Source: Alphaproteobacteria bacterium
Lineage (GTDB): Bacteria; Pseudomonadota; Alphaproteobacteria; Micavibrionales; UBA2020
Reading direction: 5' to 3'
Assembly: GCA_016794125.1 (NCBI GenBank)
Contig: JAEUKT010000003.1
Location: 124,001-188,000 of the forward strand
Length of the DNA: 64,000 nt
The notes beneath the pieces are model-generated. The model was not told the origin of the DNA. It saw only the letters and a list, made by a program, of their open reading frames with translations, and searched no databases. Below are positions 1-64,000 of the stretch, piece by piece. Position 1 is the first letter of the stretch. Each line of letters begins with the position of its first letter. The position numbers were made by a program, and so were the translations under genes.

Positions 1-241
1 CCGCGATATCGACGATATTGATTTCATCATAGGGCGTTTCGGTGATCGCGCATTTGTACGAAAAACCGATATTGCCGAGGCCGATGCTGATTTCCGCGCG
101 CGTCTCCTGCCCCTTTTTCTCAAGGATGCGGGCGGCACGGATGAAGGGGATGAATTCCGGATAGGCCTCGATATCCATCAGGATTTTGTAAAGGTCCTTG
201 CGCGCCATCTTGATGACGCGTGTTTCATTTACCCTTGGCAT
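1..241 (-). CDS. RatA/Coq10-type START-domain protein (3' part beyond the window)
   Basis: This reading frame is cut by the left edge; 80 codons are visible. The protein begins MPRVNETRVIKMARKDLYKI and continues with a D-I-E-A-Y-P-E-F-I-P-F segment and I-R-A-A-R-I, the N-terminal signature of the START-like polyketide cyclase family that includes ubiquinone-binding Coq10 and the ribosome-associated RatA. The family binds hydrophobic ligands and probably acts in the cytoplasm or at the inner membrane. In alphaproteobacteria it is usually taken to be the Coq10-like quinone chaperone. The ATG at 241 lies inside the end of the upstream TPR gene (13-base overlap), so the two are probably co-transcribed. 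Family placement is firm; the choice between RatA and Coq10 function is not settled by sequence. Confidence 0.85.
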   Translation of the reverse strand, partial: MPRVNETRVIKMARKDLYKILMDIEAYPEFIPFIRAARILEKKGQETRAEISIGLGNIGFSYKCAITETPYDEINIVDIA

Positions 242-1590
242 GCGCGTTTTTCAAGATCGGACGCCACCTGCGCAAAAACAGAATTCCAGTCGCCGGGCGC
301 GGGCTGGCGCACAAGGCGCATCGCTGGATACCACGGCGTTGTATCGCCCGCCATGCCGTAAAGCCAGTAAGGGCGGTAATGCAGCAGGTTCCAGACCGGC
401 ACGCCGACGCTGCCCGCCAGATGTGCAACCGAACTGTCGGTCATAATGATCAGGTCAAGTTTGCTCACAGTCGCCGCCGTGTCGGAGAAATTATTCATGA
501 GCGACCCAAGGTCCGGAATAAGTCCGCCCGCGCCCGATGCCGCCAGCTGTTCTTCGCCGGGGCCTTTTTGCAGGCTGAACAGCTGCACGTTCGGAATCCC
601 AGCCAGCGGCAGGAAACGGTCGATCGAAACCGCGCGCTTGCGGTTTTCCGCGAAGGCCGGATTGCCGGACCAAACGATACCCACGCGCAGCCTTTTGCCC
701 GCGGCGTTCAGCAAAGCCTCCGCCTTTGGCGGCACGGCGGCATTCACGGCCAGCGGCGGTACGGGGGGAACGGTGGTCAGGCCGGTGTTGAAAATGCGCG
801 GCAGCGTCATGATCGGCAGATGGTAATCGAATTTCTCGCCCAGCGGCCCCGGCTCCACGATCCGGTCCACGCCCGGTACATCCCTGAACAGGTCATGCAG
901 CGCAGGGCGGCAGCCCAGCAGCACGCGCGCGCCGCGTTGCTTTAACAACGGTATATAACGAATGCAAAGGATCGTGTCGCCATAGCCCTGTTCTTCGCTG
1001 ATCAGGATCGTCTTACCGGTCAGGTCCTGCCCTTCCCATTTTGGCGCGCCATAGACGGGTTCTTTTTTGTGGCTGCGTTTCCAGCGTGCCTCGAAATCGG
1101 GCCAGCCTTCCTCGAAACGGCCCATGCTGCGCAGGATGATGCCGCGCTCCCACGCCGCTTCGTTGTGGTCGGGCTGCATTTTGCAGGCGATGTTGATCTG
1201 CTCGAGCGCCGCGTCGAGCTTCAGGAATTCCCGCAGCGCGAAGGCGTAATTCAGGCGGATATTGAAATCGTCCGGCGATAATTTCAGCGCCGCCGCATGC
1301 ATCGCCAGCGCCTCATCCTCGCGGTCAAGCGCGACAAGACAGTTGCCGGCATTCGTCATGAAGGACGCGTTATTCGGCTCAAGCTCGAGCGCGCGGCGCG
1401 AACAGGCGAGCGCCGCTTCGTATTTTTCAGTCTTGCGCAGCGCCACGCCCATATTCGCCCACAGCCCGGGCTCGCGCGGCGCCAACGGCACCAACTGCCT
1501 GAAAATTTCGAGAGATTCAACGTAATGGCCGTCGGCCAGAAGATCGGCGCCTTTTCTGAACAGGTCGGCAGGTTTGATCTGCATCGTCAT
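229..1590 (-). CDS. TPR protein with glycosyltransferase-9-like C-terminal domain
   Basis: A 453-residue protein. Residues from about 5 to 165 form tetratricopeptide repeats (for example YVESLEIFRQLVPLAPREP, then repeats spaced about 34 residues). From about 190 onward it resembles the ADP-heptose/GT-B glycosyltransferase-like half found in many TPR proteins: ISEEQGYGDTILCIRYIPLL, RVGIVWSGNP and IMTDSSVAHLAGSVGVPVW. The last motif matches the donor-binding D-T-x-x-x-H-x-A-x-A-L region of heptosyltransferases, here with S for T. It has no signal peptide. Its ATG at 1590 overlaps the stop of the deacetylase gene as ATGA, which implies translational coupling. Its substrate is unknown; a role in modifying a surface glycan or protein is an inference from the fold. 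Confidence 0.8.
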   Translation of the reverse strand: MTMQIKPADLFRKGADLLADGHYVESLEIFRQLVPLAPREPGLWANMGVALRKTEKYEAALACSRRALELEPNNASFMTNAGNCLVALDREDEALAMHAAALKLSPDDFNIRLNYAFALREFLKLDAALEQINIACKMQPDHNEAAWERGIILRSMGRFEEGWPDFEARWKRSHKKEPVYGAPKWEGQDLTGKTILISEEQGYGDTILCIRYIPLLKQRGARVLLGCRPALHDLFRDVPGVDRIVEPGPLGEKFDYHLPIMTLPRIFNTGLTTVPPVPPLAVNAAVPPKAEALLNAAGKRLRVGIVWSGNPAFAENRKRAVSIDRFLPLAGIPNVQLFSLQKGPGEEQLAASGAGGLIPDLGSLMNNFSDTAATVSKLDLIIMTDSSVAHLAGSVGVPVWNLLHYRPYWLYGMAGDTTPWYPAMRLVRQPAPGDWNSVFAQVASDLEKRACQG

Positions 1591-2633
1591 TTCGTTACCT
1601 TCGCAGCAGTCGCGAGTTTGGGCGCGTTGCGCAGCGCGATGATCTGGCTGACCGGGACAAGTTCATACCCCTTGGCCGCCAGCGACGGCAGCCATTTTTC
1701 AAGCGCGGCCAGCGTCACATCCTTGGGGTGTCCGATCGCAATCGCGGCACCCGCGCGGCGCGCGACCTGTTCGACCTGTATCAGCGAATTAGCCACCGCG
1801 GCAGGTGCGGTATCGTCATCCAGAAACACGTCACGATGCGTGGATTGCATGCCATGTTCGCGCGCCACTTTTTCCGCGATGCTGCCCGGTGCTGTCTTGC
1901 TGTCGAGGAACATCAACTTCTTTTCGGCCAGCGCAGCCATGACGATTGCCAGACCGTCGCGGTCCTTGGTGAACTTGCTGCCCATGTGGTTATTAACGGA
2001 AACATACCCCGTAAAAGATTCAAGGTTCTTCATGACACGTTCATGCAGCGCCAGGGGTGCCATTTCAACGCCCAGATAATCAGGCCCCGGATCGGCGGTT
2101 TTACGCTCCGGCTGCATCGGTAAATGCAGCATCAATTCATGCCCCGCTTGCTTGGCCGCGTCTGTCTGCTGCGCGATATTTGGACTATAAGGCAGATAGG
2201 AAAGCACTACGGCCGGCGGCAGCTTTACCGCGCGCGCGGAATGCAGGCGGTCAAGTCCCATATCGTCGATCACAATCGCGATCATCGGCTTGCGCCCCGC
2301 CATATGCTGCTTTGAAATAGGCTCCGGTTGCAGCGTTTTTTCCGCTCCTTGCTCTAGTGCCTCGTACTGGTACCTGCCGCCATCGGAAGAAATATTCAGA
2401 CCCAGCGGCGGCGCCAGCAACGGAGGCATTTGCACGGTGGTCGATAACCATTCAACGTCCTGCGGCGCTGTTTTCACCTCGACGGCAGGCGCAGACCAGA
2501 CAATATCGGGCTGCGGTGCTGAGGCCGTTTTATGCGACGCCCCCGCTGTTTCAGGCGGCACGGATTCAGCGGCAACCGCAATACTGGCGGCCGCAAAAAG
2601 CGCAAAGGCAAAGATGTATGGCGGATACTTCAT
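1587..2633 (-). CDS. Divergent polysaccharide deacetylase (YibQ/DUF610 family)
   Basis: A 348-residue exported protein. Residues 1-22 form a signal peptide ending AVA-AES. A low-complexity linker of about 85 residues follows, then the YibQ-type domain: MIAIVIDDMGLDRLHSARAV, HELMLHLPMQP, VSVNNHMGSKFT, LMFLDSKTAP and AAIAIGHPKDVTLAAL. These are the divergent polysaccharide deacetylase motifs, with the paired Asp near the start, N-N-H-M-G-S and a late G-H-P. The family is thought to work on envelope glycan or peptidoglycan in the periplasm, but its substrate has not been settled. It is first in the leftward operon and its stop overlaps the next ATG. Confidence 0.85.
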   Translation of the reverse strand: MKYPPYIFAFALFAAASIAVAAESVPPETAGASHKTASAPQPDIVWSAPAVEVKTAPQDVEWLSTTVQMPPLLAPPLGLNISSDGGRYQYEALEQGAEKTLQPEPISKQHMAGRKPMIAIVIDDMGLDRLHSARAVKLPPAVVLSYLPYSPNIAQQTDAAKQAGHELMLHLPMQPERKTADPGPDYLGVEMAPLALHERVMKNLESFTGYVSVNNHMGSKFTKDRDGLAIVMAALAEKKLMFLDSKTAPGSIAEKVAREHGMQSTHRDVFLDDDTAPAAVANSLIQVEQVARRAGAAIAIGHPKDVTLAALEKWLPSLAAKGYELVPVSQIIALRNAPKLATAAKVTK

Positions 2634-2738
2634 GAACTCCCGAAACCCCGTTTATATTCGCGCTTTTGCCGCCGGAATGCCAAGCCCAAAATCTGGGCGG
2701 ATTGAAGGGGTTGAAAGGAATAGCTTGACTTGACTCGC

Positions 2739-2753
2739 GAACTAAACTAGAAC
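2739..2753 (+). promoter_or_regulatory. SOS box (LexA operator) upstream of lexA
   Basis: GAAC, seven bases (TAAACTA), GAAC: the exact complement of the alphaproteobacterial LexA site GTTC-N7-GTTC. It lies 36 bases before the lexA start, next to two overlapping TTGACT -35-like hexamers at 2725-2735. LexA bound here would block its own promoter, giving the usual autorepression that is lifted on DNA damage. Confidence 0.9.
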
Positions 2754-2788
2754 AAAAGAAGAATAGGTTTCTAACAAGGGGAATCCCG

Positions 2789-3481
2789 ATGCTCACCAAA
2801 AAACAGCGCGACCTGCTCATTTATATCAACGATTACATCCAGAAGACCGGCCTTTCGCCGTCTTTTGAAGAGATGAAGACCGGTCTCGACCTGAAATCTA
2901 AATCGGGCATCCACCGCCTGATCAACGCCCTTGTCGAACGCGGTTTTCTGGAGCGCCTGCCGAACAAGGCGCGCGCGCTGGAAGTGAAAAAACTGCCCGA
3001 AAACGTCGTTTCCCTGCAATCCCAGCAGGCTTCGCGCCGCACCCCCGCAGCAGCAGGTTCGCTGCGCCCGGCCAACAATTTCCGCACCAGCGGCGAAGAA
3101 CTCGTCCAGCTGCCCATCCACGGCAAAATCGCCGCCGGCACCCCGATCGAGGCTGTGCGCGACGAAGTCGACACTATCGGCGTACCCATGAGCATGCTGG
3201 GCATGCAGCCCTGCTATGCCCTGACGATTGAAGGGGATTCCATGATGAAAGCCGGCATCATGGACGGCGATATCGTCATCATCGAAAAATGCGACCGCGC
3301 CAATGACGGCGATATTGTTGTGGCGCTGGTGAACGAGGAAGAAGTCACCCTGAAACGCCTGCGCCGCGAAATCGGTCAGGTCGTCCTGATGCCCGAAAAC
3401 GATGCTTACCAGCCCATCCGCCTGCCCCCCAGCCAGGTGCGCATTCAGGGCAAGCTGCGCAGCCTGTTCCGAAACTACTAA
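2789..3481 (+). CDS. lexA: LexA repressor, SOS regulator and self-cleaving serine protease
   Basis: A 230-residue LexA of normal alphaproteobacterial length. Residues 1-65 are the winged-helix DNA-binding domain (LTKKQRDLLIYINDYIQKTG, then SKSGIHRLINALVERGFLER). The C-terminal S24 peptidase domain holds the Ala116-Gly117 cleavage bond (GKIAAGTPIEA), the nucleophile Ser151 (EGDSM) and the general base Lys189 (VTLKRL). RecA-stimulated self-cleavage would inactivate it. The start is supported by an AAGGGG ribosome site at 2776-2781. It carries its own SOS box upstream and is transcribed away from the deacetylase operon. Confidence 0.97.
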   Translation: MLTKKQRDLLIYINDYIQKTGLSPSFEEMKTGLDLKSKSGIHRLINALVERGFLERLPNKARALEVKKLPENVVSLQSQQASRRTPAAAGSLRPANNFRTSGEELVQLPIHGKIAAGTPIEAVRDEVDTIGVPMSMLGMQPCYALTIEGDSMMKAGIMDGDIVIIEKCDRANDGDIVVALVNEEEVTLKRLRREIGQVVLMPENDAYQPIRLPPSQVRIQGKLRSLFRNY

Positions 3482-3584
3482 TCCGGCAGGACCGCGCTTT
3501 TAGGGTTAGAAAATTTCAGGTTGCGCTTTACTTTCTGGGTTCTGTAGGCGTATATTGCGCCGATAGATTACGGAAAGAATGACT

Positions 3585-3905
3585 ATGAAGCTGAAATTCC
3601 CCACCATCGCCAAGACCGCCACTTACGGTCTGATGCACGTGACCATCTCGTTTTTCGTGTCATGGTTCGTGACCTATAGCCTGACGCATGATATCCGCGC
3701 CAGCTTCGTCACCGCCCTCGGCATCTCGATCCTCGAACCGTCCATCCAGATCGTCGGCTATTACTTCCATGAAAAGGCATGGATTAGGTGGGGTAAAAAC
3801 CACCCGTCACAGGCTGCCCCTGAATGGAACGTCACGGGCTGCGCGCATCATCACCACCATGATGGCCACCATCATCACGGGCACGACCATCATCACAAGC
3901 ACTAA
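3585..3905 (+). CDS. DUF2061 small membrane protein with a histidine-rich tail
   Basis: A protein of 106 residues. The body matches DUF2061: TATYGLMHVTISFFVSWFVT, a hydrophobic hairpin with a second membrane stretch ITALG-like to IQIVGYYFHEKAWIRWGK. After a short linker the last 21 residues contain 14 histidines with Asp and Gly (CAHHHHHDGHHHH, then GHDHHHKH). DUF2061 proteins are uncharacterised. The tail suggests binding of zinc, nickel or copper at the membrane, which is an inference. Two ATGs lie close together: 3579 is too near the GGAAAG ribosome site, so 3585 is preferred. It is separated from lexA by about 100 bases. Confidence 0.75.
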   Translation: MKLKFPTIAKTATYGLMHVTISFFVSWFVTYSLTHDIRASFVTALGISILEPSIQIVGYYFHEKAWIRWGKNHPSQAAPEWNVTGCAHHHHHDGHHHHGHDHHHKH

Positions 3906-3925
3906 TGGTGCTTTCTTAAGGTAAT

Positions 3926-4165
3926 TTATAAAGGTTTACCAAGCTTGCGCGGCTTATCAAGTGATGGCGCAAGATCATTTCGTAACGCTCTGATTTCGTC
4001 TGTTAAAGTATCCAGCTGTTGGGATACTTTCTTAAAAATCTCCAGAAGTGCTTTGTCATTCGCCAGCGACTGATCGACCTTGCCGTTCAGCTTTGCCAAC
4101 TCACGGGCGGACTCGGTGGTGCCTTTGCGTACATCGTTGATTTCGCTTTGCGACCACTCGGTCAT
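3926..4165 (-). CDS. Small coiled-coil protein of unknown function
   Basis: A 79-residue soluble protein rich in charged residues. It starts MTEWSQSEINDVRKG and runs into a heptad-like helix (ARELAKLNGKVDQSLANDKA, LLEIFKKVSQQLDTLTDEIR), followed by a short basic, proline-containing tail. I do not recognise a family. An AGGATG ribosome site precedes the ATG (complement of 4166-4173). It sits between the end of the DUF2061 gene and the end of comEC and could be co-transcribed with neither. Confidence 0.6.
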   Translation of the reverse strand: MTEWSQSEINDVRKGTTESARELAKLNGKVDQSLANDKALLEIFKKVSQQLDTLTDEIRALRNDLAPSLDKPRKLGKPL

Positions 4166-4221
4166 GGCATCCTCCGGTTGAGATAGTCCAATCGACCATT
4201 TTTATGGCAATTTGTCAACCT

Positions 4222-6306
4222 TTACTGACGGCCGGTCCATGGTCGTTTGCCACGCTCTCCCTGAACCGTCTCGATCCGCACCTTTTCCGGCGACAGGTAA
4301 ATGGCATGCGCCCCCTTCCGCCAAATATCCCAACGGTCCAGCAGCATGGTCTGGCGGTGGCATTCTTCGGCATTCTTGAAGGGCTCTATGCTCAGGATCA
4401 GGTCGGCTTCGGCACAGTTTTCCGGCAGGGCACCTTTGTCCATAACAAATAACACGCGATGCCCCTTGGCCTCGAACCGGCATCTCTCGGCTGAACAGGA
4501 AACCACCCTCCCCTGTCCTTCCTCCGGCCAGAAATCGATGCCCTGCCCGCCCTCGCGTTCTTTCCACTCGTTACGAATGAATTTTTCCTTGGTTTTGGAC
4601 GATACCCACAGCACACCATCCGGTGCGCGCACCGCGAACAAATCGACGCGGTTGGATACCAATATATCCGGCCTTGGCGTCATCGGGATCAGGATGCAGC
4701 CAGCCATGATGGGCAACAGGCCAAGGTAGCGCATTTTCTTCTGCCAGATCGCCAGCCATAGCCCGCCGATAGCAAACAGCGCCAGCAGCCCCGCTGGCCA
4801 CGCATCCGCATGTTGCGACGCATGCGGCCACGCCGCCACCGTTTCCGCGACGTTCATGATCAGCCCAAGGCTTTGCTCCGTCACATATAGCGGCCATTGC
4901 TCCAGCCCCAGCGGCATCAGTACGCAGGCGATCAGTCCCGCCGGAAAAGTGATAAACGATGAAATCGGCACCGCAATGATATTGGCGATCATCCCGCCCG
5001 TCAGCGACATGCTGGAAAAATGGAACAGCGAAAACGGCGCAGTCGCAACCCCCGCCACCAGCGTCGAGACAAAACAGCCCAAAAGATACAGCGCATAGCG
5101 CCGGTACCACGGGGCTTCGTGCAGCTGTTGCGACCACCAGTTCTGTGTCGATTCATAAACGGCCACCAGCCCGACCACGGCGGCGAATGACAGCTGGAAA
5201 CTGGCGCCCGGCAAAGATTCCGGCTCGAACAGCAAAATGACAAGCGCGGAAAACGCGACGATGCGCAGCGTAAACGGGTCGCGGTCCGCCATGATCGCGC
5301 CCATGATGATGCAGACCGACAACACGGCGCGTTGCGCAGGCACGGGCGCGCCGATCAGCAGCATGTAGAAAACCGCAATCGCAATCGCCGCGCCCGCCGC
5401 GATTTTCTTGATCGGCCAGCGCAGCGCGACATAGGGAAACGCCGCCAGCAAAGCCCGCACGATAAAAAACACGAAACCGCCGATCAGCAGGAAGTGCGAG
5501 CCCGAAATCGCGATCAGGTGCGCGATGCCCGACAGCCGCGTCACTTCCCATGTTTTTTCCGATATGCCGTCGTCTTCGCCCACCATGAACGCCGTGATCA
5601 GGGCGGCATGTTCCTTGTCCTGTACCCGTGCTTCGATATGCTCGCGGATATAGCGGCGCAGGTTTTCAAACAGAAAACCGCGCTCCGCCTTCGCGGTTAT
5701 CTCGGCATCGGCCAGCGCATATCCCGTCGCGCCCAGCCGCTTGAAAAATGCGTGGCGCTGGAAATCGAAAGCGCCCGGCAGAACCGGCGGCGATAACGGC
5801 ATCAGCGCCGCGCGCACCCTCAGCGTATCGCCCGCACGCGGGCGCGCCGCGTCATTGTTTTTCAACTTCACGCGCACGCGTTCAGGCAGGGATTTTTGTT
5901 TTACCTCCCCCTCGGCAAGCCGGATATTGTCCAGCACCACGCGCCAGCCTTTTTCAAGCGGGACCGCCTCCACCACGCGCCCCTCGACTGTCACGCCATA
6001 GGCTTTTTTCTCCAGCACAGGGGCGGATACATACCATGTGCGCAGGCAGCCCGCCGTGAAACCCGTCACGATCAGCAGCGCGACGACCCAGAAATGCATG
6101 AAAACTTTATTGGCATGGAACGGCGCCCATATCGCCACCAGCATGGCAAGCGCCACCGGCCCCGCCAGCAATGGCGGCTCGACCGGCAGGCTGAAATAAA
6201 ACGCGATGCCCAGCGCCAGCGGCACGGGCAGCCACAGCAGCCATCTGTCGCGCTCCTCCAGCAAAGCGTTGAGCAAATTCGGCATTTTCATCGTTATATG
6301 CGGCAC
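4222..6306 (-). CDS. comEC: ComEC/Rec2 DNA-uptake channel protein
   Basis: A 694-residue polytopic membrane protein. The N-terminal DUF4131 region (two membrane segments, then a soluble OB-like part with RVVEAVPLEKGWRVVLDNIR) is followed by the competence domain: EHAALITAFMVGEDDGISEK, GIAHLIAISGSHFLLIGGFV and GAPVPAQRAVLSVCIIMGAI. These are the hallmark ComEC motifs (I-S-G-x-H and the P-A-x-R-A segment). It would form the inner-membrane channel for single-stranded DNA during transformation. As in many alphaproteobacterial members, the C-terminus is a short variant region, not a full metallo-beta-lactamase domain. Later ATGs at 6291 and 6285 are possible starts, as no good ribosome site precedes 6306. 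The lexA-comEC-gltX order is typical of the class. Confidence 0.93.
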   Translation of the reverse strand: MPHITMKMPNLLNALLEERDRWLLWLPVPLALGIAFYFSLPVEPPLLAGPVALAMLVAIWAPFHANKVFMHFWVVALLIVTGFTAGCLRTWYVSAPVLEKKAYGVTVEGRVVEAVPLEKGWRVVLDNIRLAEGEVKQKSLPERVRVKLKNNDAARPRAGDTLRVRAALMPLSPPVLPGAFDFQRHAFFKRLGATGYALADAEITAKAERGFLFENLRRYIREHIEARVQDKEHAALITAFMVGEDDGISEKTWEVTRLSGIAHLIAISGSHFLLIGGFVFFIVRALLAAFPYVALRWPIKKIAAGAAIAIAVFYMLLIGAPVPAQRAVLSVCIIMGAIMADRDPFTLRIVAFSALVILLFEPESLPGASFQLSFAAVVGLVAVYESTQNWWSQQLHEAPWYRRYALYLLGCFVSTLVAGVATAPFSLFHFSSMSLTGGMIANIIAVPISSFITFPAGLIACVLMPLGLEQWPLYVTEQSLGLIMNVAETVAAWPHASQHADAWPAGLLALFAIGGLWLAIWQKKMRYLGLLPIMAGCILIPMTPRPDILVSNRVDLFAVRAPDGVLWVSSKTKEKFIRNEWKEREGGQGIDFWPEEGQGRVVSCSAERCRFEAKGHRVLFVMDKGALPENCAEADLILSIEPFKNAEECHRQTMLLDRWDIWRKGAHAIYLSPEKVRIETVQGERGKRPWTGRQ

Positions 6307-6372
6307 ATTCTAAAGGGGTTGAGTTTGGCATATTAAACCCATACAATCCATGCGCTTATTGAAAGGTTTTAT

Positions 6373-7788
6373 ATGTCCCAGATCGTCACACGTTTCGCCC
6401 CCTCCCCGACCGGCTACCTGCATATCGGCGGCGCGCGCACGGCATTGTTCAACTGGCTGTTCACCCGTCATTACGGCGGCAAGTTCCTGCTGCGCATCGA
6501 GGATACCGACCGCGCACGCTCGACCGATGCGGCGGTGAAGGCGATTTTCAACGGCCTCAACTGGCTGGGCATCGAATTCGACGAAGAACCGATCTTTCAA
6601 TTCGCGCGCATGAACCGCCATGCCGAGGTCGCGCATGAACTGGTGAAGCGCGGCAAGGCGTATTTCTGCTACACCTCGCCCGAAGAACTCGAACAACTGC
6701 GCCAGCAGCAGCAAAGCGCAAACGCGCTTGGCAACCTGAACACCATCCTGCGCGAACGCGCGGAAAAAGACGCGAAAAACCCGCCCGCCGACCGCAAGCC
6801 CGCCGTGCGCATCAAGGCGCCGTCCGGCAACAACGGCGAAATGTCGATTACGGATCAAGTTCAGGGCGAAGTGAAAGTGCCGTATACGCAGCTCGACGAC
6901 ATGGTCATGCTGCGCGCCGACGGCACGCCGACCTATATGCTTTCCGTCGTGGTCGATGACCATGATATGGGCATCACGCATATCATCCGCGGCGATGACC
7001 ACCTGACCAACGCATTCCGCCAGCGCATGATTTACGACGCGATGGAATGGAGCGTTCCCAGCTTCTCGCACATCCCGCTCATCCACGGGCCGGACGGCGC
7101 GAAGCTGTCGAAGCGCCACGGCGCGCTGGCGGTCGAGGCCTATGCGGAAATGGGTTACCTGCCCGAAGCGATGCGCAACTACCTGCTGCGCCTCGGCTGG
7201 GGGCATGGCGATACCGAAATTATCACCAGCGAAGACGCGATGAAGATTTTCGAACTGACCGATATCGGCCAGTCGCCGTCGCGCATGGATTTCGCCAAGC
7301 TCGCGAATGTGAACGCGCATTACCTGCGCCTGGCCGATGACGACCGCCTGATGACGCTTTTGAAACCCTATCTCGAAAAAGAACTGGGCGCAGTGCCCGA
7401 TGAAGTCGGCCTGCAACGCCTGAAGCACGGGTTGAAGGATCTGAAGGAACGCGCGCAGACGCTGATCGAGCTTGCGAAGGCAGGCCTGTTTTATTTGCGC
7501 CAGCGCCCGCTGCCCCTGACCGAGGACGCGGCCAAGGTGCTGGATCCCGCGACGCGCGCGCTGATCGGCGAAATGAAACAGGCCCTGGCCAGCGTCAGCG
7601 ATTTCAAGCATGTCCAGATCGAAAGCGTGCTGAAGGAATTTTCGGCCAAAAAAGAGCTGAAACTGGGCAAAGTGGCGATGCCGCTGCGCGCCGCCATCAC
7701 CGGCACGACGAACAGCCCGTCAGTCTTCCATGTCGCTGAAATCCTTGGGAAAGAAGAAACGCTGGCCCGTCTGGATGATGTTGCTTAA
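6373..7788 (+). CDS. gltX: Glutamyl-tRNA synthetase
   Basis: A 471-residue class I aminoacyl-tRNA synthetase that charges tRNA-Glu (and, in bacteria lacking GlnRS, tRNA-Gln). The HIGH motif appears as YLHIGGARTALFNWLF, followed by RIEDTDRARS. The KMSKS motif is GAKLSKRHGA, near residue 240. The C-terminal anticodon-binding helices include a typical EVLGKEETL-like end (AEILGKEETLARLDDVA). The length is standard. It starts 66 bases from the divergently transcribed comEC. It is essential cytoplasmic machinery. Confidence 0.97.
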   Translation: MSQIVTRFAPSPTGYLHIGGARTALFNWLFTRHYGGKFLLRIEDTDRARSTDAAVKAIFNGLNWLGIEFDEEPIFQFARMNRHAEVAHELVKRGKAYFCYTSPEELEQLRQQQQSANALGNLNTILRERAEKDAKNPPADRKPAVRIKAPSGNNGEMSITDQVQGEVKVPYTQLDDMVMLRADGTPTYMLSVVVDDHDMGITHIIRGDDHLTNAFRQRMIYDAMEWSVPSFSHIPLIHGPDGAKLSKRHGALAVEAYAEMGYLPEAMRNYLLRLGWGHGDTEIITSEDAMKIFELTDIGQSPSRMDFAKLANVNAHYLRLADDDRLMTLLKPYLEKELGAVPDEVGLQRLKHGLKDLKERAQTLIELAKAGLFYLRQRPLPLTEDAAKVLDPATRALIGEMKQALASVSDFKHVQIESVLKEFSAKKELKLGKVAMPLRAAITGTTNSPSVFHVAEILGKEETLARLDDVA

Positions 7789-7802
7789 GGCACGTTATTC
7801 GA

Positions 7803-7831
7803 TTGACATAATTTTGCCATAAGTATAGTGT
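7803..7831 (+). promoter_or_regulatory. Sigma70-type promoter for the membrane protein gene at 7863
   Basis: TTGACA at 7803-7808 is followed after 17 bases by TAGTGT at 7826-7831. The -35 box is a perfect consensus and the -10 box is imperfect. It lies directly after gltX and about 30 bases before the ribosome site of the next gene, so that gene need not depend on gltX transcription. Confidence 0.6.
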
Positions 7832-7862
7832 CGCGGCAGTGCCAAACAGGGGTTCTGCCAAT

Positions 7863-8858
7863 ATGAGCAATTATCTGGTCCGCAACGTCGAACTGCTCGA
7901 TAAATCCATGCGCAACGTGCTGCAGGCGGCCGCTTTGGTTAGCCCGCTCGCTGGCGCGTTCTACGGCTTTGCCGGCGGCTTCGGGCTGGCGGGCGTGTTG
8001 TCCGGGCTTTGGGTCGCGCCTGCGATGGCCTTGGGCGTTCTGGGCACATATCACCTGATCGCAACCGGCGGCAGCGATATCGTAAAAATGGCAAAAACCG
8101 TCAAAGACGAAGGGCTGCTCAAAGGGCTTTTGAAGCCGTCCAGAATTCTCGATTTCGCCAAAAAATCCCTCAACACCGCCTATCGCAGCCTGATCACCGT
8201 CCTGCCCGGCAGCATGGCCGCGATTGCCACGTCGATGGGCGCAGTGCTGAGCGCGCCGGGCGTGCTGTTCGCGCATGCCACGACCGCCGCAACCGTGCTG
8301 AGCCCCGTATTCCTTGTGCCTGCACTGATCGGCGGTGCGGCGTTGTTTGTGGCGGGCGGCGCGCTTGGCAGCATGATTGCGGAGAAACTGGCCGCGCATC
8401 ATGTCACGCCGCTGTTTTCGCCGCTGGAAGGAGCATCGCGCGGCGAGCGCCTGCAGTCATTTTTGGGCCGCGTGCTGTCGTATCACAAAGACGGCGAAGC
8501 ACCGCTGGAAAAACGCCATCCCGTTTCTTTCGCCGCCATCGCAATCGGCACCATCGGCAGCGGCATCGCAGCTGCCGCTTTCGGCTGGGGAATCCTGCCC
8601 GCCGCGCTGATCGGCAGCTGGGTCGGCGGCGCAATCACCCTGCCGCTGCAAGACGCCGCCGTCGATGCCGACCGCGAAAAACACCGCAAGGTCACGCCCG
8701 TCAAAACTGTCGTCACGCAAAACAAACCCGCCGAAGGCCCGCAGCCTTTTGCAAAACCCAAGCTGGCCGACCTGTTCGGCTATAAAACAGGTGTTTCGCC
8801 CGCAGAGGCAAATAATGCGCCTGCAGCCGTTTCCCAGCCGAAACCGCCGACGACGTGA
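7863..8858 (+). CDS. Gly/Ala-rich membrane protein of unknown function
   Basis: A 331-residue protein beginning MSNYLVRNVELLDKSM. It carries several hydrophobic, small-residue-rich stretches: LAGAFYGFAGGFGLAGVLSG, then PAMALGVLGTYHLIATGG, then a long Ala/Gly block around residues 110-170, and a last pair near 225-265 (IAIGTIGSGIAAAAFGWGIL). These look like membrane hairpins of the glycine-zipper kind. The C-terminus is soluble and proline-rich. I recognise no family. An in-frame GTG at 7839 would add eight residues, but CAGGGG at 7847-7852 favours the ATG at 7863. Its own promoter precedes it. The next gene has a similar composition, which hints at a related role. Confidence 0.7.
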   Translation: MSNYLVRNVELLDKSMRNVLQAAALVSPLAGAFYGFAGGFGLAGVLSGLWVAPAMALGVLGTYHLIATGGSDIVKMAKTVKDEGLLKGLLKPSRILDFAKKSLNTAYRSLITVLPGSMAAIATSMGAVLSAPGVLFAHATTAATVLSPVFLVPALIGGAALFVAGGALGSMIAEKLAAHHVTPLFSPLEGASRGERLQSFLGRVLSYHKDGEAPLEKRHPVSFAAIAIGTIGSGIAAAAFGWGILPAALIGSWVGGAITLPLQDAAVDADREKHRKVTPVKTVVTQNKPAEGPQPFAKPKLADLFGYKTGVSPAEANNAPAAVSQPKPPTT

Positions 8859-9169
8859 TTAATATCTCTTTGAAAATGTTTAGGTAATTCCACAGCTTAA
8901 ATTTACCGAGCCCTTTTTTGTCGGGTTTTGTATGCGTTTTTATACCGTTTTTGCACACAGTCCTTTTTGAAATACACTGTGAAATCAATGCTTTATAAAA
9001 TGCGTATTTTGCATTTTATAATTTTAGTATCGTTATAAATCAATAAGTTACAAGATACACAATCGCGCAAAAACAGGTCTCGCAGGGAACATCCCGCTTC
9101 ATGCGTGTCATCGCTGTTGTTAGCTGATAAGCTTGCCCAAGACAGATGTGCAGCCAAAGAGGTGCGACC
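8859..9169. other. AT-rich intergenic region with a strong palindrome
   Basis: About 310 bases without a convincing gene, clearly richer in A and T than the flanking genes. It holds a perfect 11-base inverted repeat at 8993-9003 and 9011-9021 and a weaker one, CACAGT at 8957-8962 with ACTGTG further on. It probably contains the end of the 7863 transcript and the promoter for the gene at 9170. I saw no tRNA or other structured RNA here. Confidence 0.5.
8993..9021. repeat. Perfect 11-base inverted repeat with 7-base loop
   Basis: TTATAAAATGC and GCATTTTATAA are separated by GTATTTT. The stem is AT-rich and no long T run follows on either side, so it is either a weak bidirectional terminator or an operator-like site. 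It lies between two genes for unknown Gly/Ala-rich membrane proteins. Confidence 0.6.
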
Positions 9170-9739
9170 ATGACGAACGAAGGCCCCCACAATCATTATG
9201 CAGCGCGCTTCACGCGCCAGATGAACGCGGATGCCGTGCGTCAGCAGGCCAACGAGAGAATGTACGGCAATCCCGATTACGGCGCAAAAGGCCCGAGCTG
9301 GATTACGTTTTCAGGCTGGAGCGGTTTTGGCGGAGTGCTTGGCATGGCCATCGGCGCGATTTCGGCGCATGAACACAACATGGGCAGCATGACAGGCGCG
9401 CTGATCGGTGCTGCCGCAGGTGCCGCGATCTTTTTTGGCATCAGCTTTGTGCTGGGCATTTTCTTCAAGGGCATCAACCTTGGCTGGACAGGCATCAAGA
9501 TGCTGCTGGCAAGCCTGACAGGCATCGGCGCCGGCTTTGCATCGACGGGAGCCTTCGGCGGATTGCCGCGTGCAACCGCACGCGGCGGCGCGGCGGGCGG
9601 CATGCTGGGCGTGTTGCTGGCGTTGTGGCTGGGCGAACCGGTCGCGGACGCGGCGCTGCGCCTGTCGTCATTCGGCGCAATCGCGGGCGCGGGCTGGCGC
9701 ATCTTTAAACTGACGACCGCTGCCATGAAACGCGGCTAA
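9170..9739 (+). CDS. Glycine-zipper-like membrane protein of unknown function
   Basis: A 189-residue protein. A polar N-terminus (MTNEGPHNHYAARFTRQMNA) is followed by several glycine-rich hydrophobic segments: GFGGVLGMAIGAISA, MTGALIGAAAGAAIFFGISF, MLLASLTGIGAGFASTGAFG and GGAAGGMLGVLLALWLGE. The repeated G-x-x-x-G spacing is typical of glycine-zipper membrane helices. The start at 9170 is chosen because AAGAGGTG (9157-9164) precedes it; an upstream in-frame ATG at 9146 lacks such a site. I do not recognise a named family. It ends six bases from the convergent cytochrome gene. Confidence 0.7.
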   Translation: MTNEGPHNHYAARFTRQMNADAVRQQANERMYGNPDYGAKGPSWITFSGWSGFGGVLGMAIGAISAHEHNMGSMTGALIGAAAGAAIFFGISFVLGIFFKGINLGWTGIKMLLASLTGIGAGFASTGAFGGLPRATARGGAAGGMLGVLLALWLGEPVADAALRLSSFGAIAGAGWRIFKLTTAAMKRG

Positions 9740-9745
9740 TCCGCT

Positions 9746-10705
9746 TTATTGCTTATCGCAGTATTGGTGCTCGGCGATCAGGGATTCCTTGCCGGGTACG
9801 ATGCCTGTCGTATAGAAGGCGTTGATCGTGATGCCCTGCCCGCCACCCGACAAAGAGCAGGGTTTGACATCTGTAGCGGCATGGACGACTGAAAACAGCG
9901 TGCCATCCTTGCTCATCAGCACAGCCGGCATCTTCGCGCGCATGGATTCCTTTGCCAGCGTGGGGCGGATTTCATCGATCGTGCCGCGGAACAGGTTCAG
10001 CGCCAGCTTGCCCTGCACAAGACGAACAGTTTCAGTTTTTTTCGGCAGCTTGGCGCGGATTTTTTCAGGAAGCGTAGATGTCTTGACCGTTTCAAACTCG
10101 ACGCGCGAAATCGCCTGCGCAAAGGGTACAGCGCCGGGATCGGGCAATGTATCGGAAATATCCATGCTGATGGGCTGGGAAAACACTTCGCCCCGCTCCG
10201 GCACAAGCGCATGGCACGCCCAGCAGGCCTGCGACGCGATATCCTGATCTTCAGCCACCGCCTTGCCGCGCCCGTCGAACAGGGCATAGACCCAGCCGTT
10301 GGTGTCCTTGCCCTTTTCCTTGTCGCGGATCATCAGCTGGTAGCGGCGCGCCCCCGCAGGCACGGCGGAGCTGGTGAAGCTGGGATCATCCTGCGTCAGC
10401 AGACCGACCTTGCCGAACACGGCACCCTCGGGATATTCCGTGCCGCCCGCCAGTAATGCCTTCCACGCGATGTCGTTCGCATAGGTCAGGCGCATTTCAC
10501 TGCTGTCGCGGCGATAGCGCACGGTGACAAAATGCCAGTCGGGGTTCTTCCAGAAATCCGCATAATCCTTCAGCGCATATCCGTTCATGCGTTCCGCATT
10601 CGCGACAGGTTTGCGCTCCGACGGCTGTGCATAGGCCGAAAGCGCGAACAGCCCGAGCATGGCCGCAAAAACCGCGGCGTAGGCAATAAACGGTTTACTG
10701 GCCAT
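9746..10705 (-). CDS. Cytochrome P460-like haem protein, exported
   Basis: A 319-residue protein. Residues 1-26 form a signal peptide (IAYAAVFAAMLGLFALSAYA). The first 175 residues resemble cytochrome P460: a conserved FWKNPDWHFVTVRYRRD region, AGARRYQLMIRDKEKG and the haem-binding motif CWACH at residues 161-165. P460 proteins oxidise hydroxylamine or related small nitrogen compounds in the periplasm; other members are uncharacterised. A further 140 residues follow the haem motif, longer than usual for the family, with no domain I can name. An upstream in-frame ATG at 10777 is rejected because the signal peptide starts at 10705. Its start overlaps the end of the Sel1 gene by 11 bases, so both are probably one transcript. 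Confidence 0.8.
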   Translation of the reverse strand: MASKPFIAYAAVFAAMLGLFALSAYAQPSERKPVANAERMNGYALKDYADFWKNPDWHFVTVRYRRDSSEMRLTYANDIAWKALLAGGTEYPEGAVFGKVGLLTQDDPSFTSSAVPAGARRYQLMIRDKEKGKDTNGWVYALFDGRGKAVAEDQDIASQACWACHALVPERGEVFSQPISMDISDTLPDPGAVPFAQAISRVEFETVKTSTLPEKIRAKLPKKTETVRLVQGKLALNLFRGTIDEIRPTLAKESMRAKMPAVLMSKDGTLFSVVHAATDVKPCSLSGGGQGITINAFYTTGIVPGKESLIAEHQYCDKQ

Positions 10706-11303
10706 ATTGCAGTTTTTCCGGCATTTCTTCTTCCGGTTTCTTTTCAGGCACCCATAGCGACGCGCGCTGTTGCGCATCGCTGATTTCGGCAGGGGTCAGG
10801 CGCGCGGCGAGCGTATCGCGCAACGCCGTCACCTGTGGTTCGGTATTTTCGACCGATGCCAGCGTGACCCAGAAAAAAGCTTCCTTGTCATTTTGCATCG
10901 AGCCGCGCCCGTTGGCGTAAATAGAGGCCAAGTTGTATTGCGACATTTTGTCGCCCTGCAAAGCCGCGCGCTTGTAAAGGCTGGCGGCGATATTGTTGTC
11001 CTGCTGCACGCCCTGCCCCTTTTGGTACATCACGCCCAGGGCGGCCTGCGCATCCATGTCGCCCTTGTTCGCGGCCATTTCGAGCCATTTCGCGGCGACC
11101 TTGTAATCCTGCTGCACACCGTCGCCGCGCGCGTATTTCATGCCGAGGTTATATTGCGAGGCAACGTCGCCATCGGCCGCATTCGACATCTGCTCATCCA
11201 GCGTCAGCGGCGGGGTATCGACATAGCCGTCATTTTCGGTTTGCGCCACGGCGGGTACAGATATCAGCAGCGCGACCGCGACGACCAATAAACGGAAAAA
11301 CAT
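10695..11303 (-). CDS. Exported Sel1-repeat protein
   Basis: A 202-residue protein with a signal peptide (MFFRLLVVAVALLISVPAVAQ). Three or more Sel1-like repeats follow, each with the A-x-x-x-L-G-x-x-Y-x-x-G-x-G-V pattern: SQYNLGMKYARGDGVQQD, AQAALGVMYQKGQGVQQD and SQYNLASIYANGRGSMQN. Sel1 repeats are helical scaffolds for protein-protein contact. The start at 11303 is preferred over 11336 because it has a GGGAG ribosome site and begins the signal peptide. It precedes, and slightly overlaps, the cytochrome P460-like gene, so it may assist that protein or its export, which is an inference. Confidence 0.82.
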   Translation of the reverse strand: MFFRLLVVAVALLISVPAVAQTENDGYVDTPPLTLDEQMSNAADGDVASQYNLGMKYARGDGVQQDYKVAAKWLEMAANKGDMDAQAALGVMYQKGQGVQQDNNIAASLYKRAALQGDKMSQYNLASIYANGRGSMQNDKEAFFWVTLASVENTEPQVTALRDTLAARLTPAEISDAQQRASLWVPEKKPEEEMPEKLQYGQ

Positions 11304-11320
11304 GATTGAACTCCCTCTCG

Positions 11321-13072
11321 TCATGCCTTGCGGCACCAGAATTTATAGGAATGGATAAAGGTATCGGGATGCAGTTTTTCAAAAGCCTCCCAGTTTTTTA
11401 GCGACAGGCCGCGCATATCGTCCGGAAACAATTCGCGGAATTGCTGCATCGTTTTTTCGGGCAGTTTGAAGCCGGTAAACACCATGCCCATTTTTTCAAG
11501 CGCGGCCGCGATGCGCGGGATTGTGAAACGGTCTTCATGCACATGGAACAGAAGGTCGCTGTACATGTTAAGGAAATAATAGTCACGCGCCTTCAGGAGC
11601 GTTGACAGGCTTTCCGAACGCAGCAGCGACGGGGAATCCTTGCGGAATTCGCGCATCCCTTCGGGGGTATGCGGATATTTACCCTTGGCGATTGCGGCGC
11701 GCGCCTCCACGATCGAACGACGCGGCGTTTCGCCGTACAGCCCGATATGCATGATGCCGTCGGGCTTCAGCAAATTCGCCAGCGTCTGCCAGCCCTGTTC
11801 GGGATCGGCCATATGATGCAGCACGCCGACACTGTGGATGTAATCAAAACTGCGCCCGAGCTTGGGCAGCTCCATGATGTCCGCCTGGATATGCGCTACG
11901 TTTTTGATGCCGTATTGTTCGGCCTTGTTGATCGCATAGGAAAGGCTTGCCGCGGTAATGTCGATGGCCAGAATATCGGCATCCGGAAACGCGGCGGCCA
12001 GCTGGCAGGATTCCCGCCCTGTGCCGCAGCCGGCGACAAGCCCCGTCGCGCCGGGCTTCTCGAGCGCGGCACGGTCCTGTTCACGCCACGTAAATTTCGT
12101 TTCCTCCAGCTGCCGCCAGCGTGGATACGGGAAGATTTCGTACATGTTCCTGACTTTGTCGGCGACCTCGCCCAATATCGAGGTCGCGGGCACGATGTTG
12201 GCTGCGCGCCGGCGCAATGCCTTATACTCGGTGATATGGTCTGCAATCATGCCGTCAAGAACTGGGTGAGATTTGTAAGCATCCTCGACTGCATCGGCGG
12301 CGGGAAGGCTGTACAAAGGTGTATAGCAGCCAAGAATCGCGATATCCTGTGCGGAAGCAGAGCCGTTCAACACTTTGTCACGGAACATATCTGCTTGTTT
12401 CTGTTCCTTGTGCGAAATCTCGAGGATGAAATCTGCGTGAAAAGCGTAGCGTGCCATCGCAGCGGTCAGAGTCAGCAGGTCATGCGCCGGCAATTGCGGC
12501 GCACCGGTGCCCGACTGCTCGAGCAGGAAGGCCCGCAGGTTAACCATGAAACGCTCGAACGGCAGGAAGCATACGGTGATCTGCGAAACACCCAGCAGGA
12601 AATACGGCGTCAACAGCGGCGAAAAATCCGTTATACCGTCAAACGGCTTCGACCACGGCAGCAGCCGCTTGCGCATGACATGCGTGAACAGCGTGATGAA
12701 TGAAGGATTGACCAGCAGCGCATTACCCCAAAGAACATTCGCGCCGCCGTATTCAAGGTCGGGGGTTTTCAGGCAGGCCAGGATAGCGCTTTCGACATTC
12801 GGGTTGTGGTGCGTAAAATGCATCTCGCCGGCAAGACGCAGAAACTGTTTTTTTGCCGCAAGGTTTTCATTGTCGGTGTTGATCGCAAGCACGGCATAGC
12901 CGACCGCCTCCATCAACGCGCCCTGCTCCTCCAGCGTTTCGGCCATCAGACCCATGGCGGCGGAATCGTGTTCGTTATGCTCGAGCGCGGCATCGATATG
13001 CCGGATGGCGTCTTCATAGTCATGACGACCCAATGCATCGCGCGCCGCTGCGTGTTTTTCGGATAAAGACAT
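11321..13072 (-). CDS. TPR protein with SAM-dependent methyltransferase domain
   Basis: A 583-residue cytoplasmic protein. Residues 1-75 look like TPR helices (DYEDAIRHIDAALEHNEHDS). The middle 200 residues are helical and not assigned. From about 300 a class I methyltransferase fold begins with the family motif VRNMYEIFPYPRW, followed by the SAM-binding loop LVAGCGTGRESCQLA, the acidic end of strand 2 (ILAIDIT), QADIMELPKLGRSFDYIHSV and GVLHHMADPEQGW. The substrate is unknown. It sits three bases downstream of the diguanylate cyclase gene and probably belongs to the same leftward transcript. Confidence 0.85.
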   Translation of the reverse strand: MSLSEKHAAARDALGRHDYEDAIRHIDAALEHNEHDSAAMGLMAETLEEQGALMEAVGYAVLAINTDNENLAAKKQFLRLAGEMHFTHHNPNVESAILACLKTPDLEYGGANVLWGNALLVNPSFITLFTHVMRKRLLPWSKPFDGITDFSPLLTPYFLLGVSQITVCFLPFERFMVNLRAFLLEQSGTGAPQLPAHDLLTLTAAMARYAFHADFILEISHKEQKQADMFRDKVLNGSASAQDIAILGCYTPLYSLPAADAVEDAYKSHPVLDGMIADHITEYKALRRRAANIVPATSILGEVADKVRNMYEIFPYPRWRQLEETKFTWREQDRAALEKPGATGLVAGCGTGRESCQLAAAFPDADILAIDITAASLSYAINKAEQYGIKNVAHIQADIMELPKLGRSFDYIHSVGVLHHMADPEQGWQTLANLLKPDGIMHIGLYGETPRRSIVEARAAIAKGKYPHTPEGMREFRKDSPSLLRSESLSTLLKARDYYFLNMYSDLLFHVHEDRFTIPRIAAALEKMGMVFTGFKLPEKTMQQFRELFPDDMRGLSLKNWEAFEKLHPDTFIHSYKFWCRKA

Positions 13073-13074
13073 CC

Positions 13075-14109
13075 CTACCCCGCGGATTGCACCCTGTTGC
13101 GGCCGGCATTTTTGGCCTGGTACAGCGCCGTGTCGGCACGCTCGATAAAGTCGGTGATGCTTTCATCGGGGCGATATTCGGCGATGCCGATAGAAATCGT
13201 GATCGTGCCCAATTTTTCGTTACTGGATTTATTTACCAGTTCTTTCTGCTCGACGTGACGGCGCAGAGCCTCGGCGACTTTCAATCCCGCGGCAAGCGGG
13301 GTGGATGGCAGGATGATCGCAAATTCTTCGCCGCCGTAACGCGCGGCCATGTCATGCCCCTTGATGTTGCCGATCAGCGTGCGCGCGACAAGCCGCAACA
13401 CCTGGTCGCCCGTCTGGTGGCCATAGGTATCGTTGAATTTCTTGAAATGGTCGATGTCTATCATCATCAGCACCATCGGCTCCTTGCTCGTTATCGCAAG
13501 CACCGATTTTTCGGAGATAAAATTGTCAAAGGCCTTTCGGTTGGCGATGCCGGTCAGGCTGTCGGTCGTGGCCTCTTTCTTGACGTTATCAAGGTACTGC
13601 TTCAATTCCGTCACCTGCTGGGACGAATTGGCCAGCTCTATCTGCAGCTCTTTGTTTTTTTCGACCATTTTCGTCGTCTCGGCCAGGATACCGCTAATGA
13701 CGTCGCCAAGGTCGCTCACCGATGAAGCGTCGCCGATTTTCTCGGATACGCCGTCCAGCTGCGTGCCGTATTCGGATGTCGCGCTCGACGCGGATTTAAG
13801 CATCGAAGCAAGGGCCGTAATCGATCCCTGCACCTGATCATTGACCTTGTTGACCGCCGCATCCTGGGTCTGCACGCTTAAAAAACGGGCATATATCTTT
13901 TGGCAGGAGGCTTCGTCCGGTTCGCCTTCGATGGCATCGATCGCACGGGTAATTTCAGGGTCGCCGTCGAAATACCGGTACCACAGCTCGTAAAACTGCG
14001 GGGTCGAAGGAAGCGCGAGCGTATCGAGCTTTTCCAGCGTCATGACTGTCAACGCGCGTGAACGCTCGGATTTATGGACGCGGGCGGCGGTTGTGGGTTC
14101 GTTCGTCAT
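13075..14109 (-). CDS. GGDEF diguanylate cyclase
   Basis: A 344-residue protein. An N-terminal domain of about 100 residues (LPSTPQFYELWYRYFDGDPE) is shared by several alphaproteobacterial cyclases. A coiled coil follows, then a complete GGDEF domain: DSLTGIANRKAFDNFI, MMIDIDHFKKFNDTYGHQTG, and the active site RYGGEEFAIILP. It should make cyclic di-GMP from GTP. The residues before the active site read KGHD where the inhibitory I-site would be RxxD, so feedback inhibition may be weakened. The start at 14109 is taken because it lies one base from the stop of the preceding gene; a longer frame back to 14301 lies inside that gene. Confidence 0.9.
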   Translation of the reverse strand: MTNEPTTAARVHKSERSRALTVMTLEKLDTLALPSTPQFYELWYRYFDGDPEITRAIDAIEGEPDEASCQKIYARFLSVQTQDAAVNKVNDQVQGSITALASMLKSASSATSEYGTQLDGVSEKIGDASSVSDLGDVISGILAETTKMVEKNKELQIELANSSQQVTELKQYLDNVKKEATTDSLTGIANRKAFDNFISEKSVLAITSKEPMVLMMIDIDHFKKFNDTYGHQTGDQVLRLVARTLIGNIKGHDMAARYGGEEFAIILPSTPLAAGLKVAEALRRHVEQKELVNKSSNEKLGTITISIGIAEYRPDESITDFIERADTALYQAKNAGRNRVQSAG

Positions 14110-14110
14110 C

Positions 14111-14839
14111 TTAAATCGATTGTCCTTGTTTTGCCTTGTCGGCTGCATCTGCCGGTGTGGCGAAGGGTTTTGAAATTTCCAGCACGCGGCGCACTTTTGC
14201 GAGATCGAACTTGTCGTCGGTACGCACGCCTGTTTCCATGTCAATCCAGGTTGTATAACCGGGCGCGACCTTGGCGATGATGTCGATCTGCTGCGCGACA
14301 TTTGCGGGGTTCAGACCGCCCGCATAGCCGCAGAAATGGCCGGCGAGCGGCGGCTCCCAGCTGTCGGGACTGATGCCCCGGCCGGCAGAATCATCGTACA
14401 GCACGGCGTGGTTCGGCACATCCGCCAGAAGCGGCAGCAGGCTTTGCTTGTCCTTGCCGTACTGGATGATGAACTGGAACTGCGGATTTTCACGTACGCG
14501 GCGGACAAGGTCGGCAGGGTCGTATTTTCCTTCGACGTCGCCGAATTTCAGATTCAGTTGGATCCGCTTGAAGCCTGACATCAAGTCGAGTATTTGGGCT
14601 TCGCCGCGAATAAATCCCAGCAACGCGCCATCGCACAGGTGCATGGCTGTATGCAGGCCTTTTGCCAGTTGTGAAAACTTTCGGATCCAGCCTTTTGAAG
14701 GAAAGCGCGCCGTGCCTTCCCGCGCCGGAAGCAGCAGGATCGCCCATTCCGCAAACGGGAATTCGCGCGACAACGCCACAAGATCCGCAGGATCGACCGG
14801 ATCATCCGCGCCGGTGATGGAAGTATATTTAAGCTGCAT
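14111..14839 (-). CDS. TrpF-like TIM-barrel protein of unknown substrate
   Basis: A 242-residue soluble protein. The C-terminal half contains FCGYAGGLNPANVAQQIDII and TTWIDMETGVRTDDKFDLAK, very close in pattern to the phosphate-binding and terminal segments of phosphoribosylanthranilate isomerase (A-G-G-L-x-P-x-N-V, then D-x-x-S-G-V-E). The N-terminal half (FPFAEWAILLLPAREGTARF) also fits a barrel of this kind. It is not a normal TrpF: the usual K-x-C-G start is missing and there are no trp genes nearby. It is best described as a TrpF-superfamily protein. It is first in the leftward run with the diguanylate cyclase. Confidence 0.6.
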   Translation of the reverse strand: MQLKYTSITGADDPVDPADLVALSREFPFAEWAILLLPAREGTARFPSKGWIRKFSQLAKGLHTAMHLCDGALLGFIRGEAQILDLMSGFKRIQLNLKFGDVEGKYDPADLVRRVRENPQFQFIIQYGKDKQSLLPLLADVPNHAVLYDDSAGRGISPDSWEPPLAGHFCGYAGGLNPANVAQQIDIIAKVAPGYTTWIDMETGVRTDDKFDLAKVRRVLEISKPFATPADAADKAKQGQSI

Positions 14840-15039
14840 CTATGCCCCGAAATCCCTTTTGTTCTATTCATTTAGTGTAACACCAAAACAAAAACAATTA
14901 ACAGGGGGCTCGCAGCCCGTACTTATGCTCAGCTTGTAATTAAGTGATTGATACGACTAGGAATTGTTGAATTATTTACCGTATTGCGCTATACTGTCTG
15001 ATATTGGCGCGACTCCGGAAATTCAGACAAAGAACGGGC

Positions 15040-16776
15040 ATGCATTTTCCAACCATCGATAAAGCTGAACTCAGACGAAAGTTCAAATCGGTTGCGCTTG
15101 CATCGACCGTTATCTTTTCGCCGCTGACTCTCGCGGCTCAAGGTCAATTGCCCAGCCCGCCTGCCCAGGATACGCTCACAACCACGCCGGGGCTTGTCAA
15201 CGCGCCGCCGCCGGAAAACGAGCCCGTGCCGCTGCCGCACCGCTTTACGCCGCTCGCTTCGTTTGCCCCGCTTTTCGGGACGGACGATGAAAAATCGCGC
15301 AACATTTTCTTTGTCCAGAATAGCGAAACGATCGCGGAATACCGGACGCTGACCAACAGCCCCAACACCGGCGCGCTGACCCGCGACGAGCTGAAAACGA
15401 TTGCAGACATCAAAAAAGCAGCCGCTCCAGATGCCAAGAAATACAAGATCTCGCTTGCCGTCGCCGCCACGCTGCATTTCGCTGCCCGTCAGACCGGCAC
15501 GGATTTCGAGGCGATGGTCACGCGCCTGCAGGAAAACTCGGGCAACGTCATGAACGTCGCCCCCACCCGCCTGCGCGCGGGGGACGTTTACAAATTCAAC
15601 GTCTCCACCTGGCTTTACCTGATGAAAACGCAGGGCGCAAAACACGGCATGGGCTTCTTTGCGGATAATATCGAAGTCAGCCTGCCCGTCATGAATGCGC
15701 AAAACCAACCGACCGTGCGCGTGCATGTGAATGACCCCGCCGTGCTGCGCCAGATCGTTGCTCTGCGCAGCAACCCACGCATTTCCGCGCTCCTGGGCGC
15801 AGAATATGTCGCGCATGAAGCGGAAATTCCTCAGACCGCGTATAAAGGCATGAATTACGCCTATGATATCCAGATCGCGGAACAGCAACGCGCGCTGATG
15901 ACCATCGGCTTCGACCTCGGCATCCGCGGCGCGGACGGCGTGAAAGGCCCGCTGACCGAAGCCGCGCTGAAAGAATTCAGGCTGATGAGCCAGCCTTTGA
16001 TGACACAGGGACAGACAATCGACGGCGTGCTGCAGGAAGCCGCGCGTCAGGCAGTCGAAGACGCCACCAGGTATTCAACGGTATATAATGCCATCAACCC
16101 CTCCACCACCTTCGCCGTGCGCCACGCATCCAAGGTCGCGGGCGTTGATTTCGGTTATTTGATGCAGCTGGCTGGTGCGGAAAGCGGGTTTGACGCAGGC
16201 ATTTCGGCCAGCACATCGAGCGCGACAGGATTGTTCCAGTTTATCGACAACACATGGCTGGTATCGCTTTACAGCCACGGCGCGAAATACGGCCTCGGCG
16301 ATATCGCGGGACGTATCGAGGTGCAGCGCAACGCGGCGGGTGAAATCACGACCGCCAGCATCAAGGATCCGTTTGTTGAAAAATATGCCCTCGGCCTGCG
16401 CACCGATCCGCGCATCATGGCGCTGATGGGCGCCGAATTCGCCAAGGAAAACCGCGATAACCTGCAGGCCGCCCTGCCCCGCCGCACGATCACCCGCGCC
16501 GACCAGTACCTTGCACACTTCCTTGGCTCCGGTCAGGCGACGAATTTCATCGTCAAGCTCGACCGCAACCCCAACGCTGCGGCGAAGTCATCCTTCCCCG
16601 CCGCCGCAGAAGCGAACCACAATATTTTCTATAAACGCAGTGGCGTTGCCCGTTCGCTGGAGGAAGTTTATAACCTCTTTAAAAACAAATTTAGCAGTAC
16701 GTTTTTTGATGCACCTGCCGAACCTGTCAGCCGTCCTGTACCGATGCCGCCGCCGCGGCCACCGGGCCTCCGCTAG
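15040..16776 (+). CDS. Lytic transglycosylase with two SLT-like modules and a peptidoglycan-binding domain
   Basis: A 578-residue protein with a signal-peptide-like N-terminus (KSVALASTVIFSPLTLAAQG). The C-terminal module, about residues 346-490, is a convincing SLT domain: LMQLAGAESGFDAG with catalytic Glu381, then SSATGLFQFIDNTWL. Residues about 130-260 align to it along their whole length (QENSG with Glu165, DVYKFNVSTWLYL, GAKHGMG, NPRISALLGAEYVA) but lack the G-L-F-Q-F core, so they look like a decayed copy. Between them lies a peptidoglycan-binding domain (LMTIGFDLGIRGADGVKGPL). The tail is proline-rich. It should cleave peptidoglycan glycan strands in the periplasm. ATG 15040 is chosen over TTG 15004 because AAGAACGGG precedes it. 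Confidence 0.85.
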   Translation: MHFPTIDKAELRRKFKSVALASTVIFSPLTLAAQGQLPSPPAQDTLTTTPGLVNAPPPENEPVPLPHRFTPLASFAPLFGTDDEKSRNIFFVQNSETIAEYRTLTNSPNTGALTRDELKTIADIKKAAAPDAKKYKISLAVAATLHFAARQTGTDFEAMVTRLQENSGNVMNVAPTRLRAGDVYKFNVSTWLYLMKTQGAKHGMGFFADNIEVSLPVMNAQNQPTVRVHVNDPAVLRQIVALRSNPRISALLGAEYVAHEAEIPQTAYKGMNYAYDIQIAEQQRALMTIGFDLGIRGADGVKGPLTEAALKEFRLMSQPLMTQGQTIDGVLQEAARQAVEDATRYSTVYNAINPSTTFAVRHASKVAGVDFGYLMQLAGAESGFDAGISASTSSATGLFQFIDNTWLVSLYSHGAKYGLGDIAGRIEVQRNAAGEITTASIKDPFVEKYALGLRTDPRIMALMGAEFAKENRDNLQAALPRRTITRADQYLAHFLGSGQATNFIVKLDRNPNAAAKSSFPAAAEANHNIFYKRSGVARSLEEVYNLFKNKFSSTFFDAPAEPVSRPVPMPPPRPPGLR

Positions 16777-16996
16777 AATCCATTGATGCATAAGTGTTTG
16801 TTACTGCTGCACTGCGGAAGATTTTCTGCATTCCGTCAATTCATTCTGACAATCGGATTATGTTTTGACTTTTCCCTCCCCCCGTCCAATTATACCTAAC
16901 AGAATCAAATAAGAACAAAAAACGGCGCCTGCTTCGCGGGCTTTGGTTCGGGGTGTGTAGAGTCTATCTTAACGCAATAAGAAGGAAGGCTACACA

Positions 16997-19369
16997 ATGG
17001 GAATTCGCAGCGCGATCGTGAAAGCGGTCAAGAAACAAATGCCGCCGATCTCGGCGACTGAAAAAGAGGCGCTTGCCTCCGGCACCGTCGGTTGGGACGG
17101 AGAGCTGATGAGCGGCAGCCCGAACTGGGACAAACTTTTCAAATACGAGAAAGCGGAACTGACGGCCGAGGAACAAGCATTCCTTGACGGCCCGGTCGAG
17201 AAGCTTTGCAAGATCGTCGATAACTGGGAAATCCAGAAAACGAACGACCTGCCCCCTGAAGCCTGGAAGATCATCAAGGAAGAAGGCTTCATGGGCCTCG
17301 AGATCCCCAAGGAATACGGCGGCAAAGGGTTTTCGTCTAAGGCGCATTCCGCCGTTGTGATGAAGCTTGCTTCGCGCTCGATCACCGCTGCGGTCACCGT
17401 CATGGTTCCGAACTCGCTCGGGCCTGCCGAACTGATCGGCGCGTATGGCACGCAGGCGCAAAAAGATTATTACCTTCCCCGCCTTGCCAACGGCACGGAA
17501 ATCCCCTGCTTCGCATTGACCGGCCCCGATGCCGGCTCTGACGCCGGCAGCATTCCCGACCGCGGCGTTGTGGTGAAGAACGAAAAAGGCGAGCTTGGCA
17601 TCCGCATGAACTGGGAAAAGCGTTACATCACGCTCGGCCCTATCGCGTCGCTGATCGGCATGGCATTCAAGCTGGAAGACCCCGACAACCTGCTAGGCAA
17701 AGGCGTGAAAGACCTCGGTATCACCGTGGCGCTTGTGCCGCGCAACACCCCCGGCGTTGAAATCGGCGACCGCCACGCGCCGATGGACCTGCCGTTCCAC
17801 AACGGCCCGAACAAGGGCAAAGATGTGTTCGTTCCGATCGATGCCATCATCGGCGGCCCCGAAAAAGCCGGCAAAGGCTGGGCGATGCTGATGGAAAGCC
17901 TCGCCGTCGGCCGTTCGCTGTCGCTGCCCGCGCTGTCCACCGCGGCTGCGAAGCTGTCGTCCTATGCGACCGGTTCGTATTCGCGCGTGCGCAAACAGTT
18001 CGGCACGTCGATCTCGAACTTCGAAGGCATCGAAGAGCCTCTCGCACGCATGGCCGGCCTCACCTACCTGATGAACGCGGCGCGTGAAGCGACGCTGCAG
18101 ATGGTCGATGCAGGCGAACGTCCCGCGATCCCCTCCGCCATCCTGAAATACCACCTGACGGAAGGCATGCGGACGATCGTCAACGATGCGATGGACATCC
18201 ACGGCGGCAAGGCCGTCTCCAACGGCCCGCAGAACGTGTTCTCCACGCTCTATAAAGGCATCCCGATCGCCATCACGGTCGAGGGCGCGAACATCATGAC
18301 CCGCAACCTGATCATCTTCGGTCAGGGCGCGGTTCGTGCGCACCCCTACACGCTGAAGGAACTGGATGCGCTGGACGATCCGAACCCGAACAAGGCGTTC
18401 AACAAATTCGCCAAAGTGTTGGCCGCCCATCTGGGCACCGGCGCGGTGAATGCAGTGAAGGCGCTTGTCCACGGCGCGACAGGCAGCCGCTTTGCGAAAG
18501 CCCCCAAAGGCGTCGATAAAGCGACGAAAAAATACTACAAGCAGATCAACCGTCTCTCGGCGGCCTTCAACCTCGCGGCCAACGCCTCGCTTCCGCTGGG
18601 CGGCAACCTGAAGAAGAAGGAACGCGTTTCCGCCCGCATGGGTGACGTGTATTCGAACCTCTACCTCGCTTCGACCGCGCTCTGGTACTACGAGAAAAAC
18701 GGCGCGAAGAAAGAGGAAAAGGTTCTTGTGGACTGGGCCGTGCAGCATGCGCTGGCGAAGGCTGAAAAAGCCCTCGACGACGCGCTGGAAAACCATCCGC
18801 TGAAGGCGACCCGCCTTGTGAAGCATATCGTGTTCCCCCGCAAGCTGCTGACCGGCGCTCTTGCCGTCGGTACGGCCGTTGCCGCTTTTGTGGCAGCGCC
18901 GGTTGTGGCGATCCTGGGCGCGGTTGCGACTGTGGGTGCCGCGATCTTCATCAAGGACCACCAGAACAAGGTGCCGGGCGACTATCTCGACCGCAAAGTG
19001 GCGGATACCATCCGTCATCCGGGCGAAGTGCGCGACAACCTGACGAACGGCGTGTTCAAGCCCACCGACGAGAAAGAGCCTCTCGGCAAGCTGGAAATGG
19101 CGTTCAAGCTGTCTGTTGAAGTCGAGCCGCTCGAGAAGAAAATCTACCTTGCGACTAAAGAAGGTACGATTTCCAAAGAGCAGCCTCGCGCGAAACTGAT
19201 CGAGGCCGCAGTGGCGAACAACGTCATCACCGCAGACGAAGCAGCAAAGGTTGTCGAAATGGACCGCCTGCGCCGCGCAGTCATCATGGTGGATGCGTTC
19301 CCGCAAGCAGCGCCTGCCGCGAACGACGCCCCCAAGGCGACGCCCGCAGCACCGCCCAAGGTCGCGTAA
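16997..19369 (+). CDS. fadE: Acyl-CoA dehydrogenase, FadE type
   Basis: A 790-residue protein of the large FadE class, which catalyses the first oxidation step of fatty-acid beta-oxidation using FAD. Conserved segments include MGLEIPKEYGGKGFSSKAHS, CFALTGPDAGSDAGSIPDRG, GRSLSLPALSTAAAKLSSYA and EGANIMTRNLIIFGQGAVRA, followed by the DUF1974 C-terminal domain. The DUF1974 part carries a hydrophobic run of about 40 residues (near 614-655) between the conserved F-P and P-G-D-Y-L-D elements that I do not expect in E. coli FadE; this may be a membrane anchor. It is monocistronic, followed directly by a strong terminator at 19398. Confidence 0.92.
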   Translation: MGIRSAIVKAVKKQMPPISATEKEALASGTVGWDGELMSGSPNWDKLFKYEKAELTAEEQAFLDGPVEKLCKIVDNWEIQKTNDLPPEAWKIIKEEGFMGLEIPKEYGGKGFSSKAHSAVVMKLASRSITAAVTVMVPNSLGPAELIGAYGTQAQKDYYLPRLANGTEIPCFALTGPDAGSDAGSIPDRGVVVKNEKGELGIRMNWEKRYITLGPIASLIGMAFKLEDPDNLLGKGVKDLGITVALVPRNTPGVEIGDRHAPMDLPFHNGPNKGKDVFVPIDAIIGGPEKAGKGWAMLMESLAVGRSLSLPALSTAAAKLSSYATGSYSRVRKQFGTSISNFEGIEEPLARMAGLTYLMNAAREATLQMVDAGERPAIPSAILKYHLTEGMRTIVNDAMDIHGGKAVSNGPQNVFSTLYKGIPIAITVEGANIMTRNLIIFGQGAVRAHPYTLKELDALDDPNPNKAFNKFAKVLAAHLGTGAVNAVKALVHGATGSRFAKAPKGVDKATKKYYKQINRLSAAFNLAANASLPLGGNLKKKERVSARMGDVYSNLYLASTALWYYEKNGAKKEEKVLVDWAVQHALAKAEKALDDALENHPLKATRLVKHIVFPRKLLTGALAVGTAVAAFVAAPVVAILGAVATVGAAIFIKDHQNKVPGDYLDRKVADTIRHPGEVRDNLTNGVFKPTDEKEPLGKLEMAFKLSVEVEPLEKKIYLATKEGTISKEQPRAKLIEAAVANNVITADEAAKVVEMDRLRRAVIMVDAFPQAAPAANDAPKATPAAPPKVA

Positions 19370-19397
19370 GCGTCTGACGGCAGCCAAAGACAAAAAA

Positions 19398-19430
19398 AAC
19401 CCGGCGGTTTTGATACCGCCGGGTTTTTCT
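19398..19430. terminator. Bidirectional rho-independent terminator
   Basis: An 11-base perfect stem, AACCCGGCGGT at 19398-19408 with ACCGCCGGGTT at 19415-19425, and a six-base loop. It is followed by TTTCTTTT on the plus strand and preceded by a run of eight A, so it can stop both fadE and the convergent PH-domain gene. Confidence 0.95.
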
Positions 19431-19444
19431 TTTAGCATTGCAGT

Positions 19445-19945
19445 TTACGCGTGCATATCACGCTCGAGGATGCGGCGGTTGATATCGTCGGTAAAGGCCG
19501 CGGCATCGCTGATAAAAGGAATGATGACACGCGCGCGCCCCGTGCCCGACAGAATGACGTTCGAATAACCGAACAACATGCCGGCTGGCGTGCGCATGAC
19601 TTCAACGCCTTCGATGCGGCTGTACGGCATGGACACCACTTCCTGATTGAATACGCCACCGCCGATCACCACGCGGCTGTCTGTCGCCGCCAGCATCAGG
19701 TAGCGTTTGGTGGTGAATTCCGTCAGCAGCAGGATTCCCGCCACCATCGCGAAATAAATCGCCAGCGACGGTGAATAGAAAAGCGCAAGCAGGGCGACGA
19801 TCAACATCGCAATGCCCTTCCAGTAAATGCCGGGGCTGATTTCAGCAATGTGGACCAGATTTTCGCCCGGCAGCAGCAGGCCGGAAACCGAGTATTTTTT
19901 CTCTGTGATGAGATAATCGTCTTCCAAATATGACATTGGGCGCAT
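19445..19945 (-). CDS. Bacterial PH-domain membrane protein
   Basis: A 166-residue protein. The N-terminal half holds a hydrophobic hairpin (GIAMLIVALLALFYSPSLAI, then YFAMVAGILLLTEF), and the C-terminal half a bacterial pleckstrin-homology-like domain of the YdbS type: YLMLAATDSRVVIGGGVFNQ, VSMPYSRIEGVEVMRTPAG, then GYSNVILSGTGRARVIIPF. The pattern of a two-helix anchor before the bPH2 domain is typical. Function is unknown; family members are linked to envelope stress or lipid homeostasis. AGGAGG seven bases before the ATG at 19945 supports the start. Confidence 0.88.
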   Translation of the reverse strand: MRPMSYLEDDYLITEKKYSVSGLLLPGENLVHIAEISPGIYWKGIAMLIVALLALFYSPSLAIYFAMVAGILLLTEFTTKRYLMLAATDSRVVIGGGVFNQEVVSMPYSRIEGVEVMRTPAGMLFGYSNVILSGTGRARVIIPFISDAAAFTDDINRRILERDMHA

Positions 19946-20145
19946 GGCGGGCCTCCTGAACGGCGTTGATGTGCCTTAAGGCACTCTTCTTGGATACCAA
20001 GGCTTATGTACCGTTTCAGTTCCCGCTAATTTCAATAACGTCGGTTTTGCGGCGCACCATAATCTGAATTGAAATCGTTGACTATTCGACCTATTATTAA
20101 CGCAGGGAAAAATATCCTCCCTCAAAAATCCAAAAAAGGTGAAAA

Positions 20146-21462
<1,317 letters not shown>

Positions 21463-21494
21463 ACAGGCGGAAATCTGCTCGTAATAACTAAGGA

Positions 21495-22481
21495 TCAGTA
21501 CCAGACCGACCAGGTGCGGTGCGTCGGCAGCGCGTAAATGCCCGCCTCGTAGCCCCTGTTCCACAGGATATGATCCAGATTGACGGAAGTAACGCGGCTG
21601 CCCTGCCCGGCAGCCGCGTTCTTCATAAGCTCGACGGCATGGATACCCGCCATGCGAATTTCGGTTTCTTCAGGACTACCGGATTCAATCATCACGCCCG
21701 CATCGATTTTTTCGGCCAGCGACGGCGCGTACTTCAATATCCCGTCATGGCGCAGTACATGCGGCACCATGTTGTCGGCGAATATCGTCAACCTATCCAT
21801 ATCCTGAAACGCCGCAGGCGGCTGCCCCTGCAGGCTCAGATAGATATCCGCCGCCAGTATCTGGGCGCGCTTGAAGACAGCAACCTCGCGCCCCTTATAT
21901 TCGGTGACATCACGGAAAGTGGGCCAAGCACCGATAATGTTCACGAGTTTCTCGGCCGAATTATCCGCAGCCGCCAACAGCTTCATCACACTGCCGCCGT
22001 GGTCCGCAATGATGCGGCGGCCGGTTTGCTGCAAATGCGCGGCAAAGTTCGCCATCAGCTGGTCCAGCCTTTCATGCGCCCCATGCGGGATGCCGAATAC
22101 CTCGTGGCATTCCGCAGGCGTGGCCGACGCCCATTTGACGGGCATGTTCAATCGCCCGGCCGCGAATGCGTTTTTTAGAGCGCCCGCGATCCGGTTATAT
22201 TCAAGGTCAATGCCACATGCCTGCGCAACCTTGAAATAGGCAGAGCCAAAATTGACGCTATCGAGCGCGATAATATATGCCGCCGAAGCCTCGGGTGATG
22301 ATTGAGACAAAAAGTGGCTGTCGCTATCCAGCGTTGTAACGAGCGGATATTTTTCGAGCAAAGCCGATGTGTATCCGGAAATTTGCGCCGCATCAATCTT
22401 GATAAAATCCGCACGGGACATCACCCAAGCAGCATCATGCCGTACCTTGTCCGGCAAAGAAGAGTTTTCCAGCGTGATCAC
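21495..22481 (-). CDS. Queuosine salvage nucleosidase (Q_salvage/DUF2419 family)
   Basis: A 328-residue protein of the DUF2419 family, now known as queuosine 5'-phosphate N-glycosylases (Qng1). The enzyme frees queuine from queuosine monophosphate so the base can be reused for tRNA. Family marks include FADNMVPHVLRHDGILKYA, GSPEETEIRMAGIHAVELM, DSVNFGSAYFKV and a C-terminal LPTHRTWSVWY. The start is a GTG whose last bases form the TGA of the preceding gene (GTGA overlap), so translation is coupled. It ends the leftward transcript of exporter, hydrolase and this gene. Why salvage is tied to a lipid exporter is not clear. Confidence 0.85.
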   Translation of the reverse strand: MITLENSSLPDKVRHDAAWVMSRADFIKIDAAQISGYTSALLEKYPLVTTLDSDSHFLSQSSPEASAAYIIALDSVNFGSAYFKVAQACGIDLEYNRIAGALKNAFAAGRLNMPVKWASATPAECHEVFGIPHGAHERLDQLMANFAAHLQQTGRRIIADHGGSVMKLLAAADNSAEKLVNIIGAWPTFRDVTEYKGREVAVFKRAQILAADIYLSLQGQPPAAFQDMDRLTIFADNMVPHVLRHDGILKYAPSLAEKIDAGVMIESGSPEETEIRMAGIHAVELMKNAAAGQGSRVTSVNLDHILWNRGYEAGIYALPTHRTWSVWY

Positions 22482-23302
22482 TTCGGCGTGCCTTGATTAT
22501 GCGGCCGTTCCAGCCATTCCACTACTTTGGGGCCGACCTTGAAATCATACAGGTTGCTATGGCCGCCGCCTTCGACGGCTATGAATTCCTTCGGGTGCTT
22601 GGCTTTGTCGAACAGCTTTTTGCCCAGCCTGTACGGCACGACACGGTCGTTCGTGCCGTGTATGACCAGCAACGAGGTCTTGATGCCCGTAATCTTGTCG
22701 ATGCTGTCGAAACGATCCAGCATCATCATATCCACCGGCAGGAAACCATAGGCGCTCTTGGCGACATCGGCGGCGCTGCTGAACGGGGCTTCAAGCACCA
22801 GACGGCGGGGCTGGAATTCGAGCGCCATCTGCACCGCTACGCCCGACCCGATGCTTTCGCCGTAAAACACCAGCTGGTCTAGCCGGTAGCCGTTATCAAG
22901 GAGGTAATTCACGCAGGCGCGGGCATCGTGATAAAGCCCCTGCTCCGTCGGCTTGCCGGGATTGCCGCCATAGCCGCGATATTCGCACAGGAAAAATCCA
23001 TAGCCCAATTTCTGGTAGAAAGCCGCATTCGCCGCGCGATGGCTGATATTGCCGCCATTGCCGTGAAAGTGGATAAAGACCTTGGCGGTTTTGTCGGCGG
23101 GCGGAGAAAACCACGCGATATTTTCCAGCCCGTCTTCGGTCTTGATCTTCAAAACCGAAGCCTGCAGCGCCTCCGGCAGCTTGGGGTCGCCCAAGTCGCG
23201 ATCGGGGAAATACTGCATGCTGCGCTGTCCCAGATATACGGCCAGAACAATCACGCCGTAGATGAGCAGGCCGATCAGCGCAAAACGCAAGAGGACGATC
23301 AT
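22478..23302 (-). CDS. Membrane-anchored alpha/beta hydrolase (BEM46/ABHD13-like)
   Basis: A 274-residue protein with one N-terminal membrane helix (LLRFALIGLLIYGVIVLAVY) and a hydrolase domain: VFIHFHGNGGNISHRAANAA, CEYRGYGGNPGKPTEQGLYH, the nucleophile elbow FYGESIGSGVAVQMALE, the acid in HGTNDRVVP, and the histidine in EGGGHSNLYD. The catalytic triad is complete. It probably cleaves a lipid or thioester facing the cytoplasm or periplasm; the substrate is unknown. Its ATG overlaps the stop of the exporter gene (ATGA) and its stop overlaps the next start. Confidence 0.87.
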   Translation of the reverse strand: MIVLLRFALIGLLIYGVIVLAVYLGQRSMQYFPDRDLGDPKLPEALQASVLKIKTEDGLENIAWFSPPADKTAKVFIHFHGNGGNISHRAANAAFYQKLGYGFFLCEYRGYGGNPGKPTEQGLYHDARACVNYLLDNGYRLDQLVFYGESIGSGVAVQMALEFQPRRLVLEAPFSSAADVAKSAYGFLPVDMMMLDRFDSIDKITGIKTSLLVIHGTNDRVVPYRLGKKLFDKAKHPKEFIAVEGGGHSNLYDFKVGPKVVEWLERPHNQGTPK

Positions 23303-25080
23303 GCGGTTTCCTTCATCAGGCTGCCGTAAAGCCGCGCATATGCCCCGCCGGAAGACAGCAATTGCGCATGGCTGCCGCTTTCGATGATGCGGCCATGCGA
23401 CATCACATAGATGATATCTGCGTTCATGATGGTGGACAGGCGGTGCGCCACAACGATTGTCGTGCGCCCCTTCTGCAGCCGTTCAAGCGCAATCTGGACG
23501 AGGCGTTCGGATGTCGCATCCAGCGCGGATGTGGCTTCGTCCAGCAACAGGATCGGCGCATTGCGCAGCATGGCACGCGCGATAGATATGCGCTGGCGCT
23601 GGCCGCCCGACAATTTCACGCCGTTTTCACCGACCCTTGTCGCATAGCCTTCGGGTAGCTCCATAATGAATTCATGCGCGGCGGCCAGCTTCGCGGCCTC
23701 TATGACCTGTTCTTCGGTCGCATCGGGGCGGCCATAGGCGATGTTGTCGCGCAGCGTGTCGCTGAAAATCGCGACTTCCTGGCTGACAAGCGCCATGCTG
23801 GACCGCAGGCTCTGGAGCGTTACATCGCGGATGTCGCTGCCGCCGATCCTGATCGCGCCGCCTGTTACATCATAGAAACGCGGCAGCAGGTTCAGGATGG
23901 TCGATTTACCGGCGCCGGATTCCCCGACAAGCGCGATCGTCTTGCCAGCGGGCGCGACAAAGCTGACATCGTGCAGCGCATCGGTGCCGTCCGCATAGGT
24001 GAAGCTGACATTTTCGAACGCGACGGTCGGCGTTTGCGCATCCAATTGATGCGCATCGGCACGGTCGGTGATTTCCGGTTTTTTGTCCATCACGCCGAAC
24101 AGCCGGTCAAGCGCCGCCAATCCCATCTGCATGATGTTGCTGAGGCGCGCAAGGCGTTTCATGGGCTCGAATGCCATGATGAAGGCGGCGATAAACGAAA
24201 ACAGCTTGCCCGCGGTGCTTTGCCCCGCCATCACCTGCGTGCCGCCATAAACGATGATGGTCACAATCGCAAGGCCGCTGAGCAGTTCGCCGATGGGCGC
24301 CAGAATGGCGGAGATGCGGAACGAACGGTTCATGAATTTATAGATTTTCTCGATCGTGCCATGCACGCGTTCGGTTTCAAAACCTTCCATGCCATACGAC
24401 TTGATATGGCGCGCGCCCTGAAACGCCTGTCCCAGCATGCTGGTCAGGTCGCCGATGCTGGATTGCGTGTTCATCGCGGCCTTGCGGATTTTCTTGCCCA
24501 GCAGCATCACGGTATAGGCGGAGACGGGAAACACGAACAGCGAAATCAGCGCCAGTTTCCAGTCCTGATAAAACATCACGCCGACCAGGAACATGACGGT
24601 AAAGGTGTTTTTGCCAAGGCCTGTCAGCGATTCAGTCACCGCCGTGCGGATCAGCGCCACGTCGGAAATGAAGCGAGACATCAGCTGGCCGCTCTGGTTG
24701 TTGTGGAAAAACGCGAGGTCGGCGCGGATCAGGTGCGAAAACATGTCGCGCTGCATGTCGCTTACCACGCGCTGGCTCAGCGTGTTCATCAGCACGGTCT
24801 GGCCATACACCGCCGCCCCGCGCAGCACAAAAACCAGCAAGACGGAAATGGCGACCGGCCACAGCATGCTTTGGGATTTGTCGGAGAAAACCTTGTCGAT
24901 GATGGGTTCCATCAGCTTGGCCATCGCGCCGGTCATGGCGGCGGAAATCAGCATCAGGACAAGCGACCAAAAAACCACGCCCAGATGCGGGCGGATGTAT
25001 TGCCGCGCCATGCGCTTGATCATCGGCATGGATTCTGCGATCGGCTGTTTGGTGACGGGTGTTTGGGAAGGCTTGGACAA
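23299..25080 (-). CDS. MsbA-like lipid-exporting ABC transporter
   Basis: A half-transporter of about 590 residues with six membrane helices fused to an ATPase. The ATPase has Walker A (GESGAGKST), the Q-loop (ALVSQEVAIF), the signature LSGGQRQRISIARAMLR, Walker B (ILLLDEATSALD) and the H-loop (IVVAHRLST). The membrane domain (FFHNNQSGQLMSRFISDV, RVVSDMQRDMFSHL) is of the MsbA/lipid A-core flippase class, though substrates vary within it. The frame is open to 25239, but that would overlap the divergent patatin gene. TTG at 25080, after a GGAAA, is chosen; ATG 25029 is also possible. It heads a coupled operon with the hydrolase and queuosine-salvage genes. Confidence 0.87.
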   Translation of the reverse strand: MSKPSQTPVTKQPIAESMPMIKRMARQYIRPHLGVVFWSLVLMLISAAMTGAMAKLMEPIIDKVFSDKSQSMLWPVAISVLLVFVLRGAAVYGQTVLMNTLSQRVVSDMQRDMFSHLIRADLAFFHNNQSGQLMSRFISDVALIRTAVTESLTGLGKNTFTVMFLVGVMFYQDWKLALISLFVFPVSAYTVMLLGKKIRKAAMNTQSSIGDLTSMLGQAFQGARHIKSYGMEGFETERVHGTIEKIYKFMNRSFRISAILAPIGELLSGLAIVTIIVYGGTQVMAGQSTAGKLFSFIAAFIMAFEPMKRLARLSNIMQMGLAALDRLFGVMDKKPEITDRADAHQLDAQTPTVAFENVSFTYADGTDALHDVSFVAPAGKTIALVGESGAGKSTILNLLPRFYDVTGGAIRIGGSDIRDVTLQSLRSSMALVSQEVAIFSDTLRDNIAYGRPDATEEQVIEAAKLAAAHEFIMELPEGYATRVGENGVKLSGGQRQRISIARAMLRNAPILLLDEATSALDATSERLVQIALERLQKGRTTIVVAHRLSTIMNADIIYVMSHGRIIESGSHAQLLSSGGAYARLYGSLMKETA

Positions 25081-25199
25081 GGAGTTTCCGTTATTTGTTA
25101 ACAGTTTAGAAAACCATGTTATATTACAGTTAAAGGGGAATTTAGCACAATTCCCGACTCTGTAAACAATAAACATAATAATTAAAAACGGGGTTTTCC

Positions 25200-26243
25200 A
25201 TGTTCGGAAAAGACAAAAAAGGACCACCGGAACCGCCACCCGCCAGCCACGGGCTTAAAGCAGGCATGGACGATCAGGTTCATATGTCCGCCCCGCCCCG
25301 CATCGGGCTTGCGCTGGGTTCCGGGCTTGCGCGCGGTTTTGCGCATCTGGGCGTCGTGCGCGCGCTGAAACGCCACGGCATCGAACCCACGATTATTTCC
25401 GGCACATCGATGGGCGCGCTTGTGGGCGGCGCATATCTGGCGAACCGCCTTGATGCGGTCGAGGAATGGGCCTATACGCTCACAAAATTCAAGGTTCTGT
25501 CCTATCTCGATTTCCGCGTTAAAAGCTCCGGTCTAATCGGCGGTGAAAAGCTGATGAAGCTGATGCTGGATAATTTCGGCGATGTGCGGGTCGAAGACCT
25601 GCCCAGCCCCTTTATCGCGATTACCGCAGACCTTGTCACCGGCCACGAAGTCTGGCTGCGGCGCGGCAAGCTGGTGGATGTGATGCGCGCGTCATTCTCC
25701 CTGCCCGGCATCTTTCCGCCCATGTACATGAACAACCGCTGGCTGATCGACGGCGCGCTGGTGAATCCCGTGCCCGTTTCCGCCTGCACCGCCGCCGGCG
25801 CGCGCATGACGATCGCCGTCAACGTATCGGGCGACATCATCGGCAAGGCGCGCCGCCCCGGCGATTCAATCCCGACCGTCGCCGGTTTTGACCTTTTGAA
25901 TTTCGAAGGCCCGCAGCAGCTGGAGGAAGTGAAAAAGACCAGCCTGATCCAGCGCGTTTTCCGCCGCGAGCAAAATTCGCCCAGCATCTTCGGTGTCATG
26001 GTATCTGCGCTAAACATCGTGCAGGACCGCCTCGCCCGCTCCCGCCTTGCAGGCGATCCGCCCGACGTGCTGATCGTGCCTCGCATCGGCCATATCGGGT
26101 TGATGGAATTTGATCGCGCCGAAGAACTGATCGCCGAAGGCGAAGCCGCCGTCGAGCGCGCCATGCCCGACATCAAGGCCGCCTACGCCGTTCTTTGCAC
26201 GCAGTATGAAGAAGAGGATGGAGCGCCGGATTATCCGCCGTAA
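25200..26243 (+). CDS. Patatin-like phospholipase (RssA-like)
   Basis: A 347-residue protein. The patatin fold begins near residue 33 with the oxyanion loop LALGSGLARGFAHLGVVRAL, then the nucleophile motif GTSMG with its Ser, and the catalytic Asp in LIDGALVNPVPVSA. The complete Ser-Asp dyad suggests an active lipid acyl hydrolase, probably cytoplasmic or peripheral on the inner membrane. It is transcribed divergently from the lipid exporter across a 119-base AT-rich gap, so the two may share regulation. AACGGGG precedes the ATG at 25200. Confidence 0.9.
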   Translation: MFGKDKKGPPEPPPASHGLKAGMDDQVHMSAPPRIGLALGSGLARGFAHLGVVRALKRHGIEPTIISGTSMGALVGGAYLANRLDAVEEWAYTLTKFKVLSYLDFRVKSSGLIGGEKLMKLMLDNFGDVRVEDLPSPFIAITADLVTGHEVWLRRGKLVDVMRASFSLPGIFPPMYMNNRWLIDGALVNPVPVSACTAAGARMTIAVNVSGDIIGKARRPGDSIPTVAGFDLLNFEGPQQLEEVKKTSLIQRVFRREQNSPSIFGVMVSALNIVQDRLARSRLAGDPPDVLIVPRIGHIGLMEFDRAEELIAEGEAAVERAMPDIKAAYAVLCTQYEEEDGAPDYPP

Positions 26244-26262
26244 TTTCTATGGTTCTTTTGTA

Positions 26263-27747
26263 ATGAAGAAAAGCCTTATTTTAGCATCCTGCGCTATTTC
26301 AATTTTATTTGCCTTACCATCCTATGCGCTGGCTCCGCCACCATCAGAATTAATAGAACAGACAACGACTTCAAAATGTATTCGCATCACCAGTAGCTTT
26401 CTGGCCAACCAGCCTTCAGGATCGGGAACGGGCAGCAAAGGCCCAGCTATTGAGATTGAAAATAATTGCCTGGAGCAGTTTGATATATCCAATATCGAGA
26501 CGTCTCCCATAGCCGCAGATTTAAAAGTTGCTGCGCCACCATATGGTGTTTTAATAAAAACGAAAGATAGGAAATATTATTCGGTAGTATACTCACCCAC
26601 GGGAAATAAATGCACATATCCGATTGACACTTCAAACACTACACAACTTTGCAGTAACCTTATTGTTAGCCCTGAAGAAAGCCTTACAATCCCGATGTAT
26701 TGGGGATCTTCTTTCGTAATTGATGGAAGTCTCGGCAAAGCTTCTTTTTCGACTGAAGGCGCAATTATAAATCCAAATAATCCGACGCAAGCAATACCAG
26801 TCGAGCTCAATAAAGCTAATTCCGGCGATCCAGAAGCTGCTTATAGACTTGCAACCCTTTATTTGAAATATGGCCCGACATATAATGCTCAAGAAGCGAT
26901 ACATTGGCTCGCCATCGCTATCGATAAGGGGAATATTTACGCAAAGACAACACTTGCAGGGATATACTTTGGTGATGTGCCAGCCCATCCGAGCAATCCG
27001 TCCGTAGATTACAAGATGGCAGCCCAGTTATACCTCGAAATTAGAAAAGAAAGACTTTCTCGAAAACCTATTCAAGGCCCAGGCCTTCAAACTCCGTATG
27101 TGAAAAATTATTTGTCCGATTGTCACCTTGGCTATCTTTTCAATGAAGGTAAAGGAGTACCAAAAGACCCAATAGAGGCCGCAAATCTTTGGGGGATAAA
27201 ACCTTCAGAATTCACACCGCTACTGCAAGCAGCAGAGCGAGGAGAAGCAGAAGCTCAATTAAAATTGGGAAAAAGATTCAGAGATAACTGCAAAAAAGAC
27301 GCGCAAAGCGAGTCTCACAAATGGCTTGAAAAAGCAGCGCAGCAAGGCATTACTGATGCGAAATACATGCTCGGCGAAGATTTAAGGAACGATAAAAGCA
27401 ATCTTGAACGGCAAAGAGCCATTGGCTATCTGCGTGCAGCAGCCAACGAAGGACATCCTTGGGCGCAACAGATATTAGCCAGTCACTTCGACCCAAGTGA
27501 GATACTTGGCAACAAAAGAGAGATACTACCGAACCAAACAGAAGCCGAAGCAAATGAAGAAGGATACTTCTGGGCTCTTATCTCGCAAAGGCAAAATGAT
27601 CCTGAAAGTATGGTGCGTTTATATGTCCCAATCGAACCTTACGAGAAGATATTATCCAAAGAAAAGATAGACTTGATCAAGGCGCGCGCATCCGGATGGC
27701 AGCCCAAACCTTCACGAATACCCGCAAACAAACATCATCGAGATTAA
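26263..27747 (+). CDS. Exported Sel1-repeat protein, AT-rich
   Basis: A 494-residue protein with a signal peptide (KKSLILASCAISILFALPSY, then A). Residues about 25-190 form a domain I cannot name, with several cysteines (TSKCIRITSSFLANQ, then NNCLEQFDISN, then NKCTYPIDTS). From about 195 Sel1-like repeats follow (PEAAYRLATLYLKYG, EAQLKLGKRFRD, AKYMLGEDLRND, AQQILASHFDP). Base composition and codon use are clearly AT-richer than in the adjoining patatin gene, suggesting horizontal acquisition. A start at 26206 lies inside the patatin gene and is rejected; ATG 26263 begins the signal peptide. Confidence 0.8.
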   Translation: MKKSLILASCAISILFALPSYALAPPPSELIEQTTTSKCIRITSSFLANQPSGSGTGSKGPAIEIENNCLEQFDISNIETSPIAADLKVAAPPYGVLIKTKDRKYYSVVYSPTGNKCTYPIDTSNTTQLCSNLIVSPEESLTIPMYWGSSFVIDGSLGKASFSTEGAIINPNNPTQAIPVELNKANSGDPEAAYRLATLYLKYGPTYNAQEAIHWLAIAIDKGNIYAKTTLAGIYFGDVPAHPSNPSVDYKMAAQLYLEIRKERLSRKPIQGPGLQTPYVKNYLSDCHLGYLFNEGKGVPKDPIEAANLWGIKPSEFTPLLQAAERGEAEAQLKLGKRFRDNCKKDAQSESHKWLEKAAQQGITDAKYMLGEDLRNDKSNLERQRAIGYLRAAANEGHPWAQQILASHFDPSEILGNKREILPNQTEAEANEEGYFWALISQRQNDPESMVRLYVPIEPYEKILSKEKIDLIKARASGWQPKPSRIPANKHHRD

Positions 27748-27748
27748 A

Positions 27749-28678
27749 TCATTCTTTCATCCGCGCGCGTTCACGTTCGCGCAGGGCGGCTTCGGGGGTT
27801 TGCCAGATGAGGCTGTCGAGGACCCAGTTGGGGCGGATGCCGGCATAGCCTTGGGCGAGGTGTTCCATGGTTTTGCGCTTTTGCTCGGGGCTCATGCCCG
27901 GCTTGAACGCGCCGGCATGGATGCCGGAGGTGATGAAGGCGGTATCGAGATCGACGCTGACGGCGCCCGCGATATCGTGCTGCATGGAATCGCCGATCAC
28001 AAGGATGCGCGACGGGATAACGCCGTCGAACAGGCCGAGCGCGTAGCGGAAAATCATTTTATGCGGCTTGCCGATCAGGTGCGCTGCGCCGCCAAGGTCG
28101 TGATAGCGTTTGGCGACAGCGCCGGGGCCGACCGCGCGTTCATGGCCATAGACGGTGACCATGTCGGGGTTGGCGCAGATGGCGGGGAGACGCTTGACGA
28201 CAGCACGCTTGAAAATGGGGTCGAGGTCTTCGACCTTCATCTTGGGCGAGTCAAAGCTGGTAATGAGGATGAACTGCGCGTCTTCGATATCATTCACAAC
28301 CTCGATATCGAGCCCCTGCAACAGCGCGCGGTCATTGTCGCGCGTAATCAGGTAGCATTTGTTGCCCAGATTTTTGAACGGGGCTTCTTCCTGCTTTTTC
28401 AATCCCTGCCATGTCACTTCACCGGCCGAGACGACATCCTGATACAGCGTCGATTTGATGCCGAATTTCTTCAGGCGCTCGACGTTATCTTCGGAGCGCT
28501 TGGACGAGTTGGAAAGAATGACGACCTGCTTCTTGCGCTGCTTCAGGTGGTTAAGCGTATCAACCACGCCGTCATAGGTCTGCAAACCGTTATGGAGCAC
28601 GCCCCACTGGTCCATGATGAAGCCGTCATAGCTATCCATCAATTCGTACAGGCCCTGGCAGAACATCATCGAAGACAT
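27749..28678 (-). CDS. HAD-superfamily class IIA hydrolase (TIGR01459 type)
   Basis: A 309-residue protein. The opening motif DGFIMDQWGVLHNGLQTYDG is the family signature, with Asp23 as the nucleophile and a Trp where most HAD phosphatases have the second Asp. Motif II appears as VVILSNSSKRS, and the magnesium site as RILVIGDSMQHDIAGAVSVD. It resembles NagD-type phosphatases; its substrate is unknown. AGGAGAG precedes the ATG. It follows the HIT gene by five bases, so they form a two-gene operon. Confidence 0.88.
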   Translation of the reverse strand: MSSMMFCQGLYELMDSYDGFIMDQWGVLHNGLQTYDGVVDTLNHLKQRKKQVVILSNSSKRSEDNVERLKKFGIKSTLYQDVVSAGEVTWQGLKKQEEAPFKNLGNKCYLITRDNDRALLQGLDIEVVNDIEDAQFILITSFDSPKMKVEDLDPIFKRAVVKRLPAICANPDMVTVYGHERAVGPGAVAKRYHDLGGAAHLIGKPHKMIFRYALGLFDGVIPSRILVIGDSMQHDIAGAVSVDLDTAFITSGIHAGAFKPGMSPEQKRKTMEHLAQGYAGIRPNWVLDSLIWQTPEAALRERERARMKE

Positions 28679-28683
28679 AGGTA

Positions 28684-29109
28684 TTACTCTCCTTGGCGCA
28701 GCTTTTCAAAACAGGATTTAAGCTTTTGAATTTCTGCGAGTTTATCAGTCTCAGTATAAGGAATTTCATCGGTCTGTATAGCCCATACGGGCTTGGGCCA
28801 TGCGGCATCGGTCTTGTAGCGGGCAAAGATATGGATGTGCAGCTGCGGCACCATGTTGCCAAGCGCGGCCGTATTGATTTTGTCGGGCGTATATAATGTT
28901 TGCAGCGCCTGTTGCGCCATGCCCATTTCGCGGATCAGCTGAATCTGGTCGGCGGCAGCCAGCTCGTGCATTTCCCGAATCCCGTCACGGCGCGGCACCA
29001 GATAAAGCCACGGCCATGTGCGGTCGCTTTTCAGCGAAACACGGCACAACGGCCAGTCTTCGATGAAATGCGAGCTGTCTTCGAGGCGTTTATCGAGCGT
29101 AAAGGTCAA
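28684..29109 (-). CDS. HIT-family nucleotide hydrolase/transferase
   Basis: A 141-residue histidine-triad protein. The motif reads VPQLHIHIFAR, so the first His of the H-x-H-x-H triad is Gln while the nucleophilic middle His and the third are kept. This Q-L-H-x-H form is common in one alphaproteobacterial subgroup. Early SHFIEDWPLCRVSLKSDRTW and a downstream WPKPVWA also match that subgroup. It probably hydrolyses a nucleoside phosphoramidate or dinucleotide. The start is a TTG at 29109 preceded by AGGAG. It is co-transcribed with the HAD gene. Confidence 0.85.
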   Translation of the reverse strand: MTFTLDKRLEDSSHFIEDWPLCRVSLKSDRTWPWLYLVPRRDGIREMHELAAADQIQLIREMGMAQQALQTLYTPDKINTAALGNMVPQLHIHIFARYKTDAAWPKPVWAIQTDEIPYTETDKLAEIQKLKSCFEKLRQGE

Positions 29110-29213
29110 TCACTTCTCCTGCCGGGTTTTCCCCAGTTTATCTAATTAATATGGCTGCAAAAAAGACAAAAAATGGTTAATATCCGCTTGTTCGTGTAAT
29201 AGAGGTGGCTTTA

Positions 29214-29960
29214 TTGAAAACATTCATTGCTTTGGGCGCGGCAGCTGCCCTTTTCCTTACAACCCTGTCAGTTTCGGCAGATGCCGCCGATCCCTTCGCC
29301 GGCGATAAAAACTCGTATTCCGCGCAACTGGACCAGTATGTGAAGGACAACCGCAGCGTCACCACCATCTCCGACCGTATCAACGCGGAAATCGGGCGCG
29401 ATCCGCGCCAGTTGCCGCTGGCGAATGATTGGGCGAAGAAAAAAGCGATCGGCGCAACCGATCCGTCGCAGGTCAATGGCCTCTACTTCATGATCTATTC
29501 CGACCTCACGCGGCGTTCGGCCAAGCTGCTGCCGAAAACCGGCCCGAACTACGCGCCGCTGTCGCACGAGGCGCTGCAGGCATTGCTGATTTTCGAAGCA
29601 ATCACCGCCGCCGATTTCGCGCGCTGCAAATCCGCAGCCGATGCAACCGTGCTGCCCTGGATCGTCGAACCGCGCCGCAAGATGCTCGACTATGTCTATA
29701 CGCTGCTTACGCCGCAGGAAGCCGAAGCGATCTGGGACAACGCGCTGAGCATGGAAGCAGCCACCGGCGCGCGCAAGCCCAATACCGAAGTTTGCGCAAA
29801 TACGCTGGCTGTCGAAATGTTCTATGGCGACAAGCCGCAGGAAAAAGTTCCCGCCGCGTTTATTCCCACCCCCGAGTGGGAAACCAAGCGCGCCGCGCTG
29901 CGCCAGCAAATCAAGGCCGAATGGCAGGCGCATTACAATACGCTGGCAGCACCGCAATAA
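29214..29960 (+). CDS. Secreted protein of unknown function
   Basis: A 248-residue protein with a clear signal peptide (TFIALGAAAALFLTTLSVSA, then DA). The mature part is helical and moderately charged, with two cysteines (FARCKSAADA and NTEVCANTLAVEM) that may form a disulphide. I recognise no family. The start is unsure: TTG 29214 has GAGGTGG five bases before it, while GTG 29205 sits on top of that site. Its TAA shares a base with the next ATG (TAATG), so it is coupled to the metallo-beta-lactamase-fold gene. Confidence 0.7.
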   Translation: MKTFIALGAAAALFLTTLSVSADAADPFAGDKNSYSAQLDQYVKDNRSVTTISDRINAEIGRDPRQLPLANDWAKKKAIGATDPSQVNGLYFMIYSDLTRRSAKLLPKTGPNYAPLSHEALQALLIFEAITAADFARCKSAADATVLPWIVEPRRKMLDYVYTLLTPQEAEAIWDNALSMEAATGARKPNTEVCANTLAVEMFYGDKPQEKVPAAFIPTPEWETKRAALRQQIKAEWQAHYNTLAAPQ

Positions 29961-31015
29961 TGCAGGCCGCCGCGCGCAAATCTGCCTACGCGCCGCAATA
30001 CGACTTCATCCCCGAAGCCGGGCAGCCGCGACAGATTGCCGACGGCATTTTGTGGAACCGCCTGCCCCTGCCCTTTGACCTCAACCACATCAACATGTGG
30101 CTTATCGAAGGCGCAAACGGTTTCAGCATCGTCGATGCAGGATTTAACAACGAACATTCCACACAATCGTGGGATGATATTTTCGCGAATGTTTTTGCGA
30201 AAAAACCTGTCGAAAAAATCTTCATCACGCATTTCCATCCCGACCATCTGGGGCTGGGCGGCTGGCTGGCGGCGCGCACCGGCGTGACGCTGCAAATGAC
30301 CGCGCCCGAATACGGCATGGCGCAATGGCTGACCGACGAAGCCAAAGCCGGCGAATTGGAAACGCTCTACCGCGCCTATTACATCGAAGCCGGCATAGAT
30401 GGAGATGCGCTTGAAAGCCTGATGAACCGCCGTTTTGGTTACAAGAAAATCGTATCGCCGATACCGTCGGATTATATCGAGGTAAAACCGGGCGAAAGCG
30501 TACGCCTTGGCGACCGCGACTGGAAAATCGTGGACGGTTACGGCCACAGCCCGCAACATGCCAGCCTGTATTGCGAAGCCGATAAAATTTTCATCGCGGG
30601 CGACATGATCCTGCCAGATATCAGCCCGAATATCAGCCTGTTCCCCGACAGTTTCCAGTCGCGCAATCCTGTCGCCGCGTATCTTGAAACGCTCGACCGT
30701 ATACGCGATACCGTGCCGGATGATGTGCTGGTGCTGCCCTCCCACGGCGCACCCTTCCGTGGACTGCACAAGCGCGCGGGCGAATTGATCGTGCATCACG
30801 AACGCCGCCTTGAAAAACTCCGCGATGTCCTGAAATCCGGCGGCCCCATGACCGCCATCGATGCCGCACGCGGATTATTCTCCCACCGCTCCATCGACCG
30901 TGCGCATGATATGTTTTTTGCGCTTGGAGAGACGTTGGCGCATTTGGTTTATGAGGTTGAAAAGCAACGTGTTTTTTCTACTCAAGGTAGTATTAGGCTT
31001 TATAAAATCATTTAA
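29960..31015 (+). CDS. Metallo-beta-lactamase-fold hydrolase
   Basis: A 351-residue protein. The metal-binding motif is FITHFHPDHLGLGGW (H-x-H-x-D-H), followed by the later ligands in ADKIFIAGDMILPD and LVLPSHGAPFRG. The C-terminal helical domain (LHKRAGELIVHHERRLEKL) matches the LACTB2-like/hydroxyacylglutathione hydrolase relatives that act on thioesters. The frame is open upstream to 29429, but that part lies in the preceding gene in another frame; ATG 29960 overlaps its stop. Function beyond a metal-dependent hydrolase is unknown. Confidence 0.88.
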   Translation: MQAAARKSAYAPQYDFIPEAGQPRQIADGILWNRLPLPFDLNHINMWLIEGANGFSIVDAGFNNEHSTQSWDDIFANVFAKKPVEKIFITHFHPDHLGLGGWLAARTGVTLQMTAPEYGMAQWLTDEAKAGELETLYRAYYIEAGIDGDALESLMNRRFGYKKIVSPIPSDYIEVKPGESVRLGDRDWKIVDGYGHSPQHASLYCEADKIFIAGDMILPDISPNISLFPDSFQSRNPVAAYLETLDRIRDTVPDDVLVLPSHGAPFRGLHKRAGELIVHHERRLEKLRDVLKSGGPMTAIDAARGLFSHRSIDRAHDMFFALGETLAHLVYEVEKQRVFSTQGSIRLYKII

Positions 31016-31033
31016 AACAACCGATTAAATATT

Positions 31034-31085
31034 TTGTTCTTGATATATTCCCGATAAGACCATATAGAGAATTATACAAGAACAA
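31034..31085 (+). promoter_or_regulatory. Promoter with a flanking inverted repeat, ahead of the accessory gene pair
   Basis: TTGATA at 31040-31045 and TATAGA at 31063-31068 are 17 bases apart, a good promoter. A perfect 9-base inverted repeat, TTGTTCTTG at 31034-31042 and CAAGAACAA at 31077-31085, brackets it. The left arm covers the -35 box and the right arm would lie at about the transcription start. This is the layout of an operator for a repressor that binds both arms. The two downstream products both carry winged-helix domains and are the obvious candidates. Confidence 0.65.
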
Positions 31086-31102
31086 TATATAATGAGGTTC
31101 CT

Positions 31103-31714
31103 ATGGGTAAATTTAAAATCAAAATGAAACTTCAAGGATTAGAGCTAGAGATTGAAGGGTCACGCGAAGATGTTCCTTTGATCAGTGAGAATCTTGGTCG
31201 TCAGATGGCGGGTCTTTTACAACCAGCTGGAGCTATCGTGGAAGGTGAAGTATCTTCCAAGCAAATTGACCTTTTTCCCCAGACTACTGACACAGTAATT
31301 ACCAAAAGATCGCGCCGCAGGAAAACTGGTACAAGCACAGTTGGAACTTCACCTTCTGAGGGTGTTGCGACTGGCGCAATTGACTGGCGTCATGATCCGT
31401 CAAAATTTGGTGTCCCTAGTCAAACTTGGAATACTTCAGATAAGTCAGTTTGGCTACTCTATGTCATTGCCGAAGCGGCAGAACAGAAAGAACTGTCTGC
31501 GGGACGCATAGCGAAAACCTTTGAAAAGCATTTCCGACAAGCTGGAGTGCTTAAGCCTTCAAACGTATCCCGAGATTTGGGGAAACTCAAACTCGCAACT
31601 CCCGCTTTGACTGGCGAAGATACAACTAAAGACCCTAGTCTTTGGTATCTCACGGATGCAGGCCGTAAACACGCACAGCAGCTTATTGCGAAAAGTATCT
31701 CTGAAGTGGCTTAA
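31103..31714 (+). CDS. Uncharacterised protein with N-terminal beta domain and C-terminal winged helix
   Basis: A 203-residue protein. Residues 1-40 (FKIKMKLQGLELEIEGSRED, then VPLISENLG) look like a small beta-sheet domain ending in a helix. A flexible, basic linker follows (KRSRRRK at 68-74). Residues about 112-197 form a likely winged helix (SAGRIAKTFEKHFRQAG, KPSNVSRDLGKLKLA, LWYLTDAGRKHAQQL). It is AT-richer than the flanking core genes. GAGG at 31094-31097 precedes the ATG. Together with the next gene, five bases away, it makes a two-gene accessory cassette. Function is unknown; a regulatory or sensor role in a defence or toxin-type module is an inference. Confidence 0.75.
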   Translation: MGKFKIKMKLQGLELEIEGSREDVPLISENLGRQMAGLLQPAGAIVEGEVSSKQIDLFPQTTDTVITKRSRRRKTGTSTVGTSPSEGVATGAIDWRHDPSKFGVPSQTWNTSDKSVWLLYVIAEAAEQKELSAGRIAKTFEKHFRQAGVLKPSNVSRDLGKLKLATPALTGEDTTKDPSLWYLTDAGRKHAQQLIAKSISEVA

Positions 31715-31719
31715 TTATT

Positions 31720-32505
31720 GTGGCACTTATCGAAAGAGCAAAATTATTAGCTGAACTAAGCCCGCCTTTAGATCACTTATTAGTCACCCAACTTCTGGAT
31801 GAATTTATTTCAGCAGAACGCAGGTTTATACAACGTGACTGGGAACCAGCTGAATTGGATGGCGGACAATTTTGTGAAATTGCCGCGCGTATTTTCTATC
31901 ATGCAGATTCAAATAATCTTAACCATTCAAAGTCTTTTGATGACTGCACAAAATATATCGAAAATGACCAAGTCAGCCACAATCTAGTTCCACGTCATAC
32001 AGCTTTGCATTTGATACGTGTATTAAAAACTATATACAAATTTAGAAGCCAAAGAGGCGCGGTACATATATCGCCCACATATCAACCCAACCACATGGAT
32101 TCTAAATTTATTATTGAATGCGTTAGATGGGTAATGAATGAAACCTTACGCGTGTTTTGGAGCGGGGACAGAGAAGAAGTAGCAAAGGCAATTCGAGAAC
32201 TACTTCAATTTGATGTTCCATGTGTTGGGGTGTATGAAAATGTTATCCTTGTTCAAAGAACGGACCTAACACCCGAAGAAGAAATACTTGTTCTTCTTCA
32301 TTATGCCGGAGAGCGCGGATACAACCGTAATGAAATTGGAAAAATAGCTCAATGTGCGGCATCAAGCATTACAAGATCTTTGCAAAGACTCTGTTCACCG
32401 GAATACCGTCAAGTCGTATTATTACCAAGCGAGAGATATAGATTAACAGATCTAGGATCTAAAAGGATTAGAGAACAACTATCAAATAAACTCCTTATTC
32501 AATAA
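31720..32505 (+). CDS. Putative HEPN-like protein with C-terminal winged helix
   Basis: A 261-residue protein starting at a GTG five bases after the previous stop. An all-helical N-terminal part includes AELDGGQFCEIAARIFYHAD and KFRSQRGAVHISPTYQPNHM, where Arg109 and His116 give an R-x6-H arrangement like that of HEPN ribonucleases, followed by a helix ending WVMNETLRVFW. The C-terminal 75 residues (EEEILVLLHYAGERGYNRNE, ASSITRSLQRL, YRLTDLGSKRIREQ) resemble a winged helix. It has the AT-rich composition of its partner. I recall similar uncharacterised proteins in other bacteria but no established function. The HEPN assignment is tentative. Confidence 0.7.
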   Translation: MALIERAKLLAELSPPLDHLLVTQLLDEFISAERRFIQRDWEPAELDGGQFCEIAARIFYHADSNNLNHSKSFDDCTKYIENDQVSHNLVPRHTALHLIRVLKTIYKFRSQRGAVHISPTYQPNHMDSKFIIECVRWVMNETLRVFWSGDREEVAKAIRELLQFDVPCVGVYENVILVQRTDLTPEEEILVLLHYAGERGYNRNEIGKIAQCAASSITRSLQRLCSPEYRQVVLLPSERYRLTDLGSKRIREQLSNKLLIQ

Positions 32506-32521
32506 GTTTCTTCAAGAGAAA

Positions 32522-33073
32522 TCATAGCGGATATTTTATATCCAACACTTCCAGCATCTCTTTCCCGCCCACCGTCTTCACCTCTACGCTATCCCCCACG
32601 CGTAACTTCATGAGTGCGCGCGCGACGGGAGACAGCCAGCTGATTTTTCCCTCGGACGGGTTCGCTTCATCGATGCCGACAATTTTAACCGTTAGTTCGG
32701 TATCGTCTTCCTTCACATAGGTCACGGTCGCGCCGAAGAAAACGCGGTCCAATCCCTGTTGTTTCTTTGGGTCAACGACTTCGGCGTTTTCCAGCCGCTT
32801 GGTCAGGTAGCGCAACCGGCGGTCGATCTCGCGCAGGCGTTTTTTGCCGTAGATGTAATCGCCGTTTTCGGAACGGTCGCCATTGCCGGCGGCCCAGCCC
32901 ACGATCTCTGTCATCTTGGGGCGTTCGACGCGCAGCAGGTGATGCAGCTCGTCCTGCAGCACCTTGAATCCGGCGGGAGTCATGTAATTTTTCGTGCTTG
33001 GCGGCAGCACATCGGCTTCCTCCAGCTCGTCATCTTCCTGCTCTGCATTTTCGGTCGTAAAAGCCTTGCTCAC
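32522..33073 (-). CDS. greB: Transcription elongation factor GreB
   Basis: A 183-residue protein that rescues backtracked RNA polymerase by stimulating transcript cleavage. The N-terminal coiled coil has YMTPAGFKVLQDELHHLLRV, and the GreB-type tip motif NGDRSENGDYIYGKKRLREI carries the acidic residues. The C-terminal FKBP-like domain follows (GATVTYVKEDDTELTVKIVG, then SPVARALMKLRVGDSVEV). It is GreB rather than GreA by the K-K-R-L-R-E-I-D-R-R sequence. It has an extra acidic N-terminus of about 25 residues. The start is GTG at 33073 with AGGAG upstream. Confidence 0.93.
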   Translation of the reverse strand: MSKAFTTENAEQEDDELEEADVLPPSTKNYMTPAGFKVLQDELHHLLRVERPKMTEIVGWAAGNGDRSENGDYIYGKKRLREIDRRLRYLTKRLENAEVVDPKKQQGLDRVFFGATVTYVKEDDTELTVKIVGIDEANPSEGKISWLSPVARALMKLRVGDSVEVKTVGGKEMLEVLDIKYPL

Positions 33074-33246
33074 GCGGCAACTCCTTGATGCTTATTTATC
33101 TAGTGTTTTCAGGTACAAGCGCAAGGCTTATCCGGCCATCCCCGCGCAAGATTATTGCGCCAAAACACCCGTTGACAGAAATGTTCTGACAAATTAAACT
33201 TTCTCAGGTTTCAATAATAGATTTGTCAAATGCGAGGAACAGCGCA

Positions 33247-36036
33247 ATGCATATGCACTTCCATGCCCGCCGGGATTCCCTTTTCGACCCGCACCGCAAC
33301 CCGCTGTACCGCGCCGATTACCGCCCCACGGAATACAAAATTCCGAAGATGAAACTGCATTTCGACCTTGGCGAAGAAAAGACTGTCGTTACCAGCCGCC
33401 TTGAAATCAACCGCAACCCCGACCTGCCCAATGCCGGCGGCGCGCTGGTGCTGGATGGCGAGGAACTGAAACTCACTTCCCTGAAAATCACCGTAAACGG
33501 CGTGACGCGCGATATGGACCGCAGCGAATATCAGGTGACCGATAAAAACCTGATCATCAAAAATCCGCCCGCCCAGCCCTTCGCGCTCGATATCGTGACC
33601 GAGATCAATCCCAAGGAAAACACCGAATTGTCCGGCCTGTATATGGCGGGCCCGATCCTTGTGTCACAGAACGAAAGCCGTGGTTTCCGCCGCATCACTT
33701 ACTCGATGGACCGCCCGGATAACCTGTCCGTTTATGATGTGACGCTGGTGGCCGACAAGGCGCAATTCCCCGTGCTGCTGTCAAACGGCAACGGCGATTT
33801 CACCAAGACGCAAGACCTTGGCGATGGCCGACACAGCATCCAATGGACCGATCCCTGGCCGAAGCCCAGCTATCTGTTCGCCGTGGTCGCGGGCGACCTG
33901 AAAGTATTGTCCGACACCTTCACCACCATGAACGGCCGCGAAATCGCGCTGCGCATCGCGGTGCAACCGGGTTACGAAGATAAAATCGACTGGGCAATGG
34001 AATCCATCAAGGCTGCGATGGCGTGGGATGAAAAACGCTATGGCCGCGAATACGACCTCGACGTGTTCCACGTTGTCGCCGTCGATAAATTCAACGCGGG
34101 CGCGATGGAGAACAAGAGCCTGAACGTGTTCAACGTCTCGACCCTTGTCGGCAACGCCGATACATCGACCGACAGCGAGCTGATTTACATCGAAGAGGTG
34201 ATCGGCCACGAATATTTCCACAACTATTCCGGCGACCGCGTCACGCTGCGCGACTGGTTCGAGCTGACGGTGAAGGAATCCCTCACCACGCTGCGCGAAT
34301 TCCAGTTCATCGAGGACATGCATTCGAAAGGCATCAAGCGCATCGAAGACGCGACCAACCTGAAATCCGGCCAGTTCGTCGAAGATGCGGGCCCCACGTC
34401 GCACCCCGTGCGCCCCGATTATGTCGAAAAATTCGATAACATTTACAGCAGCACCATTTACGAAAAAGGCGCACATGTGATCGGCATGCTGCCCACGATG
34501 TTGGGCGAACAAAAATGGCGCGCGTCGATGGATGAATATTTCGACCGCATGGACGGCACGGCCGCCACCGCCGACAATTTCCTTGATATCATCGAAGAAA
34601 TTTCGGGCAAGGACCTGACGCAGTTCCGCAAATGGTACAGCCAGTCCGGCACGCCGCAGGTCAGCTATGACGGCAAATACGATGCCGCCACGCAGACATA
34701 TACCCTGACGCTGAACCAGATGACACCGCCGACCGCGGATCAGGCGACCAAGGAAAACCTGCATATCCCCGTCGCCATCGGCCTGATCGGCCAGAGCGGC
34801 AAGGATATCGCGCTGACGCTGAAGGGCGAAACGACCCCCGGCCCCACCACGCGCGTGCTTGAACTGACCGAAGCTTCGCAAACCTTCACCTTCACCGGCG
34901 TTACCGGCCCCGTCGTGCCGTCGATCCTGCGCGAATTTTCGGCACCCGTGAAAGTCACCACCGTGCCGACACAGGATGAACTTGTTTTCCGCATGGCGCA
35001 TGACAGCGACCCGTACAATAAATACGAAGCGACCGAGCGCCTGATGATCAAGACGCTCAAAAACCTCATCAAGGACGCACAGGACGACCTGCCGTTACAC
35101 GTGCCCGCCGATTTCATCGCAGCCTATGGCAACAACCTTGCCAATGCCATGGATGGCGACAAGAACTTCAACGCGCTGACACTGCAACTGCCGCCGTCCT
35201 CGCTTGTGACGCAGGATCTGAAAGTGATCGACCCCGACGATGTGCGCGAAGCGACCGTTTTCCTGAAAAAGACGCTGGCGCAGCATTTCGAGCAGGAATT
35301 CCGTGACCTTTACAAGGCAACCATGCCTCCCGCAGGCGAAAAATACGACCTGTCGCAGGAACAGGTCGGCCGCCGCGACATCCACAACCTCAGCCTGTCA
35401 TTCCTGGGCGCGCTGAAGACACCGGAATTCGCAGCTGCTGCCTATGACCAGTTCACGAACGCGACCAACATGACAGAGCGTTATTCGGCGCTGGCCACCC
35501 TGTCGCGCATCCCGCCGTCAGGCGCTGCCGATACGCGCCAGATTGCGCTGGATGCGTTCTATGACCGTTATAAGGACAACCCGAACGTGGTTGAAAAATG
35601 GCTGTCGCTCAACGCCTCCATTTCCGACGGCGACCCGATACAGCGCGTCAAAGACCTGATGAAACACCCGAGCTATGACCAAACCAACCCGAACCTTGTC
35701 CATGCCTTGATGGGCGGGTTTATCAGCGGCAACAGCTCGCTGTTCCATGACAAAAACGGCGAAGGATACAAATTCCTGGCCGATACGGTCATTCATATGA
35801 ACGGCGTGAATGCCAGCACGGCGACCGGCCTTGCCAAGCGTTTCACGCAGTTCAAGCGCTATGACCGCGAGCGTCAGGACCTGATGGTTCGCGAAATGAA
35901 GCGCATCATGGAAACGCCCGACCTCGATGCCGGCATCAAGGAAGTGCTTGGCAAGGCGCTCGACACCGTCGAAAAGAAAAATCCGACCAACGACAACGCC
36001 GCCAAATTCGGCGGAGCAGCGAAAAAGGCAAGCTGA
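33247..36036 (+). CDS. pepN: Aminopeptidase N (M1 family)
   Basis: A 929-residue cytoplasmic zinc aminopeptidase that removes N-terminal residues from peptides. The substrate-binding motif GAMEN lies in KFNAGAMENKSLNVFN. The zinc site is IGHEYFHNYSGDRVTLRDWF with His321, His325 and Glu344, in the H-E-x-x-H-x18-E pattern. The length and the C-terminal DUF3458 helical repeats match E. coli PepN. ATG 33247 is preferred over TTG 33223 because GAGG precedes it. It ends immediately next to the convergent stop of the PhnP-like gene, with no bases between. Confidence 0.95.
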   Translation: MHMHFHARRDSLFDPHRNPLYRADYRPTEYKIPKMKLHFDLGEEKTVVTSRLEINRNPDLPNAGGALVLDGEELKLTSLKITVNGVTRDMDRSEYQVTDKNLIIKNPPAQPFALDIVTEINPKENTELSGLYMAGPILVSQNESRGFRRITYSMDRPDNLSVYDVTLVADKAQFPVLLSNGNGDFTKTQDLGDGRHSIQWTDPWPKPSYLFAVVAGDLKVLSDTFTTMNGREIALRIAVQPGYEDKIDWAMESIKAAMAWDEKRYGREYDLDVFHVVAVDKFNAGAMENKSLNVFNVSTLVGNADTSTDSELIYIEEVIGHEYFHNYSGDRVTLRDWFELTVKESLTTLREFQFIEDMHSKGIKRIEDATNLKSGQFVEDAGPTSHPVRPDYVEKFDNIYSSTIYEKGAHVIGMLPTMLGEQKWRASMDEYFDRMDGTAATADNFLDIIEEISGKDLTQFRKWYSQSGTPQVSYDGKYDAATQTYTLTLNQMTPPTADQATKENLHIPVAIGLIGQSGKDIALTLKGETTPGPTTRVLELTEASQTFTFTGVTGPVVPSILREFSAPVKVTTVPTQDELVFRMAHDSDPYNKYEATERLMIKTLKNLIKDAQDDLPLHVPADFIAAYGNNLANAMDGDKNFNALTLQLPPSSLVTQDLKVIDPDDVREATVFLKKTLAQHFEQEFRDLYKATMPPAGEKYDLSQEQVGRRDIHNLSLSFLGALKTPEFAAAAYDQFTNATNMTERYSALATLSRIPPSGAADTRQIALDAFYDRYKDNPNVVEKWLSLNASISDGDPIQRVKDLMKHPSYDQTNPNLVHALMGGFISGNSSLFHDKNGEGYKFLADTVIHMNGVNASTATGLAKRFTQFKRYDRERQDLMVREMKRIMETPDLDAGIKEVLGKALDTVEKKNPTNDNAAKFGGAAKKAS

Positions 36037-36822
36037 TTAACGGTGGTTGGTGGCGAGATCGATTTCCATCCCGTCATAGGCGGGGCGGATATGCGGCGGC
36101 AATTCGTCGCACAGCGTCTTGTAATCCATATGCGTCGTCAGCACGGTCAAATACGTCATTTTCGGCTTCAGCCGTTCGACCCATTTAAAAACGCGCTTCA
36201 GGTTGGCGTGGGTTGATACGCTTTCCTTGTGATAAGCGCCCGCATCGACAATCCATGTCTCGACACCCTTCAGCGCGTCGAGCGATTTTTCGTTGAAATC
36301 CGCAACATCGACGCTATAGGCAAAGTCGCCGAAACGGAAGCCGAGGGAGAGCATGGTCGTATGATCCTGCTCGAAGCTTTCAACGTCGATATCGCCGATC
36401 GTGAAGCGGTCATAGTTTTCGATGACTTTTTTTGAAAGAAACTGCGTATAAATACCGCCGAACTTCGGCTCGTACAGATACGGCCAGCGGCGGTGGATTT
36501 CATCATGCGTTTCGACGTTGGTGTAAAGGTCGAGCAGCTTGGCGCTGTGATAGGCGATCGGGCGCAAATCGTCGATGCCGTTCACATGGTCGTTATGCCC
36601 GTGGCTGATCAAAACGCCGTCCAGATGCTTGACGTTATAGGCAGTCAGCTGCTGGCGCAGGTCATAGCTCGTATCGACAAGCAGCGTGGTTTTGGCAGAT
36701 TGCACCAGCAGCGAAGCGCGGGTGCGGTGGTTTTTGTCGTTCGCGGGATCGCATGTGCCCCAGAAACCGCCGGCCGCGGGCACACCCAGCGACCCGCCGC
36801 AGCCAAGTACCGTCATCTTCAT
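36037..36822 (-). CDS. PhnP-like metallo-beta-lactamase-fold phosphodiesterase
   Basis: A 261-residue protein. It opens MKMTVLGCGGSLGVPAAGGF, then GTCDPANDKNHRTRASLLVQ, with metal motif LISHGHNDHVNGIDDLRPIA (H-x-H-x-D-H) and later ligands in VETWIVDAGAYHKES and LTTHMDYKTL. The N-terminal G-C-G-x-S-x-G-V-P pattern is typical of PhnP-type phosphoribosyl cyclic phosphodiesterases and their relatives. In alphaproteobacteria this gene regularly sits next to tatD and metG outside any phn cluster, so the real substrate is unknown. Its ATG overlaps the tatD stop as ATGA. Confidence 0.88.
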   Translation of the reverse strand: MKMTVLGCGGSLGVPAAGGFWGTCDPANDKNHRTRASLLVQSAKTTLLVDTSYDLRQQLTAYNVKHLDGVLISHGHNDHVNGIDDLRPIAYHSAKLLDLYTNVETHDEIHRRWPYLYEPKFGGIYTQFLSKKVIENYDRFTIGDIDVESFEQDHTTMLSLGFRFGDFAYSVDVADFNEKSLDALKGVETWIVDAGAYHKESVSTHANLKRVFKWVERLKPKMTYLTVLTTHMDYKTLCDELPPHIRPAYDGMEIDLATNHR

Positions 36823-37604
36823 TGCGTTTTCGCCTTATTGAAGAGTTTAAAGAAATTTTCCGTCGTATGCGCCGCCACCTGCTCCATCGTCAGACCTTTC
36901 AACTGCGCCACCATCTGCGCAGTATGAACGACAAATGAAGGCTCGTTCCGCTTGCCGCGATGGGGCATGGGCGCAAGATAAGGGCTGTCGGTTTCGACAA
37001 GAATGCGGTCCATCGGCACCAGCTTCACGATTTCGCGCAACTCGTCCGATTTCTTGAAAGTGATGATGCCGGAAAAGGAAATGTAAAAGCCCAGATCCAG
37101 CGATTTTTCCGCCAGCCACGGCGTGCCGCTGAAGCAGTGCATCACGCCGCGCGCCTTGCGCTGGCCGGCATCGGTCATGATGCGGATGGTGTCTTCGTCG
37201 GCATCGCGGGTATGGATGATGAGCGGCAGGCCGGTTTCAAGCGCGGCCTCGATATGCGTGGCGAATACGCCTTGCTGTTCTTCCTTGGGCGAATGTTCGT
37301 AGTAATAATCGAGGCCGGTTTCGCCAATACCCACAACCTTGGGATTGCGGGTCAGCGCAACGATTTCTTCGCGCTTGATATTGATTTCGCCCGCATCGGC
37401 GGCATGGTGCGGATGCGTGCCGACCGTGCAGTTGATGACCGGCGACGATTCTGCGACCGCAAGGATCTGCGGAAATTTGGTAATTTCCGTGCAGATGGTC
37501 AGGAAATGCCCAACCCCCGCCGATTTGGCGCGGCTGACGATTTCCGCGACACCTTCTTCGGCGAAGTCGGGGTAATCCAGATGACAATGGCTATCGACCA
37601 GCAT
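36819..37604 (-). CDS. tatD: TatD-family metal-dependent deoxyribonuclease
   Basis: A 261-residue TIM-barrel hydrolase. Metal ligands are visible in [20 protein letters not shown] (His6 and His8), GIGETGLDYYYE (Glu), LPLIIHTRDADEDT, GVMHCFSGT and VETDSPYLAPMPHRGKRNEP. It acts as a 3'-5' exonuclease in DNA quality control and is usually placed after metG, as here. The ATG shares one base with the metG stop (TAATG), and its stop overlaps the next start. Confidence 0.95.
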   Translation of the reverse strand: MLVDSHCHLDYPDFAEEGVAEIVSRAKSAGVGHFLTICTEITKFPQILAVAESSPVINCTVGTHPHHAADAGEINIKREEIVALTRNPKVVGIGETGLDYYYEHSPKEEQQGVFATHIEAALETGLPLIIHTRDADEDTIRIMTDAGQRKARGVMHCFSGTPWLAEKSLDLGFYISFSGIITFKKSDELREIVKLVPMDRILVETDSPYLAPMPHRGKRNEPSFVVHTAQMVAQLKGLTMEQVAAHTTENFFKLFNKAKTQ

Positions 37605-39169
37605 TACGCCGTTTTCTCCTCGACCGGCGGTTCATAGCGCGGGAACACGCCCTGCGGCGCGGGCAGCGCCGTGCCAGGCTGCAGCGCATGGGTCGAACCG
37701 ATAAAGGTGAAGTCACGCGCATTCGCGGGCGCCGCCACCTGATCGAGTATCTTGTTCGCAGCCTCCGGCGTGAAGGGCTGCAGGATGATACCAAGGTTGC
37801 GGATTACTTCTGCCAGCACATACAGTACCGTCTGCATACGCTCGATATTCGTTTTCTTCAGCGTCCAGGGGGCCTGCGCGTCGATATACAGGTTCGCGGC
37901 ATTCGCGACCTGCACGACTTCCTCAAGCGCCTTGGAAAACTGCATTTTCTCGAACTCGCCGCGCACGGCGATCAGCATCGCCTGCCCTGCCTTGTCGAGC
38001 AGCTGGTGATCGACGTCTTCGAGAATGCCGGGTTTCGGCACCACGCCGCCGCAGTTTTTGGCGATCTGGCTGAGCGTGCGCTGCGCAAGGTTGCCCATGT
38101 TGTTCGCCAGCTCCGCATTGATGCGGTTGCCGAGCAGTTCATACGAAATATCGCCGTCCTGCCCGAAATTCACTTCGCGCATCAGCGCATAGCGCGCCTG
38201 TTCAACGCCGAAGCGTTCGATCAGGCTGGCCGGAGAAATGACGTTGCCGAGCGATTTCGACATTTTCTCGCCTTTGGTCATCAGGAAGCCATGGCCGAAA
38301 ACGCGTTTCGGAATGGGCAGTCCTGCCGACATCAGGAAAGCAGGCCAATAGACGGTGTGGAAACGCACGATATCCTTGCCGATCAGATGCACATCGGCGG
38401 GCCAGTATTTCTTGAACTGGCCGTCTTTGTCGTCAGGGTAGCCGATCGCGCTGATATAGTTGGTCAACGCATCGACCCAGACATACATGATATGGTCTTT
38501 TGCATTCGGCACCTTCACGCCCCAATCGAAACTTGTGCGGGAGATTGAAAGGTCTTTGAGGCCTTGTTTGACGAAGCTGACGACTTCGTTGCGGCGGAAA
38601 GACGGCTGGATGAATTCAGGATGCGCTTCGTAGTAATCGAGCAGTTTCTGGGTATAGTCGGACAGCTTGAAGAAATAGCTTTCTTCTTCCACCCAGTGCA
38701 CCTCGGTACCGGTCGTCTTGTTGACCTTTTTGCCGTCGGGGCGGGTTTCCAGCTCGTCTTCGCCATAGAAAGCTTCGTCGCGTTCCGAATACCAGCCGGC
38801 ATATTTGTTCAGGTAGATATCGCCCGCTTCCTGCATCTTGCCCCAGATCGCCTGGCAGCTTTCCTTGTGGAAGTCGGCGGTGGTACGAATGAACTGATCC
38901 TGCGAGATGTTCAAATCTTTGCACATCTGTACGAACAGCGACGCGATTTCGTCGGTGAATTCCTGCGGCTGCTTGCCCTTGGCAATCGCCGTCTTTTGCA
39001 CCTTCTGGCCGTGTTCGTCCGTGCCGGTCAGGAAATAAACATCGAAGCCGTCAAGGCGTTTGAAGCGCGCCATCACATCCGCGCCGATCGCTTCGTAGGC
39101 ATGACCCAGATGGGGCGGGCCATTGACATACGAAATGGCGGTGGTGATGTAGAAATGCGGTTTGCTCAT
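37604..39169 (-). CDS. metG: Methionyl-tRNA synthetase
   Basis: A 521-residue class I synthetase. The HIGH motif appears in [20 protein letters not shown], followed by [13 protein letters not shown]; the KMSKS motif is [15 protein letters not shown]. The anticodon-binding helices follow ([18 protein letters not shown]). It lacks the C-terminal tRNA-binding domain found in longer MetG proteins, which is normal in this group. AGAGGA precedes the ATG. It lies between holB and tatD in one leftward operon. Confidence 0.97.
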
Positions 39170-39177
39170 GTTGTCCT

Positions 39178-40350
39178 CTATACGGCCAATGCCGGGTAGC
39201 TGGGGTTTTGCATCATCAGGAACGCGCCGATCAGCGCCTGACGTTTATCTAGGTTCGACCACTCCGCCTGCCGGAACATCTGCGACATTTTTTCCCATGT
39301 CAGCAGGAAATGGCGCGGCGGGAACTGGTCGAGAAGTCTTTGCAGGATCATGCCGTCGCCCGGCATAATGTCGGTCACGCGCTGCCCGCGTGCCTCCACC
39401 TGCGCAAGTCGCTGGCACCAGCCGGTCAGGATCGCGCGGCAGGTTTCGTATTTCTGCTCCTCGCGCGACAGTTTTTCGGCGTTGTTATGCAGCGCGACGA
39501 TATCAAGAGCGGGAATGGTGGAAACGGTTTTCAGCAATTCGCCATACAGCGCCATGCCGCCATCGGCATAAAATTGCAACGCCTGACCGATTGAACCTTC
39601 CGCATAACGGCTGATGGCATCTTTTTCGCCGTCGCCGATAGTCGGGATAAATTTTTCAAGCAGCTTCGCCAGCGTCGCAGGCGACAACGGATCCATGTTC
39701 ACCATGCGGCAGCGGGAACGGATGGTCGGCAGAAACGCACCGGGCTGCGAAGTGGTCAGGACCAGCAGCGTTTTCGACGGCGGTTCTTCCAAAACCTTCA
39801 GCAGCGCGTTCTGCCCGGTCGCATTCAGGTATTCGGCGCTATCGACAATCGCCACGCGCCAGCCGCCTTCGGCTGCCTTGCTATGCAGTTTATGCTTGAT
39901 GTCGCGCACGGCATCGACGGCGATGTCCTGCTTCAGCTTGCCCTTTTTCTCGTCGAGTTCGCGCTCCACCACCACAAGGTCGGCATGGCCGCCGGAAACG
40001 ACGCGGCGGAACACCGGGTCCTCGGCAGCAACATGCAGGGTCGAAGGTTTTTCCGGTTCGCCGAACAAACCCGCTTCCTGCTCGCCGCCCTGCTTGAACA
40101 GGAAACGCGCAAGGCGATAGGCCAGCGTCGCCTTGCCGATGCCGGCAGGGCCGGACAGGATCAGCGCGTGGGGCATACGGCCCGCGTTAAAATCGGCCAG
40201 CAGCGCGGCCTCGACCGCTTCATGCCCCAGAAGATCGGGGTTGGATTTAGGTGACAGCTCGACAGGTTCGGGCGGCGCGGCTGCATCTACTTCAGCCTCG
40301 GCTTCGTCGAACTTTTCGACTTCTTCATCGTCGCCGAACAGGCTAGCCAA
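39178..40350 (-). CDS. holB: DNA polymerase III delta-prime subunit
   Basis: A 390-residue protein of the clamp loader. The AAA+ core begins at about residue 40: [20 protein letters not shown], Walker-A-like [20 protein letters not shown], then [20 protein letters not shown] and [20 protein letters not shown] with the sensor arginine. The C-terminal part is helical. An acidic stretch of about 30 residues at the N-terminus is extra. Its start overlaps the tmk stop by eight bases. Confidence 0.93.
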
Positions 40351-41020
40351 GCTTCACCTCGCGCAAGCTAACGCCGAAGCGGGTTTCGATGTTTTTCAAA
40401 ATCTGGCCATGTATCGTGGCGATATCCTGCGCCGCGTCGATAATGACGCAGCGGTCGGGGAACCGCTTGGCGATCTCCAGAAAGCCTTGGCGCAGCCGGT
40501 TGTGGAATGGCACGCCCATGCGCTCGTAGCGGTCTTCGGTGCTTTCGTTTTTGTCGGCAGTGACTGCCAGCTGTTTCAACGAACGGCTGAGCCCCTTTTC
40601 GGCGTCGATGTCGAACATAAAGGTCAGGTCGGGCTGGAAATCGCCCGCGATCATCGCATAGATACGGTCGATAAGCCCTTGGTCGAGCCCCATGCCATAA
40701 CCTTGGAATGCACGGGTTGAATCAACGAAGCGGTCGGAAACGACCCACTTCCCCTGCTCCATCGACGGCCAGATTTTATTGACCAGATGTTCGCGGCGCG
40801 CTGACATCATCAGCATCGCTTCGGTTAGCGGATCGAAATTGCCCGCATCACGCTGGATCAGCAGGTTGCGGATACGCTCCGCTTGGTCCGTGCCGCCCGG
40901 TTCGCGCGTCATCACGGCATTCAATCCCGCAGCGGTAAGCGCAGCGCCCAGCATCTTCACTTGCGTGCTTTTGCCCGTGCCTTCGCCGCCTTCCAGCGTG
41001 ATGAAAACGCCCTTGGTCAT
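40343..41020 (-). CDS. tmk: Thymidylate kinase
   Basis: A 225-residue kinase that converts dTMP to dTDP. The P-loop is ITLEGGEGTGKSTQ, followed by the DRX region VVSDRFVDSTRAFQGYGMG and the base-binding TREPGGTDQAERIR. Length and motifs are standard. It starts two bases after dacA stops and overlaps holB at its end, a conserved pairing in bacteria. Confidence 0.96.
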   Translation of the reverse strand: MTKGVFITLEGGEGTGKSTQVKMLGAALTAAGLNAVMTREPGGTDQAERIRNLLIQRDAGNFDPLTEAMLMMSARREHLVNKIWPSMEQGKWVVSDRFVDSTRAFQGYGMGLDQGLIDRIYAMIAGDFQPDLTFMFDIDAEKGLSRSLKQLAVTADKNESTEDRYERMGVPFHNRLRQGFLEIAKRFPDRCVIIDAAQDIATIHGQILKNIETRFGVSLREVKLG

Positions 41021-41022
41021 GG

Positions 41023-42228
41023 TCAGAAAGAACCCGTCAGCAGGTAATTCAGGCGGTCTTTGACGCGGCCGAACACGCCCTTGCGCGGGCTGTCTGCGCC
41101 TGCCACCAGCTTGATATCCACAGGTTTCTGATCGGGGACTTCGATACGCAGCGTTCCTGCTTCTTCACCCGCCCTGACAGGCGCGATCATGGGCTGTTTG
41201 AACTTCACGCTCAGTTTTAGCTCGGCGCGTTTTGCGCGCGGCATCACGACATTGACATCATCGGCTGCAATCAGGGGCACGGTGCGTTCCTGTCCCAACC
41301 AGACCTGCGCGTCTTCGATGTGCTGCCCTTTTGAAACGATTTTCTTCGATTCAAAGTTGCGGAACGCCCATTCCATCAGCTTGATGCCTTCTTCTTCGCG
41401 GTCTTTTTTGCTGGCAAGGCCGTTCAGGACAAGGATCACGCGGCGGCCGTCGCGCTTGGCGGAGCCCACAAGCCCATAGCCTGCGATTTCGGTATGGCCG
41501 GTTTTCAGGCCGTCTGCGCCCGACACGCGGCCCAGCAGCGGGTCGCGGTTTTGCTGCTTGATTTTGTTATAGGTGAATTCTTTTTCCGCGAAATACGGGT
41601 AGTACGCAGGAAAATCGTTGATGATCCGATAGGCCAAAATCGCAAGGTCGCGCGGCGTGGAATAATGGTCAGGATCCGGCAGACCGGTCGCGTTCATGAA
41701 ATGGCTGTCCTTCAGGCCAATCTCCTTGGCGCGCACGTTCATCGCGTCGACGAACGCCTCTTCCGTGCCCGCAACGCCTTCGGCCAGGGCGACAGACGCA
41801 TCATTGCCGGACTGCACGATCACGCCGCGCACCAGGTCTTCGACCTTGACCTTTGTGCCGACCTGAATATACATGCGCGAACCTTCGTCCATGCTGTTTT
41901 TCCATGCACGTTCTGAAACAAGCAATTCATCGGACAGCTTCATCTGGCCGTTCTTCAGCGCCTCGAACACCATGTACATGGTCATGAGCTTGCTCATGGA
42001 GGATGTGGGCATACGGTCTCCCGCACGCTTGTCGAGCAGCACGACGCCCGTATTCGCATCAACGATAATCGCTTCCTTTGCAATGGTCTCGATCGGCTGC
42101 GGCGGCGCGGCAGGAGCTGCGGCAGCAGGCTCGGTCACGGTGGCCGTGACATCCAGCAGAGGCTGCGCATGCGCGCTGACTGCAAGGAAGATTGAGAACA
42201 GCAGGCAAATCGCCGGAATTTTTTTCAT
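41023..42228 (-). CDS. dacA: D-alanyl-D-alanine carboxypeptidase (PBP5/6 class)
   Basis: A 401-residue exported enzyme with a signal peptide (KIPAICLLFSIFLAVSAHAQ). The penicilloyl serine transferase motifs are present: SxxK as SSMSKLMTMY (Ser77, Lys80), SxN as IVQSGNDASVALAEG, and KTG as GLKTGHTEIAGYG. The C-terminal beta domain is followed by a short end that could be an amphipathic anchor (RVKDRLNYLLTGSF). It trims pentapeptides in peptidoglycan. It lies between rlpA and tmk. Confidence 0.95.
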   Translation of the reverse strand: MKKIPAICLLFSIFLAVSAHAQPLLDVTATVTEPAAAAPAAPPQPIETIAKEAIIVDANTGVVLLDKRAGDRMPTSSMSKLMTMYMVFEALKNGQMKLSDELLVSERAWKNSMDEGSRMYIQVGTKVKVEDLVRGVIVQSGNDASVALAEGVAGTEEAFVDAMNVRAKEIGLKDSHFMNATGLPDPDHYSTPRDLAILAYRIINDFPAYYPYFAEKEFTYNKIKQQNRDPLLGRVSGADGLKTGHTEIAGYGLVGSAKRDGRRVILVLNGLASKKDREEEGIKLMEWAFRNFESKKIVSKGQHIEDAQVWLGQERTVPLIAADDVNVVMPRAKRAELKLSVKFKQPMIAPVRAGEEAGTLRIEVPDQKPVDIKLVAGADSPRKGVFGRVKDRLNYLLTGSF

Positions 42229-42246
42229 TATTACCCTCGTTTTTTC

Positions 42247-43395
42247 TTATTTCTTGACGACGCGCGCACCGGTTGAACCGAGCGCAATCACGCGTTCCAG
42301 CACTTCATCCGCTTTTTGCACGGACGCGATCGGTCCGAGCTTGACGCGGTAAAGCGTCTTGCCGCGTACATTAATAGGATCAATCTGTACGGGCGCAATC
42401 CCGCTCAGGTCTCGCTGCAGCTTTTCCGCGTTTGCGCGCACGGCGAAAGCGCCCGCCTGCACGAACAGGCCCGTCGGGGCGACGGGTTCTTGCTCCACGA
42501 CTGGCGCTGGCATAAACCGCCCTTGCTCGATGCGTCCGCTCGCCATGCCACCCGGCATTTCGCCCATTTCATCGTCACGCAGCGTTGAACCGCTATTATT
42601 GACGGGGCGCGACGGCGCTACATAGGCGGGCGTACTGGTGTAATTCTGGCGCGCGGGCGGCGCGGAAGCTGGCGCTGCCAGTTCCTCCACCGTGATGGTC
42701 GGCGTCTGGAGGCTTTCCGGCAGGCTGGTGTCATTCGATGCGACGCGGATCGGGCGCATATCGGACATGTTTCCCGCATCCGAACGGGCCGCAACTTGCG
42801 TTGCGACAGGCCGCGCATTTTCCATGCGCTCCAGGTCAGCCATGGTCAGGCGCGAGGTATCCATGCCGCGCTTGGCCGCTTCGGACATCTGTTTGCTTTC
42901 GCGCGTCAGCACTTCGAGACGCACGCGCGCCGTGCCCTTGCCAATGAATCCAAGCAATTCCGCCGCGCGTTTCGATACGTCGATAATGCGGCCATGGGCG
43001 AAGGGGCCGCGGTCGTTGATGCGCACAACGACCGAACGGCCGTTTTCAAGGTTGGTGACACGCACCAGCGAAGGCATCTGCAAGGTGCGGTGCGCGGCTG
43101 TCAACTCATGCTGGTCGTAGCGCTCGCCGTTGGCCGTGCGCTTGCCGTGGAAATCGGGGCCGTACCATGACGCGATGCCGGTTTCAGTCATACGAAAATC
43201 TTCGGTCGGATAATACCAGACTGAACCGACGCGGTAAGGCTTGCCGATTTTGTAAGTACCCGCATTTTCTTCCTGGCCGGGCCAATTGACCTTTTTTGCC
43301 CAATGCGACATCAACTGGCTTTCTGCGCAACCTGTCAGCAACAGGATACCGAAAACAGGCAGTGCGAATTTGAAAAAACGATGCAGCGCGTTCAT
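42247..43395 (-). CDS. rlpA: RlpA septal lytic transglycosylase lipoprotein with SPOR domain
   Basis: A 382-residue lipoprotein. The lipobox LLLTGC has its Cys at residue 23. The double-psi beta-barrel holds TETGIASWYGPDFHGKRTAN, GERYDQHELTAAHRTLQMPS and VVVRINDRGPFAHGRIIDVS, including the catalytic Glu and Asp positions of RlpA. A Pro/Ser-rich linker leads to a C-terminal SPOR domain (GLFVQAGAFAVRANAEKLQR, then LYRVKLGPIASVQKADEVLE), which binds denuded glycans at division sites. It cleaves naked glycan strands. It is co-directional with dacA. Confidence 0.95.
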   Translation of the reverse strand: MNALHRFFKFALPVFGILLLTGCAESQLMSHWAKKVNWPGQEENAGTYKIGKPYRVGSVWYYPTEDFRMTETGIASWYGPDFHGKRTANGERYDQHELTAAHRTLQMPSLVRVTNLENGRSVVVRINDRGPFAHGRIIDVSKRAAELLGFIGKGTARVRLEVLTRESKQMSEAAKRGMDTSRLTMADLERMENARPVATQVAARSDAGNMSDMRPIRVASNDTSLPESLQTPTITVEELAAPASAPPARQNYTSTPAYVAPSRPVNNSGSTLRDDEMGEMPGGMASGRIEQGRFMPAPVVEQEPVAPTGLFVQAGAFAVRANAEKLQRDLSGIAPVQIDPINVRGKTLYRVKLGPIASVQKADEVLERVIALGSTGARVVKK

Positions 43396-43472
43396 GAATT
43401 TGCAGCCTTCCGAATGCAGTTTTAAGTCTCTGGAGAATAGCCAATTCGGACACCAATGGCTAGGTTTTATGC

Positions 43473-44447
43473 CTATTTCACGCGATCTGCCAAGGTGCTG
43501 ACGGCCGAAGCGAAATAGGAGGATTTATTCCATTTGAGCAGCGTCCGATAATTTTCATATACCAGAAAAGCTGTTGTCCCCTCGCCGTTGGGCTGGACGA
43601 CCGAAGCCATATATTCGCCCTCGAACGGCACAGGTTTGCCGTTTTCAAGGCGGATGCCCTTGTCATGCCATTGCTGGATGGTTTGTGTGTTATTCACGCC
43701 CAGCAGCGACCGGTCAATGCTGTGCGGCACGGTCACCCTGCGCCCCCAGACCGCGCCCTTTTTCCAGCCGCTTTGCGACAGGTAATTCGCGGCCGAAGCA
43801 AAGACATCGGCCTCCGTCGTCCAGATGTCGCGTTTGCCGTCCTTGTTGAAATCGACGGCGAATTTCAGGAAGCTGGAGGGCATAAACTGGCTCTGCCCCA
43901 TCGCGCCTGCCCATGAGCCCTTCATTTTCGAATGGCTGATATGTTCCGCGTCCAGAATATGCAGCGCCTTGAACAGCTCGCCCCGGAAATAATCGCTGCG
44001 GCGGCCGTCATAGGCCAACGTCGCCAGCGCGTTCACGACATCGAAACCGCCGGTATTCGTGCCATAGCTTGTTTCAATCCCCCACAGGGCGACGATGAAT
44101 TGCTTATCGACCCCATAGGTTTCCTCGACCCTTTGCAGGGTCTTGCGGAAATAGGCCATCTTTGCGCGGCCTTTTTGCACGCGGTCGGGGTTCACGGCCT
44201 TGGCCAGGTATGCGTCAATCGTCACCGTGCCTTCCGGCTGCTTGCGATCAAGCTCCAGGATGCGCGGGATCGGCTGCAGCGTATCGGGCAGTGCGCGGGC
44301 GATGGTATCCGCCGATATCTTTTGGGCGGCGGCCTCCACGCGCAATTCCTTGAGCCATGATTTAAAATCCTGCGTCGCAGCGGACGCAGGCAAAGACGAG
44401 AAGCCGATGGTAAAAGCAGCCAGCGCCGCGCAAATCATGAATCGCAA
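43473..44447 (-). CDS. mltB: Lytic murein transglycosylase B family protein
   Basis: A 324-residue protein with a signal peptide (CAALAAFTIGFSSLPASAAT). The MltB core has FIVALWGIETSYGTNTGGFD with the catalytic Glu, then LATLAYDGRRSDYFRGELFK, SWAGAMGQSQFMPSSFLKFA and DFNKDGKRDIWTTEADVFAS. It cleaves peptidoglycan in the periplasm. It lacks a lipobox and resembles the soluble alphaproteobacterial MltB group. TTG at 44447 is the likely start, since AGGGG lies seven bases before it; ATG 44438 is possible. It joins rlpA and dacA in a cell-wall block. Confidence 0.93.
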   Translation of the reverse strand: MRFMICAALAAFTIGFSSLPASAATQDFKSWLKELRVEAAAQKISADTIARALPDTLQPIPRILELDRKQPEGTVTIDAYLAKAVNPDRVQKGRAKMAYFRKTLQRVEETYGVDKQFIVALWGIETSYGTNTGGFDVVNALATLAYDGRRSDYFRGELFKALHILDAEHISHSKMKGSWAGAMGQSQFMPSSFLKFAVDFNKDGKRDIWTTEADVFASAANYLSQSGWKKGAVWGRRVTVPHSIDRSLLGVNNTQTIQQWHDKGIRLENGKPVPFEGEYMASVVQPNGEGTTAFLVYENYRTLLKWNKSSYFASAVSTLADRVK

Positions 44448-44556
44448 TGAAATTCCCCTTTTCGTGTTTATTTTAAAGAAGTTAGGCGTTCAAAGTCAAA
44501 CATCAATAAACGCGGAAGTTGCCAGCACCCTGCAGCTATAGTAGAAGAAAACGGAT

Positions 44557-44646
44557 GGATGGGTGGCCGAGTGGTTTATGGCTCTAGTCTTGAAAACTAG
44601 CGTGGGCGAAAGTTCACCGTGAGTTCGAATCTCACCCCATCCGCCA
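44557..44646 (+). tRNA. tRNA-Ser (anticodon TGA)
   Basis: A 90-base gene ending in an encoded CCA. The acceptor stem pairs GGATGGG (44557-44563) with CCCATCC (44636-44642), with G as discriminator. The anticodon stem CTAGT/ACTAG closes the loop CTTGAAA, anticodon TGA. A long variable arm and the T arm with TTCGAAT follow, as expected for serine. It reads UCA codons. Its 3' end is copied imperfectly at 48222-48244. Confidence 0.97.
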
Positions 44647-44894
44647 TTCAGTCATGGGTTTGCCCCATGCTGAGAGACACCGCGCACAAATGCGCACGTG
44701 TGGCGCACATTCTCGAAGCCTCTCTTTTTGCCCCCCCCTTGAGAATCCCCAATTCTGCGAGAAAAGCCACGCATTCTCATTGAGGTTGTTTTCGAGTGTG
44801 GCAAATTTCAAAGGATTGCCGTAGAGGCCAGAGCAACAGTATTATACTGCGTTGTGCTTTTATTATCCTTTCATGAACACTTTTGTTTACTCAT

Positions 44895-47345
44895 ATGATC
44901 AACACTCAAGGCCTTTCACAACAAGAAGCTTCTACCCGGTTAAATACCGATGGCCCGAACGAGCTGCCGCGCGAAGGCCACCGGACGCCATGGAAGATTA
45001 TCCGGAGCGTTATCAGCGAACCGATGTTTGCCCTGCTTTTGGCCGCAGGCTCCATCTATCTGGTTTTAGGCGACATACAGGAGTCGCTTGTACTTGTCGG
45101 ATTTGTGACGCTTTCCGTTGGCATTACCGTTATACAGGAATTCCGCAGCGAGCGTGTACTCGACGCCTTACGCGATATGACCAGCCCCCGCGCCCTAGTG
45201 ATACGTGACGGACAGCCAAAGCGCATTGCCGGTCGTGATGTCGTACGCGGAGATCTGCTCATCGTGAATGAAGGCGACCGCGTTCCGGCGGATGCTTTCG
45301 TAATCTCAGGCGATGCCTTGCAGGCGGATGAATCTCTATTGACCGGAGAATCTTTGGCCGTACGCAAGCATCCTGCGCAGGAGCTCCCAGATATTTTTCC
45401 TGCGCCAGGCGGCGAGGATTTACCCTACATTTACGCAGGAACACTGATTGTACGCGGCGGTGGGCGCGCTATCGTCTGCGCCACAGGCCTGCACAGCGAA
45501 ATTGGGAAAATAGGCCAGGCGCTTGCATCGATTGAAATGGAACAGCCACGCCTCAGAATGCAGACGGGACGCATTGTGCGCTTGTTTGCCATAGGCGCTC
45601 TTTTATTCAGTGCTGGCTTGGCCTTGCTCAATGGATTCCTGCATGGCAACTGGTTATCAGCCATTCTGGCTGGGATTGCACTGGGCATGTCGCTTCTGCC
45701 CGAAGAGTTTCCGCTAGTGCTAACGGTATTTATGGTCATGGGCGCATGGCGCATATCGAAAGCAAGAGTTTTGACGCGCAAAGCCGCCGCCATAGAAACC
45801 TTGGGCTCGGCCACCGTGCTTTGTACAGACAAAACAGGGACACTCACGCAAAACAGGATGTCTATTGCAGAGCTTCGCAAGAATACGCCCGATGTCGTAG
45901 AAACCGGAGCCCACGCAAGTCAAAAAGAAAGCCACGATCCAGTTGATCTTGCTTTCCTGACAGCCGCACAACTGCAGAAAAGCCCAGAAAAACTCCGCCA
46001 CTATGGCCTGACGCCAGACTTTCTGGCCATGACGAATATTTATTCGGAGAACGGAAAGTGTTTCGCGGCTGCCAAAGGAGCGCCCGAAACGATCATGCGG
46101 CTTTGCCGGATGGATGGGCAACAGGCAGCAGATATACGCGCCGCCATGGAAGATATGGCCGCACGCGGCATGCGCGTACTCGCTGTGGCAAAATCTGATA
46201 ATATTGCGACGCCATTTCCTGATACGCCTGTGGATCTTTTTTTCCGGTTCTCCGGTCTAGTAGGGCTTGCAGATCCTTTACGCGAGACTGTTCCGGAGGC
46301 CGTGAAAGAAGCACAAAATGCTGGCATTAAAGTTATCATGATCACCGGCGACTACCCGACGACAGCAAAGTCTATAGCCACACAGGCCGGCATTACTGCG
46401 GAAAAAGTAATGACGGGCGCTGATCTGGAAAAGATGACATACGAAGAACTGCGGTCGATCTTGAAGGGCGATTGCATTTTCGCCCGCATCATGCCGCAAC
46501 AAAAACTGCGCATTGTGAATGCCTTAAAGGCGAACGGAGAAATCGTTGCCATGACAGGAGATGGCGTCAATGACGCACCCTCCCTGAAAGCAGCTCATAT
46601 TGGCATTGCCATGGGCGGACGCGGCACTGACGTTGCACGCGAAGCCTCCTCCATTGTCTTACTGGATGACGATTTCAATTCCCTCGTCCGGACAATCCGC
46701 CTCGGCAGACGCATCTACGATAACATCAGAAAGGCCTTTCTTTATATCCTCTCCGTGCACGTTCCCATTATCGGCCTCTCCACGCTGCCAATCCTGTTCA
46801 ACAAGCCTCTTATTCTGACACCGATCCTCATTGCATTCCTCGAAATGGTCATCGATCCCGCATGCTCTGTCGTCCTGGAAGCAGAAGAAGAGGAAGAAAA
46901 TATCATGAAGATCCCACCCCGCGATCCAAACGCATCCATTCTCTCCAGAGAAATTCTTGGTTTAGGGTTTATTCAGGGAATGCTGGCTTTTGTCATGGCC
47001 GGTGGCTTGTGGTTTTATGCTTCAGCCAAAAACTTACCGGAAGACGAAATCAGATCCCTTATATTTGCAACGCTTGTTACCATTAACCTAGCGCTGATTC
47101 TTGCAAACAGGTCGTTCAGCACCTCCCTCGTTTCCGCGTTTAAACGGCCCAATCCGTTCCTGTGGAAAGGTGCTGGGGGTATTCTATGCATCTTTGGTAT
47201 AGCCATGTTCTGGCCCCCGGCGCAGCGCCTTTTCCATTTCGGCCCATTGCATGGCCATGATGTCACCATCGCAATACTGGCGGGAATGACCCTATTGCTC
47301 GTGCTGGAATGGCTGAAATCAATATGGAGAAAACTTAAGTTATAG
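44895..47345 (+). CDS. P-type cation-transporting ATPase (P2-like)
   Basis: An 816-residue membrane pump. The N-terminal cation-ATPase domain is GLSQQEASTRLNTDGPNELP, the actuator motif TGES is at 150-153, and the membrane proline motif is LLPEEFPLVLTVFMVMGAWR. The phosphorylation site is Asp312 in LCTDKTGTLTQNRMS, and the hinge is MTGDGVNDAPSLKAAHIGIA. The PEEFP motif differs from the PEGLP of calcium pumps, and metal-binding cysteines are absent, so calcium or another hard cation is likelier than copper or zinc, but specificity is not known. ATG 44895 is chosen over TTG 44883; no clear ribosome site is seen for either. Confidence 0.88.
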   Translation: MINTQGLSQQEASTRLNTDGPNELPREGHRTPWKIIRSVISEPMFALLLAAGSIYLVLGDIQESLVLVGFVTLSVGITVIQEFRSERVLDALRDMTSPRALVIRDGQPKRIAGRDVVRGDLLIVNEGDRVPADAFVISGDALQADESLLTGESLAVRKHPAQELPDIFPAPGGEDLPYIYAGTLIVRGGGRAIVCATGLHSEIGKIGQALASIEMEQPRLRMQTGRIVRLFAIGALLFSAGLALLNGFLHGNWLSAILAGIALGMSLLPEEFPLVLTVFMVMGAWRISKARVLTRKAAAIETLGSATVLCTDKTGTLTQNRMSIAELRKNTPDVVETGAHASQKESHDPVDLAFLTAAQLQKSPEKLRHYGLTPDFLAMTNIYSENGKCFAAAKGAPETIMRLCRMDGQQAADIRAAMEDMAARGMRVLAVAKSDNIATPFPDTPVDLFFRFSGLVGLADPLRETVPEAVKEAQNAGIKVIMITGDYPTTAKSIATQAGITAEKVMTGADLEKMTYEELRSILKGDCIFARIMPQQKLRIVNALKANGEIVAMTGDGVNDAPSLKAAHIGIAMGGRGTDVAREASSIVLLDDDFNSLVRTIRLGRRIYDNIRKAFLYILSVHVPIIGLSTLPILFNKPLILTPILIAFLEMVIDPACSVVLEAEEEEENIMKIPPRDPNASILSREILGLGFIQGMLAFVMAGGLWFYASAKNLPEDEIRSLIFATLVTINLALILANRSFSTSLVSAFKRPNPFLWKGAGGILCIFGIAMFWPPAQRLFHFGPLHGHDVTIAILAGMTLLLVLEWLKSIWRKLKL

Positions 47346-47457
47346 TAGCCGGCGCAATGCCTACTGGCTGGAGCTATTGCTTGGATAAAGGCTGTTATCA
47401 TGTCTTGCTCCCCTTGGTTTTCTCAAGTACAATTTGCATATAAAACAGGATAGCGTC

Positions 47458-47994
47458 ATGCCCATTATGCAGAAAATTCGCACTTATCATGCTATACTCG
47501 CTGTCTTATCTCTCCTGGCGTATATTACAGGTGAGTTAGGTATCATTCATTCCTGGCTTGGATACGGCGTTGCCATGGTTATTGCGTTCCGCTTGTTATG
47601 GGCATTAAGCGGCAATCCCCATGTTGGGCTAATACGCTTTTATCCTTCCTTTGAGGGACTCAACCTCACCAACATTTTTACACACTCCTCAATTTCTAAA
47701 ATATTTATGCTGGGAATTGCACTCAACCTCATAGCAGCAACAACTACAGGTATTGTCATTGATAAAGGCAGAAGTATTGGGCTTGCCAATACTGAAATAG
47801 TGGCCAATGCCCATGCTGATGATAATGGGCACCACAAAAAAAGTGAAAGCTTCTATGAGGAAGCCTTAGAAGAAGTTCATGAGTTCTTTGCTAATTTCCT
47901 GCTTCTTTTTGTAGGGATGCATGTAAGCTATCTGCTGCTCTTCAAGTTCCCTCTCGCAAAATTCATGTTGTTCCTGAACAAGCCTAGAAAATAG
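47458..47994 (+). CDS. b561-type cytochrome, di-haem membrane protein
   Basis: A 178-residue protein with four hydrophobic helices and histidines placed for two haems: TYHAILAVLSLLAYITG (His10), LGIIHSWLGYGVAMVIAFRL (His31), HEFFANFLLLFVGMHVSYLL (His141 and His155). This fits the cytochrome b561/hydrogenase-type cytochrome b group that moves electrons across the inner membrane. The region before the last helices is His- and Glu-rich (AHADDNGHHKKSESFYEEAL). ATG 47458 is preferred because CAGGA precedes it. It follows the ATPase by 112 bases and shares its AT-rich composition. Confidence 0.8.
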   Translation: MPIMQKIRTYHAILAVLSLLAYITGELGIIHSWLGYGVAMVIAFRLLWALSGNPHVGLIRFYPSFEGLNLTNIFTHSSISKIFMLGIALNLIAATTTGIVIDKGRSIGLANTEIVANAHADDNGHHKKSESFYEEALEEVHEFFANFLLLFVGMHVSYLLLFKFPLAKFMLFLNKPRK

Positions 47995-48315
47995 GAGCGC
48001 AAGGCTTTTGATAGTGATTACCTTGTGGAAGAGTAATGGAAAATTTTCAGACCATAAGACTGCGTGCTTTTTGAAGCAGCCAGGCAGGCAAAACTAACTT
48101 TTCTCAGAGTCTGAGAGCTGATCACGAAAGCATTACAAAAGGCATATATTTGTTATTTTTCAATAGATTGCACCTTTAATTCATAATAGAATGACAAAAG
48201 TTTCGTTTTACTGCTCTTGGTTTCGAATCTCACTCCCACCGCCACCCCTGCCCGACAATCTTCCTAGATAATACCCGCGCCCGCCGTTACACTTGAAACG
48301 GGACAGGAGCTTTCG
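47995..48315. other. AT-rich gap ending in the tRNA 3'-end remnant
   Basis: No protein gene is visible here. The left part is AT-rich. At 48222-48244 it contains the partial tRNA-Ser copy (T-loop side, acceptor strand and CCA) without the rest of a tRNA. After this copy the sequence returns to the GC-rich composition of the core, a sharp switch consistent with an insertion boundary. Confidence 0.6.
48222..48244 (+). repeat. tRNA-Ser 3'-end remnant, possible attachment site
   Basis: TTCGAATCTCAC followed by TCCCACCGCCA. Twelve bases match the tRNA-Ser T arm exactly, then three mismatches occur before the shared CCGCCA. Only the 3' half of a tRNA is present. It could be a right-hand attachment site or the remains of a second serine tRNA. 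Confidence 0.6.
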
Positions 48316-49254
48316 ATGCTGCAATTTTTGACCGCATTTATTTTATGCCTCGCGCTGCAGGTGCCGCCCGCGCAGGCGGAAACACCTGCGGCGGCAGAAA
48401 AAACCGCTCCCGCACCGGACACGAAAAAAAGCCCCACGATCAACCTGTATGTGCCGCCCGAAGCCGCGAAGGCGGAGGAGATTTATGACGGCATCGTCAA
48501 GAACCTGACCAAGGAACAGCAGGACCTGATCAAGGCCTATGAAAGCGACTTCGCGAAGACCGCAGATGTGGAAATGCAGATTGCGTCCACCGCGCTGAAA
48601 CTCAAATACTGCTCCGAACATGATAGCGCGATTGCGAAAAATCCCGGAAAATACACATCAAATTTCAATATCTATCGTAACCAGCTGCAGGCGCAGCAGC
48701 GCGACGAGCGCCTTAAAATTCGCAAGCGGCAGATGGAGGAGATCACGTTTATCGACCAGAAAACGCTCGACGGCCATTTTGATTATACGGCGAACCTTGT
48801 ATTTCAGGTCGGCTTCCAGATCGTGAAAATGAATTACGAGAAGGGTGAATTCAAGAAAACGGATTGTGCCGCCGTTGCGGAAAGCCTGAACGCGGCGGCA
48901 AAACTGGGCAACCCGATCACCGGCACCATCGAAACCGCGCCCGACAAGCTGCAGGAAATCCAGCGGCTGGCCAACAACAACGATCCCGAAGGCATGTTCA
49001 TGCTGGGCATGCTGCAAATCACCGGCAACGGCATGCCGAAAAATGCCGTTTCAGGCCTGAACTGGCTGAAAAAAGCCGCCGATAAAGGTCATGAGCGGGC
49101 GCAGCTGGTGCTGGGCGTCGGCATGACGACCGATATGTTCGGCATTCCGCCCGACCCGCAGGAAGCTCAATTCTGGCTGGAAAAAGCGGCGGCGCAGGGC
49201 AATGCGCAGGCCGAAGCCGCACTCGAAAAACTGAGCAAATCCGGTAAAAAATAG
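48316..49254 (+). CDS. Exported protein with C-terminal Sel1 repeats
   Basis: A 312-residue protein. Residues 1-21 form a signal peptide (LTAFILCLALQVPPAQA). The central 150 residues are helical and charged (KNLTKEQQDLIKAYESDFAK) with no known domain. Two Sel1-like repeats end it: PEGMFMLGMLQITGNGMPKN and ERAQLVLGVGMTTDMFGIPP, then EAQFWLEKAAAQGNAQAEAA. It is likely a periplasmic scaffold. ACAGGAG precedes the ATG. It lies just beyond the putative island boundary and has core-like GC content. Confidence 0.82.
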   Translation: MLQFLTAFILCLALQVPPAQAETPAAAEKTAPAPDTKKSPTINLYVPPEAAKAEEIYDGIVKNLTKEQQDLIKAYESDFAKTADVEMQIASTALKLKYCSEHDSAIAKNPGKYTSNFNIYRNQLQAQQRDERLKIRKRQMEEITFIDQKTLDGHFDYTANLVFQVGFQIVKMNYEKGEFKKTDCAAVAESLNAAAKLGNPITGTIETAPDKLQEIQRLANNNDPEGMFMLGMLQITGNGMPKNAVSGLNWLKKAADKGHERAQLVLGVGMTTDMFGIPPDPQEAQFWLEKAAAQGNAQAEAALEKLSKSGKK

Positions 49255-49255
49255 T

Positions 49256-49816
49256 TTAAGGCTTGGGCGAGCCCGGCAGCTTGAATTTTCCGGCTGCGCC
49301 TTTTTTCAGCTGCTCCAGCCGGCTGGCGGCTGCGGCGCGCGCGGCGGCTTCCTGTGCGGCGATGCCGTGCAGGCGTTCATGTTCCGCCAGTTCGGCGCGG
49401 CGGTCTTCGATCATCGCCATCATGCCGGGATTGTGCTCGGCATAATCGACAGGCGTGCGTCCATGATCGTCTTTCACATCCATCGATGCGCCGCGGTTCA
49501 GAAGCGCGGCAGCCGTTTCGTGATGGTTGCCGCTGATCGCCCATGTCAGCGCGGGCTTGTTATCGGTGCCGCCTGCATCGATATCCGCGCCGCGCTGCAG
49601 CAGCAATTCGACAACTTCGGTATGGCCTGAAAATGCGGCCCAGGTGATCGCGCGCGCATTGATGTTGTCGCGCGCATTGACGATACCACCTTCGAACTGA
49701 TCCAGCATGTCACGCACAAATGCGATGTCACCGCGCTGGGCAGCGGTGCAAAAACCTTCCACTTCTTCCGGAGACGGCAGGCGCGCGGCGGGATCGAACG
49801 GCTTGAGGGATGACAT
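49256..49816 (-). CDS. Ankyrin-repeat protein
   Basis: A 186-residue soluble protein. Ankyrin repeats span about residues 18-135: GDIAFVRDMLDQFEGGIVNA, ITWAAFSGHTEVVELLLQRG, ADIDAGGTDNKPALTWAISG and HHETAAALLNRGASMDVKDD, then HGRTPVDYAEHNPG. The C-terminus is a helix rich in Ala and Arg. It is a protein-interaction module of unknown partner. It converges with the Sel1 gene, separated by one base. Confidence 0.88.
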   Translation of the reverse strand: MSSLKPFDPAARLPSPEEVEGFCTAAQRGDIAFVRDMLDQFEGGIVNARDNINARAITWAAFSGHTEVVELLLQRGADIDAGGTDNKPALTWAISGNHHETAAALLNRGASMDVKDDHGRTPVDYAEHNPGMMAMIEDRRAELAEHERLHGIAAQEAAARAAAASRLEQLKKGAAGKFKLPGSPKP

Positions 49817-49928
49817 GATAAAATGCCCTGAAAATGCGTTTATGTATGAACGCAGGCATTATGCAAGATTCGCGCGGTAAATCTACCCCGCAAACGCGCG
49901 GTTTTTAAATACCATAAGCAGGTAAAAA

Positions 49929-50450
49929 TTAGCCGTGACGGAAATTCTGCGGCTGCGGGCGTGGAATGGCGACCTGCTGCAGCAGTTGCGTGTTGTTCAC
50001 GACCTGAACGGGCTGTACATCGCGGGCGACGGTATTAAAGCGGTGCTGAAGGTTCATTTCCTTCATCTTGTCGCGCGCCTGTTGCAGCAGTTCGCCGGGC
50101 ACGAAGCCATAGAACTGGCTGCGTTCGCGGCGGTCCGGCACGCGGCGGATATCAAGGCCGGGCCATTCGAATTTGTTCACTTCGTTCGCCATGATCCACG
50201 ATTTTTCGCTGTCGAGGCCGAGGCGCGCCTTGGTTTCCGGCGGGATCAGGATCGACTCTTCGGGGTAAAACGGCGCGGTATGCGTGATCGGCGCGACATA
50301 GACGTATTTTTTGTCGTCTTCGTTGCGCACGGCAAGAATAAGGCTGGGGCGGAATTTTTCGCCGTGGTCCTGCCCCATGCGCGCCTGACGCGCCCAGAGA
50401 TAACCGTAGCGGACGACCATGCCGGGTTTCGGGTCAACGTAAATGGTCAT
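49929..50450 (-). CDS. MazF/PemK-like toxin
   Basis: A 173-residue protein. The N-terminal 125 residues match the PemK/MazF-like group common in alphaproteobacteria: KPGMVVRYGYLWARQARMGQ, EKFRPSLILAVRNED, YVYVAPITHTAPFYPEESIL, and SWIMANEVNKFEWPGLDIRR. The R-P loop and the A-P-I-T strand are the usual MazF active-site elements, so it may be an endoribonuclease. A glutamine- and proline-rich tail of about 45 residues is extra. The ATG at 50450 overlaps the stop of the antitoxin gene (ATGA); the longer frame from 50483 lies inside that gene. Confidence 0.8.
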   Translation of the reverse strand: MTIYVDPKPGMVVRYGYLWARQARMGQDHGEKFRPSLILAVRNEDDKKYVYVAPITHTAPFYPEESILIPPETKARLGLDSEKSWIMANEVNKFEWPGLDIRRVPDRRERSQFYGFVPGELLQQARDKMKEMNLQHRFNTVARDVQPVQVVNNTQLLQQVAIPRPQPQNFRHG

Positions 50451-50701
50451 TTCTTTTTCACCTCGTGGTCGAATTTCCTGCATTCTTCCGGAATTTCGCT
50501 GTTGAGGATCGCATCCAGATCATCGGCGCTGAGCTCGCTTACGTGGATCGCCTTCCGGCCGCTGTTTTGCAGCGCCTCGAAAAGCTCGTAAGGGATCATG
50601 ACGGCATGGGGCTTCCCGTGCTTGACGATGGTCACCGGATCGGCAACATCGTTCTTCACCAAATAGTCGTGCACGTCGATAAAATCGATCGTCTCAGGCA
50701 T
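50447..50701 (-). CDS. Phd/YefM-like antitoxin
   Basis: An 84-residue protein. The pattern NDVADPVTIVKHGKPHAVMI, then PYELFEALQ, matches the core of Phd/YefM antitoxins (V-x-I-x-K-x-G-K-P-x-A-V-x-x-P-Y-E). The acidic C-terminus (SADDLDAILNSEIPEECRKF) would bind the toxin. It would repress its own promoter as Phd proteins do. It is coupled to the MazF-like gene by an ATGA overlap, so the pairing is of a Phd-class antitoxin with a MazF-class toxin. Confidence 0.78.
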   Translation of the reverse strand: MPETIDFIDVHDYLVKNDVADPVTIVKHGKPHAVMIPYELFEALQNSGRKAIHVSELSADDLDAILNSEIPEECRKFDHEVKKK

Positions 50702-50844
50702 AGGTCTGTAAAATCCGTAACTTTGCGACTCCGTATCGCGCTCACTAGTATATAGAAATTATATTTCTGGAAAAGAAGATTATCATTTATATATGCAACG
50801 CAATGATTTCTTTACATTTTATTACCGTGATATAGGCTAAGACC

Positions 50845-51192
50845 ATGAAAATAAGGACCATTTATTTCAAAGTTCCGGATACTGCCAAGGCCGCCGCTTT
50901 CTGGTCAAAACTGCTCGCGACCGCCCCTCATAAGGACTTTGACGGGTGGAAAGAGATAAACTGCGGCAATATCCGGCTCGGCTTCCTGCAAAATCCGGGC
51001 GATGTCTTTACGGGCTCTGGCTGCGTTCCGGTTTTCGAGTTTCCCGACGATGCCCTGCCCGTCTATATTGCGCGTGCCCGTGAACTGGGCGCAGAGGTGA
51101 TCGTTGACGGGCTTGATGACCCCAACATGAAATCCATCGCCTTCCGCGACCCTTTCGGCCACGAATTCGAACTGTCGAGGTTTCATGATTAA
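50845..51192 (+). CDS. Glyoxalase/VOC-fold protein
   Basis: A 115-residue single-domain vicinal-oxygen-chelate protein: MKIRTIYFKVPDTAKAAAFW, INCGNIRLGFLQNP, CVPVFEFPDDALPVYIARAR and SIAFRDPFGHEFELSRFHD. The last segment is the usual D-P-x-G-x-x-x-E-L end. It probably dimerises; the substrate is unknown. It overlaps the next gene by eight bases. Confidence 0.88.
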   Translation: MKIRTIYFKVPDTAKAAAFWSKLLATAPHKDFDGWKEINCGNIRLGFLQNPGDVFTGSGCVPVFEFPDDALPVYIARARELGAEVIVDGLDDPNMKSIAFRDPFGHEFELSRFHD

Positions 51193-51841
51193 CGTCATCC
51201 GCCTGTGTGTTTTTGCCGCCATGATGTTTTGCAGTGCCGCCGTTTTTGCAGAAGACGCAAAACCGGTTGAACCAAAGCCGCAGGCAGCAGCGACAGAGGA
51301 ACATAAGCTGCCCGACAGCTATGCGGCCTGCAAAAAGGGCGCGCCCTACACCACGATCACCGAGCAGAAATGCATCTACATCGTGCCGGAGGATAAAAAT
51401 AACGGCGATGCGACCAAAGATTACCTGGCCTGCCGCATGACTTCGCCGCACTACGAATTCCTGAAAAAATTCACCTGTAAATACGAACCTTCCGAAGACC
51501 TCACACGCATGACGGCGCTGCGTTGCAAGCGTGAACATATGCCGGATGTGCTGCCGCCGTTCGAATACGAATGCAAATTCACGTTCTATAACCCCGACTA
51601 TGTCTTCCCCCTGAATTACCACGACTGCATGGCGAAAGAAGACCATAAGGAAGATGTAACGCCCGAGCTGAAGAAAATCTGCACGCTGACGACCACCTAT
51701 AACCCCGCCGTCGCGGGAGAATTCTTTTTCGACGACGACGAAGCAAACAAAATCATTGAAAAATGCCAGATCGCCGGCGGGCAGGCGCGCGTGATCGAAG
51801 GCGCATTCCCTGAATGCGTCCAGATATTCACCGAGCCGTAA
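51185..51841 (+). CDS. Cysteine-rich secreted protein of unknown function
   Basis: A 218-residue protein with a signal peptide (NVIRLCVFAAMMFCSAAVFA). The mature part has ten cysteines placed fairly evenly (AACKKG, QKCIYI, LACRMT, FTCKYE, LRCKRE, YECKFT, HDCMAK, KICTLT, EKCQIA, PECVQI), which suggests five disulphides in the periplasm. No family is recognised. It overlaps the VOC gene at its start and precedes the transporter by four bases, so all three are probably one transcript. Confidence 0.72.
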   Translation: MINVIRLCVFAAMMFCSAAVFAEDAKPVEPKPQAAATEEHKLPDSYAACKKGAPYTTITEQKCIYIVPEDKNNGDATKDYLACRMTSPHYEFLKKFTCKYEPSEDLTRMTALRCKREHMPDVLPPFEYECKFTFYNPDYVFPLNYHDCMAKEDHKEDVTPELKKICTLTTTYNPAVAGEFFFDDDEANKIIEKCQIAGGQARVIEGAFPECVQIFTEP

Positions 51842-51845
51842 CCGC

Positions 51846-52733
51846 ATGACACGCCTTCAGGCCGACCTTGTGCTGCTGCTGGTCGCGCTCATCTGGGGCG
51901 CAGCCTTCGTTGCGCAAAAAGACGCGATGGACCATGTGGGCGCCTATACCTTCGTTGCCGCGCGGTTCGGCATTTCGGCGCTGCTGGTGCTGCCGCTGGC
52001 CCTGCGCGAACATAAACGCGGCGCGGCGCCCGATAAAAAAGTTTTTCGTGACCTCGGCCTGCTTTGCCTTGCCTTTTGCGCAGGCGTGCTGTTCCAGCAG
52101 GCGGGGCTTGTGCGTACGACGGTAACCAATGCGGGTTTCCTGACGGGCTTATACGTGCTGTTCACCGCCATTATTTGCGCCGCCGTTTATAAACAAAAAC
52201 TGTCCAGACTGGTTTTTCCGGCCGCCCTGCTGTCGGTTGCCGGCATCGGCATGCTGTCCGGCGGGCTCGACATGGCGCATATGAACAGCGGCGATGCGAT
52301 GGTGCTGCTTTGCGCCGTCGGCTTCGGATTTCAGGTCGCGCTGATCGGCCGCATCATGCAGAAATGGCAGGCGCCCTTCCGCGTCTGCCTGCTGCAATAT
52401 GCCAGCGTCGCACTTGTCGCCACCATCGCGGCCTTCGTTTTTGAAAACCCCGACTGGACGGCGATCCGGCAGGCCGGCTGGGCGATATTATATGCGGGGG
52501 CCATTTCCGGCGGCATCGCCTATACGCTGCAGGTGGTCGCGCAGCAATACACCCCCGCCTCGGATTCCGCGGTCATCATGAGCGGTGAATCCGTCTTCGC
52601 CGCGATCTTCGGTATCTGGCTGATGGGCGACAAACTGACGGCGACAAGCGCCACCGGCTGCGGCCTGATTATCTTTGCCATCCTGATGGTGGAATTCGGG
52701 CCGTCGCTGTTCAGGCGGAAACAGGCCGTTTAA
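51846..52733 (+). CDS. EamA/DMT-family transporter
   Basis: A 295-residue protein with ten hydrophobic helices in two EamA halves. The first half has LVLLLVALIWGAAFVAQKDA and FVAARFGISALLVLPLALRE; the second includes YAGAISGGIAYTLQVVAQQY and SDSAVIMSGESVFAAIFGIW. It is a drug/metabolite transporter of the inner membrane with unknown substrate. It ends with a four-base overlap with the convergent gene. Confidence 0.9.
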   Translation: MTRLQADLVLLLVALIWGAAFVAQKDAMDHVGAYTFVAARFGISALLVLPLALREHKRGAAPDKKVFRDLGLLCLAFCAGVLFQQAGLVRTTVTNAGFLTGLYVLFTAIICAAVYKQKLSRLVFPAALLSVAGIGMLSGGLDMAHMNSGDAMVLLCAVGFGFQVALIGRIMQKWQAPFRVCLLQYASVALVATIAAFVFENPDWTAIRQAGWAILYAGAISGGIAYTLQVVAQQYTPASDSAVIMSGESVFAAIFGIWLMGDKLTATSATGCGLIIFAILMVEFGPSLFRRKQAV

Positions 52734-53836
52734 GGTTTCGTTGGCGGCACGGCGGGCACAGGCGACGGCGGTGCGACTTCGCCCATATATCCCGCAGGCT
52801 GCAAGCCGTCATCCTCGGGCTGTGCTTTCTGGCGGATAACGATGCGGCGCTGGCCGAACAGCCAGTTCATGATACCCGCCGTATATTGGCGCGGATCGGC
52901 GCAGTTGCGGTCGAGGTCGGTCAGTTCGTTATACGACACCACACCGCCCAGCTGTTTTAAAACCTGCGACATGCCCTGCGCCGCGATCACGTCGGTCTGC
53001 TTGTCTTTTGTGCCGTGGAAAATGATGACCGGCGTGCGCAGCATCTTGGGTGCGTCGTTAAAGCTCCACAACCCGCTTGCAACCAGCCCGCCCGCGAAAA
53101 AATCCGAAAACTTGGCGAGCGCGCCATAAACACCGATGCCGCCTTCGCCGCAGCCGACGGCATAAAGGCGTTCGTCGTCGATTTGCAGCGTGGGCAGCAG
53201 GCGCGAGACGAGGATCAGCACGTCTTTCAGCGTCTGGCTGCCTTCGGGATATTTTTTCGACGTCCACAGCGCGGCCGTCTTGCTCTTGCCGAATTCCTGC
53301 CCCGAAAACTTGTCGGGAACCGCCCATGTTTTCTTCGCGGGCGCCTGCGGCACCAGCAGATAGAACGGCGGCAGCTTGGCACGCTGGCTCAGCAGTTGCA
53401 CTGCGCCGTCGGCCATCCCTTTTTCGTCATGCAGAAAAATGACCAGCGGATATTTCACGCCCGGCTCGGGCTTCTGGGGCTTGACCAGATAATAGTATTG
53501 GGTGCGCTGCACATTGTTGTCCTCGATCACGAAACTTTTGCGTGCGCCGAAATATTGCGTGTATTCGCCCATCGGCGTGTCGCTGCGGGGTTTGTCGATG
53601 ACGGGTTTGCCGGGTATGGCCAGCGCCCCAACATCGACATCGACCCCGCCGCCGAAAATCGCGCTGCGTACGGCGGGTATCATCATCAGGCCCGCCAGCA
53701 CGAATACGACGATCACCGCGCCCATCAAAATTTCCGCGCCCTTCTTTTTCGAAGGGCTGGATTGCGGCGCAGGCTTGGCTGCGGTTTTCGGGGCTACGGA
53801 AGTTTCTGTTTTCGGCGGCTGCGGCTGATCGACCAT
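52730..53836 (-). CDS. Membrane-anchored alpha/beta-hydrolase-fold protein, probably inactive
   Basis: A 368-residue protein with a Pro/Lys-rich N-terminus, one membrane helix (ILMGAVIVVFVLAGLMMIPA) and an esterase-like domain facing the periplasm (YPLVIFLHDEKGMADGAVQL, RLYAVGCGEGGIGVYGALAK, TPVIIFHGTKDKQTDVIAA). The nucleophile elbow that should read G-x-S-x-G is G-C-G-E-G, and the late His region reads DLDRNCADPRQY. Both Ser and His are therefore missing, so it is probably a binding protein and not an enzyme. The tail is proline-rich. ATG 53836 has CAGGAA before it. Confidence 0.75.
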   Translation of the reverse strand: MVDQPQPPKTETSVAPKTAAKPAPQSSPSKKKGAEILMGAVIVVFVLAGLMMIPAVRSAIFGGGVDVDVGALAIPGKPVIDKPRSDTPMGEYTQYFGARKSFVIEDNNVQRTQYYYLVKPQKPEPGVKYPLVIFLHDEKGMADGAVQLLSQRAKLPPFYLLVPQAPAKKTWAVPDKFSGQEFGKSKTAALWTSKKYPEGSQTLKDVLILVSRLLPTLQIDDERLYAVGCGEGGIGVYGALAKFSDFFAGGLVASGLWSFNDAPKMLRTPVIIFHGTKDKQTDVIAAQGMSQVLKQLGGVVSYNELTDLDRNCADPRQYTAGIMNWLFGQRRIVIRQKAQPEDDGLQPAGYMGEVAPPSPVPAVPPTKP

Positions 53837-53914
53837 TAAATATATTCCTGCATATAAAACCGCATCCATCATAGCGAAAGACAGATAGGGATGAATAGCG
53901 GGTTTATGCGGGGA

Positions 53915-55075
53915 TCAGGCCGTTTTTCCGTCTTCCGACGTTTTACCGGGCGGCGTTACGCGCACCCGCTGGCTTTCCGACTTCAGCTGGCCGCAAGCGG
54001 CAAGGATATCGGCACCGCGCGCGCGGCGAACGGGCGCGTCATAACCAGCTTCTTCCAATATTCTGGCAAAGCTGTCGATGCGGTTGCCGGAGGAACATTC
54101 ATAACCGCTGCCCGGCCAAGTGTTGAAGGGGATCAGGTTGATCTTGCACGGGATATCGCGCAGCAGCTTCGCCAGCGCATGCGCCTGTTCGTCGCTGTCG
54201 TTCACATCCTTCAGCATCACATACTCGAACGTAATGCGGCGGTTTTCGGACAGGCCGGGATAATTGCGGCAGGCGGCCAGCAATTCCTCCAGCGGGTATT
54301 TATTGTTGATCGGCATGATCGACGAACGCAGCTCGTTCGACGGCGCATGGAGCGAAATGGCGAGGTTGACGTTCAGTTCTTCCCCGCATTGCACGATCTG
54401 CGGCACAACGCCGGAGGTGGAGAGCGTGATACGGCGCTTGGAAATGCCAAGGCCTTCTTCATCCATGCAAATCTTCAGGGCTTTGGCGACGTTGTCGTAG
54501 TTATACAGCGGCTCGCCCATGCCCATCATGACGATATTGGTCAGGTCGCGGCCTTCGTCTTTTTTGTCCTTGGCCGGCCATTCGTCAAGCGCGTCGCGGG
54601 CGAACATAATCTGCTGCAAAATCTCGTTCGCGCCAAGGTTGCGCACCAGCGGCTGCGTGCCGGTATGGCAGAATTTGCAGGTCAGCGTGCAGCCGACCTG
54701 CGATGAAACGCACAATGTTCCCCGCTTGGCTTCGGGAATAAACACCGCCTCCACCTGCTGGCCGTCTGACATGCCGAGCAGCCATTTGATGGTGCCATCT
54801 TCTGACTTCTGTTCGGTGATCAGCTTCGGACGCTCGATCGAATATTTTTCGGTCAGGGTCGCGCGCAGCTCTTTGGGCAGGTTGGCCATGCTTTCAAAAT
54901 CGCGCACGCCGCGATGGTACAGCCAATGCCATACCTGCTTGGAGCGGAAGCCCGGCAGGTTATGGATCGACAGCACTTCTTTCAGCTCCTCGGGATTCAG
55001 CCCGATCAGCGGAATGCGCCCCTGTGCGTCGGTGCGCGGGGCGGCGAATTTGCCGGCATGTGATGCGATGCTCAT
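53915..55075 (-). CDS. rlmN: 23S rRNA/tRNA adenine C2-methyltransferase RlmN
   Basis: A 386-residue radical-SAM enzyme. The iron-sulphur motif is [19 protein letters not shown] (Cys129, Cys133 and Cys136). Other signatures are [60 protein letters not shown] and the C-terminal [15 protein letters not shown] with the methyl-carrying Cys. It methylates A2503 of 23S rRNA and some tRNAs. Length is standard. Confidence 0.96.
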
Positions 55076-55205
55076 GAAATAACCAGACCTTTCGGGGACT
55101 TATATAGTCGATATTATCGAAAAAGGCAAAGCTTTCAGGCCTTGCGGTTGTATTCAAACCTGAAATCGCCAATAATCGTAACGCATTAATGGCTTGGAGG
55201 CGAGG

Positions 55206-55988
55206 ATGTGGCGGCAAAAGACCGATAAAAGACTGGTGGCAGCGGGGTTACTGATCCTCGCGCTCATTATCGGCTACAACTCGTGGAACGACATGCAGCC
55301 GAAGCCTTTCGTCACGCACAAGGTCACGATGACCGCCTATACGCTCGTTACGCGGCAGGAAGATATCGCTGCCGTCAAAAAAGACGAGAACGCTTCCGGC
55401 ATTTTCTGGGCTGGCGACATCGCCGGCGACCCGCCCGCGATTACCCCCTCGCCGCTTCCGCCCACCGGCCTGACGCAGCAGTCGTCCATGCCGCTGTTCA
55501 AAATGGAAAGCCTGCCGCCCCGGCTGTCGCCCCTTTTCGATGCGATTGCGGTCGCGATCAAGCCCTGGGTTGAACATACCAGCACGGTCAACGATATATA
55601 TATAGATTACCTCAGCACGAGCCCCGACCTTGACGGCCTTAGCTCTCTGACCAACGGCATCCGCGGGTATTTCGAACAACAATACTGGGTGGTAGTCGGC
55701 CTGCGTCGCACATCGCTGTCCTACCCGCAGGAAACAATCACGAAGCTTGGCAACATGCTGAAGTCTGTCGAGTATTTCGTTTATTACCTCGACGATGTGA
55801 CGGCAAAAGGCGAAACGCTTGCCCAGACCGTCATGCGCATTGGCAAGGAAGGCATCCCCTTCATGCTGCGCACATCGTCCGTACCGGATTATGAGGAGCT
55901 GCGTAAAAACATGCCGGAAAGCCAGCAATCATTTGGCGGGTTTATCATCGACGCAGCGAAACCTGCACCTGAGGAGAAAGCGAAATGA
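55206..55988 (+). CDS. Membrane-anchored protein of unknown function
   Basis: A 260-residue protein with one N-terminal membrane helix (LVAAGLLILALIIGYNSWND) and a periplasmic part that includes a proline-rich stretch and two ordered segments: YWVVVGLRRTSLSYPQETIT and LGNMLKSVEYFVYYLDDVTA. No family is recognised. GGAGG at 55196-55200 favours ATG 55206 over TTG 55194. Its stop overlaps the bcp start (ATGA), so the two are coupled. Confidence 0.7.
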   Translation: MWRQKTDKRLVAAGLLILALIIGYNSWNDMQPKPFVTHKVTMTAYTLVTRQEDIAAVKKDENASGIFWAGDIAGDPPAITPSPLPPTGLTQQSSMPLFKMESLPPRLSPLFDAIAVAIKPWVEHTSTVNDIYIDYLSTSPDLDGLSSLTNGIRGYFEQQYWVVVGLRRTSLSYPQETITKLGNMLKSVEYFVYYLDDVTAKGETLAQTVMRIGKEGIPFMLRTSSVPDYEELRKNMPESQQSFGGFIIDAAKPAPEEKAK

Positions 55989-56449
55989 CATTGGAAGTCG
56001 GAGATAAAGTACCTGCGTTCAAAGGTGTAACGGACAAGGGCCCGATCAGCGCAAAAGACCTGAAAGGGTCGAACGCGGTCATCTATTTCTACCCCAAGGA
56101 CGATACGCCCGGCTGCACCATCGAGGCCTGCGCCTTCCGGGACAACCTGCCCAAATTCACCAAAATGAACGCAAAGGTTTTCGGGGTTTCCAAAGATGAC
56201 CTCAAGTCGCACGAGAAGTTCACCAGGAAGTTCGAGCTGCCCTTCACCCTCATTAGTGACAATGACGGCAGCATCTGCGAATCCTTCGGCACCTGGGTCG
56301 AAAAGAAAAACTACGGCAAAACCTATATGGGCATCGAACGCGCCACTTACCTTGTCGATGCCGATGGTGTCATCCGCCACATATGGCGAAAAGTAAAGGC
56401 CGCCGGCCACGCCGAAGAGGTCTTGGCAGCGGTTAAAAAATTAAAATAA
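55985..56449 (+). CDS. bcp: Thiol peroxidase, Bcp family peroxiredoxin
   Basis: A 154-residue peroxiredoxin that reduces hydrogen and lipid peroxides with thioredoxin. The active site is YPKDDTPGCTIEACAFRDNL, with peroxidatic Cys44 and a second Cys49, the atypical two-Cys arrangement. FGVSKDDLKSHEKFTRKFEL and GIERATYLVDADGVIRHIWR are typical. The ATG is coupled to the preceding gene. Confidence 0.95.
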   Translation: MTLEVGDKVPAFKGVTDKGPISAKDLKGSNAVIYFYPKDDTPGCTIEACAFRDNLPKFTKMNAKVFGVSKDDLKSHEKFTRKFELPFTLISDNDGSICESFGTWVEKKNYGKTYMGIERATYLVDADGVIRHIWRKVKAAGHAEEVLAAVKKLK

Positions 56450-56817
56450 AACAATATTTTGAATAAGTTAGTTAAAGTTAATTTTTAACTGTTTTTGTCA
56501 ATGAAGATTTATGCGGATTCAGCTTGCAAAAGCCTGAGTGGTTATGTAATGTAACAGCCAGTTACAAAACAAATTCTGCTTGCCTTTTGAATCGCTTACA
56601 GATTAATCTGCATTCACTTCAGTAAGACAATTCAAGCGACAAACAGAATTCGAGATTGGTAGGCTTCGGCCTGCCAGGGTAATCAAGCAGGCAGTTAAAC
56701 TCCCCTGAAACCCCAAAACCCCACTTGGTTACCCAAAAATTGAAAAACCCCCGGACGCACAGTCCGGGGGTTTTGCTTTGCGCACTGCGCTGTTAATCTG
56801 CGCAGCGGAGGAACACC
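56450..56817. other. Gene-free region with a candidate small RNA
   Basis: About 370 bases without a protein gene. It holds a perfect 12-base palindrome CAGATTAATCTG at 56599-56610, a hairpin with a TTCG loop near 56657-56674, C-rich runs at 56700-56735, and a strong terminator at 56744-56774. A terminator nearly 300 bases after bcp, and in front of the Sel1 gene, suggests a separate transcript. I see no tRNA, and the sequence did not match a small RNA I know. Confidence 0.5.
56744..56778 (+). terminator. Strong rho-independent terminator
   Basis: A 13-base perfect stem, AAAACCCCCGGAC at 56744-56756 with GTCCGGGGGTTTT at 56762-56774, and loop GCACA. It ends in a T run on the plus strand. It would stop transcripts from bcp or from a small RNA in the gap and isolate the Sel1 gene that follows. 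Confidence 0.93.
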
Positions 56818-57741
56818 GTGACCGAAGACGACAAACGCATTTTGCTGGCGCTGATCTGGGCGCTGAAACCCGCCGACCTGTCTGTGCTGCAGGCCTGCCT
56901 GCAGGGATCGCCCGATGCCCAGATCCTGACGCAGCAGGATTCCGCCAACGGCCATTTCCTCGCCCAGCTTGCCCGTATGGGGCTGGCCGCTGAACATCCC
57001 GATGCCCTGCCCGACGACAACCCCGGCCGCGCCGCCCGCGCCCTGAACGACAAGACAACCGGCTACAGCCTGACCGCCAAAGGCCGCGAAGTGCTGCCGC
57101 AGGGAATCAGGTTTGCCCTGTCGCGCGGCTATCCGCCGGAAGAAGCGCTGGTCGAAACATCGACGCTGTCGATTTTGCAGAAATATGCGAGCGCCGAAAA
57201 CGCCGAAGCGATCAACAAACTGGCCGGCCTGTTCCTCGAAGGCCGCGGCGTGCCGGAAAACGAAAAGCAGGCCGCCGCCCTGTACCGCAAGGCCGCCGAA
57301 AAAGGCGACCGCCTTGCGCACAACAATCTTGGCATACTCCACATCCTTGGGCGCGGCGTTCCGAAAGACCTGACCGCCGCGCATAACTGGTTCCGCCTGG
57401 GCGCCGCGCTGGGCAGCACAGGCGCGATGGACAATCTTGGCGAATTATACCTGAAGGGCATGGGCGTTCCACGCGATGCATCCATCGCCGCCGGCTGGTT
57501 CCTGATGGCCGCCAACCATGGCTTCAAGCAGGCAAAATGCAAGCTGGGCGTCATGTACGCCGTCGGCGACGGCGTGCCGAAGGATGATGTGCAATCCTAT
57601 ATCTGGTTCAGCCTCGGCATCGCCGACGGGCTCGATGCAGCAAAAGAGCGCGACGAAGTGGCCGCGCGCCTGACAAAAGCCCAGATAAAGGAAGCAGACA
57701 AATTCGTCGCGGCATGGAAGCCGGCCCCCAAGGCGGCATAG
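56818..57741 (+). CDS. Sel1-repeat protein, cytoplasmic
   Basis: A 307-residue protein without a signal peptide. The first 110 residues are unknown. At least four Sel1-like repeats follow: EAINKLAGLFLEGRGVPENE, RLAHNNLGILHILGRGVPKD, GAMDNLGELYLKGMGVPRDA and KQAKCKLGVMYAVGDGVPKD. They form a helical solenoid for protein contact. The start is GTG at 56818 with a perfect GGAGGA five bases before it. It lies directly after the strong terminator. Confidence 0.85.
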   Translation: MTEDDKRILLALIWALKPADLSVLQACLQGSPDAQILTQQDSANGHFLAQLARMGLAAEHPDALPDDNPGRAARALNDKTTGYSLTAKGREVLPQGIRFALSRGYPPEEALVETSTLSILQKYASAENAEAINKLAGLFLEGRGVPENEKQAAALYRKAAEKGDRLAHNNLGILHILGRGVPKDLTAAHNWFRLGAALGSTGAMDNLGELYLKGMGVPRDASIAAGWFLMAANHGFKQAKCKLGVMYAVGDGVPKDDVQSYIWFSLGIADGLDAAKERDEVAARLTKAQIKEADKFVAAWKPAPKAA

Positions 57742-57758
57742 CCGATCGGCAGAGCTTA

Positions 57759-58130
57759 TTATGCGCGATTCAGCAGTGCGTCGATGCGCGACGACAGCAT
57801 CTCGAAATCCACCGGTTTTTCGATATAGGCGGCGGGGTTCAGGTGATCGACGGCGGCCTTGTCGCGCGCATCGGTCAGCGCGGTCAGGAAAATGAACGGC
57901 ACATCGATGAATTGCGGATGCGCGCCGCGGATGCGCTCCAGCACATCAAAACCCGACATGCCCGGCATGGCGCGGTCGCACAGCACAAGGTCAGGCTCGG
58001 TCTCGAGGAATTTTTGCAGCCCTTCTTCGCCGTTCGCGGCCTCGATCACCTTGTGGCCCTGCACGGTCAGTTCGTCCAGCAGCATTTCGCGCACCGGCGC
58101 TTCGTCTTCGATCAGCAGAATCTTGGCCAT
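57759..58130 (-). CDS. Single-domain response regulator
   Basis: A 123-residue receiver domain with no output domain. MAKILLIEDEAPVREMLLDE gives the acidic pocket; the phosphoacceptor is Asp52 in LVLCDRAMPGMSGFDVLERI; IFLTALTD and AYIEKPVDFEML supply the conserved Thr and Lys. ATG 58130 follows a GGAGGG site. It is downstream of, and 37 bases from, the sensor kinase gene and is probably its phosphorylation partner. Confidence 0.9.
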   Translation of the reverse strand: MAKILLIEDEAPVREMLLDELTVQGHKVIEAANGEEGLQKFLETEPDLVLCDRAMPGMSGFDVLERIRGAHPQFIDVPFIFLTALTDARDKAAVDHLNPAAYIEKPVDFEMLSSRIDALLNRA

Positions 58131-58167
58131 CGGGCCCTCCCGTAACTGTATCTTCATCGCGCTCCCC

Positions 58168-60102
58168 CTAATGGCTGTCTAATGGCAGCCTTACGGTGAC
58201 GACTGTACCAACGCCTTCCTTGCTGCGCAAGGTGACTTCGCCGCCATGCAGCGCGACAAACTGTTTCACGAGGCTGAGGCCAAGGCCGGAACCCGGAATC
58301 CCCGCCGATGTTTTGGCGCGGAAATATTTCTCGAACACTTTTTCAACTTCGTCTGCGGGAATGCCGATGCCGTGATCCTGCACCTCGATGAATACATAAT
58401 TACCTTCAGCAAAAGCGGAGACCTCCACCCGCTCGGCACCCGGCGAATATTTCACGGCATTCGACAGCAGGTTGGTCATCATCTGACGGATCACCTTGTC
58501 ATCGAGGAACATGACCGTGGGCACGTTGCGTGCCTCGAACGAAATCTTGTGGCCGGGGGAAATATCCTGCTGGTCGTTCACGGCTTCACGGATAATATGC
58601 GATAAATCACATGCGCCGCGCTGCAGCTCCAGCCGACCGCTTTCCATCATATGCGCCGACAGGATGGTTTCGATCAGGCGCACCAGCCGGTCCACGGCGG
58701 CGCGGATGGTCGATGTGCGTTTTTCCAACGCCTCCTTGCCGATCGTGTCGCCGCGCTTATGGATGATCTGCGCGTTGCCGTCGATGATCGTCAGCGGCGT
58801 GCGGAATTCATGGCTGACCATCGACACGAATGTTTTTTGCTGCTCGACAACCGCTTTTTCCTTGGCCAGCGCCGTGGCCAGCTCCGCGGTCTGCGCGGCC
58901 AGCAATGCCTGCTGGCGCTTGTAATCGGTGATATTCGTCGTGGAGATCACGATGCCGTTGTTCGCCGTCCGTCGCGCCTGCATCCGCACCCAGGTGCCGT
59001 TATGCATCTTGTATTCTTTGCTGCCCTTGGGGTTCTGCCACCATTCCTTCATCTCTTCGTAACGCGGGTCGCCCGGCTCCAGCCCTACTTCATGTGTCAC
59101 AACCTTGAAGGCGTCCATCACATGGACGCCCGGCGCCAAAAGCTTCGCGCTATGGGGGTAAAAGCTATAGTAATGCCGGCTGACAAAATCGATCATCCCG
59201 TTTTCATCGATGGCGATCAGCGCGTCGGGGCTGGCGGCGATCACGGCATCGGCGCGGCGGTTGGCGGCGGCAGCCTCCTGTGTGCGTTCCTCGACCAGCA
59301 CCTCCAGCCGTTTGCGGTATTCGGCCAGTTCATGTTCGGCATGCTTGTGCGCGGTCACGTCGCGCATATGCAGCACGACCGCTTGCACCGTCACGTTGCG
59401 CAGCAGGTTCGACCCGCTTGCCTCGAAATCCAGCCAGATGCCGCGTTTGTGCCAGAACTTGAACGATGTCGGCGATGCATCCTCACCGGAATGATGGGTC
59501 GCCAGCCAGCGGAACTGGTCTTCGAATTCCACCTTGTCGCTGGCATGCAGGAAGCTGAAGAACGGCTGGCCCATCACCTCCCATATCTCGTAATCCAGCT
59601 GGCGGGTGAAGGCGGGGCTGGTGTAAAGGATGATCCCCGCCGCATCCAGCAGCACAAGAATATCGTTCGAATGTTCGATGATGCCGCGGAAGCGTTCTTC
59701 CCCCTGCTCGATCCTCGCCTCGGCTGCCGCCAGCTCCTTGAGCACCAGCAGCTTTTCCAGCAGGTGCTTGCCCAGCTCGGACTGCAGGTCGCCAAGGCTC
59801 ATGACCTCGTCGATGCCCATGTTCAGATAGACGCGGCGCTTCATGCCGGGGTTGTCATCCAGCACGACATAGGTCTTGCGCGGGAACAGGCGCACGATGC
59901 GCGCGATATCGTCGCCCGTCAGGCCGCCATTGCCGTCGATGAATATAAGGTCGGGGTCGCGGTCGATCTCGGTCAGGCGTTCCAGGGGGTGCGTCAGGAA
60001 GCTGAAAACATAGCCCTCGAGGTTATTAACCATAATATCTTCAAGGGCATGCTGGGTATCCAGCCCCCTTGCAACCACAAGACTATTTAATATCTGCGTC
60101 AT
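58168..60102 (-). CDS. PAS-domain sensor histidine kinase
   Basis: A 644-residue protein without membrane segments. The first 130 residues have a receiver-like fold (LIFIDGNGGLTGDDIARIVR) but no clear phosphoacceptor Asp in context. Two PAS domains follow (RFRGIIEHSNDILVLLDAAG; DAVIAASPDALIAIDENGMI), separated by a coiled coil. The HisKA box is SMVSHEFRTPLTIIDGNAQI, and the ATPase has N (LLSNAVKYSPGAE), G1 (VQDHGIGIPADEVEKVFEKY) and G2 (GSGLGLSLVKQFV). It should autophosphorylate and pass the phosphate to the receiver gene just downstream. It probably senses a cytoplasmic signal. Confidence 0.92.
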   Translation of the reverse strand: MTQILNSLVVARGLDTQHALEDIMVNNLEGYVFSFLTHPLERLTEIDRDPDLIFIDGNGGLTGDDIARIVRLFPRKTYVVLDDNPGMKRRVYLNMGIDEVMSLGDLQSELGKHLLEKLLVLKELAAAEARIEQGEERFRGIIEHSNDILVLLDAAGIILYTSPAFTRQLDYEIWEVMGQPFFSFLHASDKVEFEDQFRWLATHHSGEDASPTSFKFWHKRGIWLDFEASGSNLLRNVTVQAVVLHMRDVTAHKHAEHELAEYRKRLEVLVEERTQEAAAANRRADAVIAASPDALIAIDENGMIDFVSRHYYSFYPHSAKLLAPGVHVMDAFKVVTHEVGLEPGDPRYEEMKEWWQNPKGSKEYKMHNGTWVRMQARRTANNGIVISTTNITDYKRQQALLAAQTAELATALAKEKAVVEQQKTFVSMVSHEFRTPLTIIDGNAQIIHKRGDTIGKEALEKRTSTIRAAVDRLVRLIETILSAHMMESGRLELQRGACDLSHIIREAVNDQQDISPGHKISFEARNVPTVMFLDDKVIRQMMTNLLSNAVKYSPGAERVEVSAFAEGNYVFIEVQDHGIGIPADEVEKVFEKYFRAKTSAGIPGSGLGLSLVKQFVALHGGEVTLRSKEGVGTVVTVRLPLDSH

Positions 60103-60278
60103 GCCCCTTCACATCCCCTGCCGGACATTATATATCAAGGAACAGCGGCGATAAATGGCGGATACGCCACCATTATTTCTTGACATATCAGGACAGTCGA
60201 GTATATTGCCCATCTCGGACGCCCGATGGCGAGCCGTAAAGATTCCTGATAAACACTTGAAATGAAACGGTCATAGCT

Positions 60279-60593
60279 ATGTACGCAGTCATTAAAACCG
60301 GTGGTAAGCAGTATCGCGTGAAGAAGGATGATATCCTGCGAGTCGAACTGCTCGACGCCAAAAAAGGTGACAAAGTCACCCTGAACGAAGTCCTGATGGT
60401 CGGCAGCGCCGATGGCAAAGCAAAATTCGGCGCCCCCACGATTTCGGGTGCGAGCGTGAGCGCAGAAGTTGTGGACCAGATCCGCGACGACAAAGTCATC
60501 GTTTTCAAGAAAAAGCGCCGCCAGAACTATCGCCGCAAAAACGGCCATCGCCAGAACCTGCTGGTTCTGAAGATCACCGGCATCACGGGTTAA
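60279..60593 (+). CDS. rplU: 50S ribosomal protein L21
   Basis: A 104-residue ribosomal protein: [20 protein letters not shown] at the start and [20 protein letters not shown] near the end. Both are diagnostic for L21, which contacts 23S rRNA. It heads the conserved rplU-rpmA-obgE cluster and is divergent from the sensor kinase. Confidence 0.98.
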
Positions 60594-60621
60594 GTTTTAC
60601 TAGTCTTTAGGAGTATATAAA

Positions 60622-60891
60622 ATGGCACATAAGAAAGCCGGTGGCTCATCCAGAAACGGTCGCGATTCAGCCGGCCAGCGCCTGGGCGTGAAAGTCTATG
60701 GCGGCCAGGAAATCAGCAACGGCGGCATCATCGTGCGCCAGCGCGGCACGCAATACCACCCCGGCAAATTCGTCGGCATCGGCAAAGACCACACGATCTT
60801 CGCCAAGCGCGACGGCGTTGTGAAATTCCACGGCGGCCTGAAAGGCCGTCAGTACATCTCGGTCGTTCCGGCGAACGAGTCGGCGGAATAA
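60622..60891 (+). CDS. rpmA: 50S ribosomal protein L27
   Basis: An 89-residue protein: [20 protein letters not shown], then [20 protein letters not shown]. The N-terminus reaches the peptidyl-transferase centre. There is no cleavable N-terminal extension like that of Firmicutes. It follows rplU by 28 bases, and a terminator lies before obgE. Confidence 0.98.
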
Positions 60892-60917
60892 GCTTCCGTC
60901 TGTAATGAATTTTAAAG

Positions 60918-60945
60918 ACCGGGGAATTTCCATTCCCCGGTTTTT
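60918..60945 (+). terminator. Terminator between rpmA and obgE
   Basis: A ten-base stem, ACCGGGGAAT at 60918-60927 with ATTCCCCGGT at 60932-60941, loop TTCC, followed by TTTTATTT. It would cut most transcription after rpmA and leave obgE at a lower level, which fits the different amounts needed of ribosomal protein and GTPase. Confidence 0.9.
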
Positions 60946-60963
60946 ATTTAGGCATCCACTCCC

Positions 60964-62010
60964 ATGAAATTCCTCGACGAAGCGAAAATCTACCTCGAAA
61001 GCGGCAAGGGCGGCCCCGGCGCTATCGCCTTCCGCCGCGAGAAATTCGTCGATATGGGCGGCCCCGACGGCGGCAATGGCGGGCGCGGCGGCGACATCTA
61101 TTTCGAGGCGCTCGACAACCTCAACACCCTCATCGATTTCCGCTATACCCAGCATTTCCGCGCTGGCGCGGGGCAAAACGGCGGCGGTGACAACTGCTCC
61201 GGCAAGAGCGGCAACGATATCGTCGTGAAGGTGCCGGTCGGCACCGTCATCCTCGACGAGGACAAGGAAACCGAGCTGCTCGACATGACCATCCCCGGCC
61301 AGCGCGTGCTGTTCCTGAAGGGCGGCGACGGCGGTTTCGGCAACGCACATTTCAAGTCCTCCACCAACCGCGCCCCGCGCAAATCCACCCCCGGCTGGCC
61401 CGGCGAGGAACGCGCCGTCTGGCTGCGCCTGAAGCTGATCGCCGATGCCGGCATCGTCGGTCTGCCAAATGCGGGCAAATCGACCTTCCTGTCGGTCGTG
61501 ACGCGCGCCAAGCCTAAAATTGCCGATTACCCCTTCACCACCCTCGCCCCGAACCTTGGTGTCGTGCGCACGCATGACAAGGAATTCGTGCTGGCCGATA
61601 TTCCCGGCCTGATCGAGGGCGCGTCCGAAGGTGTCGGCCTTGGCACCCGTTTCCTCGGCCACGTTGAGCGCACCGGCGCGCTGCTCCACCTGATCGACGC
61701 GACGCAGGACGACATCGTGGGCGCGTATAAAACCATCCGTGCGGAACTGAAGGCCTATGGCCACGGCCTTGCCAAAAAGCCCGAAATCATCGCGCTGAAC
61801 AAGATCGATGCCCTCGGCCCCGAACTGGCCGAAGACCAGCGTGATATCCTGTCCAAGGCCATCCGCAAGAAAGTCCACCTGATTTCCGCCGTCGCCAAGG
61901 ACGGCACCGAAACGGTGCTGGCCGAGATGTTCAAACACATCGAAAAATCCCGCGCCGCCCGCAAAGCAGCCATGCCCGTCGTGCAGGATGTCGTTTACGA
62001 CGACGAGTGA
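60964..62010 (+). CDS. obgE: Obg-family GTPase
   Basis: A 348-residue GTPase involved in late 50S assembly and stress control. The Gly-rich Obg fold runs to about 158 ([40 protein letters not shown]). The G domain has G1 [10 protein letters not shown]3 [20 protein letters not shown] and G4 LNKID. No long C-terminal extension is present. It is the last gene of the rplU cluster. Confidence 0.97.
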
Positions 62011-62319
62011 CCGCAGCGCGGCTTGCGGCTGCCCGATATTCCCGAAGACCGAGAGAAGAAGGATGAAAGCGGCGATCAGCTGATTTTTTATCTTTTTTCT
62101 GTTCATCTTTAGCCTCCTTTCATCCTTATCATCATTTCACAGAATTACAATTTAGTCAATAACAAATTGCGTATATCGCATTTTACAAAATCTACCCAAA
62201 CACTTACCTATCGACTATGGCAACCGCCCTCGCCGCCGCCGAAAAATCGCCTATCTTTCAAAAAGCGGCTTTGTTAAAATTGCAAAGCATTGAATTTTCA
62301 TGGGTTCAGGGGTGTTTTG
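62011..62319. other. Intergenic region with an antisense signal-peptide start
   Basis: No convincing plus-strand gene. On the minus strand there is an unusually complete gene start at 62106: TTGACT about 50 bases upstream, AGGAGG six bases before the ATG, and a predicted signal peptide. The frame then runs antisense through obgE. The rest is AT-rich, with a TGCG/CGCA inverted repeat near 62170. It also holds the promoter region for the acyl carrier gene. Confidence 0.45.
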
Positions 62320-62553
62320 ATGGCCGATGCGTTGATCGAATTGTTTGCGGACGTGCTGCAGGTCGAAGCGGGCGCGCTGAATGACAACAGCTCCCCCGAT
62401 TCAGTCCGCCAATGGGACAGTCTGGCCGCCATGCATCTGGTCGCGGCGATCGAGGACAAGTTCAAGATCCAGCTGTCCACCAAGGAAATCATGAAAATGT
62501 CGTCCATCGGCCTTGCACGGAAAACGCTGCAGGACAAGAACGTCAAGGTTTGA
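62320..62553 (+). CDS. Acyl carrier protein
   Basis: A 77-residue carrier. The phosphopantetheine site is Ser34 in RQWDSLAAMHLVAAIEDKF, preceded by an acidic helix (IELFADVLQVEAGALNDNSS) and followed by the typical recognition helix. It is not the fatty-acid AcpP (no D-S-L-D context) but a dedicated carrier. CAGGGGTG precedes ATG 62320; an upstream ATG at 62290 is rejected. It is seven bases from the FkbH-like gene, so the two work together, probably as carrier and loading enzyme. Confidence 0.88.
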   Translation: MADALIELFADVLQVEAGALNDNSSPDSVRQWDSLAAMHLVAAIEDKFKIQLSTKEIMKMSSIGLARKTLQDKNVKV

Positions 62554-62560
62554 CCGCGCG

Positions 62561-64000
62561 ATGACCGCACCCGACCCCAAAACGGCATGGCGGCAATACC
62601 AGAAACAGGCAGGCGTAGCGGATATCACCGTCGGCCTCGCCGCCTCCTTCACCGTTGATCCGCTCGAGCCGTATCTCGGCGCGCATCTGCTGGCCAAAAA
62701 CCTGAAGCCCGAATTTTCGCAGGCGCCGTTCAACCAGCTGCAGCAACTCTGTCTTAATCACAAACACGCCGTCGGCGACCCCGATGTCATCGTCATGCTA
62801 TGGCGCATCGAGGATTTGTTCGGCGCAAAACTGGCCGCGACGCTCGATAGCGCCGATGCCCTGCCCGCGCTGCTGGATGATATCCGCCAGTTTGCCGCAT
62901 CGGTCGCACAGCTGCGCCGCAATTTTTCCGGTACGCTGGTATTATCAACGCCACCCTTCCCGTCCATGCCCGGTTTCGACGCGCTGGAGCTTACATCGCC
63001 CGCAATGCAGGTGTACACCGCCGCCGCACAGGCATGGGCGCAGGAAGCGGCAAAGATCGACCGCCTGCGCATGCTGGATTTACAGGCCTTGATGACCGAA
63101 CACGGCGCGCGCAATGCAAATGACGCGCGCAAATGGCAGCTTTACCGCCAGCCTTATACCGAAACATTCTGGCAGGCCATCGGCACGCAGGCAGGCCGCA
63201 TCATCGCCGCCGAAAAGATTGCCGCGAAAAAATGCGTCGTGCTGGATCTCGACAACACCCTCTGGGGTGGTGTGATCGGCGAAGATGGCTTGGGCGGGAT
63301 TGCGCTGGGCGATGAATTTCCCGGCCGCGCTTTCCGCGATTTCCAGCGTTACCTGATGCATCTGAAATCACGGGGCGTGATGCTGGCTGTGGCGTCCAAA
63401 AATAATCCTGAAGACGCCTATGAAGTATTCGACAGGCATGACGCGATGGTTTTATCGCGCCGCGATGTCGTCGCTTTTGAAATCAACTGGGAATCAAAAG
63501 TCGACAGCATCAAGCGCATCGCCGCGAAACTGAATATCGGCCTCGACGCGCTGGTTTTCGTCGATGACAACCCGAAAGAAATCGGCGAGGTGCAGGAACG
63601 CCTGCCGGCCGTTACCTGCATCCTTGTGCCAGAAGAACTCGCCGATCTGCCCGCCCTGCTGTCCCGCACCGACCTGTTCGATACGCTGCAAGTGACCGAC
63701 GAAGACCGCAAGCGCACCGAAATGATCGCCGCCGACCAGCAGCGCAGCGCTGTGCAGGAAACGACGTCGGAAGAAGATTTCCGCAAATCGCTGCAATTGA
63801 AGATCGACATTTTCGCCGCCGAAAAACAACACCTTGCCCGCATCACCCAACTGGTGAACAAAACCAACCAGTTCAATCTGACCACCATCCGCCGCACGCA
63901 GGACGAAATTGAAAAGCTGGCGGCATCGCCGGACGCACTTGTGCTAGGCATGAATATCGCCGACAAATACGGCGATTACGGGTTGGTCGGCGTGGCTATC
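62561..64000 (+). CDS. FkbH-like HAD-IIIC domain protein (3' end beyond the window)
   Basis: The first 480 residues of a longer protein, open to the right edge. The first 200 residues are an SGNH-like N-terminal domain seen in FkbH relatives. The HAD-IIIC domain starts with KKCVVLDLDNTLWGGVIGED (Asp229 and Asp231), then LHLKSRGVMLAVASKNNPED and DALVFVDDNPKEIGEVQERL. A linker leads to the start of an acetyltransferase-like fold (LARITQLVNKTNQFNLTTIR). FkbH enzymes load glyceryl or similar groups from a phosphorylated donor onto an acyl carrier. The carrier gene lies just upstream. What is made depends on the genes beyond the window. Confidence 0.85.
   Translation, partial: MTAPDPKTAWRQYQKQAGVADITVGLAASFTVDPLEPYLGAHLLAKNLKPEFSQAPFNQLQQLCLNHKHAVGDPDVIVMLWRIEDLFGAKLAATLDSADALPALLDDIRQFAASVAQLRRNFSGTLVLSTPPFPSMPGFDALELTSPAMQVYTAAAQAWAQEAAKIDRLRMLDLQALMTEHGARNANDARKWQLYRQPYTETFWQAIGTQAGRIIAAEKIAAKKCVVLDLDNTLWGGVIGEDGLGGIALGDEFPGRAFRDFQRYLMHLKSRGVMLAVASKNNPEDAYEVFDRHDAMVLSRRDVVAFEINWESKVDSIKRIAAKLNIGLDALVFVDDNPKEIGEVQERLPAVTCILVPEELADLPALLSRTDLFDTLQVTDEDRKRTEMIAADQQRSAVQETTSEEDFRKSLQLKIDIFAAEKQHLARITQLVNKTNQFNLTTIRRTQDEIEKLAASPDALVLGMNIADKYGDYGLVGVAI

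Follow-up and report, generated by a model that had tools for sequence, protein, structure and literature searches.

Short cassettes inserted at a conserved tRNA gene are known from additive flexible genomic islands such as fGI1 of Alteromonas (PMC4119200) and fGI-2 of Methylophilaceae (PMC10872708), and a published additive island may hold a single cassette (PMC4119200). Other tRNA-linked systems are the cis-mobilizable elements (CIMEs; definition in PMC5704250), the Islander-type tRNA genomic islands (PMC4383910), the tycheposons (PMC10872708) and elements with a P4-type integrase. The element described here fits the tRNA-linked additive-island cassettes and CIMEs, a broadly familiar kind. 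As in additive islands, the tRNA target is conserved, a short cassette is present or absent between close relatives with intact flanks, a repeat of the terminal ~20 nt of the tRNA marks the boundary (20 of 23 here), the size goes down to one cassette and the cargo includes ion transport. It differs from them in that there is a single cassette, whose left part a sister species also carries behind a second isoacceptor, and in that the crossover was narrowed to CCGCCA and an end motif, GCGCACAWATGCGC, is shared. Like a CIME, it retains attL and attR and is devoid of integration and transfer (conjugation) genes. Unlike a CIME, it has no ICE or IME adjoining its site; its integrase-free left half occurs at two tRNA genes, and no remnant of a decayed ICE or IME was found, the right end in the sister species being unseen.

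The remaining systems are more distant. Islander-type islands are also delimited by a tRNA gene at one end and a fragment from the 3' end of that gene at the other, but neither of the two reading frames here is a recombinase, so the integrase gene of such islands is missing, and the fragment is borne by the element instead of being displaced from the host, the tRNA tails being host-derived at both tRNA genes. Tycheposons likewise have a tRNA at the border and carry nutrient or redox cargo, cytochrome b561 among it, whereas the element lacks their xerD-like tyrosine recombinase and, at 3.6 kb, is smaller than the quoted 4-200 kb (PMC10872708).

We analysed a stretch of 64 kb (the window) of one genome (G000, 3.16 Mb) and compared it with five congeners (G001-G005). 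The features of the locus are as follows.

43473..44447, - strand: mltB-type transglycosylase, conserved left host neighbour (Pfam; comparison with congeners)
44557..44646, + strand: tRNA-Ser(UGA), integration target (ARAGORN; comparison of attL, attR and empty site)
44641-44646, + strand: CCGCCA, the tRNA 3' end and left crossover region (attL)
44647..48244, no strand: inserted element, 3598 bp (empty sites L055 in G004 and L056 in G003)
44653..44669, + strand: short inverted repeat CATGGGTTTGCCCCATG, just inside the left end (read directly from the sequence)
44682..44695, + strand: GCGCACAAATGCGC, where the GCGCACA repeat cluster begins; candidate integrase arm-binding site (genome-wide matches)
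44895..47345, + strand: P-type (E1-E2) cation ATPase, ~816 aa, P2/P3-like (Pfam, NCBIfam, PDB relatives)
47458..47994, + strand: prokaryotic cytochrome b561 (PF01292; Pfam)
48222..48244, + strand: attR, the element-borne copy of the tRNA-Ser 3' end, 20/23
48316..49254, + strand: Sel1-repeat protein, conserved right host neighbour (Pfam; adjoins tRNA-Ser(UGA) in G003 and G004)

We consider it probable that 44647-48244 is a small mobile cargo cassette that inserts site-specifically, has no integrase, and whose attachment site consists of a copied tRNA-Ser 3' end and an arm-like repeat cluster. ARAGORN identified a single tRNA in the window, the tRNA-Ser(UGA) at 44557-44646 (+), and Rfam at gathering strength added nothing else. 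The initial annotation had proposed that the last 23 bases of this gene recur downstream, which is borne out: TTCGAATCTCACCCCATCCGCCA (44624-44646) and TTCGAATCTCACTCCCACCGCCA (48222-48244) are identical at 20 of 23 positions, while 300 resamplings of the segment by a first-order Markov model reached 18 at best and usually 13-15. A whole-genome pattern search of G000 allowing up to two mismatches located the 23-mer at six sites, namely three tRNA-Ser genes, the copy at 48222 and two cassette repeats linked to tRNA-Ser(CGA); the copy at 48222-48244 is thus the only one outside the tRNA-Ser genes and those cassette repeats, and the reversed control pattern had no match in the same search. The proposed span needs a small correction at its start, in that the insert begins at 44647, after the tRNA, and not at 44624. 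Host flank restarts at 48245, past attR.

The comparison with congeners, which the initial annotation had asked for as a check, established the insertion at the tRNA, and neither of the two conditions that it had given for refutation holds. In G003 and G004 the site is empty and mltB, tRNA-Ser(UGA) and the Sel1 gene follow each other uninterrupted, so the ATPase and cytochrome are not kept at this place by all relatives. The empty-site junction falls exactly at the predicted point in both genomes; in G004 it reads ...CATCCGCCA|CCCCCTGCCC, at the same site that is occupied in G000. Each empty site has one tRNA and no second tRNA fragment, against the idea of a separate broken tRNA. At both insertion sites the tRNA positions up to CCGCCA are of the host type (CCCCATCCGCCA for UGA, TCCTCTCCGCCA for GGA), which places the crossover within these last six bases. 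Because both tRNAs retain their own 3' ends, the distal repeat is borne by the element and is not a displaced host fragment; these sequences mark it as a tRNA-like attachment half belonging to the element itself.

The motif GCGCACAWATGCGC lies at the left end, exactly 35 bp from CCGCCA. Only two exact copies exist in the 3.16 Mb of G000, both 35 bp past a tRNA-Ser end, the second of them behind tRNA-Ser(GGA). G004 has one copy at the same offset, and no exact match was found in G001, G002, G003 or G005. Beyond this shared 14-mer the two left ends in G000 are unlike each other, and the one at tRNA-Ser(GGA) has a different short inverted repeat at about the place of that at 44653-44669. No recognisable right end was found at the motif locus behind tRNA-Ser(GGA) of G000, where the best match to the repeat was 14-15 of 23. 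Among viral contigs, one match to the element end (CCGCCA, 30-40 nt, GCGCACAWATGCGC) lay within a structural gene of a phage, with no tRNA there, and was attributed to chance. A loose scan for CCGCCA followed by GCGCA repeats was uninformative.

The segment contains only two open reading frames, both intact, and Pfam agrees with their earlier assignment to a P-type ATPase and a b561-like cytochrome. The ATPase starts with ATG at 44895, its stop codon ends at 47345, and it carries the motifs TGES, DKTGT and TGDGVND; none of the specific (equivalog) NCBIfam models matches it above cut-off. The cytochrome has 72% amino acid identity to a copy in the ars/nor island at tRNA-Ser(CGA) of the same genome. 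The AT-richness noted before was equally confirmed, with a G+C content of 49.4% compared to 56.1% in the window; towards the right end it drops to 40%, and just past the second repeat copy it is back at 54%. A check of codon bias gave the same picture: GC3 was 0.55 and 0.44 in the two cargo genes, compared to 0.63-0.76 in the neighbours, and the codon usage of the segment was the most deviant among 12 genes. The element itself was absent from plasmids, where only the ATPase gene family occurred (~65-73% nucleotide identity in the best matches), and viral contigs held no relative of the ATPase. Relatives of the ATPase (45-94% amino acid identity) occurred on 66 genome contigs; a comparable tRNA linkage was seen in none but the contig of G004 itself, and an adjoining homologue of the b561 gene in none, except for one distant match of 25%.

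How the element came to lack an integrase has to be considered. The initial annotation had regarded it as a decayed island that lost this gene, and the segment may accordingly be read as what is left of a larger prophage, ICE or IME, a CIME in origin, whose own integrase was lost by internal deletion at tRNA-Ser(UGA), so that nothing but attL, attR and two cargo genes persisted. It is true that no recombinase or transfer genes accompany attL and attR, that elements with their own integrase reside at tRNA-Ser(GGA) in G003 and tRNA-Ser(UGA) in G002, and that decay to CIMEs is a common route in the literature (PMC5704250). We nevertheless regard this origin as unlikely. The absence of an integrase stands, as no recombinase or integrase is encoded in any reading frame of the element (ORF list, Pfam), but decay is not borne out: the noncoding ends hold no integrase remnant, the cargo is intact, and G004 has the left half, likewise integrase-free, at another tRNA, its right half there being unseen.

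This second location (L057) has the same left end and the ATPase behind tRNA-Ser(GGA), while the UGA site of G004 is empty on another contig. The integrase-free left half common to G000 and G004 measures at least 1.8 kb. Positions 44757-45656 are 99-100% identical between the two genomes, compared with ~89% on average in the flanks and 72-89% in the distal half of the ATPase; the identical tract within diverged surroundings suggests a recent exchange. G004 is a MAG of 380 contigs, one of which, C261, stops inside the ATPase. Even with a real insertion at UGA, the second site could be a chimeric metagenome contig that gives no evidence for movement between tRNAs, and a 900-bp tract so similar to G000 despite a species difference of ~10% might seem to favour this. 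Such a chimera is improbable because the sequence around the junction is species-specific, with 8% of positions differing at 44657-44756 and the upstream flank of tRNA-Ser(GGA) ~10% different from that of G000; moreover, the emptiness of the UGA site is clean, and at the join the two tRNA genes share just 17 bp and the TCCGCCA end. The same tract leaves room for homologous exchange at some point, but that ordinary homologous recombination between flanking core genes or tRNA paralogues moved the segment is very hard to accept, since its ends are exact at the 3' terminus of two different tRNA genes, a tRNA-like half stands at the far end, and recombination in the flanks would take core genes with it and keep to one tRNA gene. 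That the second copy is a piece of a separate, broken tRNA-Ser gene lying nearby by chance is scarcely credible: although it resembles tRNA-Ser from T-loop to CCA, no tRNA sequence precedes it (TTGGT is unpaired with CTCAC), the empty sites have no such fragment, and a TCCCACC acceptor strand that would match it is absent from every tRNA-Ser seen in these genomes.

The empty UGA sites in congeners, together with the left end and ATPase behind GGA in G004, point to a site-specific element. We suggest that its circular form would have TTCGAATCTCACTCCCACCGCCA joined to TTCAGTC, and that a tyrosine integrase encoded elsewhere and acting in trans would bind the GCGCACA arm cluster and recombine CCGCCA with CCGCCA at the tRNA-Ser 3' end, leaving the tRNA undamaged. 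The host would gain a pump and redox cargo. No integrase locus adjoining the GCGCACA motif was found in G000 or the five congeners. The P4-type elements, seen in G003 with a tRNA-Ser(GGA)-like end, have the same target class and also join at the tRNA 3' end; unlike the present element, they encode an Arm-DNA-bind_3/Phage_integrase protein of their own next to the attachment site, and their repeats differ. As a helper, the G003 integrase was unsupported, its own repeats being different (GGCGAA), and no close homologue of it occurred among the integrase loci retrieved from G000.

tRNA-Ser genes serve as a shared hot spot of insertion in this genus of Alphaproteobacteria. The number of cassettes at tRNA-Ser(UGA) is zero or one (G000, G003, G004), and several are stacked at tRNA-Ser(CGA) (G000, G002). 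The integrase-less cassettes at tRNA-Ser(CGA) have a 23-bp motif in common with stand-alone integrase modules at other tRNAs in the genus, and by this shared motif they would offer a precedent for action in trans. It is conceivable, though we hold it only tentatively, that the genus runs a split, integron-like system on class-II tRNA genes, in which stand-alone integrase genes sit in the 5' side of tRNA-Ser and tRNA-Leu genes and their products act in trans on integrase-less cassettes behind other tRNAs, which they would recognise by common arm sites and move; 44647-48244 would then belong to a parallel set with a 3'-terminal CCGCCA crossover and GCGCACAWATGCGC as its arm.

The locus provides a clean natural element with a two-gene cargo, in which both ends are mapped, empty sites are known, the left part occurs behind a second tRNA and there is no recombinase. 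For tRNA-linked islands it allows a direct test of integrase supply in trans, and islands of this type would escape surveys in which an integrase gene is obligatory.

That the segment at 44647-48244 was inserted, and where its ends lie, follows from two congeners (G004 and G003), in which tRNA-Ser(UGA) directly adjoins the Sel1-repeat gene (48316-49254, plus strand) that lies beyond the segment in the genome holding the window (G000). The mltB gene there is 99% identical in amino acids in G004 and 86% in G003. The empty junction in G004 runs from CATCCGCCA directly into CCCCCTGCCCGACAATCTTCC, and the far end of the insert in G000 from CCACCGCCA into CCCCTGCCCGACAATCTTCC. The initial annotation had described a decayed island at this tRNA that lost its integrase; the insert-free order of mltB, tRNA-Ser(UGA) and Sel1 gene in both congeners bears out the insertion. 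The DNA upstream of the tRNA varies too, since a 578-aa ORF between mltB and tRNA-Ser(UGA) is confined to G004 (contig C13, L055:2458-4194) and absent from G000 and G003.

Features at the insertion
44557-44646, tRNA-Ser(UGA)
44647-48244, inserted element
48222-48244, repeat of the last 23 bases of tRNA-Ser(UGA)

The repeat was correctly annotated, with 20 of 23 positions matching, whereas none of 300 resampled sequences exceeded 18 of 23. Allowing two mismatches, the pattern occurs at six sites across the whole of G000 (3.16 Mb in 4 contigs; the window is C3:124001-188000), namely three tRNA-Ser genes, the copy at 48222-48244 and, downstream of tRNA-Ser(CGA), a pair of repeats. With the pattern reversed as a control, that genome gave no site. 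The claims of an AT-rich segment with a P-type ATPase and a b561-like cytochrome also held. The GC content is 49.4%, compared to 56.1% in the window, and the only two genes between the repeats, a P-type cation ATPase and a prokaryotic cytochrome b561, are intact and have the lowest GC3 and most deviant codon usage among 12 genes compared. The ATPase has the Pfam domains E1-E2_ATPase, Cation_ATPase_N, Cation_ATPase_C and Hydrolase, and its relatives include PMR1-type/LMCA1 Ca2+ pumps as well as plasma-membrane H+ pumps (NCBIfam and PDB relatives), but its score falls short of the threshold for each specific NCBIfam model. About 248 and 227 bp at the two ends are noncoding, and gene content and Pfam revealed no recombinase, transposase or transfer gene in the element.

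This kind of element is already known. It is closest to additive flexible genomic islands, in which a tRNA is the target of gene cassettes, as few as one (PMC4119200), and in one case of which repeated copies of the tRNA's final 20 nt are markers (PMC10872708), and to CIMEs, defined by having attL and attR but neither integration nor transfer genes (PMC5704250). Unlike the classical Islander-type island (PMC4383910), the element has no integrase and its tRNA is not regenerated from island sequence; unlike the tycheposon of PMC10872708, it has no recombinase and is shorter than 4 kb.

Although the UGA site of G004 is empty, the left end of the element, running into the ATPase, lies directly behind tRNA-Ser(GGA) on its contig C261 (L057), with 92.8% nucleotide identity to the G000 copy over 1830 bp. 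The left half of the element occurs behind each of two isoacceptor genes, with no integrase in the part that can be seen, and insertion is site-specific, at the tRNA 3' terminus. The tRNA tails are host-type (CTCACCCCATCCGCCA in the UGA gene of G000, CTCATCCTCTCCGCCA in the GGA gene of G004) and TTCAGTCATGGG follows directly in both, which places strand exchange within the common CCGCCA; the distal TTCGAATCTCACTCCCACCGCCA is the element's own sequence. Over about 900 bp of the ATPase region (44757-45656) the two copies are 99-100% identical, and beyond 45656 identity changes abruptly to 72-89%; the flanking core DNA is about 89% identical and the genomes differ by about 10%. The tract points to a recent exchange between G000 and G004, but G004 is a fragmented MAG and the match to L057 may instead be chimeric.

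Exact matches to GCGCACAWATGCGC in G000
Window 44682, inside the element
C2:1154028, minus strand, behind tRNA-Ser(GGA)

The distance from CCGCCA to GCGCACAWATGCGC is exactly 35 bp at both copies and likewise at the single match in G004; G001, G002, G003 and G005 had no exact match. Outside this 14-mer, a candidate integrase arm-binding site, the two G000 left ends are unlike each other. The cargo of the G000 tRNA-Ser(GGA) locus differs from that of the element and has no Pfam match; a right end was looked for there and not found.

Integrase modules and cassettes at other tRNA genes
G002, L058:2284-3866 and L283:3497-5259, integrase modules at tRNA-Ser UGA and CGA
G000, L276:5801-8830, two integrase modules in tandem at tRNA-Leu(CAA)
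G003, L302, and G006, L065, partial integrase modules
G003, C298 (L303:1-1393), P4-type integrase and CATCCTCTCCGCCA end
G000, C4:294883-311667 (L082, L286), cassettes behind tRNA-Ser(CGA)
G002, C6:93169-131618 (L283-L285), cassettes behind tRNA-Ser(CGA)

Diverged tyrosine integrases of about 411-452 aa have a truncated 5' tRNA half on one side and a complete class-II tRNA (Ser/Leu) on the other. One of those in G002, flanked by truncated and complete tRNA-Ser(UGA), belongs to an element whose target is of the window element's class. The P4-type integrase of G003 (Arm-DNA-bind_3, Phage_int_M, Phage_integrase) adjoins a tRNA-Ser(GGA)-like end and shows that a sister genome has, at this type of target, an element with an integrase of its own. 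We found no integrase-bearing element of the genus with the GCGCACA motif. That the element decayed and lost its integrase, the remaining part of the initial annotation, stays an option that we consider unlikely. The better-supported reading is a cargo element that lacks an integrase and would be mobilised in trans by a tyrosine integrase encoded elsewhere.

Cargo cassettes also stand in tandem behind tRNA-Ser(CGA) in G000 and G002, separated by conserved tRNA repeats from anticodon arm to CCA, and a PF00589 search of them found no integrase. The first cassette in G000 (C4:301331-311399, L082), an ars/norZ/heavy-metal-ATPase island, contains the closest relative found for the element's b561 (72% identical, 128/178). 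Beside this b561, the one gene checked by Pfam, reading of translations named arsR, arsenate-reductase-like, arsD and arsA genes, a norZ-type NO reductase, an MBL-fold protein and a heavy-metal P-type ATPase. With up to three mismatches, TTACACAnnTnTTACACACTTTT occurs at ten distinct places in 1.97 Mb of fetched DNA. Six of them immediately precede integrase genes of truncated-tRNA modules, and the other four mark the left end of a cassette or lie close to a tRNA-Ser(CGA); the reversed control of TTACACAnnTnTTACACACTTTT had no matches in the same DNA. The window element does not belong to this integrase/cassette set. Because TTACACAnnTnTTACACACTTTT is common to cassette left ends and integrase modules, it supports the view that trans-acting integrases may serve integrase-less tRNA cassettes in these bacteria.
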